Assembly: GCA_019359375.1 (NCBI GenBank)
Contig: JAHHHL010000018.1
Location: 1 to 64,000 of the forward strand
Source of the DNA: Lyngbya sp. HA4199-MV5
Lineage (GTDB): Bacteria > Cyanobacteriota > Cyanobacteriia > Leptolyngbyales > Leptolyngbyaceae
DNA length: 64,000 nucleotides
Direction: 5' to 3'
Shown in pieces: positions 1-64,000 of the stretch. The notes under the pieces were generated by a model. It worked only from the letters and a program-made list of their open reading frames with translations. It did no database searches and was not told where the DNA came from. Made by a program: the position numbers and the translations under genes. Numbering within the stretch: position 1 is the stretch's first letter; the number at the start of each line of letters is the position of its first letter.

Positions 1-322
1 TTTGATTTGACGGCTGGTTAACCGCTCTGCTTCCGGGTTTGATGGCAACAGCATTCGCTCTATAGACCAATTAACTTGTACTACAAGGCGAGATTATATG
101 GTACTTTCATTCTCGGAAATCACCTTAAGGCAGGAGGCAGAAGGCAGCAGGCAGGAGGGAAACAGTTTTCAGTCTTCGGTATGCCCCTTATCTGCACTGG
201 TGACTGTTTCACTTGGTCGAGAACCGCTTATTGTTGGGGATCTGCCCGCTGTGATGCGTTATTCAGGCAGCGTAACGTTGAGCTGCGAAGTGATTGCAGC
301 GAGGTGGCTACAACTCACTGGC
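1..322. other. Stretch without a convincing gene
   Basis: Short open frames on the plus strand run through this stretch, but they cross a purine-rich repeat (about 126-160, GGCAGGA-like units) and encode nothing recognisable. I see no RNA gene or terminator. A gene cut by the window edge cannot be excluded. Confidence 0.4.
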
Positions 323-1036
323 TCACAAAAGCTCCTTCAAAAAGTGAAAGACTTCATCTTCCCAGCAAGGTTCTGGCAACAGCAAGAGTAGTCGTTGGTT
401 GATGTCAGCTTCGATCGCAAGCATTTCATCCTGCTGGAAAAACTCAGACAGTGCAATGAGATCGCGCTCCCTTAAAGGCGATAGCGGCGCAGCAAAGGAG
501 AGCACATCGATCGCTGCTGCTGCACTTAGATCCGTCAACGCCGCCAGAGATCGCCCACTCCACGAGCGAATACGTGGTTGCCGCAGTGGTTTAAGCGTTG
601 CAGCTTGGCGTAGGGCATACAGTCCATCTAGATCACGCTCTTGAGCGGGTCGTTGTGACCACGTAGCTTGATGCAACGGCGACTGCGTGGTTAGGCTTAG
701 CTCCTTAGCTGAATGGAGGTCTACAGGCGGTGTAGAGGTATCCGCATGAAATTGCCCGATCGTCGAGGCTACCGCGTCCTTGGGTTGAGATAGCGCACAA
801 TCGTCTTCCATAAGTGCGGCTAGGGACGAGGTTGCCGCTACTCGATTGTCGCCAACACTGTCTTGTTCCCCCAACGACCCATCAGGCGACAATAATGGCA
901 ACAAGTTACCCGGCAGAGAGGAACCACCGTCTCCTGGCGAAATAAGCAACATAGGTAGGCACCAAAATAACTCTGCCGCTATCAGGCAAACATGCGCGAT
1001 CGGATAACGACTGCTCAGCAAAAGGACAGCACGCAC
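323..1036 (-). CDS. Hypothetical protein (237 aa)
   Basis: I do not recognise this protein. It starts with GTG; an AAGGG lies directly against that codon, too close for a good ribosome site, so the true start may lie further in. The first 100 residues are low in complexity. The last 60 look like a folded helical segment rich in Leu, Glu and Asp (LSPLRERDLIALSEFF near residue 185, ending in WEDEVFHFLKELL). That C-terminal composition is the main reason to call it real. It stands alone, with no operon partner. It could be a diverged gene or a chance frame. Confidence 0.4.
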   Translation of the reverse strand: MRAVLLLSSRYPIAHVCLIAAELFWCLPMLLISPGDGGSSLPGNLLPLLSPDGSLGEQDSVGDNRVAATSSLAALMEDDCALSQPKDAVASTIGQFHADTSTPPVDLHSAKELSLTTQSPLHQATWSQRPAQERDLDGLYALRQAATLKPLRQPRIRSWSGRSLAALTDLSAAAAIDVLSFAAPLSPLRERDLIALSEFFQQDEMLAIEADINQRLLLLLPEPCWEDEVFHFLKELL

Positions 1037-1101
1037 CCCTTACAAATGCACCCGCTCGTGTAGGCTTTTCAGTAGATGCACTGAATGCCATCTTCTTTCT
1101 C

Positions 1102-1133
1102 CTGTGACACATTTCTTCTGTGACACATTTCTC
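1102..1133. repeat. 16-bp tandem duplication
   Basis: CTGTGACACATTTCT followed by one base is present twice head to tail. Similar 17-bp duplications flank both ends of xseA, so short tandem duplication recurs in this genome. Confidence 0.75.
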
Positions 1134-1398
1134 CGATAACACACTGCCGCGAGAACGCATGACCAGACGATAGAAGCAAGAAGGCGACCACGTTCCTTAA
1201 CCAACGCTTGAGAGCAATCCCCCTTCTTTAGTAGCTCTTACGGCGTTAAGTCTGTCATCCAACGGTCATGCAATGGCAACGGAGTGAGAAGGATTACACT
1301 GTGCTATTCACTATAGCTGTTCTTTATGGCGTACACTACCTGCTACAGCCTGAGTCGGTAGGGAAAGGCTTCACTGATAGCAGAGCATACCTGCGGCT

Positions 1399-1528
1399 GG
1401 GGCGCATCATCAATTCAGCTCCAAAACCCTGCGGCATCAGCCTGATCGCGCCTGTCCCAACACATGAGGCTAGGGGTTGGAGCCTTTGCTGCAAGTAATG
1501 CGTAGTCGTCATTGATGACAGCCCCTAG
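1399..1528 (-). mobile_element. MITE-like repeat, copy 1
   Basis: A ~130-bp element with imperfect terminal inverted repeats (GGGCGCATCATCAATT at one end, GATGACAGCCCCTAG at the other). Three more copies lie at 26067, 29117 and 62193. Copies 1 and 3 run opposite to copies 2 and 4. It has no coding capacity, so it is probably a non-autonomous relic mobilised by a transposase encoded elsewhere. This is the most diverged copy at its left end. Confidence 0.8.
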
Positions 1529-1754
1529 CCACAACCAGGCTCTTGTTAACCGATGCTAAAATTTTGTTTAAATTTGTTACCCCCAAAAACTGGTTATAAG
1601 CTTCACGCATCTGCACAACGTCTGGTTGCTGCTGCTGAAACACAAGACGCACGAAACCGATCGTGTGATGCATAAAGCCTTTTACAAATAGAGCAGTAAT
1701 TCTCTTTGTGTAAAAAATCGCGATCGACTCTGATGTCCCAGATGCCAATGTCAA
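1509..1754 (-). CDS. Doubtful 81-aa frame ending inside a MITE
   Basis: No recognised domain. The last residues (VARGCHQ) and the stop codon are supplied by the end of the MITE-like element, so if this was ever a gene the insertion cut it short. The middle part (QMREAYNQFLGVTNLNKIL) has plausible protein composition. The start is ATG without a clear ribosome site. It may equally be noise. Confidence 0.2.
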   Translation of the reverse strand: MTLASGTSESIAIFYTKRITALFVKGFMHHTIGFVRLVFQQQQPDVVQMREAYNQFLGVTNLNKILASVNKSLVVARGCHQ

Positions 1755-2133
1755 TCAGGGTTGAACATCCAGCAAGAAGCCACTGGGGCGTTTAGAGTCT
1801 TGAACCACACAGAACGATGCAGCTACAGCTCATCGTGCTATGGACGAACTTTAGACGCGGTATATCACCGTGTTACGAGACCGTGCCGTTTAAAGCGTAA
1901 CAATGATCCAGTGATCGTGCGGTTATGTCTCATTGCTGGGCATTTTAAGGTAGAAACAAAGCTTGATCTCTGACCGCCCTCCACCAGCTTTTCTGTTCCT
2001 CCTTGCACTGTAGATGACTGGATCTTGCTTGCTCACCGCTTTTCTCCTACAGATATCCCCAACCCAGTTAACTAAGCCTCTCATTCTTTGAGATTGAATC
2101 GCTTCGGTCTCACCGCTTACTTTGGAACTAGCT

Positions 2134-2943
2134 ATGCTCGACTCACACTCATTGGCTGAATACTCTTCACAGGTGCTGAATGCTTCTGGCAATACCGAAT
2201 TGGAGCAGCGCTTGGGGCTGTACCGCGTTTTTTTGAAGCTCTATGAGCACCATCGGAGTCTTTTAGATGAAATTCTGGATTTAGAAAATACTGGCATTAA
2301 GTCACGAAAGCAGGTGGCTTTGCAGTACATCCAGGGAGTGGCGCAGGGGCAAAAAGTTTATGTGATCACCAATCTTTTGAATGGTAAAACGCGATCGGTG
2401 CTGCAACCGCAAAAAATCTGGGTGATCGGGCGCGATCGCAAAATGGCGCTCCCTATCCAGGACAAACGGCTCTCTCGTCGTCATGCGGCTATTCAACACG
2501 TAGACGATCAAGGCTTTTACCTGATTGATTTCAACAGCACAAATGGCTCCTTTGTTAACGGCGAACCCGTGCGGCATTGCACCTTACTCAAAGATGGTGA
2601 CCAGATTCGACTGGGGAGTTTGGCATTTACCTTCTTCATCTGCCATGCCCCCAAAGCGGCTGAAGCACTGATGGATGATGTTGTGAATCAGGTCAACGCC
2701 GCTCGCCATAGCTATGTCAGTGCCGAAGACTCAACAGTGACAGAGACAGGAGCGCCGCCTGTGCGCCCAGATTGGGATACACCGCTCTCCGCCGATGGTA
2801 AAGACACGTCTATGTTCTTAAGACCAACCATGTCCGGTCATGACGTGATCCCAGAGCAAGCTGCTTGCCCCATCAGCATGAAGCAACAGGCAGACATTTT
2901 CGATCGCTTTATGCAGCGTAATGCCGCTGATCACCATAACTAG
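2134..2943 (+). CDS. FHA-domain protein (269 aa)
   Basis: A forkhead-associated domain, a phosphothreonine-binding module, spans roughly residues 75-165. The classic marks are all visible: GRDRK, then SRRHA, then NSTNGSFVNG. The N-terminal 70 residues look helical and the C-terminal 90 are polar with no known fold. FHA proteins act as readers of Ser/Thr phosphorylation in signalling or assembly; the partner cannot be named from the sequence. I chose ATG at 2134 over the TTG at 2122 because it is the stronger start codon. The gene is alone, convergent with recA. Confidence 0.88.
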   Translation: MLDSHSLAEYSSQVLNASGNTELEQRLGLYRVFLKLYEHHRSLLDEILDLENTGIKSRKQVALQYIQGVAQGQKVYVITNLLNGKTRSVLQPQKIWVIGRDRKMALPIQDKRLSRRHAAIQHVDDQGFYLIDFNSTNGSFVNGEPVRHCTLLKDGDQIRLGSLAFTFFICHAPKAAEALMDDVVNQVNAARHSYVSAEDSTVTETGAPPVRPDWDTPLSADGKDTSMFLRPTMSGHDVIPEQAACPISMKQQADIFDRFMQRNAADHHN

Positions 2944-3069
2944 AGCAGCCTGGATTGCTGTGACGGGTAAATTTTTCTACGGTTGAATTTCTCACTAGAG
3001 GGTTTCAGGGATCAGCAGGCTAGTCTGGGCTGTTGATCCCGGCGGCGAGTTCCATAAAAGAAGTACCCA

Positions 3070-3120
3070 ACGTCGTGCGGGCATCTTGCCCACGTCGCCA
3101 GCGAGACGCTCACACGACGG
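3070..3120. repeat. Interspersed palindromic repeat, copy A
   Basis: Ends are inverted (CGTCGTG ... CACGACG), with the core GGGCATCTTGCCCACGT and GCCAGCGAGACGCT. A second copy lies at 7613-7665. It lies between the convergent FHA and recA genes and could fold in RNA, so it may also help end transcription. Confidence 0.7.
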
Positions 3121-3200
3121 CATGAATCGGGTAGATTCTTTGAGAGAAAACACCTGAGAGCTTGCTTAAACACACCATTTCCACGTCTCAAGCGCTGAAT

Positions 3201-4277
3201 TTACTCTTCGTCGTCGAGCAATTCATCCTCCTCATCCTCAACATCTGCCGGCGCTACAGAATTAGCCGAAACCACAGCACCAATTTCTAGTTTGTGGCGT
3301 ACTTCCTGTTCAACTTTTTGGGCCACTTCAGGCTTCTCTTCCATATATTTGATGGCATTATCGCGCCCCTGGCTAATATTTTCGCCGCCGTAGCTGTACC
3401 AGGCTCCTTTGCGAACGAGTACGCCTGTTTCCTCTGCCAGGTCAACCAAACAGCCGAGGGTTGAGATCCCTTTGCCAAAAATGACATCAAACTCAGCAAT
3501 GCGGAAGGGGGGCGCAACTTTGTTTTTAGCGACTTTCACCTTGACTCGAATACCAAATTCTTCAGTCCCTTTCTTCAGCGTTTGAATGCGGCGAGTATCT
3601 AGACGCACGGAGGCATAAAACTTGAGTGCCTGTCCTCCCGTAGTGGTCTCCGGGCTGCCGTAGGTGACACCAATTTTTTGACGCAGTTGGTTAATGAAGA
3701 TGACGGTGCAGCCCGATTTACCCATGTTGCCAGCAATTTTACGTAGCGCCTGACTCATGAGTCGTGCCTGTAAGCCAACGTGAGAATCGCCCATTTCGCC
3801 TTCAATTTCAGCGCGGGGCACTAGAGCGGCAACAGAGTCCACCACAATGACTTCGATCGCGGACGATCGCACCAGTTGATCCACAATTTCCAGCGCCGCT
3901 TCACCGGTGTCTGGCTGAGAGATCAGGAGATTGTCAATGTCTACCCCCAAGGCTTTGGCGTAAACGGGATCAAGCGCATGCTCTGCATCGACAAAGGCTG
4001 CAATACCACCCGCTTTCTGGACTTCTGCCAACGCATGAAGCGCCAGGGTTGTTTTGCTGGAGCTTTCAGGTCCGTAGATTTCAATGACGCGACCTTTGGG
4101 AAGCCCACCTCCCAGTGCCAGGTCTAGCGTCAATGCTCCGGTGGAGATCGTTTCGACCTTCATCCGAGTTGCATCGCCCAGACGCATGATTGTGCCTTTC
4201 CCAAAGTTACGCTCAATCTGAGTGAGAACGAGGTTTAAGGCTTTGTTTTTATCGGAGTTATCAGTTTTAGTAGCCAT
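3201..4277 (-). CDS. recA: Recombinase RecA
   Basis: RecA forms filaments on single-stranded DNA, drives strand exchange and triggers the SOS response. The 358-residue length is normal. Walker [10 protein letters not shown] sits at residues 69-77, Walker B-like [10 protein letters not shown] follows, then the DNA-binding loop regions ([31 protein letters not shown]). The C-terminus is a strongly acidic tail ([11 protein letters not shown]), usual for the family and involved in damping filament growth. The start ATG has GAGG about 8 nt upstream. Transcribed alone, divergent from xseA, so two DNA-repair functions share one upstream region. I found no convincing LexA box there. Confidence 0.98.
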
Positions 4278-4835
4278 GAGCGCCTCAAGGAAGAAGATGG
4301 AGTAGGTAGGCAGACAGAAAAGTGAAGACCTGAAGCAAGATGTAAAGCGTTTAAGGGGCTGGTTTGAAAAGAGGTTGTGTCTTAGCGATCCCGGCGATCG
4401 CCAATGATCGTCAATGGTTGAACGAAGACGCGATCGGGCGTTAGAGGCATTCTATTCTAAGCCGCCAACCCCGAACGGATCACCTCATTACGGCAGCACT
4501 TCAGGCTTAAACACGAAACCACCCTCTGGTGATGATTCTGGTAGTGATAGAAAAGCATGAGGGCTTGCGTACCGTCACACCAGAGAAAAATTGCTGACAT
4601 TGCTGATGATGCTAAGTAGAGTACGAACAATTTAACGAAGTCTCGCTAATCTAGAGGTGGTCGATCGTCCTCACGCTGGTTTGTCGGCTTCACATGAATG
4701 ACATTCTGCGTTTCACCGATGACCAGTCCCTTGATCGCACTGGGCAGTCGCATCATCAGGATTGCAACGAACGCTTATTGGTACCGCCAGCTCATTCAAG
4801 TTACACACTCATTTAAGTTACACAAGTGACATCCA
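4278..4835. promoter_or_regulatory. Divergent upstream region of recA and xseA
   Basis: 558 bases between two divergent repair genes, so both promoters must lie here. It contains several GATCGC/CGATCG words and, at the xseA side, a 17-bp direct repeat (4791-4824). I looked for a cyanobacterial LexA-type box and did not find a good one. Confidence 0.45.
4791..4824. repeat. 17-bp tandem repeat just upstream of xseA
   Basis: CTCATT(C/T)AAGTTACACA occurs twice with no gap, ending 11 bases before the xseA start codon. It could be a regulator site or simply a slippage duplication. Confidence 0.8.
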
Positions 4836-6092
4836 ATGACCTCCTATCTGCCTCATTTATTGGTTCCCGATACGGCATTGTCTGTAGCAGGTCTAACGGC
4901 TTATATCCAGGCATTGTTAGAGCAAGACAATCAACTGAGCCAAGTGTGGGTGACTGGGGAAGTCTCTAGCGCGACCCGTTATCGTAGCGGGCTGTTTTTT
5001 ACCCTTCAAGACCCAGATGCTAAAGCCGCCATTAGCTGTGTCGTGTGGAACAGCCAGCTAGACAAGCTGACGACGTTGCCTGCTCAAGGAGAACAACTGA
5101 TTATCCTGGGGCGGATCCACCTCCACCCTCAGCGGGGACAGTATCAACTCATTGTGTGGCAAGCTTTACCAGCCGGTGAAGGACTACGCGCTCTACGCTA
5201 CCGTCAGTTACGGCTGCGTCTGGAGGCGGAAGGGTTATTTGACCCGGCACGTAAATGCACGTTGCCCATTCATCCCCAGACGGTTGCGGTCGTCACCTCA
5301 CCACAAGCAGCGGCATGGGGTGATATTCAACGAACGTTGAGACGGCGTTATGCGGGTTTGCATGTGTTGTTTTCTCCAGCGTTAGTGCAAGGTGAACAGG
5401 CTCCAGCCTCGATCGTCAATGCCATCCAGCGAGTGGAGCGAGATGGTAGAGCGGATGTACTAATCTTATCACGGGGTGGCGGTGCGATCGAAGATATGGC
5501 GTGCTTTAATGACGAACGGGTCGTGCGTGCGATCGCAGACTGCACCATTCCAGTTATTGCAGGGATCGGGCACCAGCGAGATGAAACCTTAGCCGACCTG
5601 GTGGCGGATGCCTGTGCGCATACCCCTACCGCCGCAGCGGAACAAGCGGTGCCCCAGTTAGCCGTTCTGCACGCGGCGCATCAAGAGCGAGTGTTAACCC
5701 TTAAAGCCGCAATTCATGACCACCTGAAAGCTGCCTATGAGCAACAACGACGTTTGGGCGATCGCCTGCAAAAATTACGCCTCGATCGTAAACTTCAGCA
5801 AGAGCGCCAAAAACTGCACTGGATGCGTCAACGGCTGATGCAAGGCAGTGCGCTGCAAATTCAGCAGGCAACCTATCACTGTCAGGCGCTTCAGCAAAAG
5901 CTGGCAACACTTGATCCGTCAGCCGTGCTAAAACGGGGGTATGCAATTGCGCGTGATGGAGACGGGCGAGTGGTTCGTTCGGCTGAAACAGTGACTCCAG
6001 GTAAAACACTCCACCTTCAACTTGGTCAGGGGCGACTAGCCGTCAACGTTACAGCCGTCTTACCGTCATTTCCCAACGCTGAGCAATTGTGA
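4836..6092 (+). CDS. xseA: Exodeoxyribonuclease VII large subunit
   Basis: With XseB it forms exonuclease VII, which degrades single-stranded DNA from both ends. The protein (418 aa, usual range) has an N-terminal OB-fold (about residues 15-110, VWVTGEVSSATRYRSGLFF) and a catalytic exonuclease domain with the family blocks AVVTSPQAAAWGDI, SRGGGAIEDMACFNDERVV and GIGHQRDETLADLVAD-AHTPTAAAE. A coiled-coil segment rich in Gln and Arg follows, then a C-terminal strand-rich tail. xseB lies 62 bases downstream on the same strand, so the two are probably one transcript. A 17-bp duplication covers the stop codon. Confidence 0.96.
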   Translation: MTSYLPHLLVPDTALSVAGLTAYIQALLEQDNQLSQVWVTGEVSSATRYRSGLFFTLQDPDAKAAISCVVWNSQLDKLTTLPAQGEQLIILGRIHLHPQRGQYQLIVWQALPAGEGLRALRYRQLRLRLEAEGLFDPARKCTLPIHPQTVAVVTSPQAAAWGDIQRTLRRRYAGLHVLFSPALVQGEQAPASIVNAIQRVERDGRADVLILSRGGGAIEDMACFNDERVVRAIADCTIPVIAGIGHQRDETLADLVADACAHTPTAAAEQAVPQLAVLHAAHQERVLTLKAAIHDHLKAAYEQQRRLGDRLQKLRLDRKLQQERQKLHWMRQRLMQGSALQIQQATYHCQALQQKLATLDPSAVLKRGYAIARDGDGRVVRSAETVTPGKTLHLQLGQGRLAVNVTAVLPSFPNAEQL

Positions 6093-6111
6093 TAGCCGAG
6101 CAATTGTGATA
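6078..6111. repeat. 17-bp tandem repeat across the xseA stop
   Basis: GC(T/C)GAGCAATTGTGATA is present twice head to tail. The first unit carries the xseA stop codon (TGA, 6090-6092); the second lies in the spacer before xseB. Confidence 0.8.
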
Positions 6112-6154
6112 AGCATAGGCATACTAGCGGTATAGACGTTGTCATTCATTTGCC

Positions 6155-6439
6155 GTGAGCATTCATCAAGACTCGACTCAAAGTTACGCAAGCAATCAAA
6201 CCAGTGACGATCGCCATGTGCCTGTAGGGCTGCCGTCGCCGGGATGGAGCTACGAAGAAACAGTGCGGCAGGTAGAGACCATCATGACGCGGATTGAATC
6301 AGGAGAACTGGAACTAGCCGACGTGTTTGATCAGTTTACGACTGCTGTTAGCTACCTGCGCGAATGCGAATTGTTTTTGTCTCAGCGTCAGCAACAAATG
6401 GATTTGTTAGTTGAAACCTTGACTGACGACTTGGAGTAA
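6155..6439 (+). CDS. xseB: Exodeoxyribonuclease VII small subunit
   Basis: Small helical partner of XseA. The family signature [20 protein letters not shown] (starting near residue 31), then [21 protein letters not shown], is clear. The 94-aa length includes a 30-residue N-terminal extension of low complexity before the conserved core. The start is GTG at 6155; the extension could mean that translation really begins further in. Co-transcribed with xseA. Confidence 0.93.
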
Positions 6440-6974
6440 GGTCGGTTAGTGAGCAAGCGTTGGTTATTAAGTGCGATGAGCATGAGTGGATGCCATGAAG
6501 AGGTGCGCGATCGCAGTGCTATCTGCAATACATTTTTAATGGCAATGTTCGGGTAAACTTTGGTTAAACTGAAGGCTTAATCGAAATAGCTTGATAGCGC
6601 CCAATACACATTAATAACCCTGCTCATGTTCAGCTCTAATGTAAGGTTTGTTCTGAGCTGAAGTTGGCATATTTAATCATTGCTAACTTCCCAACTGTCG
6701 TGACTTAAACCTTCTAGGAATGACTCTTTCATGGGCATGAAAACGCCAAGCGTCTCTCATTAACAGGCTTTAATTCTTTCCTGGGGTGGATTCTTTAGTT
6801 CTGGAAGCATTTTACACTACAGATTAACGGGTTGGTTTTACCAGAAGGAACAACTGCTTTTGGTCTCTAAGCTCATGCTAGCCAGGGAACTTTACTGCAC
6901 CTCGTTCGTCATGGGCTATAGCATCAGCATGTAATGAGCCTGAAACGTTCAAACTTTTATAAGGGCTGTTGTTT
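6440..6974. other. Spacer before the STAS gene
   Basis: About 535 bases with no gene. It contains a hairpin TTCAGCTC/GAGCTGAA with an 18-nt loop (6629-6662) lacking a T-run, and a 16-nt near-palindrome TTTCATGGGCATGAAA (6727-6742). Either could be regulatory for the STAS gene. An SD-like AAGGG lies about 10 bases before its ATG. Confidence 0.4.
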
Positions 6975-7367
6975 ATGAGTTCAATTCAGGTTATTCAGCC
7001 GTCTAATTTTTTGAGTACGGCTGCCATCAATCTCTTTCATGCAGAAGTTAAGCGGTTGCTTGAGGCTGATGCGGCAATTGTTCTAGTTGATTTTGGCAAT
7101 ATTACAGCCATGAGTAGCTCTAGCTTTATTGCTGTAGTGAAGGCGCTAAAGTCGGTGCGAGCCTCGAAGCGGCAGATTGCTCTATGTTCTATGAATGAAC
7201 AAGTGAGAATTTTGTTTGAACTGACCGGGCTAGATCAACTGTTCAAAATCTTTGCCAGTACTGACGAATTCGATCAGTACCTGCAAGTGCATGGAAGCCT
7301 GGTTGAAATTTCTCGGCATGTCAAATCCAGCCTGGTGAAGCGAGGAGACTTGAAGCTAGCCAGCTAA
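6975..7367 (+). CDS. STAS-domain protein (anti-sigma antagonist-like)
   Basis: A single STAS domain of 130 residues. It shows the usual order: N-terminal strand, helix, central strand AAIVLVDFGNITAMSSSSF with the serine cluster where SpoIIAA-type proteins are phosphorylated, then RQIALCSMNEQVRILFELTGLDQLFKIF. Such proteins bind an anti-sigma factor or a serine kinase in partner-switching regulation. No kinase or phosphatase partner is adjacent. ATG at 6975 is preferred over the upstream TTG because an AAGGG lies at suitable spacing. Confidence 0.85.
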   Translation: MSSIQVIQPSNFLSTAAINLFHAEVKRLLEADAAIVLVDFGNITAMSSSSFIAVVKALKSVRASKRQIALCSMNEQVRILFELTGLDQLFKIFASTDEFDQYLQVHGSLVEISRHVKSSLVKRGDLKLAS

Positions 7368-8413
7368 GGATCGTGGATTCAATCATTTCCGAAAACTGCA
7401 TGGGCGGGTTTGACCGCAAGCCCTCAATCCAGGAGAAAACTCTGATCAATTTGCCCCTACCAACGCTCAATTTTATTTAGTTTCCACTCCTAAGAAATGC
7501 ACATTTGATTACACCAAAGCAGCATTTCATGTGATCTATCTACGATCTGCAAGGTGCCCGATCGTTCTGTCGTAAAGTGCGCCTTTACGGGGTTTCCGCA
7601 AAAAAAGCGACTCAGCGTCCTGTGGGCATCTTAGCCACGTTGCCAGCGAGACGCTTGCACTACAGCTAAAGTGTCCTCCAGTATCTAGACAGAAAGACGA
7701 GAAATCTAAGGAGATTTCTGAGAAAGAAGATACCCCCTGTACGAGCGAAGCATACCCTGCGGGAAGCAGGCAACGGCAAATAACCTTTGAGTAAGAGGCG
7801 AAAGGTATTACCCGCATGCTTTGCCCCTATGAAATGCAGGTATAAACTTTTCTGGAAATCGCCTAACCTGTAGGTCGAATGCATCCGGTCTCCATTTCTC
7901 GCCCTAGACCTCTGACCGTTAGACAATGCTTGGGCTGCATTGAGTTGTGGCGAGGTAAGACAGGAAGGGACTTTCTCCACTAATGTTGCTGCTTGGTGAT
8001 CTTCAGTTAAGCTGTGTGCAGGCATCAGTTTGATGGTGTGTGGTATCTGCTACCATCCTGATTATCATCTTGTGCTGCCAGAATCTTTTTGTACGCCTGT
8101 TCCATTGCGTTTTGAGTTTGTATGCCTTTAAGCGGTAGATTCGTTCAACCCTGGCTCTTTGGCTTCGCTTCCACAGTAGCGATTTGCTTCTTGGCGCTGC
8201 GGGCGGCTGTAGAATTTGGATCATTGCCTTTGGATAATCTGAAGTAAGCGTCGAACCAATGTTGTTACGGAGTCGTGAAAACAGCAGCAGTACTTAGCCT
8301 CGATCGACGGAGACGAAAAGATCCTCATTTCTTCTGATTCAATTTCGCCTCGCACAGGATGAGAATGGTATCATCTCGCTTTGCCCTGTCTGTCAGGAAC
8401 AGCCGTTTCACGT
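7368..8413. other. 1-kb stretch without a supported gene
   Basis: Several minus-strand open frames cross it, but their translations look like noise. It holds one copy of the palindromic repeat (7613-7665) and a word ACCCTGCGGGAAGCA (about 7753) that recurs near 26237. The promoter of the large kinase gene should lie at its right end. I see no RNA gene. Confidence 0.45.
7613..7665. repeat. Interspersed palindromic repeat, copy B
   Basis: Second copy of the element at 3070-3120: TGTGGGCATCTTAGCCACGT and GCCAGCGAGACGCTTGCAC. The two differ at several positions but keep the core. Confidence 0.7.
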
Positions 8414-11400
8414 ATGGCAAAAATTTTAATCGTTGAAGACGAAATCGTTTCTGCCTTAGTGATTCAGGAGTTTTTAGAGCATTCTGAATATACCGTGGTC
8501 GCCAGTGTGACATCGGGTGCGGAGGCAATACGTGTCGCTGTTGATCTACGTCCTGACCTTGTCTTAATGGATATTTCGCTTGAGGGCGGACTGGATGGCA
8601 TTGGAGCAGCAACGCAAATCCGTGAGCAGTTGGGCGTGCCGATCGTCTACATCACTGCAAGCGCCGAAGACCAAACCTTTCAGCGCGCTGTTGCGACTGA
8701 ACCCTTTGGTTATTTGGTGAAGCCCTTCAATCGGGTTGGGCTTTACACGACGATTCGGATCGCCCTGCGCCGCTACCAGTTGGAGCAGCAGCTTGAACAA
8801 GCCGAACAGTGGCTCGCAACCACGTTAGCCAGCATCGGCGATGGCACGATCGCCACCGACCAAAATGGCTGCATTACCTTTATGAATGCGGTCGCTGAAA
8901 ATCTGACGGGTTGGCAACAATCGGAAGCATTGGGGGCTTCTGCGGAGGTCATTTTGCGCCTGATTCATGCCGAAACGCGAGAAGCGATCGAAAACCCGCT
9001 CTTGAGGGCAATGCGGCAGGGCGAAAGTGTGAGCGTGTCGGATCATTGCTTGCTACAAACCAAAAGTGGGTTGGAGCGGGCGATCGGAGATACTGCCGCA
9101 CCCATCCGCAACGAGAAGGGCGAAATTACAGGGAGCGTTCTGGTGTTTCAGGATGTCACCGAACGTCGGCAAGCAGAGGCCCTGTTACACCGCCGTCAGG
9201 AAGAATTTCGAGCACTGGCAGAAAACTCTCCTGATATCGTGGCGCGGTTCGATCGAGAATTTCGTCACGTTTACGTTAATCCGGCGGTTGAAACGGCGAC
9301 TGGAATGCCTCCGCAGGATTTTATTGGGCGCACGAATGCCGAATTAAATATGCCTCCTGCTCTGGTGGAAATCTGGGAGCAAACGCTGCAAGCGGTTCTC
9401 AGCACTGCCCAGGAACACATTACGGAATTCCAATTTCCCACGCCTGAAGGGGTAAAGACCTATCAGGCGCGTGTTGTACCCGAATTTGCCCAAGATGGCA
9501 GCGTCGAATTTTTGCTCTGCGTCAGTCGAGATATTACGGCATACAAGCAGGCAGAGATCATTTTACGCCAGCAGGCAGAACGGGAGGCTTTGCTGGTAGC
9601 GATCGCGCAACGGGTGCGCCGATCGCTGAACCTGGATGACATTCTCAACACGACGGTGACGGAAGTACGCCAACTGCTGCAAACCGATCGTGTGATCATC
9701 TACCGCTTTGACCCCGATTGGAAGGGCTTTGTCATTGTCGAGTCGGTGGGTGACGGCTGGACACACATGCTGGGTCAACGGATTTTTGATCCCTGCCTTG
9801 TGATGGCAGATTGCCTTCTACCTTACCTGCAAGGCAAAGTAAGTAGCACAGCGGATATCGAGAGTGCGGGACTGGCTGAGTGCTATGTCAATCTGCTCAG
9901 GCAGTATCAGGTCAAGGCAAATTTGGTGATTCCCGTTTTGCTGCCTCAAACTCAAGCAGCAGAGACACAACCAGCAGAGACACAACTAGCAGAGACAGCG
10001 CCAAGCGAGTCTTTGTGGGGACTCATGGCAGTGCAGCACTGCGCGGCGGTGCGGCAATGGAGCCACTCAGAAATTGATTTGCTGAAAAACCTCTCGGCGC
10101 AAGTGGCGATCGCCATTCACCAAAGCCAGCTTTACCAGCAAACCCAGCAGCAGGCGCAACGAGAGCAAGCGCTCAATCGAGTCATTCAGTCCATTCGCAA
10201 TTCGCTAGATCTCACCACCATCTTCCATACAGCCGTGTTAGAAATGGGTCGCTTGCTACAGGTACAGCAGGCGAATATTCTGCAATATGTGCCAGAACAA
10301 CAGATTTGGGTACATAAGGCAAGCTATCGCCAAAGCCCAAATGTGGCTCCGGTGGGGTTGGATGTCGTGGGCTTAGAAATTCCTGATGAAGGAAACCCAA
10401 TCACAGCGCGGCTCAAGCAGCTTGAAATTGTACAGTTAGACGATGTGAGCACCGTACCTGATGAAATGACCCAAATCCTGGCGCAAACGTTTCCGGGCGC
10501 GTGGTTGGCGGTGCCGCTGCAAGTGGGTGGTCTGGTATGGGGCAACATCACGCTCATCCGAGGTCCAGAACCGTTTGTCTGGCAAGACTGGCAAATTGAG
10601 TTGACGCGTGCCGTGGGCGATCAGTTGGCGATCGCCATTCAGCAGTCTCAGCTTTACCAGCAAGTGCAAGCACTCAACCTGCGCCTGGAAGAACAGGTAC
10701 AGGAACGCACAGTTCTGCTGCAACAAGCCTTCAGCTTTGAAGCAACACTAAAGCGGATTGCCGATCGAGTACGCGATAGCCTGGATGAAGATCAGATTTT
10801 GCGCGCTGTGGTGGAGGAACTTGCCATTACGCTTGGCGTGAACACATGCAGCGTCGCTGTGTACGATCTTCGCCAGCAGGCAGTTAACGTGCGCTATGAA
10901 TACAAGACGGCAGTAGCGCTGGTACAAGGAAATTTGATCCCCATGGCGGTGTTTCCAGAGGTTTACCAGCAACTCCTGGACGGGCTGCATTTTCAGTACT
11001 GTAGCCTGGATGGTCGCCCACCAGAAACGCGAGTCGTGCGTCTAGCCTGTCCGATTGTGGATGATCAGGGAGTATTGGGCGATTTGCGGCTGGTCAAGCA
11101 CGCTAGCAACGTTTTTTCGGATCAAGAAGTACGGTTAGTGCAACAAGTTGCAAACCAATGCGCGATCGCCCTCCGCCAATCACGTCTTTATCAAGCGGTG
11201 CAGGCTCAAGTGGATGAACTCGAACAGCTTAACCAACTCAAGGACGATTTTGTCAGCACGGTTTCGCATGAGTTGCGTACCCCCATGTCCAGCATCCGGA
11301 TGGCAATTCAAATGCTCGAAGTGGTGCTGTTCCAAACAGAGGATGGGCGCAGCAGAGATGCGGCTGATCCTTCTTCACTCGTTTTACAGCCGGCTTCGTT

Positions 11401-12001
11401 TCAACGAACAATCCGCTATTTTCAGGTTTTGCGCGATGAATGTCAGCGTGAAACGATGCTCATTAACGATCTACTCGATCTATCCCGCCTGGAACAGCAA
11501 ACAGAACCACTGCATTGCACGACGATCGATCTTCAGGTCTGGCTACCCCAACTGGTGACACCCTTTATCGATCGTATTCGCAGTCAACGGCAGCACTTTG
11601 AAACCCGCATTGCAGAGCCTCTTCCAGCCCTGACAACTGACTACTCCTACCTCGAACGCATTCTGAATGAACTGCTGCACAATGCCTGCAAGTACACGCC
11701 TGAGTCCGAAACCATCGTCATGGCAGCCCAGGCGATCGAGCCAACATCGACTACCCCGCGATCGCACATTCAGATCAGCATCAGCAACTCCGGGGTTGAA
11801 ATTTCGGCAGATCAGCTCAAACGTGTGTTTGATAAGTTTTACCGAATTCCCAGCAGTAATCCCTGGCAGCATGGGGGCACAGGCTTGGGGCTGGCACTGG
11901 TTAAAAAGCTAGTGGCGCAGCTTCAAGGCACCGTCGAGGCATCCAGTGCCGAGGGTTGGACTACGTTTAGCGTGTGCATTCCGCTAGACACAACCCTGTA
12001 A
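8414..12001 (+). CDS. Hybrid sensor histidine kinase (receiver-PAS-PAS-GAF-GAF-GAF-HisKA-HATPase)
   Basis: A 1195-residue multi-sensor kinase, apparently soluble, with no membrane segment seen. The N-terminal receiver has phospho-Asp53 (LVLMDISLEGG) and Lys103 (YLVKPF). Two PAS domains follow (about 130-255 and 260-385), then three GAF domains (about 390-575, 580-755, 775-930), a HisKA domain with His952 in SHELRTP, and an ATPase with the N box (NELLHNACKYTPE, Asn near 1090) and GTGLGLALVKKL. The first GAF has Cys461 in DPCL and Cys490 in ECY, placed like the cysteine pair of DXCF cyanobacteriochromes. A small tandem repeat (AETQ units) interrupts GAF1. ATG at 8414 starts directly at the receiver fold. 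No cognate regulator is adjacent. Confidence 0.95.
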   Translation: MAKILIVEDEIVSALVIQEFLEHSEYTVVASVTSGAEAIRVAVDLRPDLVLMDISLEGGLDGIGAATQIREQLGVPIVYITASAEDQTFQRAVATEPFGYLVKPFNRVGLYTTIRIALRRYQLEQQLEQAEQWLATTLASIGDGTIATDQNGCITFMNAVAENLTGWQQSEALGASAEVILRLIHAETREAIENPLLRAMRQGESVSVSDHCLLQTKSGLERAIGDTAAPIRNEKGEITGSVLVFQDVTERRQAEALLHRRQEEFRALAENSPDIVARFDREFRHVYVNPAVETATGMPPQDFIGRTNAELNMPPALVEIWEQTLQAVLSTAQEHITEFQFPTPEGVKTYQARVVPEFAQDGSVEFLLCVSRDITAYKQAEIILRQQAEREALLVAIAQRVRRSLNLDDILNTTVTEVRQLLQTDRVIIYRFDPDWKGFVIVESVGDGWTHMLGQRIFDPCLVMADCLLPYLQGKVSSTADIESAGLAECYVNLLRQYQVKANLVIPVLLPQTQAAETQPAETQLAETAPSESLWGLMAVQHCAAVRQWSHSEIDLLKNLSAQVAIAIHQSQLYQQTQQQAQREQALNRVIQSIRNSLDLTTIFHTAVLEMGRLLQVQQANILQYVPEQQIWVHKASYRQSPNVAPVGLDVVGLEIPDEGNPITARLKQLEIVQLDDVSTVPDEMTQILAQTFPGAWLAVPLQVGGLVWGNITLIRGPEPFVWQDWQIELTRAVGDQLAIAIQQSQLYQQVQALNLRLEEQVQERTVLLQQAFSFEATLKRIADRVRDSLDEDQILRAVVEELAITLGVNTCSVAVYDLRQQAVNVRYEYKTAVALVQGNLIPMAVFPEVYQQLLDGLHFQYCSLDGRPPETRVVRLACPIVDDQGVLGDLRLVKHASNVFSDQEVRLVQQVANQCAIALRQSRLYQAVQAQVDELEQLNQLKDDFVSTVSHELRTPMSSIRMAIQMLEVVLFQTEDGRSRDAADPSSLVLQPASFQRTIRYFQVLRDECQRETMLINDLLDLSRLEQQTEPLHCTTIDLQVWLPQLVTPFIDRIRSQRQHFETRIAEPLPALTTDYSYLERILNELLHNACKYTPESETIVMAAQAIEPTSTTPRSHIQISISNSGVEISADQLKRVFDKFYRIPSSNPWQHGGTGLGLALVKKLVAQLQGTVEASSAEGWTTFSVCIPLDTTL

Positions 12002-12110
12002 GCATCCGTCATCGCGATGTAAAAGCCTTTGATAGTGATAAGAACGCCTCAATCAAATAGTGCTTAAGATCGTGAATTAAATAACTTCAACAACCTCAGC
12101 CTTTGAGTTG

Positions 12111-12179
12111 TACGGGCGCGGCAGGCGGCAGATGTTTCTGGGGAAGGCAAGGACTTTCTACCGCCTGCCACGCCCCTAC
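12111..12179. repeat. Imperfect inverted repeat between convergent genes
   Basis: TACGGGCGCGGCAGGCGG pairs with CCGCCTGCCACGCCCCTA across a ~32-nt loop. It lies between the ends of the kinase and zinc-ribbon genes, so it may act as a two-way terminator or be a mobile palindrome. There is no T-run. Confidence 0.6.
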
Positions 12180-12212
12180 GCAGAGAATTGCACCTTAATC
12201 AATCTGTGATCC

Positions 12213-13520
12213 TTAGCCAAAGCTTTCAACCACATAGTAGGAACTGCCAGGATAGCTATCGATGAAGATTAGTCCGCCATCGTTGCTGCCCAATTCTCGA
12301 CTTCCCGCAATACCATGATTGAGAATATGGATGAGTTGCTGAGGGGTAAACGACTCTAGCTCAACACAATTGCCTGCTTCTAACCAGGCAAGTTCTTCGT
12401 TTGATAAACTCGCTCGCACCTCTGTTGGCATTTGCTGAGCGGCTTGAACAGCATCGGGTGCATTTTGCACAAACATGGACTTACTAAGAAAAATTTGGCG
12501 TGGCAGTAAGCCAACATCAAAAATTTCGACGGTACTATTTTGAAACCATTTAGTGCTGGTGCGTAACTGATGTATTAAGCCAATACCTCTAGGAGTACAG
12601 TCATGAAACGCATAGACTTTCAGTTCTGGATTACGGCGTAGCATGGTCATTGTGGTGTCAAAAATACTGCTGGGATAGCCTGTAATACTCAAAATGGCAC
12701 AGTTGTTTTCAAAGTGAAAATTGTTAGCAATGAGAAGCTGTGCGATCGTGGACGTGTCACAGACAACCAGGCGATCAAAACTATAGGCGGTTACATCAGG
12801 ATTAACAGTTGCAGGTGTGGTTTCTTCGCGTGAAGGGGATAGTAACTGGAATGGTGCACCGTTGAATTGCTGCCATCGGCCAAGCCAACCTTGAAATTGC
12901 GTCGGTTCAATAGTGAAGGCTTGATGTTTGAACATAGAATTGCGGCGTTGTTGAGTGCCTAGATAGATTGATCCAACGCCTAGAAAAACGCTAATGGCAA
13001 AGAGTAGAAACGAGTTTCCAGCGATGCTAGCGATGATGCCTGCAATGAGAATGAGTCCGCCAATGGCTTGGAGCGATTTGGCGCTACTTTGGCGTACTTT
13101 AGGAGTTGATTGTGCAGAACTGCTCATACTCAAGAGGGTGAAGCCTGCGAGTAGGCTAATCACGATCGCGGGTGCAAACAACGCCAAAGTACTCTTTGTT
13201 GCTTCAAGAAGAAGCCCCCCAGCCGTCACTGTTGCGATCGCTGCTACGATGAGATATAGGAAAAAACATCCTAATGTTGGTATCGATCCTTTATTTTTAA
13301 GGCGTTTATCGAGAAAATAAAGTAATTGTCTGGGTGTAAAAAAGAGCGTATTGTTAGCAGAAAGATCCGCGATCGCCTTTGCAAACATGGGATCTGTTAC
13401 TTTGACTTTCTGCATTGTTGTTGGCTCAAAGACAAAGGGATGCTGACAATTCTTGCAACGTCCTTGATTGTCCGTGCGGTCTTTAAGTGTATTGTCAGTG
13501 TCACAACGAATACATTTCAT
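12213..13520 (-). CDS. Zinc-ribbon membrane protein of unknown function (435 aa)
   Basis: The N-terminus has two CxxC pairs (CIRC at residues 3-6 and CKNC near 22-25), a zinc ribbon. About residues 85-195 contain four hydrophobic segments in two hairpins, so the protein sits in a membrane. The C-terminal 220 residues are soluble and unrecognised. It includes a Rossmann-like stretch (YSFDRLVVCDTSTIAQLLIA) and a conserved-looking end (SNDGGLIFIDSYPGS). GGAGGT lies 5-6 bases before the ATG, and the start is only 20 bases after the decarboxylase-homologue stop, so it is probably the last gene of that operon. Function unknown. Confidence 0.8.
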   Translation of the reverse strand: MKCIRCDTDNTLKDRTDNQGRCKNCQHPFVFEPTTMQKVKVTDPMFAKAIADLSANNTLFFTPRQLLYFLDKRLKNKGSIPTLGCFFLYLIVAAIATVTAGGLLLEATKSTLALFAPAIVISLLAGFTLLSMSSSAQSTPKVRQSSAKSLQAIGGLILIAGIIASIAGNSFLLFAISVFLGVGSIYLGTQQRRNSMFKHQAFTIEPTQFQGWLGRWQQFNGAPFQLLSPSREETTPATVNPDVTAYSFDRLVVCDTSTIAQLLIANNFHFENNCAILSITGYPSSIFDTTMTMLRRNPELKVYAFHDCTPRGIGLIHQLRTSTKWFQNSTVEIFDVGLLPRQIFLSKSMFVQNAPDAVQAAQQMPTEVRASLSNEELAWLEAGNCVELESFTPQQLIHILNHGIAGSRELGSNDGGLIFIDSYPGSSYYVVESFG

Positions 13521-13540
13521 ATAACCTCCAGTGAATGATA

Positions 13541-14914
13541 TTAAAACACCTGCTTTTCTATCAGCGTGCTATACGTTTCTCGCTGCCGAATGAGACGATG
13601 GCTATTGTTTTCTAGCAGCACTTCAGCAGGACGGGGACGATGCAAAAAATGAGACGACATCGCGTAGCCGTAAGCTCCCACATCCAGGATGGCGAGAAGA
13701 TCACCACTTTTAAGAGCTGGTAATTGACAACGTTTGCCCAAATAATCACGAGAATAGGTCGTGTTGCCACACACATCTGTCAGGTGCAAACACGGTTCTT
13801 TGGCTGCTTCTTTGGCTGCTTGTTCGCCGTTCAAAGCGACAATTTTACGATAGCCACCGTGTACAGATGGCACCGAAAGATTGGCAATGGTGGTATCCAC
13901 TCCCACGATTTGTTTGTCGGCTTGCCATTTGACCGAGACCACTTGAGTGAGAAGAATGGCACAGCCCGCGATCGCCGCCCGTCCTGGTTCCACAACAAGC
14001 TGAATGGGTTGATCGACTTGAGAGAGGCGATCGCTTAACGCATCCCCAAACTGCTGCCAATCAAACGCGACACCATCATGATGATAGGGATAGCCAAACC
14101 CACCGCCAAAATCGAGATAAGCCCAATCGGGTAGTTGGCTGGCAGTCGCAAGCACGGTGTCGATCGCCTCTGTAAATGCAGTCGTCGCATTCGTCCCGGT
14201 GCCCCGATAAAAATGCAGTCCGCTGATGGTTAGCCCAGCCTGGTTTGCCAGATTAACCGCTGCCGGGAAGTCATCTGGATGTACGCCAATGCGACTTTCG
14301 CCCGTAAGCGCTGGGAGGTTGAGGCGAAGTCCAAGGCGAGGGGAGGAGAGGGGAGAGGAGAGAGGGGAGAGGGGAAGAGGATTTGTTGTTACTGGGAATG
14401 CCGCGCCTCCCTGTTCTCCTATTTCCTTATCGACTCTTTGCAACTCCTGCCTTCTGCCTCCTGCCCTCTGCCCTCTGCCTTCTTTTAACAGCGATCGCCA
14501 AACCTCACAACACAACTCCAACTGTGCAAGGCTATCTAGATTCAGCGTCGTCACACCCCAGCGGAAAAGCTGCTCCATTTCGGCACGATTCAGGTTGCTG
14601 CCGCTGTAGATGATTTGCGCTGGGTGAAAGCCCGCGTGGAGTCCCAGGTAGATGTCACCAGGGGTATTGGCATGAAGCCCCCACCCAGCATTGCGGAACA
14701 TTTGGAGGAGGGCGATGTTGCCGTTGGTGACGCTGGCAAAGTGGAAGCGCGTGTGGGGATAGGCGATCGCATCCGTAATGTGCTGGATGGTTTGACGCAG
14801 GCGATCGCCATCGTAGACGTAGAGCGGGGAACCGTAAGTGTCGAGGAGTTGCGTTGCAAGACGAAGGGTTAGAGGGTGTAGGGTGTGGGGTGTAGGGTGT
14901 GGGGTTGCTACCAT
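13541..14914 (-). CDS. Fold-type III PLP-decarboxylase homologue lacking the PLP lysine
   Basis: Related to diaminopimelate/ornithine decarboxylases: GLHFYRGTGTNA, LDFGGGFGYPY, VVEPGRAAIAG, DVCGNTTYSRDYLG and LDVGAYGYAMSSHFL are all present in the right order. However, where the family has YA-x-KAN with the lysine that forms the Schiff base, this protein reads FASVTN: the lysine is Val62. The start at 14914 overlaps the upstream synthetase stop by 7 bases (ATGGTAG), which suggests translational coupling; an earlier in-frame start exists but lies inside that gene. Residues ~141-195 are an in-frame low-complexity insert. It may be a pseudoenzyme, a binding protein or an enzyme with changed chemistry. 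Confidence 0.85.
   Translation of the reverse strand: MVATPHPTPHTLHPLTLRLATQLLDTYGSPLYVYDGDRLRQTIQHITDAIAYPHTRFHFASVTNGNIALLQMFRNAGWGLHANTPGDIYLGLHAGFHPAQIIYSGSNLNRAEMEQLFRWGVTTLNLDSLAQLELCCEVWRSLLKEGRGQRAGGRRQELQRVDKEIGEQGGAAFPVTTNPLPLSPLSSPLSSPRLGLRLNLPALTGESRIGVHPDDFPAAVNLANQAGLTISGLHFYRGTGTNATTAFTEAIDTVLATASQLPDWAYLDFGGGFGYPYHHDGVAFDWQQFGDALSDRLSQVDQPIQLVVEPGRAAIAGCAILLTQVVSVKWQADKQIVGVDTTIANLSVPSVHGGYRKIVALNGEQAAKEAAKEPCLHLTDVCGNTTYSRDYLGKRCQLPALKSGDLLAILDVGAYGYAMSSHFLHRPRPAEVLLENNSHRLIRQRETYSTLIEKQVF
14326..14493. repeat. In-frame hairpin-like heptamer insert in the decarboxylase homologue
   Basis: On the plus strand it reads as a purine arm (GAGGGGA-type units), a short mixed loop, then a pyrimidine arm (CTGCCTCCTGCC-type units). 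It replaces a short loop just before the RLGLRLNLP strand and keeps the reading frame, adding about 55 residues (GGRRQEL, PLSSPLSSP). Confidence 0.8.
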
Positions 14915-16737
14915 TGCGTTGTCTCCCGTTGCTGTTGAAGGTAGACGCGTCCTAACCAGGAGGGGAGCCAAAAGGGATGGTTGAGTGAGAACGCAGGCGA
15001 CGTGCCCAAAACCGTGTGCTGCCACAGTTGCCACATCAGCAAGAGCCAGAGGCTTTCACCAATGCGACGACCCTGGAGTGTCCCAAACTTGCCAGCCGCG
15101 ATGTGCGTTGCAACATGGGGTTGCCAGATGCCTTGAGCGTGTAGGGTGGCAGGATTCAACCATGTGCCCAGGTCTCGCCATCGCCCATTCAAACACCAGG
15201 AGGTTAAGGGTACGCCCATACCACGCTTTTCTCGCCAAACAATGTCGGGGGGCAACCAGGCTGCAACCGCACGCTTCAGAATATATTTTTCGCAAGCGGC
15301 CTGTAGATGTAACGTTCCTGAAAGCTGAAACGACCATTCAGCAAGGGCTAGATCGCAGAAGGGCGATCGTACCTTCAAGCCATGAGCCATGCCCAAACTG
15401 GTGGCGCGAGGATGGATATTTTGTGCGCCTTTGAGCATCAACGTGGCACGCCGCAACCGATGGAGCAGTGCCGTTGAAAACGTTGGATCGAGGGCATCCT
15501 GAAGCCAGGTTTGCGGTGTGATGTCTGTAAGTTGAGTGAAAACCTTTGACTGAAAAAGAGCTTGTTCATAGCCCCAAAGGCGATGAAACGTGCGGAGATA
15601 CTGTTGTTCAAACGGTTCCGTTGCGTGCACCGTTTGATACAGATCAGCGGCGATCAGGGGTTTATTCGTCCAGCCTGCAAACAGTTGATCACCACCTTCT
15701 CCGTTGAAAATTACCTGTACGTCCTGGCTTGCTGCCTGCATGAGTAGAAAGAGCGGCACGGTTACACCATCGCCAAAGGGCAAATCTAATGCCTGAACGG
15801 TGGGGCGAAGAGCGTGACGTACCTGTTTGGCACCGGCATCTACTTTCACTAGCGGTATGTTGAGCCACTCGGCAACCTGTTCGGCGTAGGGAAATTCTGA
15901 AACGCCTTCTGTGCCGAAATCCAGCGTGTAGGCATGGACTTTAACACCCGCTTCGACCAGGAGTGCCGCGACGATCGACGAATCTAAGCCTCCCGACAGC
16001 AAAACGCCAACTGGCTCATCGCCCAAATCAGCCGTTTGACGGGCTACAGCGTCTTTGAGTAACGATCGCAGTTGCACAATCGCCATTTCCTCATCGTGAA
16101 TCTGATGGGGTGCTTCCTGCCATTCAAACGATCGAGTGGTGCTGGAGGCTGTGATCGTTTCGGATATATTATCGGCAAGCCAAATTTGTTCTGTGCCCGC
16201 GGCGATCGACCCAATCTGATCAATTGGGGTTAGCGGAGTGGGTACATACGAGAAGCAGCTATAGCCATAGACCGCAGGTACGCTGATCTGAGGCGCTTCG
16301 ACCAGAGGCAGCAGTAGACTCAGGCGCGACGCAAACCAGATGACTTGTCCAATCTGAGTCCAGTACAGCGGCACATGACCAAAGGGTTCTCGTCCCAGAC
16401 GCAGGCGATCAAGATCATGCACAACCCAGGCATCCGCAAACGCACTTTCCCCGTGGCAAGCTACCCCTGATGCAGACAGGGCTGCAAGCAAACTGGGTGG
16501 AAAACAGTCACAGTCTGGCTGGGATAAGCCTACGTATGAAACACCCCAGAGGCAACGGGTAGTCATTTCTGGTAAAAGCGCTGTTGCTGGCGATCGACTG
16601 CATCGTCGGGCGGTTGGTTCACTACCGTTACTCAGGATACCCGTGAGCTGTTCTTCCAAATTAGCTTGCTTGCCATATCCCCAGTAGCCTACGACTTGAT
16701 GCAGCTTGAGCGCGTGTAATGGGATAGTCTGACCCAT
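14908..16737 (-). CDS. Asparagine-synthetase-like amide ligase without glutaminase cysteine
   Basis: The C-terminal half is a true synthetase domain: GVLLSGGLDSSIVAALL (PP-loop, near residue 245) adenylates a carboxylate, and EKRGMGVPLTSW near the end is typical. The N-terminal half resembles a class II glutamine amidotransferase, but the expected MCGIAGYWG start is LHQVVGYWG, preceded by 11 extra residues. The catalytic Cys2 is therefore His13 and ammonia release from glutamine is unlikely. Known relatives with this loss include beta-lactam synthetases and lasso-peptide cyclases, which form amide bonds with internal amines. No lasso protease or precursor is seen nearby. GGGGAAAG precedes the ATG; it lies 18 bases after the upstream gene and overlaps the next. 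Confidence 0.87.
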   Translation of the reverse strand: MGQTIPLHALKLHQVVGYWGYGKQANLEEQLTGILSNGSEPTARRCSRSPATALLPEMTTRCLWGVSYVGLSQPDCDCFPPSLLAALSASGVACHGESAFADAWVVHDLDRLRLGREPFGHVPLYWTQIGQVIWFASRLSLLLPLVEAPQISVPAVYGYSCFSYVPTPLTPIDQIGSIAAGTEQIWLADNISETITASSTTRSFEWQEAPHQIHDEEMAIVQLRSLLKDAVARQTADLGDEPVGVLLSGGLDSSIVAALLVEAGVKVHAYTLDFGTEGVSEFPYAEQVAEWLNIPLVKVDAGAKQVRHALRPTVQALDLPFGDGVTVPLFLLMQAASQDVQVIFNGEGGDQLFAGWTNKPLIAADLYQTVHATEPFEQQYLRTFHRLWGYEQALFQSKVFTQLTDITPQTWLQDALDPTFSTALLHRLRRATLMLKGAQNIHPRATSLGMAHGLKVRSPFCDLALAEWSFQLSGTLHLQAACEKYILKRAVAAWLPPDIVWREKRGMGVPLTSWCLNGRWRDLGTWLNPATLHAQGIWQPHVATHIAAGKFGTLQGRRIGESLWLLLMWQLWQHTVLGTSPAFSLNHPFWLPSWLGRVYLQQQRETTQW

Positions 16738-16755
16738 AGACCACTCAACTTTCCC

Positions 16756-17376
16756 CTACTGCACATCAAATTTGGTGTTGCTCAGTTGACGATCGCCCAA
16801 CAGCAATCGCACTTCCCAGTCTCCTTGCGGTGCATTTGCGTCAAGTGGATACTTGCAGTGAGTGTTCCAGACAGGCGTATTAATCTGACGCGTCTCGTAG
16901 CGATTTTGCTTCACCACCTGCCCACCCGGAGCCACCCAGTCACAGGTGAGGGCAAGCTTTTTGCCAACAGGTGCATCCTTCAGGGTGACGTTGTAGAACA
17001 ACTCTGGGCTAGTTTGACGCGAAATGGGCGCTTCGCTGCAACTGCCTTGAACCCGTGCCACGCAGCCTTGTTGTACCGAAACATTCGCCAGCGATTGCTT
17101 TTGCTGCTGCATGAAAACCGCTATCCCGGCAATGACAACCACCAGGCTGGCGATCGCGCCACCCAGGAGCCAACGTTGCCGCCGCTGTTGAACAACCAGA
17201 GCATCCTTCCGCTGTAGCTGGATCATCGCTTCGTCGAGCAAGGCGGGCGATAGATTAAGTTCTCGCAAGATGTCTTCAACCTGTCCGCGATCGAGTTCAT
17301 CCTGCTGTCGTTGGGAGAGCCGCTCTACTTCGCCTACCAATTTTGTTAACTGCTGGGGTGTCAATCGATTTTCCAT
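16756..17376 (-). CDS. Single-pass membrane protein of unknown function (206 aa)
   Basis: I do not recognise it. Residues ~1-75 are helical and charged (LTPQQLTKLVGEVERLSQRQQDELDR). One hydrophobic segment (LLGGAIASLVVVIAGIAVFM) follows, then about 100 residues that look like a strand-rich extracytoplasmic or lumenal domain with four cysteines (CVARVQGSC, LTCDW, NTHCKYP). That domain may bind a ligand or partner. First gene of the proposed operon with the synthetase and decarboxylase homologues, 18 bases upstream of the synthetase. ATG at 17376 is preferred; an upstream in-frame start adds a weak 18-residue extension. Confidence 0.8.
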   Translation of the reverse strand: MENRLTPQQLTKLVGEVERLSQRQQDELDRGQVEDILRELNLSPALLDEAMIQLQRKDALVVQQRRQRWLLGGAIASLVVVIAGIAVFMQQQKQSLANVSVQQGCVARVQGSCSEAPISRQTSPELFYNVTLKDAPVGKKLALTCDWVAPGGQVVKQNRYETRQINTPVWNTHCKYPLDANAPQGDWEVRLLLGDRQLSNTKFDVQ

Positions 17377-17500
17377 CGGTCTACCTCTTGTCGGTGAATG
17401 CTGTGCCGCAAAGGAAAAGACATCAAACATGAATCGTGTTCTCTACATCCATCAGCCTAACATCGAGTCTCAGGGCTGACTGCTTTAAACGTCATCAGCA

Positions 17501-17531
17501 AAGCCCCAGAAGCAACAAGGCTCTGAGGCTT
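17501..17531. terminator. Probable rho-independent terminator after ftsH
   Basis: AAGCCCCAGA pairs with TCTGAGGCTT (nine of ten) around an 11-nt loop. It is flanked by a T-run on the plus strand and a weaker one on the minus strand. It lies 55 bases beyond the ftsH stop, so it probably ends ftsH transcription before the next operon. Confidence 0.6.
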
Positions 17532-17586
17532 TTTCATTTGTGATCGAGCTGGCGATTCAGTCCGTACAACGCTATAAAACTTGAGC

Positions 17587-19494
<1,908 letters not shown>

Positions 19495-19573
19495 AACGTA
19501 GCGCCTTCTACCTGTTACCTTGCCGATTGACCGTACCAATCAAACCGTACCCATAAAGCTGTCTGTGTAGACT

Positions 19574-20331
19574 CTATGCGCGATCGCTCACGTCAGTGTA
19601 AACACAGATTTTGCGGGCTTTCTCCAAGTTTAGCTCACTCATTCCTATCCTGGCGAATGAAGTGCGCTCAGTCAAAGCTTCTACCCCATGCCGACGGCAA
19701 GCCCAGCCAAACTTGACCTTGCCATCGCCACCATCGGCCACACAAAGCCCATGGCGTTTGAGCCAGCGACTGGTCTGGGTGACCCTTTGCCCAGCCCCAG
19801 CCAAACTGCTTTTGTCAGCCCGCTTGCTCCCTTGCACCCTCGCTGCTGACGGTACCATCAGACTCCAAAACGGCAAGCCCCAGACGCTTGAACGCCACGG
19901 CAGGGGCACGAAGACCGGCCTGACTTGCCAGCGCACCCCACGACGGGTGACGCTGTGCTTGTGGCTGGACTGGACGGCATCGCGATACAGACCCAACCCC
20001 CAAAGGCGTTTGCCCCACCGTCGCTCTAGCGTTGCATCAAGGCCAAGCACACTCCGGCCATCGCCCACCAGCCAACTGACGCTTACCCCCAACAAGATCT
20101 GTGCCCCGGCTCAAGCGCTCCAACCGACTCGACTCCACACGCGATAGTAGTGGCCGTCGTGCTTGTCCGGCTCTCGTCCCAGTACACACAACACTCGACT
20201 CATCGTCCGCTTGCCTGCACACAACAGTGCGCCTCCCAGTCCCACTTGGCTTTCTGCCAACTGCGCTTTGGCACAAAGAAGACTCGAAACGCAGAGAACA
20301 CTGCTGACACTGCCTTTGGTAAACTGGGCAT
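19574..20331 (-). pseudogene. Decayed IS701-type DDE transposase
   Basis: Reading from 20331, the N-terminus MPSLPKAVSAVFSAF runs to a stop. The match then continues in a second frame (KRTMSRVLCVLGREPDKHDG, HYYRVWSRVGW) and a third (ILLGVSVSWLVGDGRSVLGL, DATLERRWGKR, YRDAVQSSHKH, LPFWSLM, VADGG). The DATLERR and ADGG blocks resemble the catalytic-Asp regions of IS701-family transposases. Two frameshifts and a missing C-terminal third show that it is dead. The left part, next to ftsH, is lost. Confidence 0.75.
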
Positions 20332-20539
20332 CTCATTAAATTGAAAACAATGGCGTAGAGCCGACCGTGCTTGGCAAGCTCTACACCATTTCCTTTACCC
20401 TTTGATGGATGTCAGAGCTGCAAAGGGCTAAAGTCGAGTAAAAGCTAAAGGCTAAAACTCAGAACTCAGAACTCAAAACTAGAACTCAAAACTCTCCCCT
20501 GCCTCCCTTGCTCCCCCCACTCCCCACTCCCCACTCCCC
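20332..20539. repeat. Low-complexity repeats before glcD
   Basis: Contains AACTCAGAACTCAGAACTC-like units (about 20456-20496), then CCCCACTCCCCACTCC-type units running directly up to the glcD start. The GAACTC word also makes up the array inside menC. No ribosome site is visible for glcD. Confidence 0.7.
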
Positions 20540-22018
20540 ATGCTCACTCAAGAATCACCAGCAACGAAACGCAATTGGCAACCGATCATCCGCGAGTTTG
20601 AAGCCATTCTGGGCAAAAAAGGAGTGGTGCAGAAACGTGAAGAACTGCTGGTGTATGAATGCGATGGGTTGACCAGCTACCGGAATCGGCCTTCTGTTGT
20701 CGTGTTGCCTCGCACTACAGAAGATGTGGCAGCGATCGTCAAGGTCTGTGTGGATTACGATGTGCCCTTCGTCGCACGCGGATCTGGAACAGGTTTATCG
20801 GGTGGTGCTTTGCCAACCGACGATTGCGTTTTGATTGTCACCGCTTTGATGAAACGCATTCTCGACATTGACTTAGAAAATCAGCGGGTAGTGGTACAGC
20901 CGGGAGTGATTAACAACTGGGTGACGCAAGCCGTTAGTGGAGCTGGATTCTACTATGCGCCTGATCCATCGAGTCAGATCATTTGTTCCGTCGGCGGCAA
21001 CGTAGCAGAAAATTCAGGTGGCGTGCATTGCCTGAAGTATGGGGTAACGACCAATCATGTGTTGGGCTTAAAGCTGGTGTTGCCGGATGGGGCGATCGTC
21101 GATGTGGGCGGCACAATACCCGAAATGCCAGGATATGACCTCACCGGACTTTTCGTGGGATCAGAAGGCACGTTGGGCATCGCCACCGAAATTACCCTCA
21201 AAATTCTCAAAGCGCCCGAATCAGTCCGCGTGTTGCTGGCAGATTTCACCAGCGTTGAGGCAGCAGGCGCAACCGTTTCAGACATCATCAGCGCGGGCAT
21301 CATTCCGGGCGGTATGGAAATGATGGATAACTTCAGCATCAATGCCGTTGAGGATGTGGTTTGCACCAACTGCTATCCCCGTGATGCCGCCGCGATTTTG
21401 CTGATCGAAGTAGATGGATTGGAGGTTGAAGCCGCAACCAACAGCCAGCGCATCGAAGCACTGTGCCTGCAAAATGGTGCCCGCAGCGTGCGGATTGCGA
21501 CCGATCCCGACGAGCGGTTGTTGCTATGGAAAGGACGTAAAGCGGCGTTTGCGGCAATGGGCAAAATTAGCCCTGACTACTACGTGCAGGATGGGGTCAT
21601 TCCCCGTACGACGCTGGAATATGTGCTGAAGGAAATCGCTGAATTGGGTGAGAAACACGGCTATAACGTTGCCAATGTTTTCCACGCAGGGGACGGTAAC
21701 TTGCATCCCTTAATTCTGTATGACAATGCAGTTCCCGGTGCCCTGGAGCAAGTAGAAGCGTTGGGTGGTGCCATTCTCAAGCTGTGCGTCCAGGTGGGTG
21801 GCAGCATTTCGGGTGAACACGGCATTGGTGCAGACAAGCGGTGCTACATGCCAGAGATGTTTACTGCAACCGACCTGGAAACGATGCAGTGGGTACGCCA
21901 AACGTTTAATCCTCAAGAACTTGCCAACCCCGGCAAAATCTTTCCCACACCGCGCACCTGTGGGGAAGGTGCTAGCGCAGAGAGGTCGAAGCAATTTGAA
22001 GGCGTAGAGCAATTTTAA
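20540..22018 (+). CDS. glcD: Glycolate oxidase/dehydrogenase subunit GlcD
   Basis: FAD-linked dehydrogenase of the glycolate/D-lactate family, which oxidises photorespiratory glycolate to glyoxylate. The FAD-binding core (about residues 50-230) shows VVVLPRTTEDVAAIVKVC, FVARGSGTGLSGG and GLFVGSEGTLGIATEITLK. The C-terminal oxidase domain has NVFHAGDGNLHP and SGEHGIGADKRCYM with metal/substrate-binding histidines. The 492-aa length is usual. The last 20 residues (from CGEGASAERS) are repeat-derived and non-conserved. glcE/glcF are not adjacent, as is common in cyanobacteria. It may act on D-lactate instead. Confidence 0.92.
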   Translation: MLTQESPATKRNWQPIIREFEAILGKKGVVQKREELLVYECDGLTSYRNRPSVVVLPRTTEDVAAIVKVCVDYDVPFVARGSGTGLSGGALPTDDCVLIVTALMKRILDIDLENQRVVVQPGVINNWVTQAVSGAGFYYAPDPSSQIICSVGGNVAENSGGVHCLKYGVTTNHVLGLKLVLPDGAIVDVGGTIPEMPGYDLTGLFVGSEGTLGIATEITLKILKAPESVRVLLADFTSVEAAGATVSDIISAGIIPGGMEMMDNFSINAVEDVVCTNCYPRDAAAILLIEVDGLEVEAATNSQRIEALCLQNGARSVRIATDPDERLLLWKGRKAAFAAMGKISPDYYVQDGVIPRTTLEYVLKEIAELGEKHGYNVANVFHAGDGNLHPLILYDNAVPGALEQVEALGGAILKLCVQVGGSISGEHGIGADKRCYMPEMFTATDLETMQWVRQTFNPQELANPGKIFPTPRTCGEGASAERSKQFEGVEQF

Positions 22019-22056
22019 GGGGTATGGATTTTCGATCCTCTCTGGATCAACACCCG

Positions 22057-23745
22057 CTACGCCGATCGCGTCATGGTTGAGGGCATTCGCCAGAGCTGCT
22101 CTAACCGGGTGGCTGGCATGGTGAGATACAGTACATCACCCGCACTGAGGCAAACTTCCAGCAAATCCCAACCGTGGATGGTTTGACTACGCGTTTCAAG
22201 ATACAAAGGCGCAAAATCGGCGGCGACGGCAGCTTCTTGAACCCGCTTGCCACAAAAGGGGTGCCCTGGCGTGATGAGCGTTGCCAGTGCCACCCAGAGA
22301 CTATCAGCCGTCATGCCATTGCCTAAAATGCGTCCACCCAACGCCGCTGCCGCAAACGCAGGCGCGACCAGTTCTGCTGGACTAAACACCGCATCAAACT
22401 CAAATACGAGCTGCGCCATCCAGGCAAACTCCGGATCCTGATAGCGGACGATCACCGAAACTTTTGGATTGAGGCTTTTGGCATTGAGCGCAATTTCCAG
22501 ATTGATCGTATCGTTGCTGGTGACAGCCAGGAGCGCCTGTGCCTGCTCAAAGTTGGCGGCTTTGAGGGTTGCTGGTAAGCTGGCATCGCCTTGAATCACG
22601 GGAATTTTCATCGCCCGTACTGTACTAAGGAAGCGACAGTTTGGGTCTTGTTCAATGACGACGACTTCATGCCCACAGCTATGCAGGTGACTGACGATCT
22701 GCACGCCCACGCCACCCAAGCCACACACAATAAAATGACCCCGGTGGGGAATCCGGGCTGCATCCCAAAAGCGATCGAACCGGGTGCCCAGCACAAAGTC
22801 ATTGAGGAGCGCGTAGGAAATACCAACAATGGCGGCTCCCACCAGCATCGTGAGCACCGTAAACACCTTGAGGTCATCTGGTGCGTGCTCTAACCCGATA
22901 TCGTTGCCACCCGCTCCTGTAATAATGCCAACCGAGAAGTACAGCGAATCAATCCAGTTGGTATGCAGCACCGATGAGGTATAGATCATGGTGCTGAGCA
23001 AAATCATGACCAGCAGCACTAAGGCACCAACCAGTAAGGCTCGACTGTGCTCTCGCAGATATTTAAACCCCAGTGCCAGCTTAGCGATTCTTTGCGTCAG
23101 CGAACGCCGCGTGGTACGCACACTTGGTTTTGTCCCAATGATGAGCCGATCGCCCACCTGTAAGCGGTAGTCTCGTGTAATGGCTGAAACCAGATCCACC
23201 TTACTATCGACGGGTAAGTAGTAAATCAACATGCGATCGCGGTCTTCCCAGAGATCGCTGAGTTTACGTCCCAACCAGGGGTGGTCATTTTCAACATGCT
23301 CCTCATGGATGGGCCAGGTTTGCTTGAATAAATGCAACTGCCCGATCGCCGCATTGCCCAGTGCCGCAAAGACAAAGATTGGAGCAGCCAACGAAGCCAC
23401 ACTCATGCTGATGTGATCCGGCAGCGTGGTATCAAGGCGATCGCCCAGGCTGGTATTAAAGAGCCGATTGATAATGCGAATCCGAGGATTAAGCACCCGC
23501 GCTTGCATCAATACAGCTAGATTCAACCCATCATCACTGTCCGTTAATACCAGCGTTTGTGCGTCTCGAATGCCTGCCTGAATCAACGTTGACGCAACCT
23601 GTGGATCACCAATAATGACATCCTCTTTCTCAACAGGCAGCGGACGATTGTGAATGCCCACGACATGCGCGCCCTGTTGCCGGAGCAGACAGAGAATTTT
23701 GTAGCCAGTTGTACCCAAGCCGCAAACAATGATGCGTGGTTTCAT
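22057..23745 (-). CDS. Two-RCK ion-channel protein with unusual pore loop
   Basis: The 562-residue protein begins with a Rossmann RCK/TrkA-N domain (IIVCGLGTTGYKIL), a TrkA-C-like part (to ~235), then two membrane helices flanking a pore loop (about 250-325). A second RCK domain (FIVCGLGGVGVQIVSHLHSC) and a second TrkA-C region follow. RCK domains gate channels by nucleotide or ions. The pore loop reads IITGAGGND where potassium channels have TVGYGD, so selectivity is uncertain. ATG at 23745 fits the fold start; the longer frame adds 37 residues with no domain. Convergent with glcD, 38 bases apart. Confidence 0.88.
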   Translation of the reverse strand: MKPRIIVCGLGTTGYKILCLLRQQGAHVVGIHNRPLPVEKEDVIIGDPQVASTLIQAGIRDAQTLVLTDSDDGLNLAVLMQARVLNPRIRIINRLFNTSLGDRLDTTLPDHISMSVASLAAPIFVFAALGNAAIGQLHLFKQTWPIHEEHVENDHPWLGRKLSDLWEDRDRMLIYYLPVDSKVDLVSAITRDYRLQVGDRLIIGTKPSVRTTRRSLTQRIAKLALGFKYLREHSRALLVGALVLLVMILLSTMIYTSSVLHTNWIDSLYFSVGIITGAGGNDIGLEHAPDDLKVFTVLTMLVGAAIVGISYALLNDFVLGTRFDRFWDAARIPHRGHFIVCGLGGVGVQIVSHLHSCGHEVVVIEQDPNCRFLSTVRAMKIPVIQGDASLPATLKAANFEQAQALLAVTSNDTINLEIALNAKSLNPKVSVIVRYQDPEFAWMAQLVFEFDAVFSPAELVAPAFAAAALGGRILGNGMTADSLWVALATLITPGHPFCGKRVQEAAVAADFAPLYLETRSQTIHGWDLLEVCLSAGDVLYLTMPATRLEQLWRMPSTMTRSA

Positions 23746-23871
23746 GCTTGAGAATGCCGACGAAATATCGACGTGTGAATGATGAGTCCCCCATTCTCGA
23801 TCGCAGTCGCCATCCGGACTGTAGCTGAAAACACCGTTATGATTAAGAAAGGTCAAGGGGAGCAGGGAAGG

Positions 23872-24009
23872 GAGTTGTTGGTTGTTAGTTTTTAGTTTTT
23901 AGAAGGAGTCAAGAAGAGATTATGCACGAACAACCTTTCTGGTATGCCCATTTCTGATATGTCTTAAGGTTTCAAGTCTTTACAACCAACAACTAACAAC
24001 TAACAACTG
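23872..24009. repeat. Hairpin repeat with heptamer arms, copy 1
   Basis: GTTGTTGGTTGTTAGT at the left and ACAACCAACAACTAACAAC at the right can pair, enclosing a ~90-base core. The core resembles that of 55950-56052 (AGTCAAGAAG..., CAACCTTTCT.G.ATGCC), so the two are copies of one element. CCTCACTCC-type units follow up to the next gene. Confidence 0.65.
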
Positions 24010-24048
24010 GTTCAACTCCTCACTCCTCACCCCTCACTCCTCACCCCC

Positions 24049-24462
24049 ATGACTCACTACGTAATCTACGATGGTAACTGCAATCTCTGCTCTACGTTGG
24101 TGCAATTGCTTGAACGGCTCGATCGGGGCGATCGCTTTCAATACATTCCCATGCAGGATGTGCAGGCGTTGAGTCAATTCGGCATCACCGCTCAAGACTG
24201 TGAACAGGGCATGATTTTGATCAAGGCAACCGCTCCAGAACAGCGCTGGCAAGGCAGTGACGCGGCTGAAGAAATTGGGCGCTTGCTGCCATTGGGAGAT
24301 GTGTTTGTGTCTGCTTACCGTGCGCTGCCAGGGGTGAAATGGACGGGCGATCGTGCCTATGCTCAAATCCGCGACAACCGCTATACGCTCTTTGGCAAGC
24401 GCGATCGCACCTATCAATCGCAGTATCCGGCAGCCTGTGAGTCCGATCGCTGCCGTTTGTGA
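24049..24462 (+). CDS. DCC-family thiol-disulfide oxidoreductase (DUF393)
   Basis: A 137-residue thioredoxin-like protein with the diagnostic N-terminal YDGNCNLCS (D-x-x-C-x-x-C). It continues with FQYIPMQD, GMILI and a helix before FVSAYRALPG, matching the DCC family. The family is thought to perform thiol-disulfide exchange; its substrates are unknown. The start ATG follows low-complexity repeats with no clear ribosome site. The gene stands alone, 216 bases before the caspase homologue. Confidence 0.88.
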   Translation: MTHYVIYDGNCNLCSTLVQLLERLDRGDRFQYIPMQDVQALSQFGITAQDCEQGMILIKATAPEQRWQGSDAAEEIGRLLPLGDVFVSAYRALPGVKWTGDRAYAQIRDNRYTLFGKRDRTYQSQYPAACESDRCRL

Positions 24463-24678
24463 AACGATCGCAAACCCAGAACTCTCCTAAAGCTCGTCGA
24501 TACCACAGGTTGAAGTGAGCGAAGCGCCTCACAAAGTATCCGGATTGCAGCCACAATCCTTGAAAACAGCAGAAAGGGTGGCTACGCGCACAGATGCCTT
24601 TGCAGCATAGATGAGTGCGCTTGTTTTGGCATGAAATGAATGTCCTGTTGGTGTAGCACTCGACGGATTTGAACTGAG

Positions 24679-26058
24679 ATGGCAAAGAAATGGGCGATCG
24701 TGATTGGGATCAGTCAGTATCAGAGCTTACAATCGCTTCCCTACGCCGAACGAGATGCCCAGACAATGCGAAATTTTCTGGTGCGCGAGGCTGGCTTTGA
24801 TCAGGTGTACTATTTAACCGATCGCTCTCCCGCCATTGTGCTTGAAGGCGTTTCAATCTCCACACAGCCAACGGTAGCAAACCTCAAACGGTTTCTTGAA
24901 CTGCGGTTTGCTGCGCCCTTTCTGAAGCAAGGCGATACGCTGTGGTTTTTCTTCAGCGGCTATGGGTTGCAGTATGCGAGCGCCGATTACCTTTTACCCA
25001 GCGATGCCGAGCTAGATGCGGTAGAAACAACCGCTATTACAGTCGATGCCCTGGCAGACTGCCTGAGCCACAGCGGCACTAACAATATTGTGTTGTTTTT
25101 AGATGCGTGCCGTACCGAAGAGCAGAAGTTTGGGCAGGGCTTTGGCACCGATCCCAGCGGCGTGACCAGCCTTTTCTCGACTGCACTTGGCGAAACAACA
25201 CAATCACTGGAGGCGTTCCAACTTGGCGCATTTACCTATGTGCTGCTTGAAGGGTTGCGCCTAAAGTGCAGCAAGACGAACTCAACCATCGTGCAACTGT
25301 TTCAATACGCGTCCGATCGCCTTCCTCAAGTTAACCGACGTTACAACAAACCGCCTCAAACGCCCCGGCTGAGTGCCCACGCACCGATCGCGCCAGACGC
25401 GATGCAGCTACTACCTTACATCCCCTCTCGTGGTCGCAGCACCCAGCCCAAAGCGAGAGGGGTGGAAGCACAACCGAGCAAGCCAGTCGCGCCCGCGATC
25501 GCAGCCAGCCAACCCCTCAAAAAGAGTTTCCAGGCAGGTGTCGCGAGCATATTTGTGTTGGCGATCGGACTTGCCGGAATTGCGACGTACCGCTCCCTGG
25601 AACACTATTTCAACACACCAGAGCTATGGACTGAAGCCTTAGCGCCAGCGCCTTCCAAAGCTGCTCCATCCCCTGCCACCTTTAGCTTTAAGGATAATTT
25701 TTACCAGCGGCTACCCAGACCAGGGACGTATTACGCTACTACATTGCAGTTTGAGAAATCTTACCGCGAAATTAGCAGTGGCAATGGGCGCTTCTGCATT
25801 AAATTGGTCGATACACCTGCAAAAGCCCCTGGGACACAGCAAATCATCGTCAGCACCCTTTCCTTTCGAGAAAACGGCGCTTACATTGATGCCACAAAAG
25901 AACGCTTGCAAATCGATGGGACGTTTACCGAAATTACAGACCGCAAAAGCACCTGGCAATGGTCAAAGTCTGAAGTCGATAGCGCTGGGTTAGTCGCAGA
26001 GTGTCTAGCCTCCACCAGCAGCTACGCTCGTGAGGTCAAAGGCGGCAAGTCAGAATAG
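24679..26058 (+). CDS. Caspase-like (orthocaspase) protein with His-to-Tyr substitution
   Basis: A p20-like peptidase C14 domain occupies residues ~1-235: start KKWAIVIGISQYQSLQSLPYAERDA, then FFFSGYGLQ and VLFLDACRT. In active caspases and orthocaspases the first is SGHG with the catalytic His; here residue 95 is Tyr. The catalytic Cys144 is kept. A proline-rich linker, one membrane helix (about 282-302, GVASIFVLAIGLAGIATY) and a 140-residue C-terminal domain of unknown fold follow. Substituted caspase homologues are known in cyanobacteria and may be regulatory rather than proteolytic. Single gene; a MITE lies 9 bases after its stop. Confidence 0.88.
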   Translation: MAKKWAIVIGISQYQSLQSLPYAERDAQTMRNFLVREAGFDQVYYLTDRSPAIVLEGVSISTQPTVANLKRFLELRFAAPFLKQGDTLWFFFSGYGLQYASADYLLPSDAELDAVETTAITVDALADCLSHSGTNNIVLFLDACRTEEQKFGQGFGTDPSGVTSLFSTALGETTQSLEAFQLGAFTYVLLEGLRLKCSKTNSTIVQLFQYASDRLPQVNRRYNKPPQTPRLSAHAPIAPDAMQLLPYIPSRGRSTQPKARGVEAQPSKPVAPAIAASQPLKKSFQAGVASIFVLAIGLAGIATYRSLEHYFNTPELWTEALAPAPSKAAPSPATFSFKDNFYQRLPRPGTYYATTLQFEKSYREISSGNGRFCIKLVDTPAKAPGTQQIIVSTLSFRENGAYIDATKERLQIDGTFTEITDRKSTWQWSKSEVDSAGLVAECLASTSSYAREVKGGKSE

Positions 26059-26066
26059 CGGGTTGC

Positions 26067-26195
26067 TAGGGACTGTCATCAATTAATACTACACATTGCT
26101 TGCAGCAAGGGTTCCAGCCCCTAGCTTGGTGTGTTGGGACGGGCGTGACGCTGCTGATATTGCAAGGTTTCGGAGCTAATTGATGACACGCCCTA
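26067..26195 (+). mobile_element. MITE-like repeat, copy 2
   Basis: TAGGGACTGTCATCAATTA at the left end and TAATTGATGACACGCCCTA at the right end form imperfect inverted termini. About 92% identical by eye to copy 4 (62193-62321). It lies in inverted orientation to copy 3 (29117), so the two bracket menB and menD. Confidence 0.88.
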
Positions 26196-26371
26196 AGTGG
26201 GTCAGTTTTGAGTTTTGAGTTGATGGAGCAGTCAGCCGACCCTGCGGGAAGCAAGCTACAGCGGTCAGCGGTCAGCTTTCTATCCCTTTACCCTTTACCC
26301 TTTGCCCCGTACCCCGCACCCTACACCCTGCACCCTTTGAGATGCTGAAACGTCAGCCTAGATGATTGGCA
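26196..26371. repeat. Low-complexity spacer after MITE copy 2
   Basis: Units TTTTGAGTTTTGAG, GGTCAGC and CCCTTTACCCTTT follow each other. It lies downstream of menB and carries no gene. The word ACCCTGCGGGAAGCA also occurs near 7753. Confidence 0.6.
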
Positions 26372-27205
26372 TTACGGCAACCACGGATACTGACGAAAAT
26401 CGGGCGATCGCTTCTCTAGAAACGCCTGTTTACCTTCTGCGCCTTCTTCACTCATGTAGTAGAGCAGGGTGGCATTTCCCGCTAGCTCCTGGATGCCTGC
26501 CTGCCCATCACAATCCGCATTGAAAGCCGCTTTGAGACAGCGAATGGCGATCGGGCTTTTCTGCAAAATCTCTTGCGCCCACTGAATGCCCTCTGCTTCT
26601 AACTGCTCCACGGGCACGACACAATTGACTAAACCCATCTCTAGCGCCTGCGTTGCCGAATATTGGCGACAGAGATACCAGATTTCCCGCGCCTTCTTTT
26701 GTCCTACGATGCGCGAAAGATAGCTGGCACCAAACCCCCCATCAAAGCTACCCACTTTGGGACCCGTTTGCCCAAAAATGGCGTTATCTGCCGCGATCGT
26801 GAGATCGCAGAGGATATGGAGGACATGCCCACCGCCGATCGCATAGCCCGCCACCAGCGCAATAATGACCTTTGGCATGGAGCGCATCAACCGCTGTAAA
26901 TCCAGCACGTTTAAGCGAGGCACCCCATCCTCACCCACATAGCCTGCGTGACCCCGCACGCTCTGATCGCCGCCTGCACAGAAAGCGTACTTTCCATCGG
27001 TATGAGGACCCGTGCCCGTAAATAGCACGACTCCAATGCGCGTATCTTCACGAGCGTTCGCAAAGGCATCGTAGAGTTCAAACACGGTTTTGGGACGAAA
27101 GGCATTGCGCTTGTGAGGACGGTTGATGGTGATTTTGGCTATCCCATCCGCTTTGTGATACAGGATGTCTTCGTAGGTTTTGACGGGTTGCCAGTCGATT
27201 TGCAT
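26372..27205 (-). CDS. menB: 1,4-dihydroxy-2-naphthoyl-CoA synthase
   Basis: Crotonase-fold enzyme that closes the second ring of naphthoquinone: it converts o-succinylbenzoyl-CoA to DHNA-CoA in phylloquinone synthesis. The 277-residue protein shows [17 protein letters not shown], the oxyanion-hole segment [34 protein letters not shown] and the MenB-specific [16 protein letters not shown]. The C-terminus [14 protein letters not shown] is typical. It follows menD by 85 bases on the same strand, so the two are probably co-transcribed. No insertion is present, unlike menC, menD and menE. Confidence 0.97.
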
Positions 27206-27290
27206 GGGAGGAGAGGAGTGAGGGGTGAGGAGCGAGAGGTGAGGGAAGTTTTGAGTTGTTGACTGATAGCTGACGGCTGAAAGCTACTGG

Positions 27291-29087
27291 CTAAATGCTG
27301 ATATTAGCGGCAAACGTACCCAGATACTTCTGTCGCCATTGGGCATCGGCTTTGCGATCGGTCTTAAGCTCCAATACCCGAACGCTAGTTGTGGGCAATG
27401 GATTAAGCCGCTGTTCTAGTTGTTGCCAGGTTGTGATACCTTCGTGCTCAACTCCGTATGTAGCGCAGAGTTTGGCAAAGTCGATCGCCTGCGGTGTAGC
27501 AAAAAACGACTCGAAGGATGGGTTGTCTTGGGCGATCGGTAGCATCTCGAAAATACCACCACCGTTGTTGTTGATCAGGACGATCGTCAGGTGCCCCACA
27601 AAATGCTTTCGCAGCAGAAACCCATTCGTATCGTGCAGTAGCGCCAGATCGCCTGTGAGCATCACACTACTTTGCTGTCGATGCGCGATGCCCAGGGTGG
27701 TAGACAGCGTACCATCGATCCCATTTGCGCCCCGATTAAAAAAGGGTTGCACTCTGGAATTTCCGGGTGCCCAAAACCATTCGACATCGCGCACGGGCAT
27801 ACTGCTGTTGATGAACAGTGACGTTCCTGTAGACAGCACTTGAGAGAGCAACCAGGCTGCTTTGCCTTCAAACAGCGTTTCGGTCTCGCGCATGGTTTGA
27901 TCAACGTTCTGTCTAACCTGGGTTTCGATCGTCCGCCACAACCTGAGATAAGGAGTTTCGATCGCTGCCTCTTGAGCAAGGGTCTGGATGAAAGCGGCGA
28001 TCGACAGCCGTAGATGCGTCGTGTTGCCGTGTAATGGGTCAAGATTTCGCCCATCGGGATCAATGATCCACTGGCGCGGTTGGGTTGCTTCTAGCCAAAC
28101 ACGAAGCTGCTTGCTGGTCGGCATACCACCAACACGAATGACCGTTTCAGGTGCCAGCTTGTCTGCCAGTACCGGATTTCGCAAGATTTGGTCATAGGTG
28201 CTAACCAGGTTGGGATTCAAGTCAGCGTAGTTGCGTAGAGGTGAAAGCCCTTCTGCCAGCACAGGATAACCGAGGGCTTGAGAGAGATGGGCGATCGCAC
28301 GGCAGTAAGCTTCTGGATCTTCGGGTTGGGCTGTGCCTGCGATGATAATGCCGTTGGGGGAATAGGGTACAGGGTGAGGGGTATAGGGTATAAGGTGTGT
28401 GGAAAAGCTAACGTCTGCTCCCTGTCCCCTATTCTCTGTCCCCTGCCCCCTGCCTTCTGCCTTCTGAAACGGAACTATAGAGGCGAAAAAAGCTTCAGCG
28501 TTAAAGGTTTCTACAAGCGATTGCGCGTGAACTTGCGGAATGGGCGCAAGCGGTTCACGGAAGGGAAGGTTGAGATGGACGACTCCAGGAACAGGATAAA
28601 GGGCTTTCTCCCAGGCGTGAATGATGGTTTGCCGGAGGTAAGTGAACATGGGCTGCTCCAGAGATGGGATCGCCAGTTCGGTTTGCCAGTTGGGAAAGGT
28701 GCCGTAGAGTTTGTGCTGGTCGATCGCCTGTCCTGCATTGCAATCCCGTAGTTCAGGGGGGCGATCGGCAGTCAGAATGATCAGGGGCACACCGCTTTCT
28801 GTCGCCTCAATGACCGCAGGATAGAAGTTTGCGCCTGCCGTTCCAGAGGTGCAGATCAGTACGACAGGACGGTGGCTCTGACGGGCAAGACCCAGGGCAA
28901 AGAAGGAAGCCGATCGCTCATCCAGTACGGGGATTGCTTCGATGTGGGGATGCTTGGCGAACGCGATCGCGAGAGGCGCTGAACGGGAGCCAGGACAGAC
29001 GATCGCGGTAGTCAACCCCAGCCGATAGAGCGTCTCCGCCAAAATGGAAGTCCAGACCAGGTTGGTATTCGTAAAATCAAGGGTCAT
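27291..29087 (-). CDS. menD: SEPHCHC synthase MenD with in-frame repeat insert
   Basis: Thiamine-diphosphate enzyme that adds 2-oxoglutarate-derived succinic semialdehyde to isochorismate. N-terminal domain: VCPGSRSAPLA, LDERSASFFALGLA, CTSGTAGANFYPAV. C-terminal cofactor site: LTGDLALLHDTNGFLL and LINNNGGGIFEML. Residues ~202-242, at the domain linker before GIIIAGTAQPEDPEAY, are a low-complexity insert (GRGQGTENRGQGAD, PYTPHPVPY) encoded by repeat DNA. All active-site blocks are intact, so the enzyme is probably functional. Upstream lies MITE copy 3. Probably co-transcribed with menB. Confidence 0.96.
   Translation of the reverse strand: MTLDFTNTNLVWTSILAETLYRLGLTTAIVCPGSRSAPLAIAFAKHPHIEAIPVLDERSASFFALGLARQSHRPVVLICTSGTAGANFYPAVIEATESGVPLIILTADRPPELRDCNAGQAIDQHKLYGTFPNWQTELAIPSLEQPMFTYLRQTIIHAWEKALYPVPGVVHLNLPFREPLAPIPQVHAQSLVETFNAEAFFASIVPFQKAEGRGQGTENRGQGADVSFSTHLIPYTPHPVPYSPNGIIIAGTAQPEDPEAYCRAIAHLSQALGYPVLAEGLSPLRNYADLNPNLVSTYDQILRNPVLADKLAPETVIRVGGMPTSKQLRVWLEATQPRQWIIDPDGRNLDPLHGNTTHLRLSIAAFIQTLAQEAAIETPYLRLWRTIETQVRQNVDQTMRETETLFEGKAAWLLSQVLSTGTSLFINSSMPVRDVEWFWAPGNSRVQPFFNRGANGIDGTLSTTLGIAHRQQSSVMLTGDLALLHDTNGFLLRKHFVGHLTIVLINNNGGGIFEMLPIAQDNPSFESFFATPQAIDFAKLCATYGVEHEGITTWQQLEQRLNPLPTTSVRVLELKTDRKADAQWRQKYLGTFAANISI
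28355..28480. repeat. In-frame hairpin-like repeat insert in menD
   Basis: On the plus strand it reads as a purine-rich arm (TAGGGTACAGGGTGAGGGG), a short mixed loop, and a pyrimidine-rich arm (CCCCTGCCCCCTGCCTTC). The architecture matches the inserts in menE and the decarboxylase homologue. It adds about 40 residues in frame. Confidence 0.8.
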
Positions 29088-29116
29088 GAGAACGTTTGAG
29101 CATCGGCGAACAGCCC

Positions 29117-29245
29117 AGGGCGCGTCATCAATTCAGCTCCAGAACCTTGCGGTATCAGCATAATCGCGCCCGTCTCAACACACAAGGCTAGGGGCTGAAA
29201 TCCTTACTGCACATCATGTGTAGTCGTCATTGATGACAGCCCCTA
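29117..29245 (-). mobile_element. MITE-like repeat, copy 3
   Basis: AGGGCGCGTCATCAATT at one end and TTGATGACAGCCCCTA at the other. Same family as 1399, 26067 and 62193, inverted relative to 26067. It ends 5 bases before the stop codon of the Uma2 gene and lies 30 bases upstream of menD. Confidence 0.85.
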
Positions 29246-29250
29246 ACGCA

Positions 29251-30087
29251 TCATACGTCCGGTTCGATCCCTTGCGCTCTCAGCAGTGCGGCTAATCGTT
29301 CTGCCCGTTGGCGTTCTTGCTCTAACTGGGTTTCTGCTTGCTCTAATTGAGTTTCTGCTTGCTCTAATTGAGTTTCTGCTTGCTCTAGCTGACGCTCTGC
29401 TTGTTCTGTACGTAAATCTGCCAGCACCGCTTTTTCCTGCCCATTCAGCAGTAGATTTCCTTGATTGTCCCACCAGCGCAGCCACGGCAGTTCCAGGTTC
29501 AGGTATTGTCCGTGCCAGATGCCGAGTTCTACACGCATTTGAGCGATGGGGTAATGGCCGCGATCGTTCGCAGGCAGCAAATGATATTGCCCTTCTACCA
29601 GGTGATACACTTCGACGCTGGCTTTTGTAACTTCGTAGATGCCGTAGAACGCAGGGCGAATTACCTGTTCGTAGATCCAGAATTTGCCTGTCCAGGGTGT
29701 TCTGTCTCGCTCCTCAGAGCCGTTTCCAGACACAAACTCCAGCACAATTAAGGGTGCAATAAACTCCTGCCAGAGGACATACGATCGCCGAAACGTGCCA
29801 TCCAACATCGACGGTACGTTTGGCACATAAAACCAATCGGGCGATTCGGCTCCACGCACCAGGGGTTCAGGCGGTTCTGCGATACGCCAATAAATCCCTG
29901 TATCCTGTCCAATGCAGTAACGCCCGTCGGGATGAAGTGCCTCCAGCGTAGGCGTAACCGAGTCGGTGAGCAAAAGGCTCTGCGGATGCTCCAAGGTGTT
30001 TTTCACAAAGGTTCCATCCGACTCTGGCAGTTGAGTGTGGTCAGGTAACTTAATCGCTGGGTTGGGCAGTTCGGCGAAGGAAGTCAT
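29251..30087 (-). CDS. Uma2-family (DUF820) PD-(D/E)XK nuclease-like protein with coiled-coil tail
   Basis: The fold of ~190 residues shows YVPNVPSMLDG, PLIVLEFVSGNGSEERD and KFWIYEQVIRPAFYGIYEV, matching the Uma2 nuclease core, in which Asp and Glu-x-Lys-like residues bind metal. Residues ~225-262 are a coiled coil of QLEQAET heptads encoded by a 21-bp tandem repeat (29316-29400). Uma2 genes are hugely expanded in cyanobacteria; their role is unknown. A second, partial member is at the right edge of the window. Read alone, downstream end against MITE copy 3. Confidence 0.88.
   Translation of the reverse strand: MTSFAELPNPAIKLPDHTQLPESDGTFVKNTLEHPQSLLLTDSVTPTLEALHPDGRYCIGQDTGIYWRIAEPPEPLVRGAESPDWFYVPNVPSMLDGTFRRSYVLWQEFIAPLIVLEFVSGNGSEERDRTPWTGKFWIYEQVIRPAFYGIYEVTKASVEVYHLVEGQYHLLPANDRGHYPIAQMRVELGIWHGQYLNLELPWLRWWDNQGNLLLNGQEKAVLADLRTEQAERQLEQAETQLEQAETQLEQAETQLEQERQRAERLAALLRAQGIEPDV
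29316..29400. repeat. 21-bp tandem repeat coding coiled-coil heptads
   Basis: Units of TTTCTGCTTGCTCTAATTGAG are repeated about 3-4 times with small changes. Each unit codes exactly seven residues on the minus strand, so copy-number change lengthens or shortens the coiled coil by whole heptads. Confidence 0.85.
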
Positions 30088-30198
30088 GGCAGCAGGGGCG
30101 ATCGCGTCTTCTTCAGTTTAAGCTTTAGTTCTACCTCACGCGCGGCTTTCCAGAGGCTACCAAGCCTGATTGATAAAGCACTGAACGATCTCCTGACC

Positions 30199-30774
30199 TT
30201 GTGGGTGACGATCGAACCGATTGGAACAGTTGTTCTTTTTGCTACGCTATCGGCACATCTCTCTCAAACACAGCGTCGTAAAGTCGCGCTTAAGGCGGTT
30301 GTTTACTCTACAATCATTCTCTTGGGGTCTATTGTCGTAGGACAACTCATTCTATCTGCAATGCAAATTCGGTTGATTTCTTTGCAAGTTGCAGGCGGTT
30401 TGATCTTGTTCTTGTTTGCCTTGCAAATGGTTTTTGATTTTTCGCACGAGCGCCCAGCAACGCCTGAAAAAGGTCACGACATTTCGGTTTTTCCGCTAGC
30501 GGTGCCGTCTATTGCAGGAGCAGAAGCAATCATGGCTGTGGTTCTGCTAACAGACAACCACGTTTATTCAATTGCATCACAGGTGGTAACCGCTGGTGCT
30601 GTTGTCTGCATTATGTCCGTCACCTATGGATTGATGCTGTTGGCTGAGCCAATTTTACGGATCATCGGTAAGAACGGTGCTGCAATCTTAGAGCGTGTTA
30701 CAGGCATGATTTTAGCTGCACTGGCTGTCGAACTCATTATGGAGGCGATCGGGGTTCAACGATGGCTCAGTTAA
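30199..30774 (+). CDS. MarC-family integral membrane protein
   Basis: Six hydrophobic segments over 191 residues. The family marks are IEPIGTVVLFATLSAHLS near the N-terminus and a second-half repeat FPLAVPSIAGAEAIMAVVLL. The function of MarC proteins is unsettled. The start is unclear: the frame stays open upstream with no ATG or GTG, and the residues before the TTG at 30199 (LIDKALNDLLTL) look like the missing start of helix 1. An ATT or CTG start near 30166-30170 is possible. It converges with menF, with 3 bases between the stops. Confidence 0.82.
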   Translation: MWVTIEPIGTVVLFATLSAHLSQTQRRKVALKAVVYSTIILLGSIVVGQLILSAMQIRLISLQVAGGLILFLFALQMVFDFSHERPATPEKGHDISVFPLAVPSIAGAEAIMAVVLLTDNHVYSIASQVVTAGAVVCIMSVTYGLMLLAEPILRIIGKNGAAILERVTGMILAALAVELIMEAIGVQRWLS

Positions 30775-30777
30775 CCA

Positions 30778-32220
30778 CTAAACCAATGCCTGCAACAGTG
30801 CCTGAAGTTTAAGCTGCACTTCTGCCAGTTCACGATCGGGGTCTGACCCCTCAACAATGCCTGCCCCTGCGAATAGACGAGCCTGATTGCCATGCAGTAG
30901 CGCCGATCGAATGCCCACTGCAAACTCACCGTTGCCGTGATGATCGACCCAGCCGATCGGGGCGGCGTAGAGTGATCGTTCAAAGGGTTCATAGCGGCGA
31001 ATGTAGTCGCAGGCAAGGGAACGAGGCATTCCAGCAACGGCAGGGGTAGGATGAAGTGCCGCCACAATATCGAGCAGAGGAAGTTCGGCAGGCACCGTAG
31101 CATGAATAGGGGTTTGCAAATGTTGAATGTTGGACAGGCGCAACAGACGCACGGGCGACAACTGGGAACTCAAGCCCAATTGGGCAAGCTGTTGACCAAT
31201 AAACTGGCTCACAACCCGATGTTCGTGCCGCTCCTTGACGCTTGCTAGCAGGCGCTGGGCGAAGACAGCATCGTCATGAGGTGTCTTACCGCGTGGTGCC
31301 GAACCCGCTAATGCACCCGTTTCAAGTTGACCATTGCGCACGCTGACCAACCGTTCTGGGCTGGCACCCAGAAACTGCTGCCCCTGCTCGTTGTTGGTTA
31401 GAAATAGGTAGCAGCCAGGATGAAGCGTGCGTAGTTGGTGCAGTGAGGCGATCGCGTCAAACGGTAAGGGTGAAGCCACATCAACGGCATGAGCCAGCAC
31501 CACTTTGTGAAACGTCGCCTGATGAATAGCCGTCAGGGCTGCCCGTACTGCTTGTTTAAAGTGTCGCGTATCGGTAATATCCCGCCTTGTGAGCAGATCT
31601 CGATGCTCGATCGCCGCTGTGACAAATTCATACTGAATTGATCGGATTATTTGCCATGTTTGCCAGAGTCGATCGACCGTTTCTTCTAACTTAGTTGCCG
31701 CATGAAGCACAATATTTGCGACCACAAAACAGTGCTGTTCATTTTTAGACACTTGCCATTCGGGTAGAACGATCGTTGCGGCTGGAAAGGCTGCTTTGCT
31801 GTCAGAACTTTGATCAAAAAACGTGAAGCTACAGAAGAAATGAGGACCTGTTAACGGCAAGTGAGTGCTTCCATAAATAGCAGTATGAGCCAGGGTTGAG
31901 TGGATAAATTGCTGAGCTTCTGTAAAGCGGTCTGTCCCACTAACCACAAGCTTCGCAGCCGCACCGATCGCCGCGATCGCCAACCCCTTATGCGGGTAAA
32001 TTTCTTGTCCAAAGGCTCGTTTTTCCATGTAGAAATGCAGTGGCTTTGCCTTTGTCAGTGCTTGCAAGACGACAAGTGGATCAACCGCACTGATTTCGAT
32101 CGAAAGACTAACAATTTGCGGCTGGTTTTTGTCTTTTGAAAGCTGCTGATAGCGACGAAGAAAATGGTGTAGTTCTCTACGCGTTTGAAATAGATCCGTG
32201 CAGCGAGGGGTAACGGTCAT
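30778..32220 (-). CDS. menF: Isochorismate synthase
   Basis: First committed enzyme of phylloquinone synthesis, converting chorismate to isochorismate. The 480-residue protein has the chorismate-binding fold in its C-terminal two-thirds: FHKVVLAHAVDV, QQFLGASPERL, TGALAGSAPRG, ALHPTPAVAGMPR, FERSLYAAPIGWVDHHGNGE, FAVGIRSALL and AGAGIVEGSDPDREL. The N-terminal 150 residues are variable, as usual. Salicylate or anthranilate synthases are excluded by gene context more than by sequence. Divergent from menA; the shared upstream region is full of repeats. No insert. Confidence 0.95.
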   Translation of the reverse strand: MTVTPRCTDLFQTRRELHHFLRRYQQLSKDKNQPQIVSLSIEISAVDPLVVLQALTKAKPLHFYMEKRAFGQEIYPHKGLAIAAIGAAAKLVVSGTDRFTEAQQFIHSTLAHTAIYGSTHLPLTGPHFFCSFTFFDQSSDSKAAFPAATIVLPEWQVSKNEQHCFVVANIVLHAATKLEETVDRLWQTWQIIRSIQYEFVTAAIEHRDLLTRRDITDTRHFKQAVRAALTAIHQATFHKVVLAHAVDVASPLPFDAIASLHQLRTLHPGCYLFLTNNEQGQQFLGASPERLVSVRNGQLETGALAGSAPRGKTPHDDAVFAQRLLASVKERHEHRVVSQFIGQQLAQLGLSSQLSPVRLLRLSNIQHLQTPIHATVPAELPLLDIVAALHPTPAVAGMPRSLACDYIRRYEPFERSLYAAPIGWVDHHGNGEFAVGIRSALLHGNQARLFAGAGIVEGSDPDRELAEVQLKLQALLQALV

Positions 32221-32594
32221 GGGGAGGCAAGAGGGAGTAGGGGGGAAGTGAGGGGTGAGGAGTGGGGAGTAGGGAATGGGGTGTGGGGTGTAGGGTGCGG
32301 GGTATAGGGTGTAGCAAGAGCCTCTGCTCCCTTTGCTTCCCCAAGCCTCCTCCGCTCCCTTGCTTTCCCTACCTTCCCTCCCAACTTAATTGATTCTGTC
32401 ACCTCACCCCTCACTCCTTGCTCCTCTCTCCAACTGATTCTGCCACCTTACCCCTCACCCCTCACTCCTCACTCCTCACTCAAAACATTGCGAAATTTAA
32501 AGCCTGAACGGTCTCATGACGTTGACTGAACCACTCGATCGTAGAATGAGTGAGCTTCTGAGAACCGCATTCAAGTTTTGATGTTTGCAAAAAA
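32221..32594. repeat. Repeat-filled divergent spacer between menF and menA
   Basis: About 32221-32335 is GGGGTGTAGGGTG-type, and 32336-32480 is CCCCTCACCCCTCACTCC-type: again a purine arm followed by a pyrimidine arm. Both promoters must lie in or beside this array. Only the last ~110 bases before menA are free of repeats. Confidence 0.7.
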
Positions 32595-33557
32595 ATGACC
32601 CTAAAAACGGTTACTTCTTCAGCAAATGCTCTAAAGGCTGCGCCCCCGATTCGTAAAAAGTTGTGGCTGGCAGCGATCAAACCACCCATGTATAGCGTGG
32701 CGATTATGCCAATTGTCATAGGCACCGCGATCGCCGTTGCTGAAACCAGAACCTTACAGGCTGGGATTTTTGCCACCTTTACTGTCGCTGCCATTCTCAT
32801 CCTTGCCTGGGAAAACCTGGCGAATGATGTGTTTGATTCGGAGACTGGTGTAGATGTCAACAAAGCCCACTCATTGGTAAACCTGACCCAGAATAAGTCG
32901 TTGATTTTTTGGTTGGGAAATTTGTGCCTTGCCACTGGGCTGTTTGGTACTGGCGCGATCGCCGCAATTCAGCATGATCTCACCGTGGTTGGTATTATTC
33001 TCGCTTGTTGCATCCTGGGCTATATCTACCAGGGACCACCCTTTCGGCTCAGTTATCAGGGCTGGGGTGAGATTCTGTGCTTCTTTGCCTTTGGTCCCCT
33101 TGCCTTTGCGGCGGCTTACTACAGCCAAACCAAAGCGTTTTCCAGCACAAACTTTGCCGCTTCTGCGATCGTGGGCGTTTCTACCAGCCTAATTCTGTTT
33201 TGCTCTCACTTTCATCAAGAAGCCGATGATGCCGCTGTAGGTAAGCGATCGCCGATCGTCCGGTTGGGCACAAAACGCGCCGCGCAGTTGCTTCCCTGGC
33301 TCTGTGGCAGTATTTTTGCGCTCACGGCGTTCTGCGTTTGGTGGGGCATTTTCCCCGTGACAACGCTGCTGGTCTTTGCCAGTCTGCCGATCGCGGTCAA
33401 ACTCTGCAAACACGTTGGTACAAACTACAACAAGCCCGAAAACGTCAGCAATTGTAAGTTTATTGCGGTTGCTCTGCACTTCTGGAGCGGCATCTTTCTA
33501 GGGCTGGGCTTCGTGTTGCCACAACTGCTTGGGTTCGGAACCGTTTTGCCGACGTAA
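32595..33557 (+). CDS. menA: 1,4-dihydroxy-2-naphthoate phytyltransferase
   Basis: UbiA-family membrane prenyltransferase that attaches the phytyl chain to DHNA. About eight to nine membrane helices over 320 residues. The two Asp-rich sites that bind the prenyl diphosphate through Mg2+ are NDVFDSETGVD (near 77) and HFHQEADDAAVGKRS (near 205). It resembles the cyanobacterial/plant (ABC4-type) enzyme, fitting phylloquinone rather than menaquinone. First gene of menA-menC-menE: its TAA is immediately followed by the menC ATG. Confidence 0.96.
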   Translation: MTLKTVTSSANALKAAPPIRKKLWLAAIKPPMYSVAIMPIVIGTAIAVAETRTLQAGIFATFTVAAILILAWENLANDVFDSETGVDVNKAHSLVNLTQNKSLIFWLGNLCLATGLFGTGAIAAIQHDLTVVGIILACCILGYIYQGPPFRLSYQGWGEILCFFAFGPLAFAAAYYSQTKAFSSTNFAASAIVGVSTSLILFCSHFHQEADDAAVGKRSPIVRLGTKRAAQLLPWLCGSIFALTAFCVWWGIFPVTTLLVFASLPIAVKLCKHVGTNYNKPENVSNCKFIAVALHFWSGIFLGLGFVLPQLLGFGTVLPT

Positions 33558-34997
33558 ATGCGCTATCAATGGCAATTTCAACCATACCGACGGCGCTTCA
33601 AGCAAGCGTTAGAGACCAGTCACGGACTCTGGACGTTACGAGAAGGCATCATTTTACGGTTAGTGAATGAAGCTGGAAACGTTGGTTGGGGCGAAATTGC
33701 GCCGATTCCGTGGTTTGGCTCCGAAACCCTTGAGCAAGCATGGTCGTTTTGCCATCAATTGCCGTCAGCGCTTTCTGAAGAGCTAATTTTTTCGATTCCG
33801 AATGCCCTGCCCTGCTGTCAGTTTGCCTTTGAGTCGGCGTGGGAGAGAATGAAAGAGCAGACGCTCGACAATGCAGCACCGCAGAGACGCAGCGGCGCGG
33901 AGGGGGAAGCGGCTTTTGTCGATGAGGGTCTAACACTCCGACCTCAGAACTTGAATAGTCAAGCTCAGAACTCAAATATTGCAGTTCAGAACTCAAATAT
34001 TGCAGTTCAGAACTCAAATATTGCAGTTCAGAACCTGACACTCCGACCTCAGAACTTGATTATTCAAGCTCAGACCTCGATCGTTGCAGTTCCGCACTCG
34101 AAAACTCTAGCTCAGAACTCGAAGTTTTTACCTCAAAGCTCGATAACTCCACTTCAGAACTCGGACATTGCAGTTCAGAACTCGGAGCTTCAACCTCAGA
34201 ACTCAAAGCTTCGACCTCCGCACGCGATCGTCGCAGTTCCAAGCTCGATCGTTACAGCTCAGAACTCGATACTTCAGTCTCAGGTTTCAACAATTAACCC
34301 TCGCGCTGTCTCCCCTCGCCCCTCCCTCCTCTCCCCTCTCCCTCCTCTCCCCCACAGCGTGCTTCTCCCCGCAGGCACCGCCGCCCTCCACGCTTGGAAG
34401 CCACTCTGGCAAAAGGGCTTTCGCACCTTTAAGTGGAAAATTGGGGTGCAGGCGATCGTCACCGAGGTTGAGCTACTTCACGAACTCACTCAAACGTTGC
34501 CTCCAACCGCAAAGTTACGCCTGGATGCTAACGGTGGACTTAGCCTTAATGAGGCGATTCAATGGCTCCAGGTTTGCGACGCGCTGATCGACAACCCAAA
34601 CCACTCTGCTGCGATCGAATATATCGAGCAACCGCTAGATACAGCGCAGTTTCAGACCATGCAGGACTTAAGCCGTCGCTACCAAACGCCGATCGCCCTG
34701 GATGAATCCATCGCCACACTCCAACAGCTACAAACCTGCTATGCAAACGGTTGGCGAGGCATTTTTGTCATTAAACCTGCGATCGTCGGCTCTCCCAAAC
34801 ACCTGCGTCAGTTTTGCCAGGAACATTTGATCGATGCTGTCTTCTCGTCTGCCTTTGAAACCGCGATCGGACGACAGGCTGGACTGCAATTAGCAGAGGA
34901 ACTGGGGAATCTCGATCGGGCAATGGGCTACGGCACGACTCACTGGCTTGATGACGCTGATATAGATGACGTTGAGCAGCTATGGCAGACCCTTTGA
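33558..34997 (+). CDS. menC: o-Succinylbenzoate synthase MenC with large in-frame repeat insert
   Basis: Enolase-superfamily dehydratase making o-succinylbenzoate. The protein is 479 residues against about 320 for relatives. The excess is one insert, residues ~104-268, between the N-terminal capping domain (LPCCQFAFESAWERM) and the barrel (LLPAGTAALHAWKPLW). The barrel keeps the catalytic set: FKWKIG, LRLDANGG, IEYIEQPLD, PIALDESIA and FVIKPAIVG. Start codon abuts the menA stop; the last 16 bases overlap menE, so translation is probably coupled. Confidence 0.95.
   Translation: MRYQWQFQPYRRRFKQALETSHGLWTLREGIILRLVNEAGNVGWGEIAPIPWFGSETLEQAWSFCHQLPSALSEELIFSIPNALPCCQFAFESAWERMKEQTLDNAAPQRRSGAEGEAAFVDEGLTLRPQNLNSQAQNSNIAVQNSNIAVQNSNIAVQNLTLRPQNLIIQAQTSIVAVPHSKTLAQNSKFLPQSSITPLQNSDIAVQNSELQPQNSKLRPPHAIVAVPSSIVTAQNSILQSQVSTINPRAVSPRPSLLSPLPPLPHSVLLPAGTAALHAWKPLWQKGFRTFKWKIGVQAIVTEVELLHELTQTLPPTAKLRLDANGGLSLNEAIQWLQVCDALIDNPNHSAAIEYIEQPLDTAQFQTMQDLSRRYQTPIALDESIATLQQLQTCYANGWRGIFVIKPAIVGSPKHLRQFCQEHLIDAVFSSAFETAIGRQAGLQLAEELGNLDRAMGYGTTHWLDDADIDDVEQLWQTL
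33867..34360. repeat. ~490-bp in-frame repeat block inside menC
   Basis: A degenerate 21-nt array built on TTGCAGTTCAGAACTCAAAT (seven residues such as AVQNSNI per unit), at first almost exact (33970-34035), then diverged. It is flanked by a GCAGAGACGCAGCGGCGCGGA word on the left and a CTCCCCTCTCCCTCC pyrimidine tract on the right. The GAACTCA word also occurs in the glcD spacer, pointing to a common repeat source. Confidence 0.88.
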
Positions 34998-36811
34998 CCT
35001 ACCTGAAGCAGCGATCGGGCGATGATTGGCTCATTGGTTACGATAGTCAGGCGTTTTTTGCGTTGGCAGAGGAAGTGTTGGGAGAGTTGCGATCGCGTCC
35101 TGATCCCAAAACACCGCTCACTATTCTGCTAGCAGAACGCAATCCCCTTACCTTTCTCGCCCATTTCATCGCTGCCTGTGCCGCTAACTGCCGCCTTGTT
35201 CTCGCCAACCCCGATTGGGCACCAGCAGAATGGCAACAGGTGTTTGAGTTAGTGCAGCCTGATGTTATTTGGGGTGAGGCAGCGAGAACTGAGAGGCAGA
35301 AGGCAGAGGGCAGAGGGCAGAAGGTAGGAGAAGCAGAGAGCGCAGGGGAAGCAGGGGAAGCAATTCAACACTCGAAACTCAACACTCAACACTCTGCCCC
35401 TGTTCCTCACTTCATACTCCCCACCCCTCACCCCTCACCCCTCACTCCTCACATCCTCATCCCCACAGGCGGCACCTCAGGCAACATCCGCTTTGCCATC
35501 CACACCTGGGAAACTCTCATGGCATCCGTTGATGGGTTTTGCCAGTATTTTGAAGTTGAGCAGGTTAATTCCTTTTGTGTGTTGCCGCTTTATCATGTCA
35601 GCGGCTTGATGCAATTTTTGCGATCGTTCACCACAGGCGGCAGGTTAGTTGTCTTGCCGTTCAAAGCGGTTGAAAGGGGCGATCGGAGCGCTATAAACCC
35701 TGAAGACTTTTTTCTATCCCTGGTGCCAACTCAGCTTCAGCGGTTGATGGATGAAGGCAGGAGGCAGGAGGCAGGAGGCAGGAGGCAGGAGGTAGAGGGA
35801 GCAGGGGAGGCGAGGGAAGCAGGGGGAGCCATTCAAAACTCGAAACTCTCTAGCGCAGCGGCACGGAGTGCTACTCAAAACTCCTCCTCAACTCCCGACT
35901 CCCGACTCCCGACTCCCGACTCCCGACTCCCCTGGCTCTCCCGTTTCCACACCATTCTCCTCGGTGGCGCACCCGCCTGGTCAGATCTGCTCGATCGCGC
36001 CAGAAGTCACCGCATCCGTCTTGCGCCCACCTACGGCATGACCGAAACCGCTTCCCAAATTGCAACCCTCAAACCAGACGACTTTCTCAACGGGCACACC
36101 AACGCTGGACACGTCTTACCCCACGCCCAAATCACCATCCGCAACCCATCCGGCGACATTCTCCCCCCGCACCAAATCGGCACCGTCACCATTCAAGCAA
36201 CATCACTCGCATGGGGCTATTACCCAAGGTTTCCAGACGCTACAAGAGCTACCTTCCCCTTAACAGATGCTTTACCCTCATGCCAGATCTCATGTTCGGG
36301 GGGTTTGGGGGAGTTAGGACCCCAAAAGGCGGGGGACCGGGGGGAAGTCCCCCGGACACAATCTTCAAACGAAGCCGAGATGCTCGCACACCAAAGCTTA
36401 GAGCGAAGAGAAAAAGGATTTCAACCCGACGACCTTGGTTATTTTGATGCTGACGGCTATCTCCACATCATCGGACGACATAGCGACAAAATCATCACCG
36501 GCGGCGAGAATGTCTTCCCCGCAGAAGTCGAAGCCGCCATCCGATCAACAAACCTAGTCCAGGACATATGTGTGCTTGGGATCGACGATCGCCACTGGGG
36601 ACAAGCGATCGCAGCCGTTTATGTTCCCCTCCTTACCCATCCCTCGATCGCAACCATCCAGACCGCGTTAGAGACGAAGCTAACCAAATTCAAACGTCCC
36701 AAACACTGGATTGCAGTAGCACAGGTTCCCCGCAACGCTCAGGGTAAGGTGAATCTACTGCACGTAGAGGCGATCGCTAAAGCTTGGCTGTCTGTAGCAA
36801 CCATTGACTAA
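34982..36811 (+). CDS. menE: o-Succinylbenzoate-CoA ligase MenE with three in-frame repeat inserts
   Basis: Acyl-adenylating enzyme (ANL superfamily) that makes OSB-CoA. Core motifs are intact: P-loop IPTGGTSGNIRF, substrate region LLGGAPAW, APTYGMTETASQI, QPDDLGYFDADGYLHIIGR, SDKIITGGENVFPAEVEAAI and catalytic Lys in RNAQGKVN. Length is 609 against about 460-480 usually. Three inserts explain the excess, at residues ~99-158, ~257-318 and ~420-478, all encoded by repeat DNA and all just before or between conserved blocks. Last gene of menA-menC-menE; its 3' end overlaps the thioesterase gene on the other strand by 35 bases. Confidence 0.94.
   Translation: MADPLTYLKQRSGDDWLIGYDSQAFFALAEEVLGELRSRPDPKTPLTILLAERNPLTFLAHFIAACAANCRLVLANPDWAPAEWQQVFELVQPDVIWGEAARTERQKAEGRGQKVGEAESAGEAGEAIQHSKLNTQHSAPVPHFILPTPHPSPLTPHILIPTGGTSGNIRFAIHTWETLMASVDGFCQYFEVEQVNSFCVLPLYHVSGLMQFLRSFTTGGRLVVLPFKAVERGDRSAINPEDFFLSLVPTQLQRLMDEGRRQEAGGRRQEVEGAGEAREAGGAIQNSKLSSAAARSATQNSSSTPDSRLPTPDSRLPWLSRFHTILLGGAPAWSDLLDRARSHRIRLAPTYGMTETASQIATLKPDDFLNGHTNAGHVLPHAQITIRNPSGDILPPHQIGTVTIQATSLAWGYYPRFPDATRATFPLTDALPSCQISCSGGLGELGPQKAGDRGEVPRTQSSNEAEMLAHQSLERREKGFQPDDLGYFDADGYLHIIGRHSDKIITGGENVFPAEVEAAIRSTNLVQDICVLGIDDRHWGQAIAAVYVPLLTHPSIATIQTALETKLTKFKRPKHWIAVAQVPRNAQGKVNLLHVEAIAKAWLSVATID
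35277..35455. repeat. In-frame repeat insert 1 in menE
   Basis: Purine arm (GGCAGAGGGCAGAAGG units), then a loop of AACACTCGAAACTCAACACTC, then a pyrimidine arm (CCCCTCACCCCTCACTCC). It is placed directly before the ATP-binding loop IPTGGTSG. Confidence 0.85.
35752..35935. repeat. In-frame heptamer insert 2 in menE
   Basis: About five GGCAGGA heptamers, then a CATTCAAAACTCGAAACTC loop, then about five CGACTCC heptamers. The two heptamer arrays translate as GGRRQEA-like and TPDSRLP-like seven-residue repeats. Confidence 0.88.
36298..36356. repeat. G-rich palindromic insert 3 in menE
   Basis: Several runs of five to six G, ending with GGGGGGAAGTCCCCC, a perfect small hairpin. Encodes SGGLGELGPQKAGDRGEVP in a position where relatives lead straight into the FQPDDLGYF block. 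The G-runs might form a quadruplex. Confidence 0.7.
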
Positions 36812-37193
36812 CCTCTCTGGGCAATGATCGTCGCTGGCGAGTTGCTGCATCAATGCAAACATGGCGCGTCGTCGCGTTACTCACCGATCGCTCCAGCTTG
36901 CCCTCCAAAAACACCGCGTAAGCAACCTCAAACTCACCGTCTTGCAGCAACTTTGGAGTCAGGTGAACCTCCAATCGATCGCCACAAAACAGCGGGCGAA
37001 AAAAATCCACACTGGCATGGGCGATCGGCACCGCCACTTCGCTTCTACCAAAAAACGCCTTCAAATCAATGCCTGTTGCCGCCAGTGATGCCTCATACGC
37101 CTCATGGCACAAACTCAAGACATTTGCAAAATACACAACTCCCGCTGCATCCGTATCGCTGAATCGAACCGCGCGCTGGTAAATGAAGGGCAT
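36777..37193 (-). CDS. 1,4-dihydroxy-2-naphthoyl-CoA thioesterase
   Basis: Hotdog-fold (4HBT) protein of 138 residues with the signature RFSDTDAAGVVYFANVLSLCHEAYE, in which Asp is catalytic. A DHNA-CoA hydrolase of this type acts in cyanobacterial and plant phylloquinone synthesis. Here the position beside menA-menC-menE supports the same role: it would release free DHNA for MenA. Its last 35 bases overlap the end of menE on the opposite strand, so the two transcripts are antisense to each other there. Symbol left blank because naming differs between groups. Confidence 0.9.
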   Translation of the reverse strand: MPFIYQRAVRFSDTDAAGVVYFANVLSLCHEAYEASLAATGIDLKAFFGRSEVAVPIAHASVDFFRPLFCGDRLEVHLTPKLLQDGEFEVAYAVFLEGKLERSVSNATTRHVCIDAATRQRRSLPREVSQWLLQTAKL

Positions 37194-37501
37194 GGGCGTG
37201 GGGAGAGTTGTTGGTTGTTGGTTATTGGTTGTTAGATAGAGAGGAGGAAGCGGTCTCCAGTCTCCAGTTTTCAGTGATGCAGGTTAATCGCTCTGGCACG
37301 GGTCACTGTTTCACGGGTCACTGCTCAAACCTTTTATCCTTCATCCTTTAGCCTTGCTTTCATCCTTCATCCCTCATCCTTCATCCCTATCCTCTCACCC
37401 CACTCCCTACTCCCCACTCCCCACTTAATTGAATCCCAAAAACGACATCTTCCCCCAAAACTCCTACACTAGAGATTGGATGACGACTCAAGGAGAATTG
37501 C
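37194..37501. repeat. Repeat-filled divergent spacer
   Basis: GTTGTTGGTTGTTGG units near 37205-37235, CAGTCTCCAGTTTTCAG, then TTCATCC and CACTCCCTACTCCCC units. The right end (AAGGAG at about 37490) is the ribosome site of the DUF3386-like gene. It holds the promoters of both flanking genes. Confidence 0.65.
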
Positions 37502-38152
37502 ATGAGAGAGCCAGTGTCCGCTCGTGAGCTATTCCGGGCTGCCTACGAAAACCGCTACACCTGGGACGCTAACTTTCCCGGTTACAGCACCGATATTACC
37601 GTCAAGCAAGGCGATCGGCTTTACACAGGCAAAGCACGCATCAACCACGACCTTCGCTACGACATTACCGATATCTCTGATGACAAAGCCAACGAACTGA
37701 TTAAAGGGCAAGTCTGGGAAATCGCGGTGCATCGGGTTCGCAAGCCGTTTGAAGAAACCCACGGCAAGAACCTGTTTGAGCTAGGCGAAACCGATGAAAC
37801 CGGAGCGGTTGCGATCGCCGTCAGCGGTAGAGCAATGGGTGACGGCTACAAAGTGCGCGACAACGTTGTTTCTCTGGTACATCGCCACATTCACGGCGTA
37901 GTCGTCACCATCAACACCTTCAGCACGATCGACACAGGCGAAGGTTATCTGGCAGAACGCTACGATTCTGTCTATCACGATGCCAAAACCAACGAACTCA
38001 AAGGCTCCAGCCAGTCTGAAGATATCTACGAAAAGATCGGCGGCTACTACATCCTCACCCGCCGCGTCATTAAAGAAGACCAGTCAGGAGAAACTGTTGT
38101 CACCGAGTACGGCTTCTCTAACATTAGGTTGCTAACACCCGTGGCAGTCTGA
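37502..38152 (+). CDS. DUF3386-like protein
   Basis: A 216-residue soluble protein without signal peptide. It starts with SARELFRAAYENRYTWDANFPGYS and contains GDRLYTGKARI, TFSTIDTGEGYLAERYDSVY and a C-terminal GGYYILTRRVI. The sequence fits the DUF3386 family, which is found in cyanobacteria and plants and whose function is unknown to me. The alternating hydrophobic pattern suggests a beta-rich, barrel-like fold. AAGGAG lies 8 bases before the ATG. Repeats separate it from nfu. Confidence 0.75.
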   Translation: MREPVSARELFRAAYENRYTWDANFPGYSTDITVKQGDRLYTGKARINHDLRYDITDISDDKANELIKGQVWEIAVHRVRKPFEETHGKNLFELGETDETGAVAIAVSGRAMGDGYKVRDNVVSLVHRHIHGVVVTINTFSTIDTGEGYLAERYDSVYHDAKTNELKGSSQSEDIYEKIGGYYILTRRVIKEDQSGETVVTEYGFSNIRLLTPVAV

Positions 38153-38325
38153 GGCAGAGGAGGCAGAGGAAGCGCTGGGAGAAGGAGTTTTGCTTCTTCT
38201 GACACTTTGAAGCAAGTTTCGATATGTGTCTCCCCTTGCCCCCCTGCTTCCCCTGTCCCCCTTGCTTCCCCTGCTTTCCCTTCTCCGCTACGATCGAAAT
38301 AAACCATGTCACACACAGGTGAACC
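38153..38325. repeat. Low-complexity spacer before nfu
   Basis: Begins with GGCAGAGGAGGCAGAGG units right at the upstream stop codon and ends with CCCCTGCTTCCCCTG units: purine arm, loop, pyrimidine arm. The nfu promoter must overlap or follow it. Confidence 0.7.
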
Positions 38326-38568
38326 ATGACTGAAACATTAGAACTCACTCAAACCAACGTCGAAACCGTCTTAGACGAGCTGCGCCCCTATCTCATGGCT
38401 GATGGTGGCAACGTTGAACTGGTCGAAATCGACGGACCGATCGTCAAACTTCGCCTTCAAGGTGCCTGCGGTTCCTGCCCCAGTTCCGCTATGACCTTAA
38501 GAATGGGCATTGAGCGCCGCCTACGTGAATTCATCCCCGAAATTGCCGAAGTCGAGCAAGTCATCTAA
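38326..38568 (+). CDS. nfu: NifU-like iron-sulfur scaffold Nfu
   Basis: An 80-residue protein made only of the NifU C-terminal domain: [21 protein letters not shown], then [18 protein letters not shown] with the CxxC that holds a shared [4Fe-4S] cluster between two subunits. In cyanobacteria Nfu is the main scaffold delivering clusters to photosystem I and other proteins. AGGTGA precedes the ATG. Confidence 0.95.
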
Positions 38569-38641
38569 AGGCAAAAGGCAAAAGGCAAAAGGTAAAAGTA
38601 TTGCTTCCTTTTGCCTTTCTACTTTTTACTTTTACCTTCAT
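38567..38641. repeat. AGGCAAA heptamer hairpin between nfu and GH57 gene
   Basis: Three to four AGGCAAA heptamers, a short TATTGCTTCC loop, then CCTTTTGCCTTT and related pyrimidine units. A short, clean example of the purine arm-loop-pyrimidine arm layout; RNA or DNA could fold it. Confidence 0.8.
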
Positions 38642-38645
38642 TCCT

Positions 38646-40895
38646 ATGCCCCATCCCCTTTACGTTGCATTTATTTGGCACCAGCACCAGCCGCTTTACA
38701 AAAGTCGGGTCGATCGTCAGACCCTCTTGGCTGGGCAATACCGTCTACCCTGGGTGCGTCTGCACGGCACAAAAGACTACCTCGATCTGGTGCTGCTGCT
38801 GAAGGACTATCCAAAGCTGCATCAGACGGTTAATTTAGTACCGTCATTGCTTTTACAAATTGAAGATTACGTTGCTGGCACAGCGTTCGATCCATACTTA
38901 ACGGCAGCGCTTCTGCCCACAGAGCAACTCAAGCCAGAGCAAAAAGAGTTTGTCGTCGAGCATTTTTTTGACGGCAACCACCACACCCTGATCGATCCTC
39001 ATCCTCGTTACGCCGAACTTTATTACCAGCGGCAGGATAAAGGTCGCGATTGGTGCTTAGAAAATTGGAGCTTACAGGATTTCAGCGATTTACTGGCATG
39101 GCATAACCTCGCCTGGATTGACCCGCTTTTTTGGGATGATCCAGAGATTGCCCAATGGCTAGAGCAGGGAAAAGGGTTTACGTTAGCTGATCGTCAGCGC
39201 ATTTACTCCAAACAGCGCGAAATCCTCAGCCGCATTGTGCCGCAGCATCGCAACATGCAGGATGCCGGACAGCTAGAAGTCATGACATCACCCTACACGC
39301 ACCCGATCTTGCCGCTGCTGGCAGATACCGACGCAGGACGAGTGGCAGTGCCCAACATGACGCTACCCAACCAGCGCTTTCAGTGGGCAGAAGACATTCC
39401 CCGACACTTGCAAAAAGCCTGGACGATGTATGAGGAAAGGTTTGGTCGATCGCCTCGTGGTTTGTGGCCTTCAGAACAAGCGGTGAGTCCCGCAGTGCTG
39501 CCTGCGATCACCAAAGAAGGCTTCCAGTGGATCTGTTCCGACGAAGCCGTACTCGGCTGGAGTATCAAACACTTCTTTCATCGAGATGCTTCGGGCAACG
39601 TATCCGAGCCACATCTGCTGTATCGCCCCTACCACCTAGAGACACAATATGGCGATTTGGCAATCGTCTTCCGGGATCATCGACTGTCCGACTTGATCGG
39701 CTTCACCTACAGCACGATGGAACCCAAGCAAGCCGCTAGCGATCTCGTAGGGCACCTGGAAGCGATCGCGCGATCGCTCAAGTCGCAGCAGTCAAGTGGC
39801 AGTACTGCCTTAGAAGCACCCCATCTGGTCACGATCGCTCTGGATGGCGAAAACTGTTGGGAATATTACCCGCAAGACGGCATTCCCTTTTTGCGATCGC
39901 TCTACGAAACCCTTAGCCACACGTCAGACATTCAGCTCGTCACGGTGTCTGAATTCCTCGACCAGTTCCCAGCGACTGAAACCATTCCCGCTCAGCAATT
40001 GCACAGCGGCTCTTGGGTTGACGGTAACTTCACCACCTGGATTGGCGACCCAGCCAAAAACCGCGCCTGGGATCTGCTGACAGAAGCGCGACAAACACTA
40101 GCAAACCATCCTGAAGCGACTGAAGAAGCAAACCCGGAAGTTTGGGAGGCACTCTACGCCGCAGAAGGCTCCGACTGGTTCTGGTGGTTTGGCGAGGGGC
40201 ACTCATCCAATCAGGATGCCATTTTCGATCAGCTTTTTCGAGAGCATCTGGCAGCCATCTACCAAGCTTTAAATGAGCCGATTCCAGCGAATGTGCGTCG
40301 TCCTGTGGAAGCGCATTTAGAAGGCGGCGATCGTGCGCCTCAAAGCTTCATTCATCCTTTTATTGATGGACGCGGTGACGAACAAGATTGGGATAAGGCG
40401 GGTCGCATTGAAATCGGTGGCGCACGGGGAACCATGCACCGCAGCAGCGCCATTCAGCGCCTCTGGTTTGGAGTCGATCACCTGAACTTTTATCTGCGTC
40501 TGGACTTTCAGGCAGGGGCACAACCCGGAAGCGATTTTCCGCCAGAATTGAATTTACTCTGGTTCTACCCCAACCAGACCATGCACAACAGCCCAGTGCC
40601 GCTGGTAGATCTACCCCACCAAGCACCCTTAAACTACCTGTTTCACCACCATCTGGGCATTAACCTACTGACTCAAACGCTCTGGTTTCAGGAAGCTGGC
40701 GAAGGCTTACGTTGGCAGTCGCGCATGACCCGCGCCCAGATTGGCTTAGACACCTGCTTAGAATTGGCAGTACCCTGGGCAGACCTGCAAATTCAGCCTG
40801 ATTGGTCACTCCAACTGATGCTGGTTTTGTCTGAAAGTGGTCGTTACCGAAGCTATCTGCCAGAGAATGCACTGGTGCCGATCGCGATTCCATAA
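38646..40895 (+). CDS. GH57 glycoside hydrolase (alpha-glucan enzyme)
   Basis: A 749-residue family 57 enzyme. The five-motif pattern is visible: FIWHQHQPLYKS (motif 1), GLWPSEQAV with the nucleophile Glu (motif 3) and ALDGENCWEYYPQDG with the acid/base Asp (motif 4). The C-terminal 250 residues form a beta-rich domain (SFIHPFIDGRGDEQDWDKAG). GH57 members hydrolyse or branch alpha-glucans, so a role in glycogen turnover is likely; the exact activity is not fixed by these motifs. The ATG at 38646 begins at the catalytic fold; the upstream in-frame extension is encoded by repeats. Confidence 0.92.
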   Translation: MPHPLYVAFIWHQHQPLYKSRVDRQTLLAGQYRLPWVRLHGTKDYLDLVLLLKDYPKLHQTVNLVPSLLLQIEDYVAGTAFDPYLTAALLPTEQLKPEQKEFVVEHFFDGNHHTLIDPHPRYAELYYQRQDKGRDWCLENWSLQDFSDLLAWHNLAWIDPLFWDDPEIAQWLEQGKGFTLADRQRIYSKQREILSRIVPQHRNMQDAGQLEVMTSPYTHPILPLLADTDAGRVAVPNMTLPNQRFQWAEDIPRHLQKAWTMYEERFGRSPRGLWPSEQAVSPAVLPAITKEGFQWICSDEAVLGWSIKHFFHRDASGNVSEPHLLYRPYHLETQYGDLAIVFRDHRLSDLIGFTYSTMEPKQAASDLVGHLEAIARSLKSQQSSGSTALEAPHLVTIALDGENCWEYYPQDGIPFLRSLYETLSHTSDIQLVTVSEFLDQFPATETIPAQQLHSGSWVDGNFTTWIGDPAKNRAWDLLTEARQTLANHPEATEEANPEVWEALYAAEGSDWFWWFGEGHSSNQDAIFDQLFREHLAAIYQALNEPIPANVRRPVEAHLEGGDRAPQSFIHPFIDGRGDEQDWDKAGRIEIGGARGTMHRSSAIQRLWFGVDHLNFYLRLDFQAGAQPGSDFPPELNLLWFYPNQTMHNSPVPLVDLPHQAPLNYLFHHHLGINLLTQTLWFQEAGEGLRWQSRMTRAQIGLDTCLELAVPWADLQIQPDWSLQLMLVLSESGRYRSYLPENALVPIAIP

Positions 40896-40942
40896 TCGGC
40901 TGAGGTAGTTTAGAGAGACGTTGCGAATGTTAGATTGCGCGC

Positions 40943-42048
40943 TCACATATTGTGGTTAGCCTCATGCACTAACCGTTTCTTAACCGATATTTCTCCATCT
41001 ACTTCCAAGTAGTCAAGCGCCATTTGTAAGGTAGACAGATCAACTTTGAATGGATCTCGAATAGGTGACTTCAGCGTATCGCGAGTGCTCTTATCAAAAT
41101 CTAAATAACGCAGCACCTCAGGTGTAATCTGACCACGCACACCACACCACCTTCCATTTAATGTGGTGCTCATATGTCGGTAGGTATGAATTGTAAAGCT
41201 TGGAGAAAACAGCTCAATAAGGCGCAACCCACTTCCTTTTACTGCTTGAGGTGCTAACCCCAAACGATTGAAGATAAAGTTGCCAGTTCCAGCACCATGA
41301 ACCGCAACAACTGCTTTTGCGTTGCGTGCGATCGACCATTTTTCACTTGCTGTGAGATCTCGAAGTAACAAGTTACAAAACCTTTTTCTTCAAGAAATTT
41401 GGAGACTTCATGATGATTGATGAGATGACGATTACCACGACGGGCAATAAAAACACGCTCTGCGGTGGATGAGTTATAGTTCTTAAATTCGAAGTTGAAT
41501 AGTTCTGCTCCAGTGCCATACAGCCGATAGCTATAATCATGAATAACTTCGACAACATCTCCATAAACTTCAAAATTAGTACAAAGAATTGGAATGTTTA
41601 ATGTACTGAAAAGGTCTTTTGAAAGGTTAGAAGCATTTTCCTTCAAAACAACATTAATTTCAACGGGACGCTTTAATTTTTCTGAGAGAAGCTTTTTTGC
41701 TAGCAAAACAGGAGTGCAGATATTTTCAAGTAAATGAGCGATATTTTTGTCAGTTTCACCGCGAGCATCAAAAATAAAATGACCTTCGTAATCCAGCGAT
41801 CGCTTATGCTGACCTAACTTAACCACCTGCTCAAACAGCTTCCACTTCCAGTTGGCAACCTGTACTTCCCAGGTATATTTTTTAGTCACTTTTATCTCAA
41901 CCAAGAGTTTTGGCACATCCTCTTGCTCTGGCAAGAAAATCTGTTCAACCTTGGGCGTATAAACATCAGAAGCGCATGTAGGATAAGCAAACATCATGGC
42001 GGGTTCTACATGGATTGCTGGAACTACCGTATGTAAAGAAATCTGCAT
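40943..42048 (-). pseudogene. GT61-family glycosyltransferase with one frameshift
   Basis: Two overlapping frames make one protein. The first (42048 down to about 41360) ends its homologous part at RVFIARRGNRHLINHHEVS and EKGFVTCYFE. The second picks up at once with DLTASEKWSIARNAKAVVAV, HGAGTGNFIFN and LIELFSP, which is the conserved C-terminal block of GT61 (DUF563) transferases. A one-base shift near 41355-41365 (plus-strand AAGTAACAAGTTACAAAACC) joins them into about 365 residues. It may be a true mutation, a sequencing error or phase variation. It lies at the end of the minus-strand arm of the polysaccharide locus. Confidence 0.78.
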
Positions 42049-42380
42049 TTTAATCTCCTTAGCTTTAATCTCTTAGCTTAAATAAGAAAGCTTAATTGCG
42101 AGTAAAAATAACAGTAGATTTCGTAAGCCACAACCATCCCCATAATTTCTAACTGAGAGATTAAGCCTTTACCAGTAGGCTAGTTAAAGCTTTACTTTAG
42201 TAAGCTCTTTATGAAGATATAGTAGATTACGCTCGTTTTCTTCGGAAAGATTCGTTAGAAGTCGTTTACCAGCTTCAACAAGATAACAAAGCTTCCATTT
42301 TACAAAAAAAGACACCCTGACAAGTCAATTTTGTGGACGGGGCAGTGCGCTCAAACTTATCTCATCAAAGCTTTATACTA
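42049..42380. other. AT-rich spacer in the polysaccharide locus
   Basis: About 330 bases with no gene. TTAGCTTTAATCTCTTAGCTTAAAT-like short direct repeats lie just upstream of the GT61 start. No terminator was recognised. Confidence 0.45.
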
Positions 42381-43715
42381 TTAGGAGCATGCTTGCGATT
42401 TTAACAAGCTCTCTTTGCTTCGAGACCAGTGTTCCAACGTTCTTTGATAAAAGTCAACAGACTGCTTGGCAACCACTTCTGGAGCAAAGTGCATTGCACA
42501 CGCTTCGCCAGCTTGACGACCAAGTTGAGCAGCCAAATTTGGGTTTCTCAAAAGACGGTTAATTTGGATAGCAAGTGCCTCCGCGTCACCTGCTCGGAAC
42601 AGCAGTCCAGAAACCTCATCTGCGACAATTTCTGGAATACCGCCAGCACTAGCCCCTACAATTGGAGAACCCAAGCTCAACGCTTCAAGTGCAGTGTAGG
42701 GGAAGTTGTCATAACGCGATGCAACAATTGTGAGTTGAGCTTTACGGCGCAGTTCACGTAACGCGGAGGGAGGCTGCTGCCCTAACCATTCGATTTGCCC
42801 TAACTCCAAGGCACCGGGAAGTCGATCCTGCACATACTCTTCAAATTTCCAGGTACGACCCTGATCATCAATGCACCCTCGATCGGGTCCTGCAAAAATT
42901 AGTCGAGTGTTTGGAAATTCTTGCAGTACCTGGGCAAAAGCATCAATGACAAGATCGCCTCCTTTATGGCGGTCAAAGCGACCAATAAAGACAATCATAT
43001 TCGGATCACAATCCTGCGATCGCCAACGCTGCTCTTTCGGGGTGCAAGCAATCGGACAAGGAATCACGACTGCCTTCTCTAAAGGAAGATTGTAGTAGTG
43101 ACGGGTCTGCTCCAAAACGTCGCGTGAGGGCGCTGTAATCGCAAAGGCTTCAGCAATAGCTTTCCCTTCATCTCGAACCCGCTGTACAAAGACTTCATCC
43201 TGTGGAAATCCCATAACCTTCCCGTTCAAAAACCAAGGACCATGAAGACGTACAACAACGGGGATGGAAAGGCGATCGCGCAAGGCACCTACAAAACCGA
43301 AACTCTCCTCCATTTCGAGTAAGTCTAATCTAGACCGAACCGCTAAGGTATGAATACCTCGGCGTAACCCACGAACAAAGGAAGCTCTAAAAGCCGATTC
43401 TGGCAGAATTCGCTGATGCAGCGTATCAAACAAACGACCAACCACTTCATTCGAGCGACGGGACGATAGCTGAAGCACATCCTGGCTACCAAGACCCAGA
43501 TCCTGTGAACGATCCAAATAAGGTGTTAGAACATACGATCGATGTCCTAGATCACGCATTCCATCAACCATCGTTGAGACATACGTTACAATCCCGTTTG
43601 GAAACATTTGAGGCGGCCAACCAGGTGTGAAATAGGCAACAGAAAGCTGATCGCTTTTGGTCTCACCTAAAGTTGTAGATGTATCTCCTTTATGGCTCAA
43701 TACGTTTTCTTGCAT
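42381..43715 (-). CDS. Glycosyltransferase family 4
   Basis: GT-B fold retaining transferase of 444 residues. N-terminal domain: VAYFTPGWPPQMFPNGIVTYV and VVVRLHGPWF. C-terminal nucleotide-sugar domain: IVFIGRFDRHKGGDLVIDAF and FPYTALEALSLGSPIVGASAGGIPEIV with the EX7E-like motif. Its sugar is not predictable. It should add a residue to the lipid-linked repeat unit on the cytoplasmic face. It lies 68 bases after the flippase gene and is likely co-transcribed with it. Confidence 0.92.
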   Translation of the reverse strand: MQENVLSHKGDTSTTLGETKSDQLSVAYFTPGWPPQMFPNGIVTYVSTMVDGMRDLGHRSYVLTPYLDRSQDLGLGSQDVLQLSSRRSNEVVGRLFDTLHQRILPESAFRASFVRGLRRGIHTLAVRSRLDLLEMEESFGFVGALRDRLSIPVVVRLHGPWFLNGKVMGFPQDEVFVQRVRDEGKAIAEAFAITAPSRDVLEQTRHYYNLPLEKAVVIPCPIACTPKEQRWRSQDCDPNMIVFIGRFDRHKGGDLVIDAFAQVLQEFPNTRLIFAGPDRGCIDDQGRTWKFEEYVQDRLPGALELGQIEWLGQQPPSALRELRRKAQLTIVASRYDNFPYTALEALSLGSPIVGASAGGIPEIVADEVSGLLFRAGDAEALAIQINRLLRNPNLAAQLGRQAGEACAMHFAPEVVAKQSVDFYQRTLEHWSRSKESLLKSQACS

Positions 43716-43783
43716 GTAACACCCAGGGGTTCAAGATCAAAATGTTTGAATAACAACAGCCAGACAATTAATACGCCAGACAG

Positions 43784-45151
43784 TTAGTGAGAAACAGAAA
43801 ACCCATTGAACGGTGATCCAAAACCCGTGCTAAAACGAACTGCAATCACTAAGCCTAACATCGCCAAAAATAAAGCTGTCATGATTAAGTCTTGCTGAAT
43901 TGCTAATAATTTTTCACGCCAGAGTCCGTACATAACGACAAACCAAATCGGTATATTGCTCAGTGCTACGGCTAAAACAGCTCCTACCTCGTGTAGTGGT
44001 GAGTAATAACCGAGGGGAATGCCTATGGCGTAGCATAGAAAGCTTAAAAATGAACCAGTAGTCCAGTAGTTGGGCTTTCCTAAAGCCCACAAACCTTGAT
44101 CAATCGTTTGGATTAGCACTAAGGGCCACATCCCTATAGCCAACAGCGGAAACATCCAGGTTGCAGCCGTATAGCGATCGTCATATAGAAAACTAATAAT
44201 TAAATCCCCTAGCCCCACTGTTAATGCCGTCACAGCAGCCGATACTAATAACATTGGCTGGCGGTGATGAATAATCTTGGCACGAAACTCCGATCGAGGA
44301 AGTTCTACAAATTTTGAGTAGGCAGGGTAAATAACTTTAGTAGCCACGGCAAACACAATCTGGCGAGGAACATCCGACAGCGTAAGCGCAATACCGTAAA
44401 CTCCCAACAATTGGAATGTAAAAAGCTTTCCCAAAATCAAGCGATCAGTTGAAGAAGAGAGGAAGTAGATAGCGGTGGAAAGAAAAATCCATTTACCAAA
44501 CGAAATCAGCTCCTTAATCGAGCTTATATCCCAAGTCAATCTGTTACGAAAATTTTCATTGAGCCGATGGCTTACAATTAATTGAAAGACTGCCGAAACT
44601 ATCCCACCAGCAACCAACGATAGAATAGACGGATCAAGCCACGCCCAAACCAGCGTCACAACAAGCCCAACAACTTGTCCACCTAGTTCAAATAAAGCAA
44701 TTTGTCTTAGTGCTAGATGACGATTAAGTGTAGAAAGAGATGTTGAGCAGAACCCCCCAATTAGAGTGCTAAGCCCAACCAAAGGAATTAGCCACAATAG
44801 CTTTGGTTCCTGATAGAACTGAGCGGCAGGGTAGGCAATGCCAAGGCAACACAGCCATAAAACTACACCCCTCAGAATCGACAAAGTCCAGGCGGTGTTA
44901 AGAAAAACAGGATCATCCCCTCGCTTGCTTTGGATAATGCTGGCGTTAAGACCTAAATCAGAAAAAAGATGCAGCCCTGTGAGAAAAACATTGACAATAG
45001 CCATGAGCCCAAACAACTCAGGAAAGAGTAGTCGCGTCAGTATCAAATTACTACCGAACCGTAAAACTTGACTGCTGCCATAGCCGAGAATCGTCCAAAC
45101 CGCTCCTCGAATCGCTAATTTCTTGACAGATGGTGTGCTGGTGGATGACAT
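43784..45151 (-). CDS. Polysaccharide flippase (Wzx-like)
   Basis: A 455-residue protein with 12 or more hydrophobic helices and few charged loops. The opening IRGAVWTILGYGSSQVLRFG and the block LFPELFGLMAIVNVFLTGL are typical of PST/WzxC-type flippases. It would move lipid-linked repeat units across the membrane. It sits 38 bases after the upstream GT4 gene. Confidence 0.9.
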   Translation of the reverse strand: MSSTSTPSVKKLAIRGAVWTILGYGSSQVLRFGSNLILTRLLFPELFGLMAIVNVFLTGLHLFSDLGLNASIIQSKRGDDPVFLNTAWTLSILRGVVLWLCCLGIAYPAAQFYQEPKLLWLIPLVGLSTLIGGFCSTSLSTLNRHLALRQIALFELGGQVVGLVVTLVWAWLDPSILSLVAGGIVSAVFQLIVSHRLNENFRNRLTWDISSIKELISFGKWIFLSTAIYFLSSSTDRLILGKLFTFQLLGVYGIALTLSDVPRQIVFAVATKVIYPAYSKFVELPRSEFRAKIIHHRQPMLLVSAAVTALTVGLGDLIISFLYDDRYTAATWMFPLLAIGMWPLVLIQTIDQGLWALGKPNYWTTGSFLSFLCYAIGIPLGYYSPLHEVGAVLAVALSNIPIWFVVMYGLWREKLLAIQQDLIMTALFLAMLGLVIAVRFSTGFGSPFNGFSVSH

Positions 45152-45189
45152 GAATACCTATCGCTCAAAGGACATTAAATTGCAGTTCC

Positions 45190-46464
45190 TTAAATTGGTT
45201 GCTCAAGCCTGAAGTGCTTAGACGGAGCATTCACAGTCTGGGGCATCGGCAATTGCTCGACGTATAACTGAAACAAAGCGGCTAGCTTGCTAGACTCAAT
45301 GCTTGAGTTATGGTTACTTGCAACCCGCTCAGCACCAATATGCCCCATTTGCTCTAGCTTCTCGACAGGTGCTTGAAGAGCTTTCCGCATCGCAACGACC
45401 AAGTCTTCCACTGAACCAGGAGGCACTAACCAACCACAGACTTCAGATTCAACTAGTTCTGGAATGCCAGCCACGTAGGTACTAATCACGGGACGACCTA
45501 GCGCCAATGCTTCCATGATGACAACTGGCAAACCTTCTGCAAAGCTAGGAAGCACCAAGCATCGAGCAGCCAAAATCGTTTGACGCACTCGATCGCCGCC
45601 CGCCCAGCCTGTAATTTCGACATGGTTCTGCAACTTCAGTCGATTAATCAAAGCTTCCAATTCGTTTCTCAGTGGTCCATCTCCCACAAACGTTAGCTTG
45701 AAAGGTAAGTCTTGCTCCACTAGACGACTAGCAGCATCCAGTAGTAGCAGTTGACCTTTCTCAGGGCAAAGACGACCGACACAAACCAGATGTGGCTCTA
45801 TAGGCACAGGAACTAACGCAGAAGTCAGAAACTCTGAGTCTACGCCGCAGTGAACAATATGAATTTTCGACCAATCCAGTAGTGGGCACCAGCGGTAGAG
45901 TTGACTTCTACCAAAGTTACTGACAGCAATAACAAATGCGGCGCGAGCGACCTTTTCGGGCAGCGAAATTGCCTTAACTTTGTCAAATTCTTCTGGACCG
46001 TGAACCGTGAAACTATAAGGCGGACCACCTAGTGCATTGCACAGTAAAGCTACTGTTGTTGAGTTCGTACCAAAATGAGCATGCACATGAGCAACTTCAG
46101 CTTGCGCGAACCAGTCTAATAAAACACAAGCCTCAGCAAAGTAGGCTAAGTGGTGCAGTACACTCCGTTCGGCACCCTGGCTCAGTTTTAGAGCCAGTCT
46201 TAAAGTTTGCAGAAAACGAACGGGTTGCTTGCTTACAACCCGAAACAGCCCAACCAGCAGCCCCAAGGCTCCGTTGCCTAATACGGTTTGAGTCCGGCTC
46301 ACCTCATCTTGATCGGCTGGATCAACCAATTCAGCGTGGCAAGCACGAATGGCAAAGCGTCTGATTTGCAGACCATGCGCTTCAAGGGCAGCAATCTCTC
46401 GTCGAATAAAGCTGTGGCTCACCTTAGGGTATTGATTAATTAAATAGGCGATCGTTTGCGACAT
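45190..46464 (-). CDS. Glycosyltransferase family 4 (WcaL-like)
   Basis: GT-B protein of 424 residues. N-terminal IAYLINQYPKVSHSFIRREI is a strong mark of colanic-acid WcaL-type transferases. HVHAHFG and PYSFTVHGPEEFD follow, then LVCVGRLCPEKGQLLLLDAA and FAEGLPVVIMEALALGRPVI. First gene of the minus-strand arm, reading away from the long spacer at 46465-47463. Confidence 0.92.
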   Translation of the reverse strand: MSQTIAYLINQYPKVSHSFIRREIAALEAHGLQIRRFAIRACHAELVDPADQDEVSRTQTVLGNGALGLLVGLFRVVSKQPVRFLQTLRLALKLSQGAERSVLHHLAYFAEACVLLDWFAQAEVAHVHAHFGTNSTTVALLCNALGGPPYSFTVHGPEEFDKVKAISLPEKVARAAFVIAVSNFGRSQLYRWCPLLDWSKIHIVHCGVDSEFLTSALVPVPIEPHLVCVGRLCPEKGQLLLLDAASRLVEQDLPFKLTFVGDGPLRNELEALINRLKLQNHVEITGWAGGDRVRQTILAARCLVLPSFAEGLPVVIMEALALGRPVISTYVAGIPELVESEVCGWLVPPGSVEDLVVAMRKALQAPVEKLEQMGHIGAERVASNHNSSIESSKLAALFQLYVEQLPMPQTVNAPSKHFRLEQPI

Positions 46465-47463
46465 GTGGTTCTCTAGCAGCGCTCAGGTCAATGGTAAGCC
46501 TAATATGAACGAAGGGTCTAGCAGACTAAATTAATACAGCCTGGTCTTTACCTACTCTTATTTATCTGCTCCACTTACCAGGGCAGGAATAAAGTTTAGA
46601 TAAACTCCGCTGAACTGCTTTGCAATTACCTTCGTCGAACTTTAAACAGTCGGCGGTTCAGTATGAGCAATCAGTGGAGATCCTAAGCGCAGTCTATTTC
46701 CAAGCACATCACTGAATTGCTCCACCCCTCTTTGCGCCAAAACAGTCTTTTATCAGCAGTCTGCCGTGCTCAATCAGGTAAATTCTTTCGCTAGCTGAAT
46801 CAATAGTCTTAGCAGATCAAAACAAACGTACTAAATTGAGTATGAGTCTAATCGTTTCCTAAACTCGGTTTTCTGATGTGGGAAGACTTCAGGCTGAGTG
46901 CGTATACTTACGTACTCTAGATGATGTGTACGAGGTAGGCGAGTGGCTTATGGCTTTACAAAAGCTTTATAAGACGGAGCGCTGACTCAACACCAAGTCT
47001 TCTTATAAGCAGCACTCAGGGGAAAAACAATTTCAGTGCCGTGCTAGATTTCAAGAGCTTCCGCTATGTCAGGCTCTATGCAATATGGCAGTCCTCCAAT
47101 CAATGCTTGCTGATTTAACGATAAATTTTGAGTGAAAAGGCGAAGGATTGCCATGGGCTATGCCAGCAGTTAGGATAGGCTACGACTGGTGAGCTTTTCA
47201 AATTTGCCCAGGAAAAGTCAAGATTCTTCCCTCCACTCACGAGATAGCCGCTCCATTTAGAGAGTCACAGCTTAAAGAATCACAGCTAAAGAGGGCAATC
47301 TAAAGTAGAAGAGCAAGCTGAATGAGAAAAGAGGAAGGTAATCACCAAATCTTCACACCAATTTCGGTAAGTTGATGCTTTCGTCGCATCCTTTTAGAAG
47401 CGCTTAGCGTCTTTACATTCACACCAGGTCAAAGTTAACCCTTTTAGGCAGGAAATTTCTCGA
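46465..47463. promoter_or_regulatory. 1-kb divergent control region of the polysaccharide locus
   Basis: No gene is supported. Both arms of the locus start from it, so their promoters lie here. A near direct repeat TCACAGCT(T)AAAG occurs twice at about 47265-47290, and a weak purine stretch (AGGCAGGAAA) precedes the oxygenase start. The length suggests long untranslated leaders or an unseen RNA. Confidence 0.4.
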
Positions 47464-48306
47464 ATGAATGTTATGAACGTAACCCTTCCGATGTTTCGTC
47501 TTGATGTAGATTACTTGAAAGCTTTAGCAATCAAGCACCGTGAAGAATACGCCGCAGCTCAACCCTTTCCTCATATTGTTATTGATAATTTTCTACCAGA
47601 ATCAATTCTAGAGGAGGTCTTAAAAGAATTTCCTAATCCGAAGCAGATTGATTGGCAAACGTTTCAGACTCCAGCCGAGAAAAAGCTTGCCTCAAAGCAT
47701 GAGCAACAAATGGGTGATGCAACTCGATTGTTGCTCTATAGCCTCAACTCCTCTACTTTTATTACTTTCTTAGAGATCCTGACAGGTATTGATGGTCTCT
47801 TACCAGATCCCCACTTTGAGGGAGGTGGACTGCATCAAATTGAGCGAGGCGGGTTTTTGAAAATGCATGTGGATTTCAACCAGCATAGAAAGCTACGTCT
47901 CGATCGACGATTAAATTTTTTGCTGTACCTCAATCAAGATTGGAAGGAGGAATACGGAGGGCACCTTGAGCTATGGGATCAAAATATGACTCAATGTGAG
48001 AAGAAAATTCTTCCAGTTTTTAATCGCTGTGTTGTTTTTAGTACAACTGACTTTTCCTATCATGGTCACCCTGAGCCATTGACCTGCCCTGAACATAGAA
48101 CTAGGAAGTCTCTTGCGCTTTACTACTACAGCAATGGTCGCCCTTTGGAGGAAACTCTAGGAAACCCACACACAACGATATTCCAAACTCGTCCTCAGGA
48201 TGATTTTCAATTATCTGAGCCTTCCAATATAACAGCTAAAAGCATTCTCAAGCAGTTACTGCCTCCAATCTTACTTGATACCTACAAAGCATTGAGAAGC
48301 AGGTAG
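47464..48306 (+). CDS. 2OG-Fe(II) oxygenase (prolyl-hydroxylase-like)
   Basis: A 280-residue double-stranded beta-helix dioxygenase. The iron ligands are visible as MHVDFN (H-x-D) and the distal His in YHGHPEPL, with the 2-oxoglutarate-binding Arg in TRKSLALYYYSNGRP. Phrases FPHIVIDNFLPESILEEVLKEFP and GGHLELWD are typical. In a polysaccharide locus it may modify a glycan, lipid or protein; the substrate is unknown. The second ATG (47473) is also possible. Confidence 0.9.
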   Translation: MNVMNVTLPMFRLDVDYLKALAIKHREEYAAAQPFPHIVIDNFLPESILEEVLKEFPNPKQIDWQTFQTPAEKKLASKHEQQMGDATRLLLYSLNSSTFITFLEILTGIDGLLPDPHFEGGGLHQIERGGFLKMHVDFNQHRKLRLDRRLNFLLYLNQDWKEEYGGHLELWDQNMTQCEKKILPVFNRCVVFSTTDFSYHGHPEPLTCPEHRTRKSLALYYYSNGRPLEETLGNPHTTIFQTRPQDDFQLSEPSNITAKSILKQLLPPILLDTYKALRSR

Positions 48307-48448
48307 TGATCTTTTTTGTAACAGCGAGTCAGGGCAGAAGCTTATTAAGCAAATGAAGAGGCAATAGCATGTGGTTTTTTGTAGTTATTAAATAACATGC
48401 TTTTGCCTTTGCTCTGTTGTAGTGTTTTGTCTTGCGTGAAGGTGAGCT

Positions 48449-49786
48449 ATGAATACTCTCATAATGTATGCTTGGTTCCCCATTGTTGTTTACCTGTTTA
48501 TACGCTTCCCACCTCAGCGAGCGGTCGTTATTAGCTTTGTGACAGCCTGGTTGTTTTTACCGCTGGCAGCGTTTAAGTTGCCAGGTATTCCACTGGAATA
48601 CAACAAGATGTCGGCAACATGTTTGGGTATTTTACTTGCAACCTGCCTTTACGATGTTAGACGGTTTAGAACATTTAGTTTTAGTTGGTTCGATCTTCCC
48701 ATCGCAATTTGGTGCCTTTGTCCTTTTGCTTCATCAATGACTAACGGACTTGGTGCTTACGATGGAGTTTCAAGTACGATCGCTCAAACGATGAGTTGGG
48801 GCGTTCCTTACTTTTTGGGTCGAATCTATTTGAACAACTTTTCTGGCTTGCGCCAGCTAGCAATCGGAATTTTTTGGGGCGGATTAATTTACGCTCCATT
48901 ATGTATTCTTGAAACGGCAACTCGCATTAACTTACACGGACTAATTTATCGCTTCACGGCTGGAGCTGCAGATCTCCGTTATGGCGGATATAGACCATCA
49001 GTTTTTTTGCAGAATGGTTTGACTCTGGGTGTTTGGATGATGTTTGCAACTTTAATGGGCATCATTTTATGGAGAACAAAGACTGTTAAACAGGTTCGGA
49101 ATGTTCCAATCAGTTGGATTGTTTTTTTTCTACTAACGGCATTTGTCTTTGTCAAGGCAACTGGTGCTTATTTTCTGCTGATTGTCGCGGTGACTATTGT
49201 GATTGCCGCACAGTTGTATGGCACTGGTCTCTTGCTCTGGTTTTTGATTGGAGGAATGCTTCTTTACCTGTATTTAGGTGTTATAGGCGATTTCCCTGGA
49301 CAGGAAATCATTGATTTTCTAGCTAACTTCATTGATCCCGATCGCCTTCAGTCCTTGGGCTTTCGCTTCATGAATGAGGAAGTTCTTTCGGCTAAAGCGC
49401 GCCAACAAATTTTGTTTGGTTGGGGGGGGTATGGCAGAAATCAACTTTATAAAGAGGGCGGCTATGCGATTACGATTACAGACAGTCTTTGGATTATTGC
49501 CTTTGGAGTCAATGGTCTAGTTGGACTGATCAGCGTTTTCACTGCATTGCTTCTACCTGTCTTAGGTTTTTGGTTTTTCTATCCGCCTGCCTCTTGGTCA
49601 CATCCTAATATTGTCATTACGGCGGCGATCGCAGTCGGTTTAGCTATGTATACTTTGGACTGCACGCTGAATGCTTTTCCAAACTCAGTTTTCACGCTCG
49701 CCAGTGGTGGTCTTACCGGAGTCATTCTCAATCGGCAGCTACAGGGTCTTCCAGCTAGACAATCGATTATTAGACAAACGAGGTGA
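48449..49786 (+). CDS. O-antigen polymerase/ligase-like membrane protein (Wzy-like)
   Basis: A 445-residue protein with about 10-12 membrane helices and one larger loop (around 285-345, including DFPGQEIIDFLANFIDPDRL and GWGGYGRNQLY). This pattern matches the Wzy_C/O-antigen ligase superfamily, which joins repeat units in the periplasm. Sequence conservation in this family is weak, so the call rests on topology and context. GAAGGTGAG precedes the ATG. Confidence 0.8.
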   Translation: MNTLIMYAWFPIVVYLFIRFPPQRAVVISFVTAWLFLPLAAFKLPGIPLEYNKMSATCLGILLATCLYDVRRFRTFSFSWFDLPIAIWCLCPFASSMTNGLGAYDGVSSTIAQTMSWGVPYFLGRIYLNNFSGLRQLAIGIFWGGLIYAPLCILETATRINLHGLIYRFTAGAADLRYGGYRPSVFLQNGLTLGVWMMFATLMGIILWRTKTVKQVRNVPISWIVFFLLTAFVFVKATGAYFLLIVAVTIVIAAQLYGTGLLLWFLIGGMLLYLYLGVIGDFPGQEIIDFLANFIDPDRLQSLGFRFMNEEVLSAKARQQILFGWGGYGRNQLYKEGGYAITITDSLWIIAFGVNGLVGLISVFTALLLPVLGFWFFYPPASWSHPNIVITAAIAVGLAMYTLDCTLNAFPNSVFTLASGGLTGVILNRQLQGLPARQSIIRQTR

Positions 49787-49835
49787 TAAAAGATTGGTGA
49801 AAATTCGTTCGATTTTTCAGCAGCGTTTGGTTAAG

Positions 49836-49868
49836 AGCCTAGCCCAGAAAGCTCAGCCCTGAGGCTTT
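49836..49868 (+). terminator. Possible terminator after the Wzy-like gene
   Basis: GAGCCT ... AGGCTTTTC can form a stem with an inner CTCAG/CTGAG stem, followed by TTTTC. It lies 50 bases after the stop codon. Confidence 0.45.
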
Positions 49869-49931
49869 TCTATAGGTAAGGAATGATTTTTGGAAGGCTT
49901 ATAACATCTATTTAACCGAAGGGTTATTCTA

Positions 49932-50924
49932 ATGTCGAACACGGTCAAGCTAGATCAAGCGATAACTTTACTGGTCGTAGTACTGAATTATAAAACAGCA
50001 GAATTAACGATCGATTGCTTGAACTCTTTATCAGATGAGATCAACACCATTCCCGGTAGTTATGTGGTGGTAACTGATAATGCATCTGGTGATGGTTCGG
50101 TCGAGAAAATTGCGTCAGCGATCGATAGAAACCAATGGCATCAGTGGGTTGAGCTAATGCCATTAGAGTGTAATGGTGGCTTCGCCTTCGGCAACAATGC
50201 AGCAATTCGTCGAGTTTTAGAGTCAAAGCATTCCTGTCCTTATGTATTGCTGCTAAACCCTGACACGGTTATTCGCTCAGGCGCAATCAAGACACTGCTG
50301 GCTTTTATGAACAAACAGCCAGATGTTGGAATCGCCGGCAGTCGATTAGAAGATCTAGACCAAACAGCGCAACAATCAGCCTTTCGATTTCCAAACGTAG
50401 TAGGTGAATTGGATTTTGGTTTGCGTTTAGGTGTGGCATCTAAGTTGCTTTCGCGGTGGGCGATCGTCCCTGAAATTTCGGATCACTCGCATCAAACAGA
50501 CTGGGTTGCTGGTGCGAGCATGATCGTTCGTCGGGAGGTATTTGAAGCGATCGGGTTGCTTGATGAAAGTTACTTCATGTATTTTGAAGAAGTTGATTTC
50601 TGCTTAAGAGCACAGCGTGCGGGCTGGTCGTGCTGGTATGTACCCCAAAGCCGTGTCGTTCACTTTGTTGGACAAAGTTCTGGCGTGACTGATTCTAAGC
50701 GCCCACCCAAGCGATTACCAACCTATTGGTTTGACTCTAGACGGCGGTATTTTTTGAAAAACCACGGCTGGCTGTATGCAGCTTTAGCTGATGCAGCATG
50801 GCTTACAGGCTTTACACTGTGGCGGTGGCGGCGGGTAGTGCAACGCAAGCCTGATACGGATCCTCCCAAAATTTGGAGTGATTTTTTGCTGAACAGCGTG
50901 TTTATCAGGGGAGGTCAAATTTGA
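49932..50924 (+). CDS. Glycosyltransferase family 2 (rhamnosyltransferase-like)
   Basis: GT-A fold protein of 330 residues: LVVVLNYKTAELTIDCLNSL, VTDNASGDGSVEKI, LLLNPDTVI (metal-binding Asp) and the base-containing LLDESYFMYFEEVDFCLRAQ. These are the features of inverting rhamnosyltransferase-type GT2 enzymes in polysaccharide clusters. Its stop overlaps the start of the next gene by 4 bases. Confidence 0.92.
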   Translation: MSNTVKLDQAITLLVVVLNYKTAELTIDCLNSLSDEINTIPGSYVVVTDNASGDGSVEKIASAIDRNQWHQWVELMPLECNGGFAFGNNAAIRRVLESKHSCPYVLLLNPDTVIRSGAIKTLLAFMNKQPDVGIAGSRLEDLDQTAQQSAFRFPNVVGELDFGLRLGVASKLLSRWAIVPEISDHSHQTDWVAGASMIVRREVFEAIGLLDESYFMYFEEVDFCLRAQRAGWSCWYVPQSRVVHFVGQSSGVTDSKRPPKRLPTYWFDSRRRYFLKNHGWLYAALADAAWLTGFTLWRWRRVVQRKPDTDPPKIWSDFLLNSVFIRGGQI

Positions 50925-51457
50925 GCACCGACGAGGCTGAGCCATTAGGACTTTGGCAACAAGTTAAAGAAGACTGGGAGGCACATGGTCGAGACTGGAC
51001 AAAACCAGGCTTTCGGGCTGTCGCCGTGCATCGCTTTGGGGTGTGGCGTATGAGTGTTGAGCCAAAACTGCTGCGAGCACCGCTTAGCTTACTGTATCGA
51101 GCTCTTTATCGTAGGGTCCGCAACGGCTATGGCATTGAATTGCCTTATACGGTAGAGCTGGGTCGCCGAGTGATCATCGAACATCAAGGAGGCATTGTCA
51201 TTCATGGATATTGTCATATTGGCGATGACAGTATCATTCGGCAAAGTGTAACGTTGGGGCTACGTTATCTCGATCGTTTGTTTGAGGCTCCAAAATTGGG
51301 GAAGCGGGTGAACGTTGGGGCTGGTGCCGTCATTCTGGGTAATGTCACTGTTGGCGATGATGCAAACATTGGAGCAAATGCTGTAGTTTTATCAGATGTT
51401 CCGCCCGGTGCAACAGCCGTTGGTATACCTGCCAAAATTATTGGTCTTATCGAGTAA
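50921..51457 (+). CDS. Hexapeptide acyltransferase (CysE/WcaB-like)
   Basis: A 178-residue left-handed beta-helix protein with hexapeptide turns (VIIEHQGGIVIHGYCHIGDD, VGAGAVILGNVTVGDDANI, GANAVVLSDVPPGATAVGIP). It looks like a serine acetyltransferase, but where CysE has the second catalytic His (RHPKIG) this protein has EAPKLG. The first His survives in IIEHQGG. With its place in a polysaccharide operon, a sugar O-acetyltransferase is more likely than cysteine synthesis. It starts with TTG inside TTGA, the GT2 stop, which points to coupled translation. Confidence 0.85.
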   Translation: MSTDEAEPLGLWQQVKEDWEAHGRDWTKPGFRAVAVHRFGVWRMSVEPKLLRAPLSLLYRALYRRVRNGYGIELPYTVELGRRVIIEHQGGIVIHGYCHIGDDSIIRQSVTLGLRYLDRLFEAPKLGKRVNVGAGAVILGNVTVGDDANIGANAVVLSDVPPGATAVGIPAKIIGLIE

Positions 51458-51511
51458 CAACAAGAAAAAAGGTTTGAGCATCCTTGCTGAGGGGGTGAGC
51501 ACTATTTCCAC

Positions 51512-51967
51512 CTAGCCCTTTGCCTGAGTCAAGATCTTTTGTGCAACGTCTTCTGGTACAGGCATGACCGAGAGCCGATTTCCCTGGCGCACCACCCAGA
51601 GGTCATCGGGGCTAAAGGCTTCGCGGAGGGTTTCCAGCGTGATAATTTGCGGGAAGGTTTCGACAAACTCAACCATGACAGTTTGCCAGCGCGGTGACTC
51701 CCTGGTTGATTTGGGGTCAAAGTATTTGCTTTTAGCATCAAATTGTGTCGGGTCATCAACGTTAGACTTGGCAACCTTCATCAGTCCAATAATGCCAGGT
51801 GGTGTGGTGTTGGAGTGGTAAAAGAACACCAACTCACCGGGAGTCATCGATCGCATAAAATTTCGTGCCTGATAGTTGCGCACGCCATCCCAAACAGTCG
51901 TGCGATCGCGCTTCAGGTCTTCGATGCCATACACATCGGGTTCGGACTTCATCAACCAGTACTTCAT
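51512..51967 (-). CDS. EVE-domain protein
   Basis: A 151-residue PUA-like fold. The start MKYWLMKSEPDVYGIEDL and the block WDGVRNYQARNFMR are diagnostic; LVFFYHSNTTPPGIIGL follows. EVE domains bind modified bases in nucleic acid; the cellular role of stand-alone bacterial members is not settled. ATG at 51967 matches the domain start exactly; the longer frame would overlap the neighbouring permease gene. Convergent with the acyltransferase gene. Confidence 0.92.
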   Translation of the reverse strand: MKYWLMKSEPDVYGIEDLKRDRTTVWDGVRNYQARNFMRSMTPGELVFFYHSNTTPPGIIGLMKVAKSNVDDPTQFDAKSKYFDPKSTRESPRWQTVMVEFVETFPQIITLETLREAFSPDDLWVVRQGNRLSVMPVPEDVAQKILTQAKG

Positions 51968-52025
51968 ACGTTGGCTTTTAACTTGAATGTTGACCGCTTC
52001 GATTTGACGCAAAACGCAAAATCTT

Positions 52026-53051
52026 TCAGTACCGAATGCGGGGATCGATGTAGGCGTTGAGGATGTCGATGAGGATACTGACGAGAGCGACGATCGCCGC
52101 AAAAAACACAACAATGCCCTGCACCGTTGGGTAATCTCGTTGCGAGATGGCGCGATACAGACGATTTGCCAATCCAGGCCATGAGAACGTCACCTCGGTT
52201 AGAATTGCGCCGCCCAACAGTGCCGCAAAGGTCAGCCCCAAAATTGTAATTACTGGAATCATGGCATTCTTGAGGGCATGAGCAACCAAAATTCGCCGTT
52301 CGGGAATGCCTCTAGCTCTAGCGGCCTCAACGTAATCCGACTTCAGCGTTTGCTTGAGGTTGACCCGCACAATACGCTCAAAAATGCCGCTGATGAGAAT
52401 GCCCAGCGTGAGACAGGGTAATGCCAAGTAGTACAGGGCGATAAAAAACTGGGTCATGTTGCCAGACAGTAGACTGTCGATCGTGTATAGTCCGGTCAGT
52501 CCTTCAGGTGCAGGCATTGTCACCGGAAAGCGCGTACCCAGAGGAAACCAGCCTAGCTGCACTGAGAAAATGAGCTGGAGCAACATGCCCAACCAGAACA
52601 AGGGAATCGAATAGGTGAGAATGCCAAACAGTCTGCCGCCCACGTCGAATGGGGAATTGGGACGGGAAGCCGAGAGAATACCTACGCCAATGCCAACCAT
52701 TAGGGCGATCGTCATGCTGAACACGGCCAGTTCCATCGTGGCTGGAAAAAACTTGAGAATAATCTCCCATACCGATTGCCCCTGGCTCACCAGCGATTTG
52801 CCCAAATCCAGATGCAGCAGCTTCCACAGATAGTCAACATACTGCTCAAGCAGCGGTTTGCCCAGTCCCAACTGATTCCGCAGTTCGTCTTTGGCTACCT
52901 GTGGCGCACGCGGTCCTAACAGCGCATCAACCGGATCACCAGGGGTCGATCGCAGTAGCAAAAACACCGCTGTTGTAATGACCCACAGCATTAGGGGAGC
53001 CAAAAGCAAGCGAGCCAGAATGTAGTAGCGGAGAGAGCCAGAGCGGGACAT
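52026..53051 (-). CDS. Peptide/nickel-type ABC transporter permease (DppB-like)
   Basis: A 341-residue inner-membrane permease with about six helices. N-terminal ILARLLLAPLMLWVITTAVFLLL and STPGDPVDAL, then the EAA loop YVEAARARGIPERRILVAHALKNAM that contacts the ATPase, and the end LNAYIDPRIRY are typical of DppB/OppB. The DppC partner, ATPases and binding protein are not in the window, so its transporter partners must be encoded elsewhere. Confidence 0.93.
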   Translation of the reverse strand: MSRSGSLRYYILARLLLAPLMLWVITTAVFLLLRSTPGDPVDALLGPRAPQVAKDELRNQLGLGKPLLEQYVDYLWKLLHLDLGKSLVSQGQSVWEIILKFFPATMELAVFSMTIALMVGIGVGILSASRPNSPFDVGGRLFGILTYSIPLFWLGMLLQLIFSVQLGWFPLGTRFPVTMPAPEGLTGLYTIDSLLSGNMTQFFIALYYLALPCLTLGILISGIFERIVRVNLKQTLKSDYVEAARARGIPERRILVAHALKNAMIPVITILGLTFAALLGGAILTEVTFSWPGLANRLYRAISQRDYPTVQGIVVFFAAIVALVSILIDILNAYIDPRIRY

Positions 53052-53259
53052 GGGAGTGGGGAGTGGGGAGTAGGGAGTAGGGAGTAGGGTGTAGGGCTAG
53101 AGGAATTAGGTTGCTACTCTACAAAGGCGTAACCGTTTGGTTTAAGGTAGCGTCATGCTTTGACATACAAACATCCTATGGGTTGTTGCTACAGTGCCGA
53201 TAGCACTCAAAATGGTATGTTCATTCAAACTCCTATCCTCAAACCTCTTTCGTCGAGCT

Positions 53260-54618
53260 ATGGATACTACACGCCGCTTGCTAAACCCACTCAAAGCCCC
53301 TGGCTGGCTGCAACAACTACAGTGGGTTGGTGATCCAGTGAGCTATATGGAAGCAGCGGCTCAACAGCATCCTGACATTTTTACGGCTAAAGTTATCGGC
53401 TTTGGAGGTACGTTAGTCTTCCTCAACCATCCGCAGGCTATTCAAGAACTGCTCACGAGCGATCGCAAGACGTTTCTTGCCCTTGGCTGCTCCAATCGGA
53501 TTCTATCGCCACTGTTGGGTGATTACTCCATCATTATGCTTGATGGCGATCGACACAAACGGCGCAGGCAATTACTCATGCCGACCTTTCATGGTGAGCG
53601 CATGCGTACCTATGGGCAACTTATCTGTCAGTTAGCCACGGCTGCGTTCGATCAGCTTGCCCTCAATCAGCCGTTCTCTGCTCGCACAGTCATGCAAGAA
53701 ATTTCGCTACAGATTATCTTGCAAGTGGTGTTTGGGTTGACTGAGGGCGATCGCTGCCACCAACTCAAAGACTTGTTAGCCTCTCTGCTGGATCTATTTC
53801 GATCGCCGCTTTCTTCCAGCTTTCTCTTCTTTCCCGTCTTACAAAAAGATCTCGGTGCCTGGAGTCCTTGGGGAAAATTCATCCGTGAGCAGCGGCAAAT
53901 TGACACGTTAATTTATGAGGAGATTGCCGAACGGCGCAAGAAGGGTGAGTGCGATCGGATTGATATGCTCTCGATGCTAATGGCGGCACGAGATGATGCG
54001 GGTCAACCGATGTCTGACCAGGAATTGCGCGATGAACTGATGACCTTGCTGTTTGCAGGACACGAAACGACTGCAACGGCAATGTCCTGGGCCTTGTACT
54101 GGGTGCATCATTTGCCGACTGTGCGCGAAAAGCTCCTTCAGGAATTAGCGACACTTGGCGAAAATCCTGATCCAATGGATATCTTCCGCTTGCCTTACCT
54201 CACTGCCGTCTGCAACGAAACGTTGCGGATTTACCCCGTAGCAATGCTGGTTTTCCCTAGAATTGTCCAAACGCCTGTAACGTTGCTCGGTCATCACCTT
54301 GCGCCGAGAACCAACGTCGTTGGCTGCATTTATCTCGTGCATCAGCGAGAAGACCTTTACCCAAACCCAAAGCAGTTTCGACCAGAGCGCTTTCTTGAGC
54401 GTCAATTCACCCCATACGAGTTCATGCCTTTTGGGGGCGGTGCCCGTCGTTGCATTGGTGAAGCACTCGCCATGTTTGAGATGAAGCTTGTGCTGGCAAC
54501 TATTCTTTCTCGCTATTCGCTTGCCCTTGCTACGGCACAACCAGAATATCCGCGTCGTCGGGGAGTGACGTTGGCTCCTGCGAATGGAGTCAGGATGGTG
54601 CTAAGGATCGTGGATTAA
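53260..54618 (+). CDS. Cytochrome P450
   Basis: A 452-residue P450. The heme-binding block FMPFGGGARRCIGEALAMFE supplies the cysteine ligand; the I-helix LLFAGHETTATAMSWAL and K-helix NETLRIYPV are standard. It resembles the CYP110-type P450s common in cyanobacteria (by the N-terminal NPLKAPGWLQQLQWVGDPVS), which oxidise fatty acids or terpenes; the substrate is not predictable. No redox partner or terpene synthase is adjacent. ATG at 53260 is preferred to the upstream frame, which has no P450 features. Confidence 0.94.
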   Translation: MDTTRRLLNPLKAPGWLQQLQWVGDPVSYMEAAAQQHPDIFTAKVIGFGGTLVFLNHPQAIQELLTSDRKTFLALGCSNRILSPLLGDYSIIMLDGDRHKRRRQLLMPTFHGERMRTYGQLICQLATAAFDQLALNQPFSARTVMQEISLQIILQVVFGLTEGDRCHQLKDLLASLLDLFRSPLSSSFLFFPVLQKDLGAWSPWGKFIREQRQIDTLIYEEIAERRKKGECDRIDMLSMLMAARDDAGQPMSDQELRDELMTLLFAGHETTATAMSWALYWVHHLPTVREKLLQELATLGENPDPMDIFRLPYLTAVCNETLRIYPVAMLVFPRIVQTPVTLLGHHLAPRTNVVGCIYLVHQREDLYPNPKQFRPERFLERQFTPYEFMPFGGGARRCIGEALAMFEMKLVLATILSRYSLALATAQPEYPRRRGVTLAPANGVRMVLRIVD

Positions 54619-54678
54619 TTAATCTGAACCATTTCCTTTCTGTCGGGACGTTCGATGTGTCGAGGTCTGTAAAGTTGT

Positions 54679-54714
54679 GCCTGGGGTATGGGCAAACGCT
54701 ATGCCTTCCCAGGC
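54679..54714. terminator. Hairpin between convergent P450 and queA genes
   Basis: GCCTGGG pairs with CCCAGGC around a 22-nt loop that can pair partly again (ATGGGC, GCTAT). There is no T-run, so it may be a weak terminator or a repeat. Confidence 0.35.
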
Positions 54715-54723
54715 GAAGTCGGA

Positions 54724-55890
54724 CTAGGGGAATGAGGGATCGGTGCCAGTAGGTGGAAAGGCACGTATAGGAGCGCCAGGGGGTGAGTCCTTGCGGACGC
54801 GCACCAAGGCTTCTGGCAAAATCAACATAGCATCGCCAAAGGAATAAAACCGATACTGCTCAGCGATCGCGATCTGATACAGATCTAACAACCGCTGTCG
54901 TCCAATCAAGGCGCTGACGAGCATCAGCAGGCTCGATTTTGGCAGGTGAAAGTTGGTCATGAGTCCATCTACAATGCGCCACTGATAGCCGGGATAGATA
55001 AACAGGTTGGATTTACCGCAAAACGGTTGAAGGGTACCACTTTGGGCAGCGGTTTCGAGCGATCGCACTACCGTTGTCCCCACGGCGATGATGCGTCCTC
55101 CGTTCGCTTGCGTTTGCTGAATCTTCGCTATCGTTTCTGATGGCACCTCAATCCATTCGGCGTGCATGGTGTGATCCGTTATCGTTTCAGCTTCTACTGG
55201 GCGAAAGGTGCCAACCCCGACGTGAAGCGTGACAAACGCCTGCTCAATGCCGTTTGCGTGTAATTGTTGTAACAGCTCCGGTGTGAAATGCAGCCCTGCC
55301 GTTGGAGCCGCCACTGCTCCGAGGCGATCGGCATAAACCGTTTGATACTGGTCAGGATGCGCCTCGGCTTGAGTGATGTAGGGAGGCAACGGCATCTGTC
55401 CTAACTGGTTAATCCATGCGTCTAACGTCGTTCCTGCTGGCACATTGAACTGCAAGATGCGTCCACCTGTTGCGGCATCGATCGCGCTTATGGTGGCACT
55501 CAAAACCTCAGTTCCCTGCGTATTTGCCTTGCCAAACACAATTTGAGCACCCGGTTTTAGGCGCTTCCCAGGCTTGACCAGTGCTAGCCAGCAGTTTGTT
55601 ACAGCATTGGTACGAGCACCATCAGCGTATGGCTCTAGCAGCAAAACTTCTACAGGCGTATCGCTTGTTTTGTAACCATATAGGCGTGCTGGTATGACGC
55701 GTGTATTGTTTAACACCAGCAAATCACCCGATCGCAACAGATCAGGCAACGACCGCACGATCGTATGCTGCTGCCCACGATCCTTCACAACCAACAACCG
55801 TGCATGATCGCGGGGAACACTGGGCGTTTGAGCAATCAGCGCCTCCGGTAGGGTGTAATCATATGCAGCAAGCAGGCGATCGACGGACAT
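54724..55890 (-). CDS. queA: S-adenosylmethionine:tRNA ribosyltransferase-isomerase
   Basis: Adds the epoxycyclopentanediol ring in queuosine synthesis at the tRNA wobble base. The 388-residue sequence has [94 protein letters not shown] and [14 protein letters not shown], all family blocks in order. It is slightly longer than the usual ~350 because of short loops and a C-terminal tail ([10 protein letters not shown]). Confidence 0.97.
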
Positions 55891-56198
55891 ATAGCGGTTC
55901 TCGTTTGAGTGCGATACAAAGGCTGATTAAGGCAGAAAGCAGAAGTCAAGGGAGTTTTTAGTTTTTAGTTTTTAGAAAGAGGCAAGAAAGGCTTCTGCAT
56001 TAACACCTTTTCTTGAATGCCTAAAGGGCTATACAACCAACAACCAACAACTCCTGCCCCTCACTCCTGACCCCTCACCCCTCACTTCTAGATTGGGTGG
56101 AACCCCTCTCCTGTTCGGGGGTTTCTCCCCTGGTATTTGCTGATACGGTTAGTGGATTATAGATGTGTAGGTGTTTGACTGAGCTGGAAAAAACTGTG
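55891..56198. repeat. Spacer with hairpin repeat, copy 2
   Basis: 55950-56052 is GAGTTTTTAGTTTTTAG, a ~70-base core and ACAACCAACAACCAACAAC. The core resembles that at 23872-24009, so both are one element. CCTCACTCCTGACCCCTCAC-type units follow to 56090. The last 100 bases carry a short GGGGTGGAAC-like stretch and the promoter side of the next gene. Confidence 0.65.
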
Positions 56199-56588
56199 AT
56201 GGACTACCTGTATCATCTTTCAAATGCAACCCTCACGCTACGGGTTGTTGAGTATTTGCACTCCTCCAGACGCTTTCCGGTGCGCTTCATGACGGTCATC
56301 CACCAGATCGACGGCTGGATCATCAAAGTCAAGATGAATCGCTGCCTGGATCCTTACGAACACGGAAATCTGCGAGCCTTCATGCATGAACTGGGCATTC
56401 CTTGTGATCCAGGCATTCGCGTACAGATGGCTCTCTGGGGGTTGGAGACGGGACAGTCACCCGTTGATGTGATGCATCGCTATCAAGTTGCTGTGGTTTC
56501 GCATGGTACACCCGATCGCGAAGACATTGAAGAGTTTCGGAAGCAGTTTGTACAGGGGTTAGGCTACTGTCCAGAAACGTTAGCGTAG
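56199..56588 (+). CDS. Hypothetical protein (129 aa)
   Basis: Not recognised. The sequence begins MDYLYHLSNATLTLRVVEYL and has a strand-like part (RFMTVIHQIDGWIIKVKMNR) followed by charged helices (DREDIEEFRKQFVQGL). No membrane segment and no signal peptide. Composition and codon use look like a real soluble protein. An earlier ATG at 56163 adds 12 poor residues. It converges with the YraN gene, 28 bases apart. Confidence 0.65.
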   Translation: MDYLYHLSNATLTLRVVEYLHSSRRFPVRFMTVIHQIDGWIIKVKMNRCLDPYEHGNLRAFMHELGIPCDPGIRVQMALWGLETGQSPVDVMHRYQVAVVSHGTPDREDIEEFRKQFVQGLGYCPETLA

Positions 56589-56616
56589 GCAATAGCGTAG
56601 CAATTTAATCTGCAAC

Positions 56617-57150
56617 TTAATCCAGTACAAAAGCAGCGGGAATATAGTCTTGCAGGATGAGTTGTGAATCTCCTTCCCCAAGCGTTTGTTTTGAGCCAAT
56701 GCCTTGTTTTGAACCAACAGATGTTGAAGGGCGCTGGGGCGATCGTGCTGCTTTGCGATGCGATTGCTGACAGCACACCAGCGCGACATCAAACTGGCAC
56801 GGCAAATCTGCCCAGGCGGGATGGTCTGCCAGGAATAGCTGCGCTGTCTTCCACAGTTTTGCTCGTTTGCGTGCGGTAATGGCAAGCGCCCCATCACAAT
56901 CCCAGTTGCCTCGGCTGCGAGTCTTGACTTCCACAAACGCTAGCGCGATCGGCTGCGTCGGGTGCTGGGTGGACGGTTGCCCAATGACGAGATCTAGCTC
57001 TCCCCAACGGCAATGCCACCGCTGCTGAAGGATTAACCAGCCACGATCGCGGAGCCATTGCGCGACCAGTGCCTCTCCTAATGCACCCGTATTCGAGGCT
57101 TCCGTTGTCTTGCGTGCAGAGCGTTGCTTGGGGATGTGTGGCATAAACAT
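56617..57150 (-). CDS. YraN/UPF0102 nuclease-like protein
   Basis: A 177-residue protein with the restriction-endonuclease-like core GALGEALVAQWLRDRGW, HCRWGELDLVI and LAFVEVKTRS: E, D and E-x-K form the PD-(D/E)XK metal site. Cellular role unsettled. A 30-residue insert near the C-terminus contains a small duplication (GSKQGIGSKQ). It may start at the second ATG (57144). Confidence 0.9.
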   Translation of the reverse strand: MFMPHIPKQRSARKTTEASNTGALGEALVAQWLRDRGWLILQQRWHCRWGELDLVIGQPSTQHPTQPIALAFVEVKTRSRGNWDCDGALAITARKRAKLWKTAQLFLADHPAWADLPCQFDVALVCCQQSHRKAARSPQRPSTSVGSKQGIGSKQTLGEGDSQLILQDYIPAAFVLD

Positions 57151-57395
57151 GTCTAGGAGTTTTCCTTAGCATTGACCGCTTTTCCCTTAGAAGCAACGAT
57201 CGCTCTGCTAAACGCCTCTGCTTGTACCGCAGTGTTTCAGTTTGCTGCTGTAAAGCCAGAAGCGTAACGGATTCGAGTAGGATCGAAAACGTAGCGATCG
57301 TGCTCATTCAATTGGCAAACTGAGTCGCCTTGTGCGTCCGAGGGTTGCAGGGGTGGCAGCACGATCGGGATAGGGTTCGATATCAGCATCGACTA

Positions 57396-57974
57396 ATGAG
57401 CAGCAGACAAATAGATCAGTCAGTGGGGCAGCGTCAAAGGCATTGGTTTACCGCAGTCTTAGCAAGGATGCAGAAGCCGCGATGGCAGCAACGCACGATT
57501 GCACGCCTCGTTTTGGGAAGCGTTGTCATGATCAGCGTTTGGATCATGAGTCCACTGTCTGCCGTTGCCGATGACTACAACCGGGATTTTCTGGTTGGTG
57601 CAGACTTTTCTGGGAAAGTGTTGACCGACTCTAGCTTCACCAAGGCAAACCTGCGGGGCAGCAATTTTAGCCATAGTGATCTGCATGGCGTGAGTTTTTT
57701 TGGTGCTAACCTGGAAGGCGCAAATTTTGAAGGAGCTGATTTGCGAAATGCCACTCTTGATGCCGTACGCTTTACCGATGCTAACCTGACGAATGCCAAC
57801 CTTGAAGGAGCCTTTGCCTTTAACGCCAAATTTGGAGGCGCGATCGTCGATGGAGCTGATTTCACTGGTGTAGACGTGCGGCTCGATGCCCAAAAGATGC
57901 TCTGCAAGCTAGCCAAGGGTGTGAACCCAGTGACAGGTCGTGAAACACGCCAAACGTTAGGTTGCGAGACCTGA
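57396..57974 (+). CDS. Lumenal or periplasmic pentapeptide-repeat protein
   Basis: An N-terminal twin-basic region and hydrophobic segment (RTIARLVLGSVVMISVWIMS, cleavage likely after AVA) export it. About 15 A(D/N)LXX repeats follow (ANLRGSNFSHSDLHGVSFFG, ANLEGANFEGADLRNATL), which form a right-handed quadrilateral beta-helix. The tail has two cysteines (MLCKLAKG, TLGCET) and a conserved look. Similar small proteins occur in the thylakoid lumen; function unknown. The start could also be the ATG at 57468, just before the signal. Confidence 0.86.
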   Translation: MSSRQIDQSVGQRQRHWFTAVLARMQKPRWQQRTIARLVLGSVVMISVWIMSPLSAVADDYNRDFLVGADFSGKVLTDSSFTKANLRGSNFSHSDLHGVSFFGANLEGANFEGADLRNATLDAVRFTDANLTNANLEGAFAFNAKFGGAIVDGADFTGVDVRLDAQKMLCKLAKGVNPVTGRETRQTLGCET

Positions 57975-58217
57975 TCGTTAAGCGCGACTTCATAGCAGAC
58001 CGCCACCGACTGTGTGATTGAAGCCAAGCCTTTGCCGCTGCATTATATATCCTTTTGCCATAGTCCAATTTGAAAAGCTGGATTCTTTCGTCAGGCGATC
58101 GCCTGACGCGTCTACCTGCTTTGCCATCCTGTTGCCAGGGGTGCAAATCCAGAGCAACTCTCTGCCGAAAGCTCAGACGATGCCTGTAAAACATAGGAAA
58201 GTGGGCACTACCGTTGA

Positions 58218-59342
58218 TCACACTTTGATTGTTTTGAAGCGTGTGATTAAAGCTGGACGGTTTTGGTAATCTGGCTTGAGCTGCTCAAAGCGTTGGTTGA
58301 ATGCAGGCGATCGCTCCTGATGTTCTGCCAAATCCCGCAGGTCTTTGAGGAGAGCTGTCGCTTCATCGTAGGGCTTTGACTGCTTCAGTTCAATCAGTGC
58401 CACTATCCTCTTCCAGGTTTGGGCTTCTTTCGGTGCCAGCGCTTCTAATTGCTGGATTCGCTTTTTTTGGGCGGCATTCTGTTCTTTTTGTTGACGTTGT
58501 TTGCTCAAAGTGCTGGCAATTTCTCTCAGTTCAGAAAGCTGTCGCTGCCCTGGAGTTGATTGAGGAGCCGATCGCGTTTTACCTGCCAGTTCTTTCAAGC
58601 GATTAATGAGTTGAAGGTCAACGTGCGGTTCGCGGCGGACTAATTTGAGCAAAAATTCCTGTTTTTCGTCTGCCGATAGCGCAGACAGACAGCCTTCCAG
58701 TGATGGCTCGGAAGTTTCTTGTTGCTGGAGGCTTGCCTGAGCAGCAGCGGCAACCCAATCGGCATCCAGTTCTACCAGTTCGATAAAGGCTTGTAGTGGC
58801 TGGGAGAGTTTTCCCAGGTTAGGCGGCATTGGCGGTTCGATCGGATCATCATCCAGTGCATATTTAGCCAGGTAGGGAGCCGATCGCAACCAGACAAGAT
58901 AGAGCAGGCGCAGATCTCCACGCAGCAAATCATCCCGGAGTGGCAATAAACGAGGCAGCCATCCTTCCCCTTCTACCCACCCCCGCATGCCCTCTTCTTC
59001 AGTGATGTGAATGTCAAGAATAACGTACTTGGAGGTTGTAGAAAGGGTAATTGTATCGGGAAGGTCATAAGGTTGAAACCATTTCGGGTCAACGATCGCT
59101 TTTGGAAACCGAAACATCAATCGCCAGGTGCCCCAGTTGGCGATGTAGAACATGATGTCAAAGTATTGCGTTAATACTTTTTCTGGGTCGCCACGAAAGT
59201 CGCCATAGTTGTACAGGAACGTTGCCTGAGTGGAGGTCAGTTGTACTCGACTGGAGAGTTTGCGGATTTCGTCCTGCTCTTGCGGTGTCAGGAGACGATC
59301 GACTGTCTGAAATTCGTAATATTGATATTCACTCACTGGCAA
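58218..59342 (-). CDS. Protein of unknown function linked to a SWIM gene (374 aa)
   Basis: No named domain. The N-terminal ~170 residues are well formed (EYQYYEFQTVDRLLTPQEQD, LYNYGDFRGDPEKVLTQYFD, ANWGTWRLMFRFPKA) and seem conserved by pattern. Residues ~175-370 are helical and Gln/Lys/Glu-rich with coiled-coil stretches (REIASTLSKQRQQKEQNAAQ). From memory, homologues of the N-terminal part often sit beside SWIM zinc-finger genes in other bacteria, as here. Last gene of the three-gene cluster, 96 bases after the small gene. Confidence 0.85.
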   Translation of the reverse strand: MPVSEYQYYEFQTVDRLLTPQEQDEIRKLSSRVQLTSTQATFLYNYGDFRGDPEKVLTQYFDIMFYIANWGTWRLMFRFPKAIVDPKWFQPYDLPDTITLSTTSKYVILDIHITEEEGMRGWVEGEGWLPRLLPLRDDLLRGDLRLLYLVWLRSAPYLAKYALDDDPIEPPMPPNLGKLSQPLQAFIELVELDADWVAAAAQASLQQQETSEPSLEGCLSALSADEKQEFLLKLVRREPHVDLQLINRLKELAGKTRSAPQSTPGQRQLSELREIASTLSKQRQQKEQNAAQKKRIQQLEALAPKEAQTWKRIVALIELKQSKPYDEATALLKDLRDLAEHQERSPAFNQRFEQLKPDYQNRPALITRFKTIKV

Positions 59343-59438
59343 TTTCTCTCACAATTTTCTCTGCCAACAGGTCTACCTGAGATGGTTTTTCTTAAAGTTT
59401 CTTGGCTAAACCACATATTAAGGTTCTGATTATCATTT

Positions 59439-59759
59439 TTATGCTCGTTTCGCTGAGAACAAAGAACTGTCTCCCTGATGGAATTTTATCTTTCCTTCTA
59501 ACGTATTTTTATCTTTCAATTTCAACCAACCGCTACCAGATGCTTCGTCGTTTTCATCACCACCTTCCCAGGTAAACTCGATCTTCTCACCTGTTTGGTC
59601 TTTTACAATCTCACCATCAATTTGTCCTGTAACCAAACCAAATTGGAAATCGCCCGATCCCCGTTGATCAATTTCAATGTAAGCCTGTACCTCCATGTTG
59701 AAGTATTCTTCATCCCAATTCTCCATTTCAGTAATGTGCCAGGTTCCTGCAAATTTCAT
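59439..59759 (-). CDS. Small acidic beta-rich hypothetical protein
   Basis: A 106-residue protein with alternating strands (FAGTWHITEMENWDEEYFN, YIEIDQRGSGDFQFGLV, FTWEGGDENDEASGSGWLKL, LEGKIKFHQGDSS). It looks like a compact barrel that could bind a ligand; no enzyme motif. It lies 49 bases after the SWIM gene and is probably co-transcribed. Confidence 0.8.
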   Translation of the reverse strand: MKFAGTWHITEMENWDEEYFNMEVQAYIEIDQRGSGDFQFGLVTGQIDGEIVKDQTGEKIEFTWEGGDENDEASGSGWLKLKDKNTLEGKIKFHQGDSSLFSAKRA

Positions 59760-59808
59760 CGTTGTTTACTCCTGATTAACGTCATAGTTTCATATCCATT
59801 CCAACGTT

Positions 59809-61599
59809 TCAAACCAGATCGCGCTGTTGCAGCATGGAAACTAACTTCCGTTTACGCGCATGAGTTTGCAACAGTTCTTTGCGATACCGCTGCCATTCCT
59901 GCTGTTGACCTAATTGCAGGTAGGCAGCGTGGACTTTACGTAGCCAGTTGGTCGCATAGTAGTAATACTGGGCTTTCCCCTCATTCATAATTGACTCGGC
60001 ACGGCGACGGGCATTCTCAATTACCCACTCAGGACGATGGGGAACAGCCGCATCCATGACTGAATGGATCACCTCTGACTGGTAGGAACTGAGTTGATCC
60101 ACCGTCGAAATAGCAGCGTCAATCAGCCCTTCTTGTAGAAAAATTGCCACCTTGGCTTCGGCATGTACGTGATCAGATAGTCCCTGTAGCGTTGTCAGCA
60201 ATTCCTGCTGCAGCGATCGCCACTGGTCGCCTGCTAACGCTTGCATTTTCAGGTAATCTGGCAGAGAAGGATGCAGTTGAAAAGCGGTTAATCTTGCCTG
60301 TAAAGCAACGTCCTGATCCATCCCCTCTGCTAATTCACTCGTCCAGACTGCCAACTGATAGGCATGGCTACCACCTAGGGATAAACCTTGCGTTGCAATG
60401 CTGAGTGCCTGTTCCAGTTCTCCTTGTTCTCGCAGGGTTTGTGCCAGCGTCCACGCTTCGCCAGCGGTACTCATTTGCTGTTGCGCCTGGGAAATTGCTT
60501 CCTCCGTACGTCCTAGCTTTGCCAACATTTGCAAGTAGCGATCGGTCTGCCCTTCTGCCTGAGCCAGATACAGATATTCCTGATGTCTGCCCTGTCTCTC
60601 CAAAATCCTGAGCCGAATGCGAGCCAGATCATCGGCAAAATCAGGGGCTTCGTCTTCCCAGGCACCCAGTTCCGTGATCTCTCCTTGCAGAACTCGCTGA
60701 AGCGGCGGATAATGCCACCCCTGCTCCAGAGCAGCAAGGCTGATCGCAAAGCTATCCACACCATAGTCATCGACCTCTTTCTCCCAGTTTTCCAACTCCT
60801 TTTGCCATTGCTGGCGATCGCTTTTTGACAACTCTGCACTCAAAATTGCTTCAGCTAATGCATCATCTAATTCTTCAAAGAATGCGCCACTTTCGCCATC
60901 GGAGCCATCCAGATTCATCCAGTCCTGCACGTAAGCACGGACGATCACACCCAGAATGAGCAGTGCATTGTTACCGTCATCCTGTTCCATAAAGGCATCG
61001 GCTTTCTGCATCAGATTCCGCATTTCATCCAGAGCAGGTTCATCGTTCCATTGACCTGTATAGCGCTCAAGAATCCGTTCTACCTGTCGTTCAATCGGCT
61101 TTGGATCGACAGTGGTACGGCGAACAGTCGCTTGTGCTTTTGTGGTTTTGGATGGCATCAGTAGCGCAATCTGAGCTTCGATCCACTCTGGTTGCCCATT
61201 GGCAAGATTCTGCACGATCGTTTGCAGTTGTTCGCGGTTGAGGGGAGCCAGCAGTTTAGCCAGTTCGGGACGTTGCTCAATGTGATCAGGTTGATGCAGA
61301 CAGGTCAGGAGGGTTGCAACGATGTGCTTACACCATCCTTCATAGTCGTAGGGACAGGTACAGGTTGCCGTGGTGATTCCACCTTTGTCAAAGTGGATGT
61401 TGACCTGGTAAGGATCTGCCTCGCTGCCTTCAACTCTGGCAGATAACCCATTGCCTCGTTGCACTATTGAATAGACCGAGCCACTGTGATAGTAAGTCTG
61501 ACCCCGCTCGAAGGATTGCGCGATCGTATGGTGACGAATTGTTGTCTCGCTCAACGTTGGAATCACAAACTTACTCCTTGTGGTTGGTTCTCTGTTCAA
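59809..61599 (-). CDS. SWIM zinc-finger protein (596 aa)
   Basis: The SWIM motif lies near residues 77-92: CTCPYDYEGWCKHIVA (CxC...CxH), binding zinc and probably nucleic acid or protein. The remaining ~480 residues are helical repeats resembling TPR/HEAT arrays (EAISQAQQQMSTAGEAWTLA, EQALSIATQGLSLGGSHAYQ) that suit protein binding. First gene of a three-gene minus-strand cluster. Its function is not known to me; the ATG start follows a normal spacer. Confidence 0.9.
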   Translation of the reverse strand: MNREPTTRSKFVIPTLSETTIRHHTIAQSFERGQTYYHSGSVYSIVQRGNGLSARVEGSEADPYQVNIHFDKGGITTATCTCPYDYEGWCKHIVATLLTCLHQPDHIEQRPELAKLLAPLNREQLQTIVQNLANGQPEWIEAQIALLMPSKTTKAQATVRRTTVDPKPIERQVERILERYTGQWNDEPALDEMRNLMQKADAFMEQDDGNNALLILGVIVRAYVQDWMNLDGSDGESGAFFEELDDALAEAILSAELSKSDRQQWQKELENWEKEVDDYGVDSFAISLAALEQGWHYPPLQRVLQGEITELGAWEDEAPDFADDLARIRLRILERQGRHQEYLYLAQAEGQTDRYLQMLAKLGRTEEAISQAQQQMSTAGEAWTLAQTLREQGELEQALSIATQGLSLGGSHAYQLAVWTSELAEGMDQDVALQARLTAFQLHPSLPDYLKMQALAGDQWRSLQQELLTTLQGLSDHVHAEAKVAIFLQEGLIDAAISTVDQLSSYQSEVIHSVMDAAVPHRPEWVIENARRRAESIMNEGKAQYYYYATNWLRKVHAAYLQLGQQQEWQRYRKELLQTHARKRKLVSMLQQRDLV

Positions 61600-62013
61600 C
61601 CGTTTTCGTCTTGCTCTAAAGCGCTAGAGTCTACCAAATCTCCGACGTTTAGTCAGCTAGCAAAATAACTGGACACATTTGAGCAGATTAAGTCTTGCTT
61701 CATGCAGTAATTCTAATCAGTGTGAAACAGGTCGCGTGCAATTAGGATGGTGTTAAATTCAGCATCCTTTACCTTGATTTTCGTTTTCTACCATTGAGGA
61801 TACGGCTTCGAGTTGTGTTTCGCGAGCAAACCGTGAGTGCAAAGCACTCGCTGTCCGTTTCTGGTCTGCCGTAAAGCTTTACGCACTGTGGCTAACCCAT
61901 GTGGCAACCGCTCTAAATCCCTGACAAACCTTGACCATTTCTGGCTATTTCAGAATTTGCCAGAGATTGCCATGTATGGCTTCAAAGGCTTACAGTTCCT
62001 AATCTGATGAGTA
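61600..62013. promoter_or_regulatory. Upstream region of the SWIM cluster
   Basis: No gene. Two symmetric sites stand out: GAGTGC-AAA-GCACTC (61835-61849) and the perfect palindrome GTAAAGCTTTAC (61871-61882). Both could be operators for the SWIM cluster or structures behind the tRNA. Confidence 0.4.
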
Positions 62014-62087
62014 CGGGACTGGCGGGATTCGAACCCTCGACCTACCGCTTAGGAGGCGGTCGCTCTATCCTGCTGAGCTACAGCCCC
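62014..62087 (-). tRNA. tRNA-Arg (anticodon CCU)
   Basis: On the minus strand the sequence GGGGCTGTAGCTCAGCAGGA starts the acceptor and D arms. The anticodon stem ACCGC/GCGGT holds the loop CTCCTAA with anticodon CCT, reading AGG. The T arm is GAGGGTTCGAATCCC-like and the acceptor closes with CAGTCCC plus discriminator G. No CCA is encoded. Confidence 0.95.
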
Positions 62088-62192
62088 AAAAACAAGCTGA
62101 GTACAGGGTGATTATAGCAAGTCTCGATCGACCCAGTGTCGATCGCGTGCAGCCGCTCTAGACTTCACCCGCGAAAAAGCGTGCAATGAATC

Positions 62193-62321
62193 TAGGGGCT
62201 GTCATCAATTACGACTACACATTGCTTGCAGTAAGGGTTCCAGCCCCTAGCCTAGTGTGTTGGGACGGGCGTGGCACTGCTGATACTGCAAGGTTTCGGA
62301 GCTAATTGATGACACGCCCTA
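62193..62321 (+). mobile_element. MITE-like repeat, copy 4
   Basis: TAGGGGCTGTCATCAATTA ... TAATTGATGACACGCCCTA, the cleanest copy, with 17-18-bp imperfect inverted ends and TA at both tips. It ends 4 bases before the stop codon of the PPC-domain gene. Confidence 0.9.
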
Positions 62322-62325
62322 GTGA

Positions 62326-62775
62326 CTACAGGGGCTTTAGCTGCGTTACTTTAAGTTTAAAATTGCCGCCAGCCAGTTCCCCAAAAGCGCGGACACGAAT
62401 AAAGTAGGTACCTGTTTTGGTGATGCGGGTAAACAGGAGTGAGTTGGTACTGCCGTCAGGACCATCGTCATTTTCAGCCACCGTAGAACCATCACTGCCA
62501 ATGAGAGCCACGATCGAGTCAAAGTTCTCAGAAGTCAGGTCGATCGACAGTTGATCACCTTCTTTAAGCTGCAATACATAATCGCGGGCAAACCCACCCT
62601 GACCAGTGGGCAAGTCCTTATCAGTAAGTTTGTCGGTGATTGCCTTACCAGATGTGATGGGAACTGGCTTATAAAAAGCAGTTTGGGCATTCACTGCCAG
62701 TGCATTCAACTCCACTGTCACGCATGTCAGCGGCACAACCACAAGACGAAGCCCAACGGTCAACCAATAATTCAT
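62326..62775 (-). CDS. Exported PPC-domain protein
   Basis: A signal peptide (WLTVGLRLVVVPLTCVTVEL, cleaved near AVNA) is followed by one bacterial pre-peptidase C-terminal domain: DYVLQLKEGDQLSIDLTS, FDSIVALIGSDGSTVAENDD and TYFIRVRAF. Such beta-sandwich domains are often seen in cyanobacterial exported proteins. Length 149 residues from the ATG at 62775; an earlier ATG adds 10 residues. MITE copy 4 borders its stop. Confidence 0.85.
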   Translation of the reverse strand: MNYWLTVGLRLVVVPLTCVTVELNALAVNAQTAFYKPVPITSGKAITDKLTDKDLPTGQGGFARDYVLQLKEGDQLSIDLTSENFDSIVALIGSDGSTVAENDDGPDGSTNSLLFTRITKTGTYFIRVRAFGELAGGNFKLKVTQLKPL

Positions 62776-62912
62776 GAAGGCGATCGGGTAGGTAGCAAAA
62801 TTCAAGCTCGTGAATATTATGGCTCAGGGCTGCTTGAGCAACGCGGATTGTAGAGGGAAGTTTTGGGTGAGGGCAGGAGGTAAAGGGGGCAAGCCTTGAA
62901 TGGGTAAAGCCT

Positions 62913-63554
62913 TTAATCGACGAGCCATTGCCCCAGCAAATAGCCTACAAATACCAGTTGAACCCCTGCAAACAAAATCACGCCTGTGATGAGCCAGTGA
63001 AGTGACACAACCAATTGGGCAATGCGTCTGAGGATACTTTGCCACCGGGAAGCCCTGATGCTAGCGCGCTCCCATTGGTGCCATAGCCAGAAGATCCCCG
63101 TGAAATAGAGAGACAGCAGCACTGCCAGCGTCGGTGTTCTGAACCACCATTCCACAGGATAAAGAACGCTGTAACGAATGCCACCGAGCAACCACAGTGC
63201 GCCGAAAAGCGTCATGCCAATCACCAGCCAGCGGACAGAATGCCTCAGGGATCGCGTTGTGTCCGATCGACGGTCTGCTGGAGTGTTGAACGGCATCTCG
63301 ACCTGGCTCCACTGCCAGAAAAGGAGCGTCAGGCTCACGGCAAGTAAAATTGCCAGCATAGAAGCACCCAAAAGCCAGGTGCTTTCAGCGACACCGCGCC
63401 ATCCTGGTAGCAAGGAACCCGCGTTGGCACTGTCGGGCTGAAAAGTGGGGTTTCGCAACGGCGAAATTTGGTGAACGACCACAGCGCTGGCAGCCGCAAG
63501 AAGAAACAAAAAGCCAACGCTCAAGAGGGTGCGTGGCATGGGTCGCAGCGTCAT
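62913..63554 (-). CDS. Four-helix membrane protein, unknown
   Basis: The 213-residue protein has about five hydrophobic segments (LLSVGFLFLLAAASAVVV, LLGASMLAILLAVSLTLLF, LVIGMTLFGALWLLGGI, LAVLLSLYFTGIFWLW, LITGVILFAGVQLVFVG). The loop between segments 1 and 2 (NPTFQPDSANAGSLLP) is probably outside. I recognise no family. It lies alone, 138 bases after the partial Uma2 gene. Confidence 0.78.
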   Translation of the reverse strand: MTLRPMPRTLLSVGFLFLLAAASAVVVHQISPLRNPTFQPDSANAGSLLPGWRGVAESTWLLGASMLAILLAVSLTLLFWQWSQVEMPFNTPADRRSDTTRSLRHSVRWLVIGMTLFGALWLLGGIRYSVLYPVEWWFRTPTLAVLLSLYFTGIFWLWHQWERASIRASRWQSILRRIAQLVVSLHWLITGVILFAGVQLVFVGYLLGQWLVD

Positions 63555-63693
63555 TACAGAGTCCTATGAGGGGTACTGATTGGGAGCGATTGCCCTTCAT
63601 CAAGAGACACGGTTTCAGGCAAAACTGTTTCGCTTGCAGACTAAATAGATATCATTTGTGTCCTCAAAGACAAACGCTCAAGGATGAAACCTA

Positions 63694-64000
63694 TCAAGCG
63701 GTCAGAACCCCAGCCAACGTCAGGAGAAACCCAGGTAGGACAGTTTCCCCCGAAAGCGTCGTCGGTTTTACCAAAATCTCTACAGGCTGTTGCGATCGAT
63801 AGATTTCTACCGTTTCTGTTTCTGGATCAAGCAGCCAGCCTAATTGCAACCCATTCTCCACATACTCTCGCATCTTTGCCTGAAGATCCATCAGCTCATC
63901 GCTGGCAGACCGCAACTCAACCACAAAATCAGGACACAGCGGCACATACTTTGTCTGCTGTTCTAGGGTCAAGGTTTGCCAGCGCTCTAGTCGCACCCAT
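63694..64000 (-). CDS. Uma2-family nuclease-like protein, partial
   Basis: Only the C-terminal ~102 residues are inside the window; the frame is open at the right edge. CPDFVVELRSASDEL carries the Asp and Glu of the Uma2 active site, followed by MREYVENGLQLGWLLDPETE and a C-terminal LPGFLLTL. Second Uma2 gene in this window; without the coiled-coil tail seen at 29251. Confidence 0.88.
   Translation of the reverse strand, partial: WVRLERWQTLTLEQQTKYVPLCPDFVVELRSASDELMDLQAKMREYVENGLQLGWLLDPETETVEIYRSQQPVEILVKPTTLSGETVLPGFLLTLAGVLTA

Follow-up and report, generated by a model that had tools for sequence, protein, structure and literature searches.

How can tandem repeats of seven bases lie within the genes of conserved enzymes and still be read as protein? 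The question is raised by menE of Lyngbya sp. HA4199-MV5, which encodes o-succinylbenzoate-CoA ligase and lies on the plus strand at positions 34982-36811 of the window, the 64,000-nt stretch of DNA that was analysed. The 609-aa product carries three inserts, contains AMP-binding domains and matches NF005662 in four stretches (E=7.5e-181; 601.7 bits, under the cut-off of 640). The insert at site 1 (35276-35449, plus strand) is a composite of a GGCAGAA-type array, GCAGGGGAA 9-mers, AACACTC/AAACTC units and a CACCCCT array, with lag-7 segments at 35290-35332 and 35408-35458. Site 2 (35747-35932, plus strand) has the layout (AGGCAGG)5.4, 9-mer-like filler, AAAACTC units and (ACTCCCG)5.9, the TRF matches being 100%. 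The AGGCAGG array at 35755-35792 has zero mismatches and is translated as GRRQEAGGRRQE, and the ACTCCCG array at 35891-35931 is translated as TPDSRLPTPDSRLP.

The sequence-only reading had proposed that a heptamer array is frame-neutral. The arithmetic is correct: as 7 = 1 mod 3, each frame runs through the seven cyclic triplets, and a heptamer without stops is open in all three frames and encodes one cyclic heptapeptide, with which both menE arrays agree. The property applies to every unit whose length is not a multiple of 3, and some 69% of heptamers are open, so frame-neutrality does not explain the dominance of heptamers. It also leaves the exit frame unprotected, as gain or loss of one unit shifts the frame, and therefore the whole insert must be 3n bases long.

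Site 3 of menE (about 36218-36421, plus strand) is of another kind: it has no period-7 array (14/28) and holds instead a dispersed G/C palindromic element at ~36295-36358. There are four copies of the palindrome in the genome, the menE copy included. It lies in frame at the same menE site in L002, L005 and L006, and in other ORFs it occurs in a different frame or on the opposite strand. Its folding against shuffles gave z -1.6. In the AF2 models the MenE and MenC inserts are largely at pLDDT <50, partly because the inserts do not align, and the cores are mostly at >=80; the low values cover aa 279-310 at MenE site 2, aa 412-462 and 464-477 at MenE site 3, and aa 117-135, 154-219 and 221-252 in MenC.

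The stretch under study (33558 to 36811) takes in menC too, with a large insert of its own. The menC gene (o-succinylbenzoate synthase; 33558-34997, plus strand) matches NF002739 above the cut-off in two stretches (E=3.2e-138), and residues 98-106 of T. elongatus MenC (2ozt_A) correspond to residues 98-262 of this MenC. The in-frame insert (33852-34340, plus strand) consists of a lead-in, an array with a 21-base period (~33935-34218) and the start of a pyrimidine array (34308-34353), as delimited with TRF. Tildeniella (L003, 437 aa) and FACHB-321 (L007, 458 aa) also have an insert at this site, which is short in L002 (330), L004 (344) and L077 (358).

Two further enzyme genes in the window, both on the minus strand, carry heptamer inserts. 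The insert of menD (27291-29087; TIGR00173, E=9.8e-145) occupies 28359-28469, with an array at 28429-28468, and the site is variable among 13 aligned relatives. A LysA-like decarboxylase gene (13541-15034) has an insert at 14315-14487 with arrays at 14338-14381 and 14442-14485. The decarboxylase matches TIGR01048 in two stretches (E=1.9e-73), its 247.4 bits being under the cut-off of 297.9. Its insert site is variable among 11 aligned relatives, the gene is open in one frame in 12 of 12 orthologues (own copy counted), and stops in the relatives fall outside the best ORFs.

Period 7 stands out in this genome. The window has 19 segments at lag 7, none at lags 5, 6 and 8-13, seven at lag 14 and one at lag 15. 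A sample of 1.264 Mb, about one fifth of the genome in a draft assembly of 95 contigs, has 217 arrays at lag 7, and lags 4-6 and 8-13 give 0-10; the counts at lags 14 (114) and 21 (70) are harmonics of period 7, and lag 15 gave 24. The arrays have 7-base tandem units and are multi-copy, dispersed and mostly outside protein genes. Of the 217, 48 (22%) are intragenic with coding flanks, which is rarer than expected given that ~71% of the sampled sequence is scored as coding. These 48 arrays lie in 28 ORFs, among them those for ValS, NadE, MiaA, ChlD and LarB/C. Families were sought for 14 of the 28 by profile matches, and 13 were matched and one was without a match; the genes are unrelated. In one scan nine of ten interrupted ORFs had a Pfam family match.

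Arrays within genes are enriched in openness. On the sense strand all three frames are open in 38 of the 48 intragenic arrays, compared with 137 of 338 other strand-readings (Fisher p = 6.5e-7), with part of this bias arising because ORF openness was one criterion in calling arrays intragenic. The antisense strand of the same arrays is open in all three frames in 19/48, as are 1428 of 4800 random segments from array-bearing ORFs. In the sample of relatives, from which L062 was omitted as overlapping L063, the figures are 18/28 for sense and 16/62 (threshold 0.2). The proposal that frame-neutrality explains the persistence of arrays within enzymes thus holds insofar as the inserts are in frame and openness is enriched, and falls short of a full explanation, to which the scarcity of arrays in genes is a further objection, as is the rarity of composites open as a whole in all three frames. 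Confinement of the arrays to places where frames break, which would have spoken against the proposal, is not what is seen, as the array-bearing genes are mostly open.

Many arrays are parts of an ordered composite of heptamer and nonamer modules, namely GGCAGAA-type, GCAGGGGAA, GAGACACGG-type, AAAACTC and ACACCCC/ACTCCC, with a purine-rich 5' end and a pyrimidine-rich 3' end. All 31 of 31 genic composites have the same orientation. Only 6 of the 31 are open over their whole length in all three frames, 9-mers and filler lying within them. The 9-mer module, which is T-free, is read in one phase in 23/29 cases (reference copy counted), a count that depends on a single alignment method, and in 14/19 of the composites with two or three open frames by the author's count; a direct count of the motif gives six genic cases, four in phase 0 and two in phase 1. 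Phases of the heptamer modules are partly ambiguous because the alignment can slip by one unit. An RNA hairpin as the common feature was rejected, since seven composites of this genome gave z values of -1.0 to +2.0, no better than shuffles; site 1 of a Nostoc MenE (L105) folded with z -2.5. The composite might be an undescribed dispersed element that takes one coding orientation in genes, forms in-frame enzyme loops and has its units homogenised by conversion, a proposal that we regard as tentative.

In congeners, compared at one genome per species, the same loops of MenE, MenC, MenD, the decarboxylase, MiaA and ValS hold other heptamers. Site 1 of cyanobacterial MenE has a period-7 array in 42/81 cases. 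In 24 independent pairs with core DNA identity of 0.86-0.98 the length of this site differs by 0-168 nt, all differences being multiples of 3 because the sites were cut on codons. Stepwise length change by 21 bases was rejected, as one of the 24 pairs differs by 21. It is conceivable, if quite unlikely, that the inserts are useful, as flexible or charged linkers selected to tune solubility, partner binding or stability. Repeated filling of the same loops and the single phase of the T-free 9-mer in most composites would fit such a role, but loop sequence, length and charge differ between congeners at one site and many relatives have short loops. Moreover, the phase bias may come in part from junction stops, and the direct motif count rests on just the six genic 9-mers.

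Reading frames across the inserts are largely kept among relatives. MenE is open in one frame in 80/80 named loci (the best 80 of 541) and in 28/29 G-loci, and by the author's tally MenD is so in 31/39 genomes and MiaA in 27/30. Among the matches listed, MenE is broken in G014 (L022, at the edges of sites 1 and 2) and in G041, which has no array there. In G013, G014 and G041 a frame break without an array divides MenD; in G005 and G023 the gene spans two contigs, and G047 and G049 lack an orthologue. MiaA spans two contigs in G018, and none was found in G006. In G010 (three contigs) menD and miaA each shift frame across a heptamer array, with one base missing from a miaA unit, and these shifts are either real or homopolymer errors.

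Frame shifts of this kind are what would be expected if the arrays were contingency loci, in which slippage of 7-base units turns enzymes on and off as in phase-variable genes with heptanucleotide repeats. A precedent, in the accessible text of PMC2651432, is a heptanucleotide array within an ORF of H. influenzae with a frame shift. When four made-up heptapeptide strings were compared with solved structures, the single clear match was PDB 3jqy (E=1.7e-6), of which chain B, a polysialic acid O-acetyltransferase, has RLKTQDS heptads. These heptads are presumably of the NeuO type, in which a heptanucleotide repeat in the gene gives phase variation. The likeness is that a heptamer array encodes a heptapeptide array, and RLKTQDS is near the module B peptide KTQNSKL; the NeuO-type heptads, however, are near-perfect and lie by the N-terminus of one enzyme, whereas those described here are degenerate and occupy internal loops of many genes. 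Phase switching is unlikely given that the longest perfect tract in genes has a median of 20.5 nt, that the arrays are mostly internal with several per gene, that hosts include ValS and NadE, and that the ORFs are open in most relatives; the out-of-frame G010 genes are also compatible with sequencing error.

Removal of the inserts from RNA or protein, or skipping by the ribosome, would suit inserts that lie midway in folded enzymes, and skipping might rescue those G010 genes that are out of frame. Such removal or skipping is very improbable, as the inserts are open in frame in their own genome and the units differ at each site. A common boundary motif was not seen by eye, the seven composites have no structure beyond composition, no intein or intron is among the Pfam/NCBIfam matches listed for the interrupted ORFs scanned, and an Rfam intron is absent in the window. 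Least credible is that the inserts reflect assembly error or decaying pseudogenes, which the draft state of the assembly and the frame breaks that coincide with arrays or lie close to them in G010 and G014 might suggest. Against this, independent assemblies agree, for example the near-complete Cylindrospermum NIES-4074 (L131) and the one-contig G019 (L009/L068). In addition, the MenE core is under purifying selection as judged from substitution ratios (dN/dS 0.11-0.16 versus six congeners, values that are rough at dS 0.76-1.21), and the five tested of the genome's 11 two-sided coding junctions without a single ORF have different genes on either side.

The arrays resemble the STRR, heptanucleotide tandem repeats of cyanobacteria reportedly described by Mazel in 1990. 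The resemblance lies in the 7-base unit, the G-rich or C-rich composition, the many copies and the scarcity in ORFs, as in this genome. The accessible text on Nostoc gives heptanucleotide tandem repeats of the form GGGGA(C/T)T (PMC4692102), and published accounts, as far as accessible, have cyanobacterial heptanucleotide repeats under-represented in ORFs; Vioque (1997), to judge by its title, places such repeats in the RNase P RNA gene. As far as these sources go, published repeats are intergenic or in the RNase P RNA gene, whereas those described here lie in frame in many enzymes and form an ordered composite. A literature search by title and abstract opening, mostly without subscription journals, did not find in-frame heptamer repeats in cyanobacterial enzymes. 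PARCEL is a dispersed coding repeat with dyad symmetry, and in the accessible text it is a 25-residue amphipathic repeat in ORFs without assigned functions (PMC2996958), rather than in enzyme loops as here. A likeness to the palindromic elements (RPE) of Rickettsia, which are said to have been reported by Ogata in 2000, had been suggested together with the view that this is a different element. An RPE is a defined palindrome, some 100-150 bp in length. The likeness is one of behaviour only: both are selfish-looking inserts lying in frame in unrelated genes (28 ORFs here), and the palindrome of menE site 3 is similar. The heptamer composites differ in being arrays of changing units without a stable hairpin in their own genome.

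The inserts are thus probably heptamer repeats of the STRR type, translated as tolerated loop filler and retained where the orientation is without stops and the length is 3n. Such repeats, often in the ordered composite, would spread, presumably by copying from elsewhere, into protein loops that tolerate added length. Genic copies would persist if the sense strand is without stops and the total insert is 3n bases. They would then be translated, and probably kept in the mature protein, as flexible, low-complexity loop filler. The units would change and homogenise with time in nearly neutral inserts, the core of the enzyme being kept by purifying selection.

Such a history would amount to a natural and frequent route from non-coding simple repeats to protein loops, with 28 ORFs in about one fifth of a genome, a scale at which one can count what a copy needs in order to survive (an orientation without stops, a length of 3n and a tolerant loop). 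It is a warning that annotations and models of cyanobacterial enzymes include repeat-derived loops, and many natural enzyme pairs are on offer for studying the tolerance of insertions. In this genome, repeats that are usually intergenic are also readable in the loops of conserved enzymes, with units that vary between species.

The inserts of interest lie in a cyanobacterial genome of 6.9 Mb in 95 contigs. Inserts are present in all four of menC and menE (spanned by 33867-36415, downstream of menA), menD (27291-29087) and the gene for a LysA-like decarboxylase (13541-15034), each in a single open frame, which bears out what the sequence-only reading had claimed for menD, menE and the decarboxylase. 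A DNA search places weak relatives of the 21-base array of menC (33930-34270) at four further sites in the genome, and the six other sites picked up by a protein search all contain stops. The palindromic element (36295-36358) at site 3 of MenE, the third of its insert loops, occurs in four copies in the genome, the others being at loci L323, L324 and L325. Two of these are in ORFs of 1021 and 751 amino acids that have weak coding scores, in another frame or on the other strand, and the remaining copy is within no long ORF. A tRNA gene (62014-62087, minus strand) is the sole Rfam match at gathering score within the window.

At a threshold of 22/28, a lag identity scan of the window found 19 segments for lag 7, while lags 5, 6 and 8-13 had none. 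In a 1.264-Mb sample consisting of the window and 60 stretches of 20 kb there were 217 lag-7 arrays, whereas each of lags 4-6 and 8-13 gave 0-10 and lag 15 gave 24; lags 14 and 21 (114 and 70) repeat the lag-7 signal. Dicodon scoring on either side of each array placed 48 of the 217 within genes, spread over 28 ORFs. Sequence that scores as coding makes up about 71% of the sample, so genes are avoided by the arrays but are not closed to them. Ten ORFs from the first 464 kb, out of 24 array-bearing ORFs outside the window, were scanned for families, and nine matched Pfam: LarC, a Mur ligase, a glutaredoxin-like protein, valyl-tRNA synthetase (ValS), MiaA, LarB, nicotinate phosphoribosyltransferase, NAD synthase and ChlD (named from NCBIfam). 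The tenth had no match. UvrA, TopA and CrtD bear arrays in stretches from relatives. A 1430-residue ORF (L038:3149-7438, minus strand) has six heptamer arrays and no family match.

It had been proposed that stop-free heptamer arrays read alike in any frame and hence persist inside genes. The arithmetic is right, and 38 of the 48 intragenic arrays have all three sense frames open, as opposed to 137 of 338 strand-readings of non-intragenic arrays (Fisher p = 6.5e-7), although part of this excess arises because an ORF was required in calling. Three-frame openness was 19/48 for the antisense of the same arrays and 1428/4800 for random segments from array-bearing ORFs; the comparison in relatives' stretches gave 18/28 versus 16/62. 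The dominant unit is sense-open in all 45 intragenic arrays that have one (three do not), and is closed on both strands in 25 of the 169 other arrays. The property is not specific to heptamers, however, but is shared by every unit length that is no multiple of three; when units of 4, 5, 7, 8 and 10 bases were drawn at random, every frame was open in 82, 77, 70, 65 and 59% of draws. Moreover, neutrality covers the reading of the array and leaves the exit frame unprotected, which requires a total insert length divisible by three.

A non-neutral exit frame predicts exactly what is seen in genome G010, where both menD and miaA (loci L331 and L332) change frame across period-7 arrays, in miaA the long one. 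G010 is a three-contig assembly and one unit of its miaA array is short by a base, so the shift could be either a homopolymer error or real. Among 39 genomes searched, MenD is in a single open frame in 31, changes frame in four (G010, G013, G014 and G041), is split over two contigs in two and has no orthologue in two; G013, G014 and G041 have no period-7 array at the break. MiaA is in a single frame in 27 of 30 genomes, is on two contigs in G018 and was not found in G006, and the decarboxylase is in a single frame in 12 of 12 orthologues. Among the matches listed, MenE is broken in G014, a draft genome that is 87% complete (three ORFs at L022:404-1899, with breaks bordering sites 1 and 2), and in G041, which has no array there. 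In the matches listed for ValS the frame is unbroken; those in G007 and G015 run to the edge of a contig, and those in G043 and G044 are weak.

The same loops of MenE, MenC, MenD, the decarboxylase, MiaA and ValS hold different heptamers and lengths in congeners. The large MenC insert is present in this genome, Tildeniella and FACHB-321, and absent from three congeners whose gene is complete (330, 344 and 358 residues) and from T. elongatus MenC (2ozt). Each of the best 80 of 541 confirmed MenE loci has one MenE ORF, one of which runs off its contig. Among 81 MenE compared, a period-7 array is present at site 1 in 42, site 2 in four and site 3 in four. Lag-7 identity is 48% in site 1 inserts of at least 60 nt, versus 27-34% at lags 4-6 and 8-13; it is 25% in the core, and site 3 (29%) has no period-7 signal. 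In close Nostoc pairs the length may stay while units change (e.g. GGGGAAT to GGGGCAT, L113 versus L114), and in other pairs site 1 differs by up to 168 nt. The MenE core has a dN/dS of 0.11-0.16 (dS 0.76-1.21). AF2 models from 41 and 34 sequences gave low confidence for inserts and mostly at least 80 for cores, which is partly expected since non-aligning inserts score low anyway. Site 1 of the 655-residue MenE of Symploca sp. SIO2E6 (L122:3995-5959) is filled by a long GGRRQKA array.

Many arrays are parts of a single ordered composite of about 160 bases. Neighboring arrays run from purine-rich to pyrimidine-rich in 22 pairs, and the reverse occurs in none within 150 bases and one within 300. 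Searched as DNA against the genome, the MiaA copy gave at least 52 matches, with scoring limited to 40 of the 761 first-look candidates. Pooling the DNA search, the protein search and the 464-kb sample gave 51 distinct places with at least 100 query bases, 31 of them within genes and all 31 in one orientation. As an open frame exists on the opposite strand at 21 of the 51 places, openness alone would rarely yield this result (about 2e-4 by our estimate). The heptamer modules are found in every reading phase (E, 19/4/8; B, 12/5/13; A, 16/10/3) and the 9-mer module favors one (23/2/4, n = 29). This bias hints that the peptide is seen by selection, with junction stops accounting for part of it and a single alignment method behind it. 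Seven composites from this genome fold no better than shuffles; one Nostoc site does fold better (z -2.5). Residues 3-30 of PDB 3jqy_B have RLKTQDS heptads that nearly equal the cyanobacterial KTQNSKL module.

The inserts are best explained as known heptamer repeats in permissive loops, filtered for stops and for length. Heptamer repeats would fill loops that tolerate extra length, and the genic copies would be those that pass the filter by having no stops and an insert length divisible by three.
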